IMG/VR virus record: IMGVR_UViG_3300025769_000843 | Location: 1 to 23,906 of that record | DNA from: a virus | Strand: one strand, 5' to 3' | Length of the DNA: 23,906 bases | Shown: piece after piece, positions 1 to 23,906 of the stretch | How positions within the stretch are numbered: position 1 is the stretch's first letter | Layout of the letters: each line of letters opens with the position of its first letter | Made by a program: the position numbers and the translations under genes | The notes under the pieces: model-generated | Told to the model about the DNA's origin: nothing | Seen by the model: only the letters and a program-made list of their open reading frames with translations | Databases searched by the model: none

Positions 1-1
1 A

Positions 2-976
2 CAAGCTGTAACAGAGGACGGGAGTCAATCTGTATCTGTTACAGGTCTGTCCGCCTCGACCACATACTACCTACACTACTACTACGTAGACGTAGTTGAT
101 AGCGGTTCTAATATAGAAGTAAGTTCCTCTTTCACCACCGACGGTGGGGGTGGCGGAACCACAGTAAATGCTACTTCTGATGCACTTACTCTGTCGGAAT
201 TGGCAGCATCTGTAAACGCAGCCACTGCTATATCCGCTGCCGTAGATGCCCTGACACTGACAGAACATAACGCCTCTGTTAATTCTGGTACAACCATAGC
301 TGCTGCTGTAGACTCTCTGACTTTAGCAGAGCATACTACATCAGTTAACGCTGCTATAAATATATCTGCGACCTCGGACGGTCTCACGGTAACTGAATTC
401 GCAGCAAGTCTAGACAACGCTACTAACATAGAAGCTACGTCAGATGGGTTAACCTTAACTAACTATGCTGCTGATATAAATGCAGCTACCGGGATAACCG
501 CAGCGGTTGATGCTCTTACTGTTGGAGAGTACACAGCCACTATAACTTTTGGTACTACTATTAGTTCTGCTGTTGATGCTCTTTCATTAACAGAGTATAA
601 CGGAACTATAGTCTACGATGTTGGAATATCTGCCACAACAGATGCGCTGACTCTAACTCCTCGTAACGCTACCGTTGCTCTTAACGTCCCGCAGCCCGGC
701 GGTGTATTTAATATAGTTCACGAGTTCCCCACTGGGAGCACTGTTACTATAGCCGTATACGATCCACTTACCGGAGATGCAGTCTCTATCAATAGTAGCT
801 GTGCTGAGATAGGTTCCACGGGACTATTTATATGGTCAGACGAGAAAATAACCACTCCACCTTCTTTGTATAAAGAGTATGCATACCAAATGACAGACTC
901 ACTTACTACGGAATCTGGAGTCTTTAAAGTTAACACATTGCAGTTTGAAGATCTAATCGTAGCTGCTGAAATTTAA
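2..976 (+). CDS. Repeat-rich virion fibre/decoration protein (5' partial)
   Basis: The reading frame is open from the left edge, so the N-terminus is outside the window; the TTG at 200 is internal. The first ~50 residues look like the end of a fibronectin III/Ig-like beta sandwich (GLSASTTYY, then SSSFTT) followed by a GGGGG linker. Then come eight tandem 22-residue units (nt 158-685) built around [AT][TV]D[AGS]LTLTE, followed by a ~95-residue non-repetitive C-terminal domain starting near PQPGG. Tandem beta-type repeats between Ig-like and globular domains are typical of surface-exposed phage fibres or decoration proteins. It is upstream of tail-closure genes and transcribed with them. The structural role is an inference; no enzymatic motif is visible. 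Confidence 0.75.
   Translation, partial: QAVTEDGSQSVSVTGLSASTTYYLHYYYVDVVDSGSNIEVSSSFTTDGGGGGTTVNATSDALTLSELAASVNAATAISAAVDALTLTEHNASVNSGTTIAAAVDSLTLAEHTTSVNAAINISATSDGLTVTEFAASLDNATNIEATSDGLTLTNYAADINAATGITAAVDALTVGEYTATITFGTTISSAVDALSLTEYNGTIVYDVGISATTDALTLTPRNATVALNVPQPGGVFNIVHEFPTGSTVTIAVYDPLTGDAVSINSSCAEIGSTGLFIWSDEKITTPPSLYKEYAYQMTDSLTTESGVFKVNTLQFEDLIVAAEI
158..685 (+). repeat. Eight tandem 66-nt (22-residue) coding repeats
   Basis: Eight in-phase units of exactly 22 codons. Conserved positions are S/A-x-x-D-A/G/S-L-T-L/V in the middle and a variable 'NAA T-x-I' joint. Units share amino-acid pattern but differ at many synonymous sites (compare 224-289 with 290-355), so the array is old and held by protein-level selection rather than a recent DNA duplication. 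Confidence 0.85.
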
Positions 977-990
977 TATAGGATTAAACA

Positions 991-1281
991 ATGAATGGAT
1001 CAAGCAAGAACTCAGGTGATCTAGGCGTAACGGCTGGAGACACTCTGCACACAGGTAAGGCATTCCTTACTGGCGTTAGCATCAGTGCTGCCGCTGCTGA
1101 CGTAGTAGTGACCATCTATGATAACACTGCGGCATCTGGAACAGTTGTACTCAAATACACCTTGGACATCTCTGTCGATGGCCTGAGTACCTATGTGCAT
1201 TTACCTCATGTACGATGTGATACAGGCCTCACCGCTGTAGTCACAGGTACTGGTGCTGTCGTAATGGTACACTATAAGTAA
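991..1281 (+). CDS. Small hypothetical virion protein (96 aa)
   Basis: A 96-residue protein rich in Val, Thr, Ala and Gly with alternating hydrophobic pattern (VVVTIYDNTAASG, LKYTLDISVDG, TAVVTGTGAVVMVHY), consistent with an all-beta sandwich. There is no signal peptide or membrane segment. AGGA lies a few bases before the ATG, 14 nt after the preceding gene. Its stop overlaps the next start by one base (TAATG). Its position among tail and fibre genes suggests a small virion or decoration protein. I do not recognise a named family, so the function is inferred only from composition and context. Confidence 0.7.
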   Translation: MNGSSKNSGDLGVTAGDTLHTGKAFLTGVSISAAAADVVVTIYDNTAASGTVVLKYTLDISVDGLSTYVHLPHVRCDTGLTAVVTGTGAVVMVHYK

Positions 1282-1559
1282 TGTCCTTATCACCTCCTCC
1301 TGCTACAGAGCTCTCATTTGGGTTCCGCTGGATGCAGTGGCTGTATGAAGTTTATAAATGCTCTAGAAATAATGAGCTGAGAGTGGCCACTACAGCACAA
1401 CTAACAGACGCTGCTGATCCAGTAAATGTAGATGGAAGAAAAGTAGCAGGGTATCCTGTATACAATACTACTACCAGTAAACCAGTATGGGCAGACGGAG
1501 CCGGAGCTACTGACGTCTGGGTAGAAGCTGATGGAACAACTGAGCACACACCTTCGTAG
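1281..1559 (+). CDS. Small hypothetical virion-associated protein (92 aa)
   Basis: The start overlaps the previous stop (TAATG at 1279-1283), which implies translational coupling. The N-terminal half is helical with aromatics (FRWMQWLYEVYKCSRNNE). The C-terminal half contains GYPVYNTTTSKPVW followed by DVWVEADG, a pattern seen in many phage tail or neck-fibre proteins (V[YF][ND]TTxxKPVxxDG). No catalytic motif is visible. A minor structural component is likely from composition and neighbours; the exact role is unknown. Confidence 0.65.
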   Translation: MSLSPPPATELSFGFRWMQWLYEVYKCSRNNELRVATTAQLTDAADPVNVDGRKVAGYPVYNTTTSKPVWADGAGATDVWVEADGTTEHTPS

Positions 1560-1567
1560 GAGCAAAT

Positions 1568-1837
1568 ATGTCTAAAGGACACGGACTTAGTCCCGGGTAT
1601 AGAGCAGGAGACAACTGGATAACCTGCCAGCGTTGTGGGTTTGAGCGCAGGGCATCCCAGATAGCTGAAGAATGGAACGGACTAGAGGTCTGTAAGGATA
1701 CGTGCTTTGAGACTAGGCACCCGCAGGATTTCCTCCGAGTAAAGGAAGAGAGGATTACACCTGCTCGTACTGGCTACCAAGTTGACTTGGATGCTAGTGC
1801 AGTTGATATTAATGGCGACCCAATAGGATTAGCATAA
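1568..1837 (+). CDS. Zinc-ribbon-like small virion-region protein (89 aa)
   Basis: The protein begins MSKGHGLSPGYRAGDNW and carries two cysteine pairs: CQRC near residues 20-23 and CKDTC near residues 42-46, spaced as in a treble-clef or zinc-ribbon site. RHPQDFLR follows the second pair. Short proteins with this Cys layout plus H-P-x-D motif are common next to head-tail joining genes in podoviruses. AGGAG lies a few bases before the ATG, and the stop overlaps the next ATG by one base (TAATG). Zinc binding is inferred from the motif; its role, perhaps in virion assembly, is not established. Confidence 0.65.
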   Translation: MSKGHGLSPGYRAGDNWITCQRCGFERRASQIAEEWNGLEVCKDTCFETRHPQDFLRVKEERITPARTGYQVDLDASAVDINGDPIGLA

Positions 1838-2538
1838 TGGCCTTTACTACTTCAGATGATCACAAACTAACAGCTACTGACATAATCACAGAGGCTCTTG
1901 AGATCTGTGCGGTACTAGAGGAAGGAGAAGAACCTTCTACTAATGCTACTACCACAGCCTTGCGAAGCTTGAACAACCTGATTAAACTGTGGAGCACAGA
2001 CAACCAGATCTTTGCTCAAGACGAGTACACTCTTGATCTGGTGGCATCTACGGCATCCTATCAGCTAGACTCTGGTAACGTAGGATATATACCTAACAAG
2101 ATTCGTAACGCTACTCTGGTTCACAGCACTAATGATACAGAGATTCCACTGAAGCCTCTGACACAAGAGGAGTGGTATGCTCTGACAGACAAGACTACTG
2201 AAGGCATCCCTACCCAGTACTTCCAGAAGCGCAACCCCGTGGGTGTCGCTACTGACCTGTACTTGTGGCCGGTGCCTAGTGATACAACCTACGATCTCAA
2301 ACTGTGGCTCCAGTATCCTATCAGAGATGTTGATGCCGGTACGGATGATCTGTGGTTCACACAGGAATGGTATCTGGCCCTCTCTTTTGAATTAGCTTAT
2401 ATCCTGTCCTTTAAGTACGGTGTACAAGGAGCGGAACGGGATAGAATTAAAATAGCGGCTGATGACTATTACGATACGGCTTCTTCCTACGACACAGATG
2501 GATCTGTCTACTTCCAACCGGAGAGTATGAATGGCTAG
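1837..2538 (+). CDS. P22 gp4-like packaged-DNA stabilisation / head-completion protein
   Basis: A 233-residue protein whose N-terminal half matches the pattern of P22 gp4-type tail accessory factors: TATDIITEALEICAVL, then ALRSLNNLIKLW and a beta stretch with YTLDLVASTASYQL. In P22 the family binds under the portal ring after DNA packaging and forms the first tail segment. It is longer than P22 gp4 (about 166 residues), as many environmental homologues are. It is followed, with an 8-nt overlap, by a gp10-like gene, the order expected for portal-proximal tail genes. The assignment is by recognised pattern and synteny, without alignment. Confidence 0.78.
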   Translation: MAFTTSDDHKLTATDIITEALEICAVLEEGEEPSTNATTTALRSLNNLIKLWSTDNQIFAQDEYTLDLVASTASYQLDSGNVGYIPNKIRNATLVHSTNDTEIPLKPLTQEEWYALTDKTTEGIPTQYFQKRNPVGVATDLYLWPVPSDTTYDLKLWLQYPIRDVDAGTDDLWFTQEWYLALSFELAYILSFKYGVQGAERDRIKIAADDYYDTASSYDTDGSVYFQPESMNG

Positions 2539-4075
2539 TCCCCCTAGACTACCAGCAACAGTGGACTATAGGATTAACTCTATGTCCGGATACACTGTAG
2601 ACGAGTTAGAGTCTGGGATGACTAATGCTGTAGTAGAGAACTATGGAACACAGAGACAGGTCTACGCCACACAGCGTCCCTCTATAACTGTTACCGAGCT
2701 TGCCGCAGCCTCAGTCACCGACGCACGTGGCCGAGCAGTGTACCATTGGACCGAAGGCGATGCTATCTATATGGTCAACAACACTGACCTATACAAAGGG
2801 AACTATGGGACTAGTATCTCTTCTGCTATAACAGCCGGTACAAATCCCTGTACATTCCTAGAGCTGGATGATAAGCTGGTTCTTCTTGACTCCACGGGAG
2901 ACAAAGGATGGCAGATAGAGACTGATGATACTGTTACAGAGATTACAGACACTAATTTCCCTCCTAAAGACACTCCCGCTGTATCTTTAGCTTACGGGGG
3001 AGCCGTGCTTAATGGATACTTATTTGTCTTAGGGACTAATGGAACTGTCTATAATTCAGATAATGGTAGTGTTACCTCATGGACAGGAACTAGCTTTATT
3101 ACTGCGGAACGTGACTATGATGGTGGCCAATATCTGGGTAAGCACCACGATCACATTGCGGTACTAGGAACAAAGACTATAGAATTTTTCTACGATGCGG
3201 GCAACGCTACTGGCTCTCCCCTAGCTAGACGACAGGACATTATGTACAACGTAGGTTGTGCTGATGGCGCTGCCGTGTGGCAGGATGGCGACACTATCTA
3301 TTTTATAGGAGTGGACAACACTGGTGCTTATGCTGCTTACGTTTTAGATAATTTTAGACTGGAGAAGGTAGAGAACTCAACCATCAATGCCTTCTTTACC
3401 CAAGCAGGTATAACCCAAGGAGCAGGTATGGTAGGAGCAGGGCTCTCTGCTTTTGGTCACAAATATTTTATAGTGACTGTACATACTACTCCTGATGATA
3501 TCTTGCCTGCAATCTCTCTGTGCTACGACCTAACAACAAAGCTATGGAGTGAGTGGTCTACTCTCTCTGGAGCAGGGCTTGCGTTTCCCCTGATGTCTTG
3601 GACACTGCGTTCCGGTGCTAGTGAGGGACGAGCAGGGGAAGGTATTATGTCTAATGGAGACCTAGTAAGAATCCGAGCGGACATGTTCCCTATTGACGTT
3701 ACTGGCACTGATCCCTACTTCGTTCCCGGTTATTACGTTGATGATGACTACTACAATAATTTAGACGGAAGAACAGACAATATAGAGTTTAAGGTTAGGT
3801 TTGGCCAAGAAGACATGGGTATATCCAATTATAAATTCTGTCATAGTGTCCTTCCAGTGGCCACAAAAACTCCATCCTCCCAGACAGTTACAATTAAATG
3901 GTCTGATGAAGATAATCAAAGTTTTACGACCGGTAGAACTTTAGACTCTTCTACTAGGAGTAGAGTTAGACGAGCAGGAGAGTATGCCCGTAGGAACTAT
4001 GAACTACTTTACTCTGGATCAGAGGCTTATAGATTAGAAGGCCTTGAGCAAGAACTAACATTAGGAAGGAAATAA
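2531..4075 (+). CDS. P22 gp10-like packaged-DNA stabilisation (tail hub) protein
   Basis: This 514-residue protein resembles P22 gp10 (about 470 residues), which binds below gp4 to plug the portal and hold the tail needle. Visible features are the gp10-like opening (RLPATVDYRINSMSGYTVDE), then many short beta strands with W-x-G/D turns suggestive of a beta-propeller-like core, for example AVYHWTEGDAIYMVN near residue 70 and GAVWQDGDTIYFIG near residue 250. The start ATG overlaps the gp4-like stop by 8 nt. It ends 3 nt before the tail-fibre-like gene. Synteny with gp4 supports the call. Confidence 0.75.
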   Translation: MASPPRLPATVDYRINSMSGYTVDELESGMTNAVVENYGTQRQVYATQRPSITVTELAAASVTDARGRAVYHWTEGDAIYMVNNTDLYKGNYGTSISSAITAGTNPCTFLELDDKLVLLDSTGDKGWQIETDDTVTEITDTNFPPKDTPAVSLAYGGAVLNGYLFVLGTNGTVYNSDNGSVTSWTGTSFITAERDYDGGQYLGKHHDHIAVLGTKTIEFFYDAGNATGSPLARRQDIMYNVGCADGAAVWQDGDTIYFIGVDNTGAYAAYVLDNFRLEKVENSTINAFFTQAGITQGAGMVGAGLSAFGHKYFIVTVHTTPDDILPAISLCYDLTTKLWSEWSTLSGAGLAFPLMSWTLRSGASEGRAGEGIMSNGDLVRIRADMFPIDVTGTDPYFVPGYYVDDDYYNNLDGRTDNIEFKVRFGQEDMGISNYKFCHSVLPVATKTPSSQTVTIKWSDEDNQSFTTGRTLDSSTRSRVRRAGEYARRNYELLYSGSEAYRLEGLEQELTLGRK

Positions 4076-4078
4076 TAC

Positions 4079-4879
4079 ATGCCTACTTTAAGAACACGAG
4101 CAGCTAAGGGCAGCTCTCTTACACACACAGAGGGAGACACAAACCTCAAGAAACAAGTAACTGCCAAGACTACTACGTATCAAGTAACGGTAGCTGATAA
4201 CAGAGATACCATTGAGTGTTCTCATGCCACTGTTGATTTCACAGTCACGCTTCCTACCGTTGCTAACGCAGCGGCGGCAGAGACTGGGGATTTTGAGGTA
4301 ACAATAACTAATATTAATGCCGCTACTATATCTGTAGATGGGTCAGGATCTGAGACTATTGATGGCTCCGCCAGCGCCATTGAGTTGGCACAGTGGGAGT
4401 CTATAACGGTACGACTAAATGCAGCGCAGACTGGATGGAAATCTATATCTAACTACTCCTCCGGTGCTATAGCAGAGACCACGGGTACTTGGACTCCTGT
4501 GGTTAGCGATGGTACAAATGATTGTACTACTGTTAACCAATCGGGAACCTATGTCAGGATAGGCTCTATGGTATTTGTCTCCTTGCATTTTACTATAAAT
4601 AGCACGGCCAGTGCTTCGGGAGCGGCTAGAATTACTGGTCTTCCCTACACTTCTGCCAACACCAGCGCACAGCATGACTTCGCCCTCAGTGTTGGGGAGT
4701 GTGATAGCCTAATAACAGCAGCAGCCGATCCTATGGTTTCTGCTCAAGTAGAGGCTAACACTTCCTATATTACGTTACATCTTTGGGATGCTGGAGCTAC
4801 TGGTACTACTCCAATGACTATTGCAGAGATTAGCAATGGTGGTGATATGAAGATTTCAGGCTGGTATGAAGCAGCATAG
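4079..4879 (+). CDS. Tail-fibre / receptor-binding-like protein (266 aa)
   Basis: Residues 1-20 carry a pattern common at the start of phage fibre proteins (RTRAAKGSSLTHTEGD). Residues 30-125 form an all-beta module with TIDGSA and a closing GWKSIS typical of fibre-trimer domains. From about residue 136 begins the widely shared distal module GTWTP ... GTYVRIG followed by GLPY near residue 188. Such domains contact host surface glycans or proteins in known fibres. There is a purine-rich Shine-Dalgarno (GGAAGGA) before the ATG. In P22-like order a tail needle or fibre would sit here; which of these it is cannot be decided by eye. No endosialidase or lyase motif was seen. Confidence 0.72.
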   Translation: MPTLRTRAAKGSSLTHTEGDTNLKKQVTAKTTTYQVTVADNRDTIECSHATVDFTVTLPTVANAAAAETGDFEVTITNINAATISVDGSGSETIDGSASAIELAQWESITVRLNAAQTGWKSISNYSSGAIAETTGTWTPVVSDGTNDCTTVNQSGTYVRIGSMVFVSLHFTINSTASASGAARITGLPYTSANTSAQHDFALSVGECDSLITAAADPMVSAQVEANTSYITLHLWDAGATGTTPMTIAEISNGGDMKISGWYEAA

Positions 4880-4912
4880 CAACTGCACCTACAACTTTAA
4901 AGGGAATAAAAA

Positions 4913-5488
4913 ATGAGTGATTGGTGGGATGAATGGGGTGAAGATCTCTTTGGTGTTGGAGTAGACTTGTGGAACCAGCAGAGTTCCTCAGATGCTATTG
5001 ATAGCTCACGAGATGATTTAGAGCAGGGATTTCAGAGGCAGAACCCGTGGTCTGTGTATCAGCCTATGATGGGTGCTGGTCTTATGAATCTATTGTCCGA
5101 TCCCGGACAGGTGGTTAATACTCCGGGCTATCAGTTCGCTTATGACCAAGGACTGCAAAGTCTCTTCGCTAAGCAAGCTGCTACTGGTAATCGATTCTCT
5201 GGTGGTGCGATGGTAGACACTATGAAGTTTGGTCAAGGACTGGCTTCACAGATGTATAACCAAGAGGCCAATCGCTACGCACAACTCTCTGGAGCTATGC
5301 AACCCATCCAAGGGGGTAATACTTTGGGACAGAACAACTCTGCTCTAACACAACAGCAGTCCTATAACCAAGGATACTTCTGGAACAACTTATTTAATAC
5401 TGCCACTAGTGCGTTCAACCCTACCTCAACTGGTAGCGGTGGAGACCCCTATGGTGGGTACACAGGTGCGACAGCCGGAGGACGGTAA
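4913..5488 (+). CDS. P22 gp7-like DNA-transfer / internal virion protein (191 aa)
   Basis: The protein is Gln/Asn/Gly-rich. It carries a layout typical of gp7-like ejection proteins of environmental podoviruses: a helical N-terminus rich in Asp and Gln, PWSVYQPMMGAG near residues 45-56, then PGYQFAYDQGLQSL near 71-84 and RFSGGAMVDTMKFGQ near 94-108, ending in a Gly/Ser-rich tail. Proteins of this type are packed in the virion and ejected with DNA to help form the trans-envelope channel. AAGGGAA precedes the ATG. It opens a four-gene block of probable internal proteins. The family call is from pattern and position. Confidence 0.68.
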   Translation: MSDWWDEWGEDLFGVGVDLWNQQSSSDAIDSSRDDLEQGFQRQNPWSVYQPMMGAGLMNLLSDPGQVVNTPGYQFAYDQGLQSLFAKQAATGNRFSGGAMVDTMKFGQGLASQMYNQEANRYAQLSGAMQPIQGGNTLGQNNSALTQQQSYNQGYFWNNLFNTATSAFNPTSTGSGGDPYGGYTGATAGGR

Positions 5489-5489
5489 C

Positions 5490-6347
5490 ATGCCTGATCC
5501 GTTAGACATACTGAACAGTATTATTACGGGGCAGAACTCAGTAGACCAGTTCTCTCAGGGCACAGATATGCTCAGTGGTTTATTCCCTCCCCGTAGGGAT
5601 GCTAACCTTGCTGGGTCTGGTGCCTATGAGCCTCGGTATAGGGCCGGTACATTTCTTCAGCCCGGACAGAATATGTGGGGCACGGGTGCTAACCTGATGT
5701 CTTTGTTCCAAGGAAGAGGACCCGGCAGCGGCGGAGGTAACACTCCCGGTTGGACTGTGGCTTCTCAGCCTAGACAGTCTACTGGAGATATCGGAACTGG
5801 AGAAGGTGGTGCAATGTCAGAAGGTGCTTCCATGTCTGCGGATATGGGACAGGTAGCCAAGCTTGGTTTAGCTATGCTCATGGGAATGCCGATGCCTATG
5901 ATACTACAGCAGATACCTAAGATACAACTGACTGCCAACAATAATCAAACAACCAATGCAGACACTAGCGGTTTCGGTGGAGCAATGGGAGAGTCCGTTA
6001 CTGAAGGAGCTCAAGGAGCTATAGGTAATGAAGGGCCCGGCCAAAAAACTGGTCCTGATCCAGCGACAACTGGAGCTCCCGTTGGAGAGTCTAAACAAGG
6101 TGCTCCTACTACTAAAACTAAAAAAGATAAACCGGCAACATGGAGTGGTGTGATGCCCGGAGGCAGGCGAGACGGCGCTGTTGCAGACACCAGTGGTTTT
6201 GGAGGTGGTTTCGGTAGAGACTTCACAGGTCCCGCAGTAGGAACCTTGGGTAATGAAAGTCCCGGCATGAAAGCAGGGGGCAACAATTCCTCTTCTGGCG
6301 GAGGATCTTCTGGTACAGGCTCCCCGGGCGATGGACGAGACAGGTAG
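5490..6347 (+). CDS. Gly-rich probable ejection/internal virion protein (285 aa)
   Basis: I chose the ATG at 5490, two bases after the previous stop and behind GGAGG at 5478-5482; the frame is open back to 5409, but that part overlaps the gp7-like gene. The protein is rich in Gly, Ser, Pro and Met, largely low-complexity, with one hydrophobic Met-rich helix around residues 117-145 (KLGLAMLMGMPMPMILQQI) that could enter a membrane. Two imperfect ~32-residue copies starting ADTSGFGG lie at nt ~5959-6054 and ~6184-6279. The hydrophobic helix within a flexible virion protein fits an ejected protein; this is inference. No named family was recognised. Confidence 0.65.
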   Translation: MPDPLDILNSIITGQNSVDQFSQGTDMLSGLFPPRRDANLAGSGAYEPRYRAGTFLQPGQNMWGTGANLMSLFQGRGPGSGGGNTPGWTVASQPRQSTGDIGTGEGGAMSEGASMSADMGQVAKLGLAMLMGMPMPMILQQIPKIQLTANNNQTTNADTSGFGGAMGESVTEGAQGAIGNEGPGQKTGPDPATTGAPVGESKQGAPTTKTKKDKPATWSGVMPGGRRDGAVADTSGFGGGFGRDFTGPAVGTLGNESPGMKAGGNNSSSGGGSSGTGSPGDGRDR

Positions 6348-6378
6348 TGTATAATGAATTTACTTATAGGAAAAACTA

Positions 6379-7917
6379 ATGGCTGATATATTTGGCGTAG
6401 ATCGTCCCACAGGAGCACAGGGTGGCGTAGTAAGGGCTGAGAGAGACCGTAGAGAGTTCCGTGATTCTGATCTTACCTACAGAACTAAACAAGCAGAGTT
6501 CTTTGATTACCTAGACGCTGCTGAGTCTCGTAAAGAAGCTCGTGCTACTAGCATAGCCCAAAATAGATCTCTTCGACGCAGGCTACCTTCTGATGAAGAA
6601 AGGTTCATTGAGACTGCTAAAACCGAGACAGAACAGACATTGTCTGATCGGAGTCTTATAGACACTGAGACTCTGACTCGGAAGAAGGAAGAGGAGACAA
6701 AACAACAGCAGCAAGATAATCAACTCCAACGAGAGAAGAATGCCTCGACCCTTATCGATATGGAACACAATATCAATCGTCAGCGGGCGCATCAGGCAAT
6801 GACTGATATGCAGTACGATGTTGTAAATCGTGCTTACCATTTGTTTGACGAAGGAATACAGGCTGGTCATAAGCCAGAGGTACTTTACGCTTCCGCATAT
6901 GAGATGATCATGAGTGCTTCTGCGGACCAAGAAGCCACCAAGCAATGGTTGAGAGATCAGGGTATTACGGATACACCTGATGAGAAATCTATTAACGCTA
7001 TGGCTAAGCTTGCCTCTTGGGGAGTACACGACTCTGCTACTACTCGTGCGGAACACTTACTAGAAATAGAATGGGACTTTAAGATAAAGCAGCAACTGGC
7101 TAAAGCCTCTGGGGAGGACCCTGCCGATTTACAGTATAAGCCGCCTACTGAAGGAGAGATAACTAGTCTTGGCTTCCAGATGCAAGGAGCTTTAGAGGCT
7201 TTCAGTGGTCTACAAGGAGCCTATGACGACGATAACAATCGCTACACAGGACAGAAACGAGTTGCTTCTGAAACTGTAGGACACTGGGCAGCACAGGCTA
7301 AGATGGACCAGATACAAGGAGCCCGAATAGCCCCAGCACATCTGGAGCAGATGGCAGTGGATATCCTTAAGTTTGGACAGCAAGATATGTTTGAAGATGG
7401 TCTGATGTGGGGATGGTCTAATGGTGGTGATGACTTTGATGGTGCTGCGTTCAAGACTCAGGCTGATGCTGCTTTGTCTATGATGCAGAACTACATCCGA
7501 GGTAATCCTAATTTTACTCCTCAGACTTTAGATTTTGCTCAAGAGTGGAAAGCCAATAAGATGAGGATTATGACTAGTCTTCGTAACTCCCAGAAGAGTG
7601 CAACTCCTACTCCCGATCCTAAAACCAACACTAGTACTAACGCTGCTGATCAAACTGGAAGTAACGCTGGCTCTAGTACTGCTGCTCCTGCTAAGCAGAC
7701 TCCAGCACAGCTCGCTGTTGAGATTGACAATCTGACTAAACAGATTAAAGGAACAAGAGGCAGTGAGCGCAGAGAACTAGTAGCTGAAAGAACCCGACTC
7801 ACTAAGCTGAAGAAAAAGACTAAAGATTCTAAAGCAGTTGGTAATATCATATCAAATACTTTAGGAATAACTTACGGTAACGCAGGCTCTAAAGAAAACG
7901 ACGTAGAAGGATTCTAA
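6379..7917 (+). CDS. Large internal virion (ejection) protein, 512 aa
   Basis: A highly charged, mostly helical protein. Residues ~15-140 are Arg/Glu/Gln-rich with coiled-coil character (KKEEETKQQQQDNQLQREK). The middle has regular helices, and the last ~110 residues hold a Thr/Ala/Ser/Pro linker followed by a basic helical tail (RELVAERTRLTKLKKKTK). There is no signal peptide or membrane helix. Size, composition and position directly before a ~1000-residue protein mirror the T7 gp15-gp16 or P22 gp20-gp16 pairs that are ejected into the host envelope. No lytic transglycosylase motif was seen. The spacing to the next gene is 2 nt. The role is inferred. Confidence 0.65.
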   Translation: MADIFGVDRPTGAQGGVVRAERDRREFRDSDLTYRTKQAEFFDYLDAAESRKEARATSIAQNRSLRRRLPSDEERFIETAKTETEQTLSDRSLIDTETLTRKKEEETKQQQQDNQLQREKNASTLIDMEHNINRQRAHQAMTDMQYDVVNRAYHLFDEGIQAGHKPEVLYASAYEMIMSASADQEATKQWLRDQGITDTPDEKSINAMAKLASWGVHDSATTRAEHLLEIEWDFKIKQQLAKASGEDPADLQYKPPTEGEITSLGFQMQGALEAFSGLQGAYDDDNNRYTGQKRVASETVGHWAAQAKMDQIQGARIAPAHLEQMAVDILKFGQQDMFEDGLMWGWSNGGDDFDGAAFKTQADAALSMMQNYIRGNPNFTPQTLDFAQEWKANKMRIMTSLRNSQKSATPTPDPKTNTSTNAADQTGSNAGSSTAAPAKQTPAQLAVEIDNLTKQIKGTRGSERRELVAERTRLTKLKKKTKDSKAVGNIISNTLGITYGNAGSKENDVEGF

Positions 7918-7919
7918 TA

Positions 7920-10904
7920 GTGTATAAATATCAAGATCCTATGACACCTGCTGGCGCTGGTGGGCAGACTGTTAATCAACAGAAATCCCTTAAAGCTGCT
8001 CGCTGGGAAGCTGGTCGTAAGCAAGCTGACGATGCTGTTCTTCGCGCACATGCGTTTAATCATCAGTTTGAAACCTCACAGAAAGGAGATCCCATAGTAA
8101 AGCAAGCTCTGGAAGGTGCCACTATCAAGTTTGGTACTGGAGGGGACTGGACATTTGACACGGGAATCGAGTGGTCTAATAAGAAAACTCTGGCTGCTGC
8201 CATTGCTCTGGGCGACCAGATCGGAGACTCATGGAGAGGGATCAAACAAATTCTTCAAGAGAACGGACTTGCCGACGAACTAATCGATATACAAGCACAG
8301 GATCAAAATGAAAAGATTCTTAGACAGTTGTATGGAGATGAGCAGTATGGCAATGCTGCTTTGGTGGGTGGCGCTATTGGTGCTTTGGCAGAACCTATTG
8401 GACTTCTTATGCCTCTCGGAAAAGCTAAGTCAGCCTATAAGGCAGGTCTTGCTGCTATGGCTATGGGTGGTCTTTATGGTGCTAGTCTTTATGTGGACGA
8501 GAACGAATCTCGACTGACTAACGCTGCTATAACTGGAGCCCTGATGGGCCCTCTTGGTTATGTAGCCAGTAAGTATCTTAGTGCTAGCGTGGGTGATCAG
8601 GTTCCTCGTATCATTGATGATATGAAGGTGGCTGAAGAAGCTCAAGTGTATGCTCAGTGGTCAGCTAACGCTGCTAAACGTGCTAAAGCTGGTGGCAAGA
8701 ACATAAATAAGGCTACTCCTGAAATAGGTGCTAGGGTTCGGTACGAGGACGTTAAAGATCCTATTAGTAGTGCCTCTGCTTTTGATAGGCAGAGAGCTAC
8801 AGATATTGTAACTAAGCAGGCTGATGAAGCTCGTGCTTGGGCACAGATTGCTCCCGACGAGCCCCGTGGTCGTATGTTCACTCGTGCTGAGAAGGAACGT
8901 GCTGAGGCCATTGTAACTCGACAAGCGGAAGCTCTAGGTGTTCCAACTCCCGGAGAGATCGGTCAGTTAGGTCGTCCCATTCCTCAGATACCTAAGAAGG
9001 TTCCGAAGAGGGCTAAGCCTAAGAAACAACCTAAGCCTGCTCAAGAAATACAAGATGGTATTGAGGCCCGAGCCGCTACTGAGGGTAAGAGACACGCTAA
9101 GGTATCTCAGTTCCGTAGTGTAGTGAATAAGGTCCTACAACCTGTCTATGATAATGTAGCACAGTACTCTCCCAAGGTTGCTGCTAAACTCCGTATTGCT
9201 GACGGTGCTCAACACCGGATGCAACATGTATGGATGGAGAAGGTTAAGCCTTGGCAAGAATTTATCACTAAGAAACTAGACAAACAGTCTAGGGAACAGC
9301 TTAAGAAGCTACTGACCAATGGTGGTTTTAACAAAGCTACTATGCAGTATATTCAGCAGGTTGGTGGTCAAGAAGCCGTAGCTAATGCTAAGAAAGTAGC
9401 TAAGGTAATGGACGAGATACTGAATAATTATAAGAGGGTTGGATACAAAACCAATCATCAATCTAATTATTTCCCTCGTGCCGTTGCAGATTTAGAAGGT
9501 CTACGTGAGCGCGATATAGGCATACTGGAAGGAATGTACAAAAGAGCAGCCAAGAGGAAGGGTAAAGCCCTGACTGCTGCCGATAAACGACACATTGATG
9601 AGCACTACTTCACTTTTGATACTAGGTACTCCAGAACTTCTGGGTCCCTTAATAAAAGGCTGAAGCAGGATGTCATGGATGATGAACTGGCATTCTACCA
9701 TAATCCCGAAGATGCCCTACATTATTATATCCATACCGCTGCCGAGGATATAGCCAAGCGAGACTTCTTTAAAGGGTTCGGCTACAAGCCGAAGTCCAAG
9801 GACGGACTTAACCCTACAGGGACAGATATAGATGACTCTATTCAAAGTATAGTAGAGCAAATCAGGAAGGACGTTCCTAGTTATGCTGAGCAGCAAGAAG
9901 TAATTGAAGCTCTTCGTTCTCGTTTCAGTGCTGATGTCCATAAGACTTGGCGCTGGGTACAGAACATGAAGAACCTCTCGTACGCTGGAACTCTCGGTAA
10001 CTTCTGGTCGGCCATGACACAGTTCGGTGATCTGGTATTCGCCTTTCACAAGTATGGTATTAGGAGTACTGTGGAAGCACTGGTAGGTCCTAAAGCTGTA
10101 GATCGTGCTCATCTTGGGGTAGAAAAGGCAATGGCAGAATTGCAATCTACTCAGAAGAATATGATCAGTACTCTTGCTGACCAAGCTTTTAAGTGGTCTG
10201 GATTTGATAAGGTTGACCGCTTTGGTAAGAATGTAAACATCAATGCCTCTCTTCGCCAGAACATCAAGCTGGCTAAGAAAGATCCTGCTGCGTTCGTCAA
10301 GAAGTGGGAGAACCATTTCGGTGATGAAACTGCCGGTCTCATGAACACTCTTACTGAGACTAAGCTTAAGAAGAACATGATGTGGGATAACGACAATGTG
10401 TACTTGATGCTCTGGAATGATCTGGCTGACACACAGCCTATTGGATTGTCAGAGATGCCTATTGGTTATCTGAAGAATCCTAACGGTCGTATTATGTATG
10501 CGTATAAGACCTTTGCTCTTAAGCAATTAAACTATATGCGTAATATAATAACCAAAGAAAAGAACCCAGTTAAGAAAGCGTATGACCTGACGTACTTTGC
10601 AACAATGTTTGTAATGGCCAACTCCTCCATAGATAGTTTTAAGGACTTCATGGCGGGCAAGCCTTTAGATATAAATGACAAGGTTACAGATAATATTCTT
10701 AGTTTGTTTGGAACCAGCAAATATGCTGTGGACAAGACTCAAGGTCTTGGCGGTATAATCTTACAAGGACTGGCTCCTGTTCCCCTTACTCAGGGTGGCA
10801 AGATGCTGGATAAAGTATCGCAAGGTGATGTATCTCCGGGTGATATTGTTAACCAACTGCCTATCGTTGGTAAGATTAATAAATCATACGATATCATACC
10901 ATAG
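7920..10904 (+). CDS. Very large internal virion (ejection) protein, 994 aa
   Basis: The GTG at 7920 is the first start after the previous stop, with AGAAGG upstream; an ATG at 7941 is an alternative. The N-terminal third contains a Gly/Ala-rich hydrophobic stretch (about residues 140-190, GGAIGALAEPIGLLMPLG and AGLAAMAMGGLYGASLYVD) that could insert in a membrane. A Lys/Pro-rich hinge sits near residues 355-375 (KKVPKRAKPKKQPKP). The C-terminal 600 residues are helical and basic, with NFWSAMTQFGDLVFAFHKYG near residue 700. This layout matches T7 gp16-like and other giant ejected proteins of podoviruses that form the DNA conduit across the inner membrane. It lies at the end of the internal-protein block, just before lysis genes. 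Confidence 0.7.
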   Translation: MYKYQDPMTPAGAGGQTVNQQKSLKAARWEAGRKQADDAVLRAHAFNHQFETSQKGDPIVKQALEGATIKFGTGGDWTFDTGIEWSNKKTLAAAIALGDQIGDSWRGIKQILQENGLADELIDIQAQDQNEKILRQLYGDEQYGNAALVGGAIGALAEPIGLLMPLGKAKSAYKAGLAAMAMGGLYGASLYVDENESRLTNAAITGALMGPLGYVASKYLSASVGDQVPRIIDDMKVAEEAQVYAQWSANAAKRAKAGGKNINKATPEIGARVRYEDVKDPISSASAFDRQRATDIVTKQADEARAWAQIAPDEPRGRMFTRAEKERAEAIVTRQAEALGVPTPGEIGQLGRPIPQIPKKVPKRAKPKKQPKPAQEIQDGIEARAATEGKRHAKVSQFRSVVNKVLQPVYDNVAQYSPKVAAKLRIADGAQHRMQHVWMEKVKPWQEFITKKLDKQSREQLKKLLTNGGFNKATMQYIQQVGGQEAVANAKKVAKVMDEILNNYKRVGYKTNHQSNYFPRAVADLEGLRERDIGILEGMYKRAAKRKGKALTAADKRHIDEHYFTFDTRYSRTSGSLNKRLKQDVMDDELAFYHNPEDALHYYIHTAAEDIAKRDFFKGFGYKPKSKDGLNPTGTDIDDSIQSIVEQIRKDVPSYAEQQEVIEALRSRFSADVHKTWRWVQNMKNLSYAGTLGNFWSAMTQFGDLVFAFHKYGIRSTVEALVGPKAVDRAHLGVEKAMAELQSTQKNMISTLADQAFKWSGFDKVDRFGKNVNINASLRQNIKLAKKDPAAFVKKWENHFGDETAGLMNTLTETKLKKNMMWDNDNVYLMLWNDLADTQPIGLSEMPIGYLKNPNGRIMYAYKTFALKQLNYMRNIITKEKNPVKKAYDLTYFATMFVMANSSIDSFKDFMAGKPLDINDKVTDNILSLFGTSKYAVDKTQGLGGIILQGLAPVPLTQGGKMLDKVSQGDVSPGDIVNQLPIVGKINKSYDIIP

Positions 10905-10913
10905 AGAAAAAGA

Positions 10914-11117
10914 ATGTTTTTAGCATCTGATATTATTGAAAAGGTGTTCCTTCCAGCGGTTGCTGCCCTCGCTATAGGGGGAGGCAGTGCCTACGTTGAT
11001 ATTAAGTCTGATCTAGCTGTAGGGGAAGAGAAGGACCAGCACCAAGAAAAACAGTTAGACAAGATTGAAGAGAAGTTAGATAAAATAATCGAACACTTAC
11101 TACTGGAGGACTATTGA
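10914..11117 (+). CDS. Small single-pass membrane protein in the lysis cassette (67 aa)
   Basis: Residues ~8-28 form one hydrophobic segment (IIEKVFLPAVAALAIGGGSA), followed by an acidic and basic amphipathic helix with heptad-like Leu/Ile (KQLDKIEEKLDKIIEHLLL). A single N-terminal TM with a coiled-coil tail, next to an endolysin and a holin, fits an antiholin, pinholin-like or inner-membrane spanin-like accessory. No Cys lipobox or Pro-rich partner is visible. Its stop overlaps the endolysin start (TTGA), implying coupling. The family is not recognised and the role is inferred from context. Confidence 0.65.
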   Translation: MFLASDIIEKVFLPAVAALAIGGGSAYVDIKSDLAVGEEKDQHQEKQLDKIEEKLDKIIEHLLLEDY

Positions 11118-11449
11118 CACTAGGAGAAACTCAAAGGAAGTTTAGTAAGATGATTGCTGAGCTTATTCTCTGGGCGTATGACCAAGGGTACGAAATAACT
11201 CTCGGTGATGCCTTCAGAGATCCAAGGGCACACGGAAAGTGGGGAGAAAATATAAGTTACGGTAGGGCTAAGAGCTGTCACAAGCTGAAGCTTGCAGTAG
11301 ACCTTAACTTGTTCAAGGACGGAGAGTACCTCTCGAAGACAGAAGACCACGCAGTACTCGGTATGAAGTGGGAAGCTATGGGAGGATCATGGGGAGGTCG
11401 TTTCGATGACGGCAACCATTATAGTTTAGAGATGTGGGGTTCACGATAA
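11114..11449 (+). CDS. Endolysin, M15 family L-Ala-D-Glu-type peptidase
   Basis: This 111-residue protein shows the zinc-peptidase M15/VanY signature: H56 and D63 in SCHKLKLAVDL, then a WGGRFDDGNHYSLE block giving D99 (three residues before the ligand) and H102. The same layout, with D-x-x-H, is found in phage T5 endolysin, which cleaves the L-Ala-D-Glu bond of peptidoglycan stem peptides. The start is TTG at 11114, with GGAGGA 3 nt upstream, overlapping the preceding stop. There is no signal peptide, so release would depend on the adjacent holin. It is compact, with no separate cell-wall-binding domain. The holin ATG overlaps its stop (TAATG). Confidence 0.88.
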   Translation: MTLGETQRKFSKMIAELILWAYDQGYEITLGDAFRDPRAHGKWGENISYGRAKSCHKLKLAVDLNLFKDGEYLSKTEDHAVLGMKWEAMGGSWGGRFDDGNHYSLEMWGSR

Positions 11450-11814
11450 TGTTAGGTTTCTTATCTAGCCTTATAGGTGGTGGTCTGCTGGGAACAGTAG
11501 AGAAAATAGCCACCGAGGTAATACAGACGGACAGGGAGACAGCAGAGGCCAAAGCCCTGTTTGTTAAGACACTAGACCCTAATGGAATGATGCGAAGGGG
11601 TTTATCACGGTTTGCTTGCATTGCTTATGGTTTCTATCTGTTTGTAATGAGCGTTCTTCTGTTGATGGTTTCCTTCGGGTTTGGTGATGCAACAGGAGCA
11701 GAGCTGGCCTCTAGTCTAATGACTGATCTGTTCAGTGAGATAACCACAGCTTGGAGTTTAATTGTAGCGGCATCGTTTGGCGTGAACGGAATGAACTCTT
11801 ACAAAGGAAGATAA
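11449..11814 (+). CDS. Holin, 3-TM (GTA_holin_3TM-like), 121 aa
   Basis: I chose the ATG at 11449, which overlaps the endolysin stop by one base. The protein has a hydrophobic N-terminus (MLGFLSSLIGGGLLG), a polar amphipathic stretch, a strong membrane helix around residues 52-75 (ACIAYGFYLFVMSVLLLMVS) and a third around 95-112 (AWSLIVAASFGVNGM). The order, including the Gly-rich start, the TE-rich linker and the FGVNG-x-NS end, is that of the 3-TM holin family first named in gene-transfer-agent release. It would permeabilise the inner membrane so the M15 endolysin reaches peptidoglycan. It is the last gene of the rightward transcript, followed by a terminator. Confidence 0.83.
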   Translation: MLGFLSSLIGGGLLGTVEKIATEVIQTDRETAEAKALFVKTLDPNGMMRRGLSRFACIAYGFYLFVMSVLLLMVSFGFGDATGAELASSLMTDLFSEITTAWSLIVAASFGVNGMNSYKGR

Positions 11815-11825
11815 ATTTAGGGCAC

Positions 11826-11858
11826 AAAAAAACCCCGACCCCCAATAGGGGGCCGAGG
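11826..11858 (-). terminator. Intrinsic terminator for the leftward (right-arm) transcript
   Basis: A GC-rich hairpin has arms 11833-11843 and 11848-11858 around an AATA loop, with nine pairs and two mismatches. It is flanked by seven A residues at 11826-11832, which read as a U run immediately after the hairpin on the - strand. It lies between the convergent arms, 3' of the HD-hydrolase/micropeptide end of the leftward operon. Confidence 0.82.
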
Positions 11859-11866
11859 TAATAACT

Positions 11867-11896
11867 AAGGGCTACTCTTTTGAGTGGCCTTTTTTT
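11867..11896 (+). terminator. Intrinsic terminator for the rightward (left-arm) transcript
   Basis: The hairpin pairs 11869-11877 with 11882-11890 (loop TTTT, G-U pairs at 11873/11886 and 11869/11890), with the T run 11890-11896 directly following. It sits 50-odd bases after the holin stop. The T run also contains the stop codon (TAA on the - strand, 11895-11897) of a 20-residue leftward peptide. Confidence 0.88.
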
Positions 11897-11957
11897 ATGT
11901 GTATAGCACAATCCACACAACAAATATTATAAAGAACCAGACAGCTAGATCAATCAT
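11895..11957 (-). CDS. One-pass membrane micropeptide (20 aa)
   Basis: The ATG at 11957 overlaps the stop of the HD-hydrolase gene (ATGA), and the frame encodes M-I-D-L followed by an almost wholly hydrophobic aromatic-rich stretch (AVWFFIIFVVWIVLYT), then TAA inside the terminator's T run. A GGTGAG is located a few bases upstream within the HD gene. The composition is that of a single membrane helix. The overlap matches how every other gene in this operon is joined, which argues for translation, but a 20-codon frame can arise by chance. No known homologue is recognised. Confidence 0.45.
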   Translation of the reverse strand: MIDLAVWFFIIFVVWIVLYT

Positions 11958-12484
11958 TGTACACTCACCAGTCTATACATGGCATCGAAAGACAGCAGGA
12001 ACATCTGCTCTGCTAGGGCAGGAGCCCAAGGAACTATCTCTACATCAGCAGGCTCTACTCCCTTAAGTCCCCAATCTAGATCCCCTAGTAGGGCATTCTT
12101 CTCCGCTAGACAAACACTCCGGTCAGCTTCTTTTACGGCAGAGGGAAGCTCTAGAGGTAGACTATACTTAGTAGCGACTGCTCTCCACATCTTATCTTCT
12201 ATTCTATTGTAGTCAGGCAAGATAGTTTTCATAGGAGAAGCCACATCGTGAACGTATGCTTCGTGAGCATCGTGCATAAGACCAAAGAATTTATACTCAT
12301 CAGGTAGTATACTGGCTACTATAATGCTATGCTGTGCTACACTATAGAACTCATTACAGTGACCAGTAAACCGACACTGAAGACTTAGGGCGTGAGCAAT
12401 GTCCTCAATTTCAATCAGGCTAGGATCTGGGTTGTCCAGATCAAACCATGTATTGCTATACAGTTGGAGTTCAGTTTCTTTCAT
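11954..12484 (-). CDS. HD-domain phosphohydrolase (YfbR/5'-nucleotidase-like), 176 aa
   Basis: The metal-binding HD signature is complete: H52 in YSVAQHS, H71-D72 in GLMHDAHEAYVHDVASPMK, and a distal D121 in KEADRSV. This H...HD...D arrangement and the AHEAYxxDxxxPxK motif are typical of phage HD hydrolases related to YfbR, which dephosphorylate deoxynucleoside monophosphates. The protein would be cytoplasmic and act on nucleotide pools, fitting the upstream RNR and DUF3310 genes. The start ATG overlaps the preceding stop by one base. Substrate specificity is inferred from the family and is not visible in the sequence. Confidence 0.8.
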   Translation of the reverse strand: MKETELQLYSNTWFDLDNPDPSLIEIEDIAHALSLQCRFTGHCNEFYSVAQHSIIVASILPDEYKFFGLMHDAHEAYVHDVASPMKTILPDYNRIEDKMWRAVATKYSLPLELPSAVKEADRSVCLAEKNALLGDLDWGLKGVEPADVEIVPWAPALAEQMFLLSFDAMYRLVSVQ

Positions 12485-12729
12485 TACTCAGGAACCTCTT
12501 TCGAGAAACATCCAGCCATTGTGACTTTGTAGTCCAACGCTACAAGAGCGCCAATGACTTGCCCCATTGAGGATTTGCACTTGTTGAGGTTGTAGTAGTG
12601 CGGAGTTCCAGCGTGTCCGCTCATGCCGCCGTAGTACGATGTGTCATCGAACCTTTTCTTTAGTTCTAGGGGCGGTTGGCCATCAACGGTGGACACGGCC
12701 AGAACTATTAACACGATTATTTCTTTCAT
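12484..12729 (-). CDS. Small secreted protein of unknown function (81 aa)
   Basis: The N-terminus MKEIIVLIVLAVSTVDGQ is a clear signal-peptide-like segment with possible cleavage after G17. The mature part has two Cys (C51, C74, possible disulfide), a Tyr/Gly/His-rich stretch (SYYGGMSGHAGTPHYYN) and a hydrophobic helix (MGQVIGALVALDYKV). The ATG overlaps the stop of the 50-residue gene (ATGA). The family is not recognised. A periplasmic protein among nucleotide-metabolism genes is unusual; superinfection exclusion or envelope modification are possible but unsupported guesses. Confidence 0.62.
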   Translation of the reverse strand: MKEIIVLIVLAVSTVDGQPPLELKKRFDDTSYYGGMSGHAGTPHYYNLNKCKSSMGQVIGALVALDYKVTMAGCFSKEVPE

Positions 12730-12878
12730 TGGCGTTTCCTCTTCTTTCTAGTTTTACAGGCCTCTCTGGCCTCTTCCTCTGAATCACACTTATATACACA
12801 TATGAACCTATTCCATCGCTTACTCCAAGAGTACACTAGGAAGAAGTCTTTGACTCTGTCGTAGTAACTATTTTTCAT
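12726..12878 (-). CDS. Small basic hypothetical protein (50 aa)
   Basis: This short frame fills the gap between two overlapping-type neighbours. The start ATG at 12878 lies 11 nt inside the end of the DUF3310 gene, and its TGA overlaps the next ATG (ATGA). The sequence begins MKNSYYDRVKDFFLVYSW, has two Cys in the middle (ICVYKC), then an acidic helix (DSEEEAREAC) and a very basic end (KTRKKRKRQ). The W-N-R-F-x-C-V-Y pattern looks like a small beta hairpin. Tight stop/start fitting on both sides supports it being real. Function is unknown; the basic tail could contact nucleic acid. Confidence 0.6.
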   Translation of the reverse strand: MKNSYYDRVKDFFLVYSWSKRWNRFICVYKCDSEEEAREACKTRKKRKRQ

Positions 12879-13137
12879 ATTTCTCAATCTCTTCGTCCAA
12901 CAGTTGCATCTGGACCTGAAGACAGTGTATCGCTTTCTCTACACTAATTTTGTGCGCTTTTAGTTCGCCCACTCTATATATATGGTCTCCCTTATTTCTT
13001 AGGAGGTACTTGTTTACTTTGGCGTAAACAGCAGCCCTAAGACCTTCGTATCCAAAATTAGCACGTACTAGTTCGAAGGGCTGAATACCTAACTTCTTAT
13101 AGTGGTCACCACCTACTTGTGTGTCTAAAGGTTTCAT
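12868..13137 (-). CDS. DUF3310 family protein (89 aa)
   Basis: The open frame extends to 13179, but I start at the ATG at 13137, because the conserved family opening follows at once (DTQVGGDHYKKLGIQPFEL) and because this ATG overlaps the stop of the upstream 27-residue gene. The rest is helical with a K-V-N-K-Y-L-L-R-N-K-G-D motif and a C-terminal coiled-coil-like stretch (LLDEEIEKYEK), as is usual for DUF3310. Members are widespread in phages, often near nucleotide-metabolism genes and sometimes labelled nucleotide-kinase-like; the biochemical role is not established. Confidence 0.85.
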   Translation of the reverse strand: MKPLDTQVGGDHYKKLGIQPFELVRANFGYEGLRAAVYAKVNKYLLRNKGDHIYRVGELKAHKISVEKAIHCLQVQMQLLDEEIEKYEK

Positions 13138-13217
13138 CGGATAACAAACTCCACAAAAGTTATAACAAATATAACACATACTATTCCAATCGCTACTTTA
13201 TCGTAAATAGTTGTCAT
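13134..13217 (-). CDS. One-pass membrane micropeptide (27 aa)
   Basis: The ATG at 13217 overlaps the RNR stop (ATGA), and the TGA overlaps the DUF3310 ATG (ATGA), so this frame exactly bridges the two genes. The product starts MTTIYDKVAIG and continues with a hydrophobic run (IVCVIFVITFVEFVI) ending in Arg, giving a single predicted membrane helix. Exact stitching at both ends is good evidence for translation and for a coupling role, but no family is recognised. A second micropeptide of this kind closes the same operon. Confidence 0.6.
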   Translation of the reverse strand: MTTIYDKVAIGIVCVIFVITFVEFVIR

Positions 13218-14881
13218 ACTCCACAGCTCCCACCTTTTCCGGTAATATCACAAATGTCGTGTTCTTCAAACACTGTGCCTTTATGCTTCATGGCTTTGTC
13301 ATACTCTACAACAGTAAGAGGCTGACCGCCACGACTCCCATCAGGATAAGCAGTAAATCCACGAAGTCTAGACGCATATTTAGCAAGTAACTTAGCGAAG
13401 TCCATAACTGTTTCATCATTGTTCTCTTTTGATCCCCACGCTGGTAAGTTGATAGTTGAACTGATACTCATGTCTACATACTGCTGAATATCAGCTTGGA
13501 ACTTTATTCGTCTCTCAGGGTCCTTGGCAAGATCCAGAGCAGTTTCAATTGTGCTCGGGTCTACGTTGTAGTCTTCGATAAGCTGTGCCGCAGTCGAATC
13601 AACCACGTACTCATACTTCCACTTAGTTCCATCAGTAAGGTAACGGCGCTTATAAGCAACAGCGAATAGTGGTTCGATCCCTGTTGTTGTTCCGGCAAGA
13701 ATACCAATAGACCCAGTAGGAGCAATAGCCCTATAGGCCGCAGGACGGCTGAGATAAAGTCTATCGCAATGAGAATTAGCAGCCTCTTCTGAGACATCTC
13801 TATAAACCGCCAACCACTTATGTAGCTCCGGAGTAACTTCATATTTATCCCCACGTTTTAAGAGCCACTCGTGGACTCCCATAAGTCCAAGTCCAAGACG
13901 ACGGTTCTTTTCCCGAATATCATATACTTTTTGGTATGGTAGTTCAGCTCTAATAGTTCCACAGACCAGAAATTTGGCTGCGAGCGCTGTAACTTCTGCA
14001 AGCTCTTCCAGAGTGTCAATATTGCCGAGGTTGATACTACCAAGATTGCAAACGTCAGAATCATCTTCACTTGTAACTTCCGTGCAAGCGTTCCTAAGTG
14101 TTTCATTTTCCTGTTCTCCAAAGTTAAAGCTGAATCCCGGTTCCCCTGTTTTCAGGGCCTGTCGGCAATTCTCTACAAAGGTATCAGGCAGTTCACCATT
14201 CTGGATAGCAACTAGGAACTCGTTGTCGTAGTTCAAGCTAATGTTGGTCATATCCAGTGGAGCAGCGAAATTGAAGTTATCATTCTTCCCATCGCCGAAA
14301 CTGTATCCTTCGTGAATTTCCATTTCATCCCAGTTCTTAGCTCGTAGGAAAGATTCAGCATCATCATGCTGCCAGTTGAGTGACGCATAAATGGCTGATC
14401 GGCGAGATCCCCCTTGCATCACGTTACGTCCTATCTCATTGATAATATACATCAACGGAATGGGACCACTGGAGATTCCTCCAGTTCGTGATAGGGTGTG
14501 TCCTTCTGGTCGGAACACTGAGTAATCTACACCGATTCCACCACCTGTCATCAAGCAGCTAGTCACACGCTGACATAAGGCTGCCCACTCTTCACGAGTG
14601 TCCTCCTCTCCTCTAAGCAAATAACAGTTGTTGTAGAAGGCAGCAAGTCGACCGGCGTAGTAGATATACCTACCACCCGGCATGAATTTCATTTCAGTAA
14701 TAAGCTGTTGTAGCCTATCCCGTTCTTCTTGTCCAAGGATTGGATGCTGTGTACCGCCAGCAGTCCCACATACATCATCGACAATAAGGCGAGCCCTTTC
14801 GGGCCAGCCTTCAGTATTGTCTTGGTACTTGTTGACGTACGTATTCTTGGCGAAACTATTCTTAAAGTATTCTTTTATCAA
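13214..14881 (-). CDS. nrdJ: Class II (adenosylcobalamin-dependent) ribonucleotide reductase
   Basis: This 555-residue enzyme reduces ribonucleotides to deoxyribonucleotides for phage replication. Visible catalytic features are N264-x-C266-x-E268 (NACTEV, thiyl-radical Cys and Glu), the redox pair C86 (YNNCYLL) and C278 (CNLGSINL), the phosphate loop APTGSIG near 387-393, and a C-terminal Cys pair (C544 and C553 in the final GGSCGV) for re-reduction. No adjacent nrdB (class I) or nrdG (class III) partner is present, and SEDDSDVCNLGSINL is typical of phage class II enzymes. The start is TTG at 14881, preceded by AGGAG at 5-6 nt spacing. It depends on host or environmental B12, an inference from class. 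No intein or gap is seen. Confidence 0.85.
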   Translation of the reverse strand: MIKEYFKNSFAKNTYVNKYQDNTEGWPERARLIVDDVCGTAGGTQHPILGQEERDRLQQLITEMKFMPGGRYIYYAGRLAAFYNNCYLLRGEEDTREEWAALCQRVTSCLMTGGGIGVDYSVFRPEGHTLSRTGGISSGPIPLMYIINEIGRNVMQGGSRRSAIYASLNWQHDDAESFLRAKNWDEMEIHEGYSFGDGKNDNFNFAAPLDMTNISLNYDNEFLVAIQNGELPDTFVENCRQALKTGEPGFSFNFGEQENETLRNACTEVTSEDDSDVCNLGSINLGNIDTLEELAEVTALAAKFLVCGTIRAELPYQKVYDIREKNRRLGLGLMGVHEWLLKRGDKYEVTPELHKWLAVYRDVSEEAANSHCDRLYLSRPAAYRAIAPTGSIGILAGTTTGIEPLFAVAYKRRYLTDGTKWKYEYVVDSTAAQLIEDYNVDPSTIETALDLAKDPERRIKFQADIQQYVDMSISSTINLPAWGSKENNDETVMDFAKLLAKYASRLRGFTAYPDGSRGGQPLTVVEYDKAMKHKGTVFEEHDICDITGKGGSCGV

Positions 14882-14889
14882 TTCTTCTC

Positions 14890-15648
14890 CTAGGTAGGAA
14901 TTTGTTTTAGTATGTTTCTACGCTTAGCCGGATCAAGACAGGTCATACGATCTTGTAACCAAGTACCACAGTCCTGACACTGATACCTCTGGTATAGTTG
15001 TGTCTTAGTAGCACGAGTGCCTTCCTTATGTAGGTTCTCACTACCACAATTGGTGCAGACTGGTCGGTCGCTGTCGGAGAACATACCGTAGTTAGGATGC
15101 TCAGTGATCCAAGGAAGTAGCCTCTCGTATAAAGGAGTCAGCAGATGTACATCTTGTATGTTGTACTCCATCATTTCCTTACACGACTTCTTGTCCCCTT
15201 CCATTACCTCTGTCCACAGCTCCATTCCACGGTGATGTACCTTTGCTCCTAGTCCGAGTCTTTTACAGACATAGTCCAATTTGTTGGATGGGAACCTAAA
15301 GTTCCGTCTGACAACTGGCAACAGGTCAATCTGTGCGTAGGGTGCTGGTGGTGTCCACTCTTGTACTAGGAACTCACCATTGAGGATCTTAACATCGAAC
15401 TTCTTTCCATTGTAATGTATAACTGCGTCGGCCTCATTCAACAACTGCCAAGCAGCATCCAGCATACCTTCAAAGCCATCTGTCCATATAGAATGGAACA
15501 TTACCTTGTTATCTCCCTTCCACCTTGCAGCGAAGCAAAGGGTATACCCCGGAACCTCTATGTGGTCAGGAGAGATATACTTCGTGAAACAGGACCATAT
15601 GTACGCACTGTGCGGGGCTGTCTCTATGTCAATCTCTAGTATTTTCAT
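14890..15648 (-). CDS. DEDDy 3'-5' exonuclease with C-terminal zinc ribbon (252 aa)
   Basis: The N-terminal domain carries the DnaQ/RNase H-fold exonuclease motifs: D7-x-E9 in EIDIETAP, N80-x-x-x-F84-D85 in HYNGKKFDVKIL, and Y162-x-x-x-D166 in EYNIQDV. That completes the DEDDy set, so metal-dependent 3'-5' exonuclease activity is expected. Residues 198-227 form a zinc ribbon (C198-x2-C201 ... C224-x2-C227, RYQCQDCGTW) like those that bind DNA in transposases. It lies between endonuclease/exonuclease genes and RNR, consistent with a role in replication, recombination or host DNA turnover. The start ATG overlaps the preceding stop (ATGA). The polymerase has its own exonuclease domain, so this one is additional. 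Confidence 0.82.
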   Translation of the reverse strand: MKILEIDIETAPHSAYIWSCFTKYISPDHIEVPGYTLCFAARWKGDNKVMFHSIWTDGFEGMLDAAWQLLNEADAVIHYNGKKFDVKILNGEFLVQEWTPPAPYAQIDLLPVVRRNFRFPSNKLDYVCKRLGLGAKVHHRGMELWTEVMEGDKKSCKEMMEYNIQDVHLLTPLYERLLPWITEHPNYGMFSDSDRPVCTNCGSENLHKEGTRATKTQLYQRYQCQDCGTWLQDRMTCLDPAKRRNILKQIPT

Positions 15649-15944
15649 TTATTTTTCCTTATTACGTATCCTTCTTCTAACATTTCCTTAATAAAGCGAC
15701 GTAATACTATGTCGGCACCTCTTCCTATATTGCGACTACCAGCATCTAGAAATTCTGGGAATACTTTTCTATAGGCATCCATCTCTTTCTCGAAATAGTC
15801 AGCTATTTCATATTCCTTGTTTGCTTGTTTGCAAGATATACAAGTTTGGTGTATCCTTCCTTTTCTGTCTTTAAAGGCCGTAACCTTTTCACACTCACTT
15901 GTGTACTGAGGATTATTAAAATGTGATGTTTCAGAATTACTCAA
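15645..15944 (-). CDS. Hypothetical protein with Cys motif (99 aa)
   Basis: The start is a TTG at 15944 overlapping the stop of the 38-residue gene (TTGA). The protein has C18 and a C35-x-x-C38 pair (TCISC), which could make a partial zinc site, then an acidic helix (YEIADYFEKEMDAYRKVF) and a final basic helix (RRFIKEMLEEGYVIRKNK). No catalytic motif or membrane segment is visible. Its stop overlaps the exonuclease ATG. The family is not recognised; context within the nuclease cluster is the only hint. Confidence 0.6.
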   Translation of the reverse strand: MSNSETSHFNNPQYTSECEKVTAFKDRKGRIHQTCISCKQANKEYEIADYFEKEMDAYRKVFPEFLDAGSRNIGRGADIVLRRFIKEMLEEGYVIRKNK

Positions 15945-16057
15945 ATTAAACTCTCCACTTGTTTTCTAAGCTGATCCGGGACATGTTCATCCATCCACTT
16001 ATCAACTTGTTTCTTCCCTTTAGTATTATGTAAATATCTAGCTGTTCTAATCATCAT
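15941..16057 (-). CDS. Small basic hypothetical protein (38 aa)
   Basis: The frame starts at paired ATGs (16057 or 16054) that overlap the end of the 75-residue gene, and its TGA overlaps the next gene's TTG. It encodes MMIRTARYLHNTKGKKQVDKW and then MDEHVPDQLRKQVESLI, an amphipathic, mostly helical product. It fills what would otherwise be a ~100-nt hole in a tightly overlapping operon, which supports it. The ribosome site is weak (GGGGAC upstream). Function is unknown. Confidence 0.5.
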   Translation of the reverse strand: MMIRTARYLHNTKGKKQVDKWMDEHVPDQLRKQVESLI

Positions 16058-16274
16058 CAAAATGGGCGTCCCCGCTAAGGGCATCTGATATATCGTCGCC
16101 ATCTAGTTCCTCCAGCTCTCCGTTACACATACATGCTCGTATTATTTCATCGGAGTTTGCAATATATTCCAGTGCAATCCCGTCATCTTCCGTTACGTCT
16201 TTCAAGTACTCAAAAGTCTCCAGAAGATATTCAGCTTCATACTTTGTTATCTTTATAAAAGTCACCTTAGTCAT
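16047..16274 (-). CDS. Acidic hypothetical protein (75 aa)
   Basis: I chose the ATG at 16274 (MTKVTFIKITKYEAEYLLE), which overlaps the endonuclease stop by 8 nt; a TTG at 16289 would add five residues. The protein is strongly acidic, ending EELDGDDISDALSGDAHFDDD, with a helical first half. It resembles the many small acidic early proteins of T7-like phages, some of which mimic DNA to inhibit host enzymes, but there is no direct evidence for this here. No family is recognised. Confidence 0.62.
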   Translation of the reverse strand: MTKVTFIKITKYEAEYLLETFEYLKDVTEDDGIALEYIANSDEIIRACMCNGELEELDGDDISDALSGDAHFDDD

Positions 16275-16701
16275 CTGTAGTCCAATCAATCGGTATCAAT
16301 CCAATGGCGTAAGGAATATCTCTTAACTCACACCATCTTGAATACCGCATCTTTGCTCCTTTTTGTAGGGGGTTGTCTCGTTGAAATACCATCCGCAGGT
16401 CCATATCAGGGTAGTGCTCACACACATTCTGTATGATCCTACGGCTCTGTGCATCAAACTTACCTTTAGTTTCTACGTAAACGTGGGTCTCTGGGAAGAA
16501 GAAGTCTGGGGTATATGTTCTACCTTTAACCACCTCCGTACTTCCACAGAGTTTACACACACCATTACCTACAGGGTCTTCATACTCAAACGAATCGGGC
16601 TCATACTGGAAGTCTACGTCGTTCTTCTCTAGGTGAGCGGCTTGTTTCGCTTCAAATTTACTCCTGTATCTCAAGTAAGTCTCTCCATTGTTCAGTTCCA
16701 A
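16267..16701 (-). CDS. Endonuclease I, T7 gp3-like Holliday-junction resolvase (144 aa)
   Basis: The protein follows the T7 endonuclease I pattern: RSKFE (E17), TYTPDFFFP (D66) and VYVETKG (E77, K79) give the E...D...ExK nuclease centre, followed by YPDMDLRMVFQ, the KGAKMRYSRWCE block and a terminal LIPIDW as in the T7 enzyme. It would cut branched DNA, resolving packaging concatemers and degrading host DNA. The start is TTG at 16701 with GGAGA ~6 nt upstream, inside the last 44 nt of the exonuclease gene. Unlike T7, a CKLC pair (C49, C52) is inserted before the catalytic strand. Confidence 0.88.
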   Translation of the reverse strand: MELNNGETYLRYRSKFEAKQAAHLEKNDVDFQYEPDSFEYEDPVGNGVCKLCGSTEVVKGRTYTPDFFFPETHVYVETKGKFDAQSRRIIQNVCEHYPDMDLRMVFQRDNPLQKGAKMRYSRWCELRDIPYAIGLIPIDWTTDD

Positions 16702-17524
16702 AGGTGTCTCCGGGTCTGAGGATATAAACCAGTTGGGCCATCTCCTTCATGATCTCCTCGCCTTCAGGACCATAATTATCTACGTATAGTTGTTTGACGT
16801 ACTCTACTAACTCCTTGTGAGCACCAGCAAATTCATCAACTATTTTACGTGCTTTCTTGTCTGCAATTCCCGGCAGCCCGGGGATAGCGTCCACTGCATC
16901 TCCTGATAGTAGCTGTGTAAAGAACCAGCAATCAGCCTCGTACATATCCACGATCATATGTTCATCTGTCACAAAGTTGTAGTGCCGTCCGGGGACTTGC
17001 TGTAAATCTTTGTCGTTTGAGCATATGACTGTAGTTGTAGTCTGGGCCATTCCCATAGCATCATCAGCTTCTAGATTCTCTGGGACAGTAGCATCATAGA
17101 AATCCAGTAGGAATTTCCTAGCGGAGTGTTTGAGTTTAGGACCTTCAGGCCTACCACTCTTATACTCTTTTACTGTGGCTATTTCGTGCCTGAAACATTT
17201 ACGGGGAGACAGGTAAACCTGATAGTTCACAGCACCAGTTTCCTTCATGATGTCTTCAATAAACTTATTGATTAGGAAATGTAGATTGTTGATAGGCTCA
17301 ACTATTACTTCCATCTCCCAATCCTCTTCGTTCCAGTGCTCCTTAATCCAAGCGCGGACACCTTTCTCAGGACCGTCTAGTGTCTCAACTAACCAGTCAT
17401 TAGCTTTCTGTTTACCTGTGAAGAACTCCCCAGTAGGAACATGAGTGTATACCGTTTTCTGACAGGCAAACGCTGCACGATATACAATTATGTCACCATC
17501 TATCAGGGCAGTTAGTTCACTCAC
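16658..17524 (-). CDS. 5'-3' exonuclease, T7 gp6/FEN-like (288 aa)
   Basis: FEN-family metal ligands are in order: D9/D11 (LIDGDIIVYRAA), basic YKSGR at 121-125, E152/D154/D155 (LEADDAMG), D171/D173 (CSNDKDLQQVPG) and D209/D212 in the helix-hairpin-helix segment GDAVDAIPGLPGI. The size matches T7 gp6 (about 300 residues). In T7 this enzyme removes RNA primers, degrades host DNA and helps concatemer recombination. It starts with GTG at 17524 overlapping the upstream stop (GTGA), and its end overlaps endonuclease I by 44 nt. Adjacent endonuclease, SSB and polymerase complete a T7-type set. Confidence 0.9.
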   Translation of the reverse strand: MSELTALIDGDIIVYRAAFACQKTVYTHVPTGEFFTGKQKANDWLVETLDGPEKGVRAWIKEHWNEEDWEMEVIVEPINNLHFLINKFIEDIMKETGAVNYQVYLSPRKCFRHEIATVKEYKSGRPEGPKLKHSARKFLLDFYDATVPENLEADDAMGMAQTTTTVICSNDKDLQQVPGRHYNFVTDEHMIVDMYEADCWFFTQLLSGDAVDAIPGLPGIADKKARKIVDEFAGAHKELVEYVKQLYVDNYGPEGEEIMKEMAQLVYILRPGDTFGTEQWRDLLEIQE

Positions 17525-17796
17525 TCTAGTATAATCTCCTGTTGCTCTGTGTGTACTCCTTTTATCCAGCCAGCATCAATACTTCTGTTGTATAGAATAC
17601 CGAAGGCACGGACCATGTTAAGGGTTGCTGCTACCTCATAGGTAAGCTGAAACTCTTCCCCAGTCTTTTCACATCTGTTCCTCTCCTCTCGGAGTTCGTC
17701 CATTGCTGTTTTACACGCTTGATCGACGAAACCCAAGAACTCTTGGGTCTCATCGTCAAACGGGGCTAGGATACTAGTGGGTTCGTCCGCCATCAT
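17521..17796 (-). CDS. Hypothetical helical protein (91 aa)
   Basis: It starts at MMADEPTSILAPFDDE (ATG at 17796 or 17793), overlapping the upstream gene by ~20 nt. The body is helical and charged (ACKTAMDELREERNRCEKTG) with a hydrophobic helix later (AATLNMVRAFGILYNRSID). No metal site, signal or membrane segment is seen. It ends in a GTGA overlap with the exonuclease, so the two are likely made in fixed ratio. The family is not recognised; a small partner of the replication proteins is possible but unproven. Confidence 0.65.
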   Translation of the reverse strand: MMADEPTSILAPFDDETQEFLGFVDQACKTAMDELREERNRCEKTGEEFQLTYEVAATLNMVRAFGILYNRSIDAGWIKGVHTEQQEIILE

Positions 17797-18082
17797 CCAT
17801 CTCGTCGAACATAGTTTCCATAGCCAGCATTTCGTGATCTCCTAGAATACCCCCTTGTAATCGGGCTAAGGATTTTTCAGATGCTTGGCACTGCAAGATA
17901 GCACGGGCCAGAGAGATTGATTCTCCCTCTACGACATCAGAAAAGATATTCTTGATCTGGTACATTTTAGTATCCTTGTATTCTTTAGTGAATACAGATC
18001 CTTCTACTACCTCAATGACAAATACATCACCTACTGGCATTGGGAATTTCAGAAGGTCAGTACTGAGTACATCCTCTTTCAT
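17774..18082 (-). CDS. Hypothetical protein (102 aa) downstream of SSB
   Basis: Two in-frame ATGs exist. I chose the second (18082), because GGAG in the end of the SSB gene is ~7 nt from it, whereas the first (18088) touches the GGAG. The start overlaps the SSB stop (TAATG). The N-terminal half is beta-rich (VGDVFVIEVVEGSVFTKEY, MYQIKNIF) and could be an OB-like or Sm-like barrel; the second half is helical with an acidic Met-rich end (MLAMETMFDEMDDG). Function is unknown. Coupling with SSB suggests a replication accessory role. Confidence 0.62.
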   Translation of the reverse strand: MKEDVLSTDLLKFPMPVGDVFVIEVVEGSVFTKEYKDTKMYQIKNIFSDVVEGESISLARAILQCQASEKSLARLQGGILGDHEMLAMETMFDEMDDGGRTH

Positions 18083-18657
18083 TACCATTCTCCATCTTCC
18101 TCTACTTCGTCTTCCGGTGGTACTTCATCTGACATGTTAGTATCAAATTCAGCTTCCAGTTCTTCCGCAGAAGCCATGATCTCGTCATGTCGATCAGGTA
18201 CTTCAAAGACGGTCTTGTATAGCTCGTCTGCTACCGCTTTAATCTGCTCAAGGAACAGCTCGTATTTTTCAGCAGGCTTCTTACTCTTGGCGATACCAAG
18301 GTATCCCAACTCAGTTGCTGCCATAACAATAGGCGTTGCTTCCTTCAGGACTGCCATATAAGTAATCTTCTTATCTTTAGCATCCCAATCAGTTTTACCC
18401 GCAGCCTTACCAGCGGCCTTTGTCTCTACAGCTTCTCCTTCTTTGGATTGAAGGGATGCCAGATCCATGTGCTTACCATACTTGTCTTCGGTGAATGAAA
18501 ACTTTACTCGATTTCCCTTTTGGCAAGGGGCTTGTTTTTTACCTGTACGGAACCAAAGGTCTCCGCTATCGGTTTTTACGCAAACAGAGTAGTAAGTTCC
18601 TGAACTCAGTTCCTTAGCACTCATTGCTGCAACAGTTCCAACTATAATATTACTCAA
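18082..18657 (-). CDS. Probable single-stranded DNA-binding protein (191 aa)
   Basis: Residues 3-70 have strand pattern and aromatics suitable for an OB fold (GTYYSVCVKTDSGDLWFRTG, NRVKFSFTEDKYGKHM). Then comes an Ala/Gly/Lys linker, a helical part, and a strongly acidic tail ending DEVEEDGEW. An OB fold plus an acidic tail with a terminal aromatic residue is the arrangement of T7 gp2.5 and bacterial SSB, where the tail recruits polymerase and helicase. It is directly downstream of the polymerase and upstream of the exonuclease. The start is TTG at 18657, with GGAG ~10 nt upstream. Sequence similarity to known SSBs is not obvious, so this is from architecture and context. Confidence 0.65.
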   Translation of the reverse strand: MSNIIVGTVAAMSAKELSSGTYYSVCVKTDSGDLWFRTGKKQAPCQKGNRVKFSFTEDKYGKHMDLASLQSKEGEAVETKAAGKAAGKTDWDAKDKKITYMAVLKEATPIVMAATELGYLGIAKSKKPAEKYELFLEQIKAVADELYKTVFEVPDRHDEIMASAEELEAEFDTNMSDEVPPEDEVEEDGEW

Positions 18658-18722
18658 TCTATATGATCTCCATTTATTTTCTAACTATTTGTTAGACAAT
18701 ATAATTACAAAAAAGTTCCCAA
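18658..18722 (-). promoter_or_regulatory. AT-rich gap with hairpin, possible promoter/operator before SSB
   Basis: This is the longest non-coding gap inside the right arm, between the polymerase stop and the SSB start; almost all other junctions there overlap. It holds a perfect inverted repeat TCTAAC-tattt-GTTAGA (18680-18696), a T6 run and AT-rich blocks, then GGAG for SSB. On the - strand TTGTAA lies 17 nt before TAGTTA, only a weak promoter match. The hairpin lacks a following U run, so it is not a standard terminator. It may be an RNA processing site, an operator or a weak promoter; which one is undecided. Confidence 0.35.
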
Positions 18723-20585
18723 TTATTTTAAATATTTCTTACGCCAGTATTCACTGTCGTTCCAATGGGATGCAAACTTGCTTTCTACTTCTAGTGGCAC
18801 GTTAAAATCTATATTATATACGTGCTTCAAATACTTGATCACCACATCTGTTCCACTGTGACTGGCTATATCTTCCATCACTTTAGTTTCATCTGGATGT
18901 ATTTCAGCTATTGCTGAATCGTGAACAGTGTTTACTAAGAACGATTGTAACTTAGCCGCTCTCATAAAGTACCACATGTACGTAACCATTACTGGTACGA
19001 TATCAGCGGTGGCTAGTGACTGCACAGGATAATTACATATGTTAGTGCTGTTAGTTATGTACCCTGTTTTAGTCATCTTGGTGTTAGGAAAGTAGAAGGT
19101 CAGACCAGTAGGGATTCGCACCCGTCCTGTATTAAGGGCGTCGTGCTTCCATTTAGTCTGTGCTGTTACAATGCCGGTGTGCTCAGCTTTGAATGCCTCG
19201 TAGTACGCTACTTGCCCGGGAGTACCACTCTGTCCTCCATACAAAGGCTTAAACGTATCTGCTTTAGCATCAGTTCTTAGCTCATCTCGTCGTTCCTTAG
19301 AGCTTGGATTAACAAACTCATCACCAAATATTTTAGTGGCAGTGATAGCATGTCTATCTATCTTCTCCACAATACTTTTCATTCCTGCTTCGTCTTGGCC
19401 CAAGAATACTGCGACACGGTATTCGAGTTGGGCTTGATCAAACTCACCCACTAGCCAGTCCTCTTCACGAGCTTTGAATAGTGGTTTAAATATCCTGTGG
19501 ATATTCTGCATCTGGGCTTTATACTCTTTACCCAGAGATGCCAGCCTTTGGGTGGCTGTACGAGTTTGAATAAGAGCAGCAAACAGGATGTTATCATCTC
19601 TCTCAGTCACACAGTCCATGAACTTGTTCAGCGCTTTACTTAGGGCGGCACCGACGTTGCTCGCTTCTTTCTGCAATGACTGTAGTTTTGCTTGTTTCTT
19701 GTTCTTAGGCTTCAGGGTCAATATGTAATCAGACTTAGTAGTCGGATCACCATTCTTGCCCAACCACTTAGCAGCAGTAGGCTCCTTGAACTTGAAGTCT
19801 TCGTACAAGACTTGTCTCATCTGCTTTGGGGAATTGAGATTGGCTCCACCTATGAGTTCTACAAGTTGGGATTCCAGATCTTGCATCTTATGGTGGTAAT
19901 CTCTGTATAGAATCTCTACACGCTCTTTGTCCAGACACAGACCATTCTTCTCTATGTCCACTAGGACTGGTGTAAAGATATTACGGGTGAAAATACACCC
20001 TAGTTTATTGGTTCGTACAATAGCCTCTCTCTGGTCTAAGAATAATCTCTCAGTCAGATAAACATCAGGCTTAGCATATTTCTCTAGCCAGCTCTCCGGC
20101 CAAATACTGGGACAGATCCCACATTTTAGGAGTAACTTGCCGAGGCGATCTTTAGATTTGTACCCTCTTCTGGCGAGACATGCATCCAGATTAAGTAATC
20201 CGGGCCTGTTAGACCTGATGACGTATTCACCGAGTTGAGTACACCATGCCAAGCTTTTTTCGAGTGGAAGACCACAACGCTCCAACCATCCATATTCGAA
20301 TTTCGAGTTATGTGCAACCCAAAAATCGGCTTGCTCAATCGCTTCAACGAGGCGTCCGAGTTCATACTCATTTCCTCTAATATACTCTGTAGTCCCGGTA
20401 AATTCTTCATGATCTGGGCCACATTTCCACTGTCCAGAAACAATTCTGTTGTCTCTATCATATGGTGATCCTTTGTCTAGGTTCGTAGTTTCGAAATCAA
20501 CGACGACATAATTATCGCTAAGATACCTGCTATAGTCAGGAGGATTGAGCCAAGTGGGTAGATCATTATAAAGTTCATTAATCAT
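18723..20585 (-). CDS. Family A DNA polymerase (T7 gp5-like), 620 aa
   Basis: Replicative polymerase with an N-terminal 3'-5' exonuclease domain: D30-x-E32 (VVVDFETTN), N93-x-x-F96-E97 (AHNSKFEYGWL) and Y170-x-x-x-D174 (YAKPDVYL). The polymerase domain has TATQRLAS at 343-350, motif A GEFDQAQLEYR (D383), motif B R437-x3-K441-x3-F445-x3-Y449 (DAKADTFKPLYGG) and motif C VHDSAIAE (H555, D556). The residue equivalent to E. coli Pol I 762 is Phe. Two departures are Glu97 where Exo II normally has Asp, and HDS instead of HDE in motif C. The ATG overlaps the end of a small nested gene by 8 nt. No intein is present. Confidence 0.95.
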   Translation of the reverse strand: MINELYNDLPTWLNPPDYSRYLSDNYVVVDFETTNLDKGSPYDRDNRIVSGQWKCGPDHEEFTGTTEYIRGNEYELGRLVEAIEQADFWVAHNSKFEYGWLERCGLPLEKSLAWCTQLGEYVIRSNRPGLLNLDACLARRGYKSKDRLGKLLLKCGICPSIWPESWLEKYAKPDVYLTERLFLDQREAIVRTNKLGCIFTRNIFTPVLVDIEKNGLCLDKERVEILYRDYHHKMQDLESQLVELIGGANLNSPKQMRQVLYEDFKFKEPTAAKWLGKNGDPTTKSDYILTLKPKNKKQAKLQSLQKEASNVGAALSKALNKFMDCVTERDDNILFAALIQTRTATQRLASLGKEYKAQMQNIHRIFKPLFKAREEDWLVGEFDQAQLEYRVAVFLGQDEAGMKSIVEKIDRHAITATKIFGDEFVNPSSKERRDELRTDAKADTFKPLYGGQSGTPGQVAYYEAFKAEHTGIVTAQTKWKHDALNTGRVRIPTGLTFYFPNTKMTKTGYITNSTNICNYPVQSLATADIVPVMVTYMWYFMRAAKLQSFLVNTVHDSAIAEIHPDETKVMEDIASHSGTDVVIKYLKHVYNIDFNVPLEVESKFASHWNDSEYWRKKYLK

Positions 20586-20757
20586 TTTTCTCCTGTTTAG
20601 GATTGACTATAGGTTCAAAGATATGTCCGTACTCTTCCATTTGATCCATAAACCAATCATTTGTTGCTTTCACTTTTTTCTTCTGGTGTACTTGAGTCTT
20701 CCTTGCTCTCGTCCCTTTTCTCACCGAAGATTTTGTCATAGTTTTCTTCATAGCCAT
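20578..20757 (-). CDS. Nested basic small protein upstream of the polymerase (59 aa)
   Basis: The ATG at 20757 follows a canonical AGGAGG with 7-nt spacing, located inside the 43-residue gene, and reads in a different frame. The product is very basic at first (MAMKKTMTKSSVRKGTRARK, then QKKKVKAT) and acidic later (DWFMDQMEEYGHIFEPIVN). It overlaps the upstream gene by 101 nt and the polymerase start by 8 nt. The strong ribosome site and exact fit to the polymerase ATG argue it is real. The basic region suggests nucleic-acid contact; position suggests a polymerase or helicase accessory. No family is recognised. Confidence 0.68.
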   Translation of the reverse strand: MAMKKTMTKSSVRKGTRARKTQVHQKKKVKATNDWFMDQMEEYGHIFEPIVNPKQEKND

Positions 20758-20788
20758 TTCCGGGCCTCCTCTTAGATCCTTTACTCAT
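20657..20788 (-). CDS. Small polar hypothetical protein (43 aa), overlapping gene
   Basis: The ATG at 20788 overlaps the helicase stop (TAATG). The product opens MSKGSKRRPGNGYEENYDKIFG, a start pattern (MxKGSxxRP ... Y-x-x-I-F-G) that I recognise from many short uncharacterised phage proteins. It ends in a disordered Ser/Glu/Lys tail. Its codons for R-R also supply the AGGAGG used by the nested 59-residue gene. It lies between helicase and polymerase. Function is unknown. Confidence 0.65.
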   Translation of the reverse strand: MSKGSKRRPGNGYEENYDKIFGEKRDESKEDSSTPEEKSESNK

Positions 20789-21969
20789 TACTCCATTCTC
20801 ATGATCTTGGTGTTAAAAAACACAGTGACAGGGGTTTTCTGTCCTGATACCTTATTCTTACAGAAACTCAGGCACCTAGTGCCATTCATTTCCATTTCTT
20901 GGGTAGCACCAATACCTAACATCAGGTCTGTTGCTCCCGGTAACCCTACATTAGAGTTATCTACGTCACCTCTTTGCAGGACGGCTCTACCATCTGCACT
21001 ATCAGCTCCCTGTGCTACGCTCACGCTAACTAGACCATATCTCTTGGCTAGATTACGCATGAAGATTGCACCGGACTCTAATCGGCGGACTAAATCGTGG
21101 TCACCTGTGTCTATATTACGAACTTGATCAGCCACGACTATATCAGGGTTATATTTATTTACAAGTGCTTCTATCTCAGACGGAGTTCCGGGGGCTAGTG
21201 GAGCCCAGATCAGATTATCCCAGCCTTTCTTCATGGCTAGGGCCTCTGCCTTTTGATAGTATTTACGGACGGCCCACTTATCTCTACCTGTAATTGATAC
21301 TAGCATACGCTCTACAAGATCCGACATGGGATCTTCGTTACATATGTACAACACTTTCTTGCCTTGCGCTATCCAGTGTCGTATTTCATCAAGTACCAAC
21401 AGAGTCTTACCTAGGTCAGTCACACCAAATATCAGTATGTGATGACCGGGTAGTGCTCCACCTTCTAAGGCGTCGTTAAGTTGGGGTGGGGTGAAAGACA
21501 ACCTATTTTCCTGTTGTCTCATTGCGAAAAGATCATTAAGGTCTGGGGCGATTATAATCTCACTAGAAGTATCGCTTCCTAGTTCTCCTAGGAGCAACAA
21601 TTCTCTCTCTTCCCAGAGCTTAGAAATCTTAGACTTTTCTCCCACTGCTAGAGCCTGTCCTAATTCACGGGCGTTCCTTTCCGTCTTTTGGTCCAGTACT
21701 GCTTGAATGACATTTGATACTGAGGTATCTGTAAAGGAGTCCACTACCCCTGCTAGCATGTCAGCATGTTTAGGTAGTGCTTGCTCCAGACCCACCTTCA
21801 GTAAATCAGTGTCAACCTTTTGGGCGCTATCATCCTTACTGTAGTAAGCAGCTATTTGATCCCATAGCACCTGTCCTTGATCGGACAGATCGCCTCGTAT
21901 ATGGTATCCATTTAGCTCGATATATGCTCCCCTATCAAGGCAAGCAGCGTTCAGTATTTTATTTTCTAT
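20788..21969 (-). CDS. Replicative DNA helicase, RecA/DnaB-type (non-canonical start)
   Basis: The C-terminal domain has Walker A GVTDLGKT, the catalytic-Glu strand YICNEDP, Walker B DIVVADQV and a sensor-like SVSVAQG, as in T7 gp4/DnaB helicases. The first ordinary start is GTG at 21870 (360 aa), but the frame continues upstream with helicase-like N-terminal sequence (ENKILNAACLDRGAYIEL ... WDQIAAYY), so that start is too short. Between 21870 and the in-frame TAG of the primase (21982-21984) there is no ATG/GTG/TTG. AGGAG (21983-21979) is 9 nt from ATA at 21969, used here as the tentative start (393 aa); ATT at 21978 is another candidate. It unwinds DNA ahead of the polymerase. Its stop overlaps the next ATG. 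Confidence 0.82.
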   Translation of the reverse strand: MENKILNAACLDRGAYIELNGYHIRGDLSDQGQVLWDQIAAYYSKDDSAQKVDTDLLKVGLEQALPKHADMLAGVVDSFTDTSVSNVIQAVLDQKTERNARELGQALAVGEKSKISKLWEERELLLLGELGSDTSSEIIIAPDLNDLFAMRQQENRLSFTPPQLNDALEGGALPGHHILIFGVTDLGKTLLVLDEIRHWIAQGKKVLYICNEDPMSDLVERMLVSITGRDKWAVRKYYQKAEALAMKKGWDNLIWAPLAPGTPSEIEALVNKYNPDIVVADQVRNIDTGDHDLVRRLESGAIFMRNLAKRYGLVSVSVAQGADSADGRAVLQRGDVDNSNVGLPGATDLMLGIGATQEMEMNGTRCLSFCKNKVSGQKTPVTVFFNTKIMRME

Positions 21970-21981
21970 GTTGTAAATCTC

Positions 21982-22767
21982 CTATAATAGTAAATCCACT
22001 GTCTTTTTCATATATTCATGTCCCAAATCTTTTGGGTCTGATAATGTCTCTAACACATGAAACTCACTAAAGAATAAATTGTATTTCCTTTTCAGTAGAT
22101 GGGCCTTCTCCCTAGCATCCCAGTCCAGCCATAGAACAACTTTCTTATACCCCTGCTTTAGTAGGGCTCTGACTTTATCATCATTTAGAGTTGTGCCCAG
22201 TAGGGCAACTCCTTGGATGTTACAATACTGAGTAACTTTAATTGCTGATAGGACATCTTCTACTAGTATCACAGTGTCTTTATTCTCCAGACATCTGTTT
22301 CGAGTGTAGTGGAGCATGGGCTGGGTCTTGTCTTCTATGTAATGCATAGCCTTATTCCCTGATCCAAAATACTTCGTTGTTTTTCCAAAGTATTTTCCGT
22401 CCCCATTGAATAAGTTCATACTAATTCCAGCAACTCCTAGTATCTTACGAAATTGTTCCATTCTTAGAGTAGTGAGTTTGATTTCGTACTTAGACAAGTA
22501 TTCTTCATAGAAGTTCCGACCTAGGAAAGAACTTTCTTTTTGGAAGAACGTAGGTGGAGGAGGTTTAACCTTGTCTTCAGAGTACCCAACAGAGCCCCCT
22601 ATTACACCTTTAGTGTTGCAGGAAGGACGCCAGCACTGGTACAGAATACTCCCTTCTCTCCTTGTTATTCCGAGTTTATTCCGACCACAATTAGGACAAA
22701 GAGCAGTAATACTTTCGTCTTCTCCTAAAGACAGGGCCTCTAGTTTAATATAATCTAACTCGTTCAT
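21982..22767 (-). CDS. DNA primase, zinc-finger plus TOPRIM (261 aa)
   Basis: I start at the ATG at 22767, which overlaps the upstream stop (ATGA); the frame stays open to a TTG at 22839, but those residues look unrelated. The zinc-binding domain is C24-x2-C27 ... C45-x4-C50 (ALCPNCG, YQCWRPSC), as in T7 gp4. The TOPRIM core has E170 (ILVEDVLSAIK), D215-x-D217 (LWLDWDARE) and SDPKDLG. It would make RNA primers for the polymerase. In T7 primase and helicase are one polypeptide; here they are in the same frame but separated by a TAG. Confidence 0.88.
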   Translation of the reverse strand: MNELDYIKLEALSLGEDESITALCPNCGRNKLGITRREGSILYQCWRPSCNTKGVIGGSVGYSEDKVKPPPPTFFQKESSFLGRNFYEEYLSKYEIKLTTLRMEQFRKILGVAGISMNLFNGDGKYFGKTTKYFGSGNKAMHYIEDKTQPMLHYTRNRCLENKDTVILVEDVLSAIKVTQYCNIQGVALLGTTLNDDKVRALLKQGYKKVVLWLDWDAREKAHLLKRKYNLFFSEFHVLETLSDPKDLGHEYMKKTVDLLL

Positions 22768-23087
22768 TCTGTCCACCCAGTAGCACGGGCAGCGGCTAGG
22801 GATATGGCGAGGGGGAGGGACTTGTTTCTTTTCCTGCAATCCGAATTAAAATCACCGATTAAACAACCATAATCTCCAGATGGTTGAATTTTTGCCACTG
22901 TCCAATCCTCAAACTTCTCCAGCACCATAAATGCTTGTTCGATATTCTCGCAGGGGTTCCAGTCGTCATAGTACATCTTTCCCTGTGGCGTCTTGTAGTG
23001 GAACCCATCATGAATAGGTGAAAAGCGCAGGCACTCCCACCCCATACCCTCGCGGGCCAGATGTTCGTTTAGGGATTCAGTGTTCAT
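22764..23087 (-). CDS. Phage ABA-sandwich-domain-like protein (107 aa)
   Basis: The pattern LNEHLAREGMGWE, then DWNPCENIEQAFMVLEKF and a closing LPLAISLAAARATGW is that of the small phage alpha-beta-alpha sandwich proteins (N-terminal helix, W-N-P-x-x-x-I-x-x-A-x-x-V core, LA-x-x-x-A-x-A end). Function of the family is unknown. RBS-like GGTGA lies just before the ATG at 23087. The stop overlaps the primase ATG, so it sits at the head of the replication operon. No catalytic residues are evident. Confidence 0.65.
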   Translation of the reverse strand: MNTESLNEHLAREGMGWECLRFSPIHDGFHYKTPQGKMYYDDWNPCENIEQAFMVLEKFEDWTVAKIQPSGDYGCLIGDFNSDCRKRNKSLPLAISLAAARATGWTE

Positions 23088-23090
23088 TCT

Positions 23091-23609
23091 TCACCCACTC
23101 TCCTGCTTTAGTGCTGCTATTTGCTCTATGCTCCAACCTAAAATCGTGCCTATTTCCTGACCACTATTTCCATCGTCAGTTGCCTTTATCTCAGAAAGCG
23201 CTGTTGCCATTATATTTATATGTTTGCGCTGCTCCTCGACCTTGGCTTGCAGGGATTCGACTTTGGCTTCTAGTTCAATGATCTTATTTTCATCACAAAT
23301 AGCACAGCGCAATGAGGCGTTATTGCTGTGCTCTTTACAGGCCCAGAACGTATTAAAGTTTCCTCGTTCAGCATTCAGCTCGGTGATGGTGGCTTGCAGT
23401 GCGTCAATGTTTAGCGCAGTCTCCAGCGCCTCGACCTTGGCTTCTAGTTCATCCCGATATTCGTCTGCCTGTATATCAGAAATTTCTTTCCAGTACGCTT
23501 TTCCTTCCAGCTCCTCGATCTTGGCTTGGAGTTGATTGACTTCAGCGCATTTCATTGCGTACTGCCCATAAGTTGGGATATCTTTCACAGCCCTTGTATC
23601 ATTGTCCAT
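23091..23609 (-). CDS. Coiled-coil protein with Cys/His zinc-knuckle (172 aa)
   Basis: I start at the ATG at 23609 (GGAGG with 7-nt spacing). The protein has repeated heptad stretches (QLQAKIEELEGK, ELEAKVEALET, ELEAKVESLQAKVEEQRK), indicating an extended coiled coil. In the middle is a likely zinc site, CKEH followed ten residues later by CAIC. Proteins of this layout occur near early regions of many phages, without known function. The C-terminus is a helix (WSIEQIAALKQ). It ends 3 nt before the ABA-sandwich gene. Confidence 0.7.
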   Translation of the reverse strand: MDNDTRAVKDIPTYGQYAMKCAEVNQLQAKIEELEGKAYWKEISDIQADEYRDELEAKVEALETALNIDALQATITELNAERGNFNTFWACKEHSNNASLRCAICDENKIIELEAKVESLQAKVEEQRKHINIMATALSEIKATDDGNSGQEIGTILGWSIEQIAALKQESG

Positions 23610-23630
23610 CACTTCACCTCCAGACTTTCG

Positions 23631-23786
23631 TCACTCATTTCTGCTTACCTCCTTCCATTTGTTTGGTAGCACGTGAGGGAAATATTTAACCAACCAATCT
23701 TGGAAGGTTATAATTTCCACCGTTCGATCCTGTTCTAGCATGTGGAGTACGTATCGTTTGTAGCTGTTCTTTCGAGCGTCTGTCAT
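23631..23786 (-). CDS. Small hypothetical protein (51 aa)
   Basis: The ATG at 23786 overlaps the previous stop (ATGA). The product begins MTDARKNSYKRYVLHMLEQD and continues with an aromatic segment (ITFQDWLVKYFPHVLPNKW). It looks like a compact helical domain with basic first helix, perhaps nucleic-acid binding, but no family is recognised. It ends ~20 nt before the coiled-coil gene. Confidence 0.55.
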   Translation of the reverse strand: MTDARKNSYKRYVLHMLEQDRTVEIITFQDWLVKYFPHVLPNKWKEVSRNE

Positions 23787-23896
23787 ATGTTCACCCAATT
23801 CACAGATGCAGTATCTTCACAGTCGTCACACCACATATCGTCATAGGTAGAGCTGATTTCCCAATCTTGTTCTTCCTCATTCCTGTTTACCCTCAA
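23783..23896 (-). CDS. Small acidic CxxC protein (37 aa, start uncertain)
   Basis: A TTG at 23896, the first possible start after a TAA, opens a frame encoding MRVNRNEEEQDWEISS followed by an acidic Trp-rich stretch with one CxxC pair (YDDMWCDDCEDTASVNW). Its TGA overlaps the next ATG. The ribosome site is weak. The alternative frame starting at a nearby ATG gives only 26 residues of unlikely composition. Early phage acidic micro-proteins like this are common; function unknown. Confidence 0.42.
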   Translation of the reverse strand: MRVNRNEEEQDWEISSTYDDMWCDDCEDTASVNWVNI

Positions 23897-23906
23897 TTAT
23901 CTCAAC

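Follow-up and report, generated by a model that had tools for sequence, protein, structure and literature searches.

A replicative helicase gene with a probable AUA start codon in a virus record, and AUH starts in replication genes of its relatives

Introduction

AUH start codons have been described in a small number of bacterial genes, and several of these are tied to translational control. Initiation factor IF3 acts against start codons that are not AUG, GUG or UUG, and its own gene, infC, begins with AUU in E. coli, with AUC in Streptomyces (PMC5472188) and with AUA in S. aureus (PMC13009471). AUA and AUU starts accompanied by an extended Shine-Dalgarno (SD) sequence in S. aureus yield about 10% of the output of AUG; for ccpN in rich medium the figure reaches 30% (PMC13009471). 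In Streptomyces, a GTC start of sigR fixes the proportion of sigR to rsrA (PMC5472188). No phage gene with an AUA/ATA or AUU start turned up in a literature search that did not extend to subscription papers, and earlier cases may exist.

Phage T7 gp4 is a fusion that carries primase and helicase in one frame, and its helicase part is unlike a DnaB-type helicase with an N-terminal domain of its own. Here we analyze a 23,906-base virus record (the window) in which primase and helicase also occupy one frame, but the relatives of these genes are unfused and the helicase is of the DnaB type, with its own N-terminal domain. The window shares the primase-helicase-polymerase gene order and homologous proteins with the Zobellviridae phages VpV262 and Vibrio phage 1.015.O, whose helicases start at ATG, unlike the ATA of the window. 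Among isolates, the best helicase matches are Zobellviridae Vibrio phages at 29-33% identity, judged from this single gene.

Like infC, the window helicase combines an AUH codon with a strong SD sequence, but infC is a bacterial gene autoregulated by its own product, whereas this is a phage gene whose product is no initiation factor. Staphylococcus ccpN and cvfC1 likewise start at AUA or AUU, there with an extended SD sequence and an output about 10-30% of that of AUG (PMC13009471); their start codon is conserved across species, whereas the helicase start described here varies between ATA, ATC, ATG and TTG. In sigR, a rare start cuts the yield of one of two neighboring co-translated genes (PMC5472188), but the codon is GTC and IF3 dependence was tested there, whereas in the window helicase it is AUH and a role for IF3 is something that we infer.

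The primase-helicase junction

The original prediction held that primase and helicase share one frame split only by a TAG, that no ATG, GTG or TTG precedes 21870 in the helicase frame and that an ATA stands 9 nt after an AGGAG, all of which the sequence bears out (Table 1). Beyond the primase TAG the frame reads GAG ATT TAC AAC ATA GAA AAT AAA ATA and stays uninterrupted for 397 codons, as far as the helicase stop codon. The upstream gene matches Pfam Toprim (E=7.6e-5) and the PHROG DNA primase family (E=3.1e-15). The AGGAG has an anti-SD duplex energy of -7.3, equaled or bettered at 5% of random positions; the sequence preceding GTG 21870 is weaker (-4.5). Of 32 genes surveyed in the window, only the helicase lacked any plausible canonical start while its open upstream frame held an ATH codon behind a well-spaced AGGAG, and the absence of a start codon from this gene exceeds chance. 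Folding of the mRNA over 21945-21999 (minus strand) predicted a weak hairpin holding the SD sequence (-6.5 kcal/mol, z -2.2 in 55 nt); a 101-nt piece gave no signal (z 0.7), and the hairpin was left out of the argument.

Table 1. Positions of the features discussed, in window coordinates.
Feature	Position	Strand	Remarks
DNA primase gene	22767-21982	-	261 aa; zinc-binding and Toprim; ATG 22767-22765, stop TAG 21984-21982
Shine-Dalgarno AGGAG	21983-21979	-	Overlaps primase stop codon; 9 nt before ATA
ATA, proposed helicase start codon	21969-21967	-	From alignment of homologue starts and SD
DnaB-like replicative helicase	21969-20788	-	393 aa counted from ATA; stop TAA 20790-20788
Helicase codons 2-33, first helices of DnaB-like N-terminal domain	21966-21871	-	Lost under GTG 21870 start
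GTG, first in-frame canonical start, rejected	21870-21868	-	Codon 34 from ATA
DNA polymerase A gene, downstream of helicase	20585-18723	-	ATG start in window; Pfam DNA_pol_A E=3.1e-33
Neighboring genes matching nuclease/nucleotide families	13214-14881, 14890-15648, 16267-16701, 16658-17524	-	

Matches of the neighboring genes are to ribonucleotide reductase, an RNase H-like/PolB-type exonuclease, phage endonuclease I and a 5'-3' exonuclease, and these neighbors form a typical replication and nucleotide cluster. A nucleotide search of the window against phage records gave no match, and a scan of prokaryote genomes for relatives found none. When the junction was scanned with the third base of the proposed start codon left open, the sole match was a second IMG/VR contig (L001), which also has ATA and differs from the window by a single base, at 18190, across 6,093 bases; the two contigs are perhaps not independent and may stem from related samples.

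The stretch before GTG 21870 encodes part of a DnaB-type domain

Residues 4-396 of the stop-to-stop frame match PHROG_19 (DnaB-like replicative helicase; E=1.1e-34). The Pfam families AAA_25 and KaiC-ATPase are matched above cutoff and DnaB_C below it (16.2 versus 27 bits), and the protein has a RecA-type ATPase domain with the Walker A motif GVTDLGKT. A profile built from 24 helicase relatives matches E. coli DnaB over profile positions 2 to 331; the Pfam model of the DnaB N-terminal domain gives sub-threshold matches only, in L017 and L063. An AlphaFold2 model (mean pLDDT 89.9) has a helical N-terminal domain within residues 2-126, with its first helix beginning at residue 2 when numbering starts at ATA; the helices 2-11, 13-21 and 24-27 and the beginning of helix 30-45 are modeled with a pLDDT of about 90. 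The best solved matches of the model in Foldseek are DnaB helicases (E about 3e-19). From the PHROG_19, profile, AlphaFold2 and Foldseek results, the disputed stretch is the start of a DnaB-type N-terminal domain.

As an ordinary start codon and the earliest in the frame, GTG 21870 might be where translation begins, leaving the 33 codons upstream as an untranslated or decayed remnant. Such a start would cost the protein helices 2-11, 13-21 and 24-27 and truncate helix 30-45, and its SD sequence is weaker than the AGGAG before ATA. The codons upstream are conserved at the amino-acid level, and the helicases of relatives start upstream of this position. Across codons 2-33 most changes fall at third positions and pN/pS is 0.43 against L009 and 0.66 against L008; because the stretch is short (32 codons) and its silent sites are near-saturated, these values back coding status imprecisely. 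They support the view that codons 2-33 evolve as coding sequence. We consider the internal start very unlikely, and rejected it on structure and conservation.

The N-terminal domain also bears on the suggestion, made in the original prediction, that amber readthrough yields a T7 gp4-like primase-helicase fusion beside free primase. The single frame split only by TAG is what such a mechanism would call for, but a helicase with its own DnaB N-terminal domain is unlike gp4. In 65 relatives both genes could be seen; they share a frame in 16 (about one third expected by chance), overlap in 34 and are fused in none; primase and helicase are separate genes in all relatives, not one polypeptide. As 16 of 65 does not exceed chance, the common frame of the two window genes is most plausibly a coincidence. 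In L008 the genes lie in different frames, and neither L009 nor L008 has anything corresponding to the codons that separate TAG from ATA. Readthrough, to which we give hardly any credence, was discarded on the frame statistics and domain structure, and the related suggestion of a recent split of a fused gene fails on the same evidence.

Homologous starts coincide with the ATA codon

A MAFFT alignment places the ATA codon at the first methionine of two helicases annotated with ATG, those of Vibrio phage 1.015.O and Stenotrophomonas phage StenR_269. The nearest helicase relatives are L009 (59% identical over the matched segment), which reads ATG GAA AAT AAA ATA at this position, and L008 (53% identical), which reads ATC GAA CAG AAA TTA, is preceded by AAGGTG and has no NTG in its first 25 codons. 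L017 and L012 share the ATG of L009. The window helicase carries an AUH codon and no NTG at the homologous start position, behind a strong and well-spaced SD sequence. On conservation of AUH at the junction, which the original prediction had proposed to check in related phages, the relatives are mixed, with ATC in L008 but ATG in the other three.

Initiation at ATA 21969, raised in the original prediction as a very rare event, is strongly favored by the homologous starts, the SD sequence, the position of the first helix and the ATC or ATG at the same position in relatives. We conclude that the window helicase is probably a protein of its own, DnaB-like and 393 residues long, with translation beginning at AUA 21969-21967. 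Against this stand the ATG of the close relative L009 and the normal weakness of AUA, given that the helicase is expected to be essential and multimeric. No AUH helicase start occurred among the cultured relatives examined (MEP402, CRP-235, CRP-738, CRP-212, VpV262, 1.015.O, 1.070.O and StenR_269).

If the host read AUA as methionine, ATA would be an ordinary start and no regulation need be invoked. However, ATA codons inside helicase and polymerase fall opposite Ile, Val and Leu (Met 4-5%), so that AUA does not stand for Met throughout; reassignment would also leave the ATC and ATT starts of relatives unexplained. This explanation is contradicted by the internal alignments and carries next to no weight.

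AUH starts recur in helicase relatives

Eighty-eight distinct family members, the window included, have an intact helicase N-terminus; their starts are ATG in 63, TTG in 12, GTG in 8 and ATH in 5. The five are the window and L054 with ATA (L054 being the same contig as L091) and L008, L063 and L070 with ATC. All five lack NTG and have the ATH codon with an SD sequence 5-9 nt upstream, and multiplying the frequencies of ATH codons in each of these genes gives 1e-6. Within one clade the start column reads ATC in L063 and L070, ATA in L054, TTG in L050 and L094 and ATG in L092 and L064, and the upstream sequence is not conserved. The L050 (TTG) and L054 (ATA) proteins are 98% identical.

An automatic start-column test flagged 4 of 139 usable helicase ORFs (5 of 139 with L063 added by hand) and found no AUH start among 312 ORFs from twelve further families at these loci, one of them primase. 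Fisher's test gives p 0.0026 (0.0086 without the window), uncorrected for relatedness and for the hand-added L063. One primase, in L229, fails the automatic test yet has an ATG a few codons on, and none of 68 primases with a recognizable zinc motif lacks an NTG start.

These starts bear on the suggestion, also made in the original prediction, of a sequence error, in which the base at 21967 would be wrong or a rare variant in a phage population that mostly has ATG. ATA is one base from ATG, which L009 has at this place. A second contig nevertheless has ATA, with one difference elsewhere in 6 kb, three relatives have ATC, which is not a G-to-A error, and three polymerases have ATT. The second contig and the ATC of relatives make a base error less likely, and we regard it as improbable. 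Three of the five starts are ATC, although inside those genes, in L063, L070 and L008, it is the rarest Ile codon (3 of 20, 1 of 30 and 2 of 29 internal Ile codons among the three); this speaks against simple G-to-A errors.

ATT starts in the DNA polymerase gene

Polymerase starts were judged partly by hand, on close homologues, and the polymerase N-terminus is variable; on this footing 3 of 84 distinct relatives start at ATT. They are L063 (AGGAG, 7 nt), L094 (AAGGAG, 7 nt) and L080 (AAGGAGG, 5 nt), the last based on more distant homologues. Close homologues of the L063 and L094 proteins have GTG (L064) or ATG (L138, L090) at the ATT position. Both genes are affected in L063, with ATC in the helicase and ATT in the polymerase. 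In a survey of its 57.8-kb record, no gene but the polymerase came up as a further candidate, having an ATH after a well-spaced AGGAG and no SD sequence at its canonical codons; the helicase escapes the survey filter because of a GTG a few codons downstream.

A possible role for AUH starts

The AGGAG overlapping the primase stop codon would place ribosomes at AUA, and ribosomes just finishing primase, about a dozen nt upstream, probably help initiation there. Initiator tRNA would pair with AUA by a third-position mismatch, which is disfavored by IF3, so that AUA should lower helicase output relative to AUG. The SD sequence and the terminating primase ribosomes may offset this lowered yield, and AUA may tie helicase output to primase translation and to the level of host IF3. 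We infer AUA use, reduced yield, primase coupling and IF3 dependence.

The repetition of AUH in helicase and polymerase of one phage group suggests that replication proteins may be tuned through start-codon strength. AUH starts might, in the strongest form, be a recurrent, selected control of replication genes (helicase and polymerase, not primase) in a group of Zobellviridae-like phages, one that uses IF3 and primase coupling to gate the assembly of replisomes and is systematically overlooked by NTG-only gene finders, a possibility that we put forward tentatively and think somewhat doubtful. Because the start codon differs between sisters, AUH itself may not be under selection; the codon could instead be drifting, under tolerance, from one weak start to another where the SD sequence is strong. 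Sister genes with ATG, TTG, ATC and ATA at one site form a natural set for reporter comparison. Annotation restricted to NTG is suggested to truncate or misplace genes with AUH starts.

Other features of the related loci

The polymerase gene is broken by an insert of about 0.6-0.7 kb in L118 (L118:2758-3342) and L232 (about 4900-5600). Both inserts contain an HNH-type endonuclease-like protein, recognized by eye, and look like an intron or homing element; neither gave an Rfam intron match at the gathering threshold. In Methylophilales phage MEP402 (L235, 4107-6218), the annotation splits the polymerase into two genes, and a small ORF separates them. The L009 helicase (L009:3001-3300) has its ATG start, lacks about 30 residues and changes frame near 3240, through real damage or an assembly error. 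In Vibrio phage 1.070.O (MG592447.1; L006:2887-2998), the annotated helicase start lies too far downstream; homology, together with an ATG at L006:2887 that overlaps the primase gene, suggests a protein with 37 more residues.
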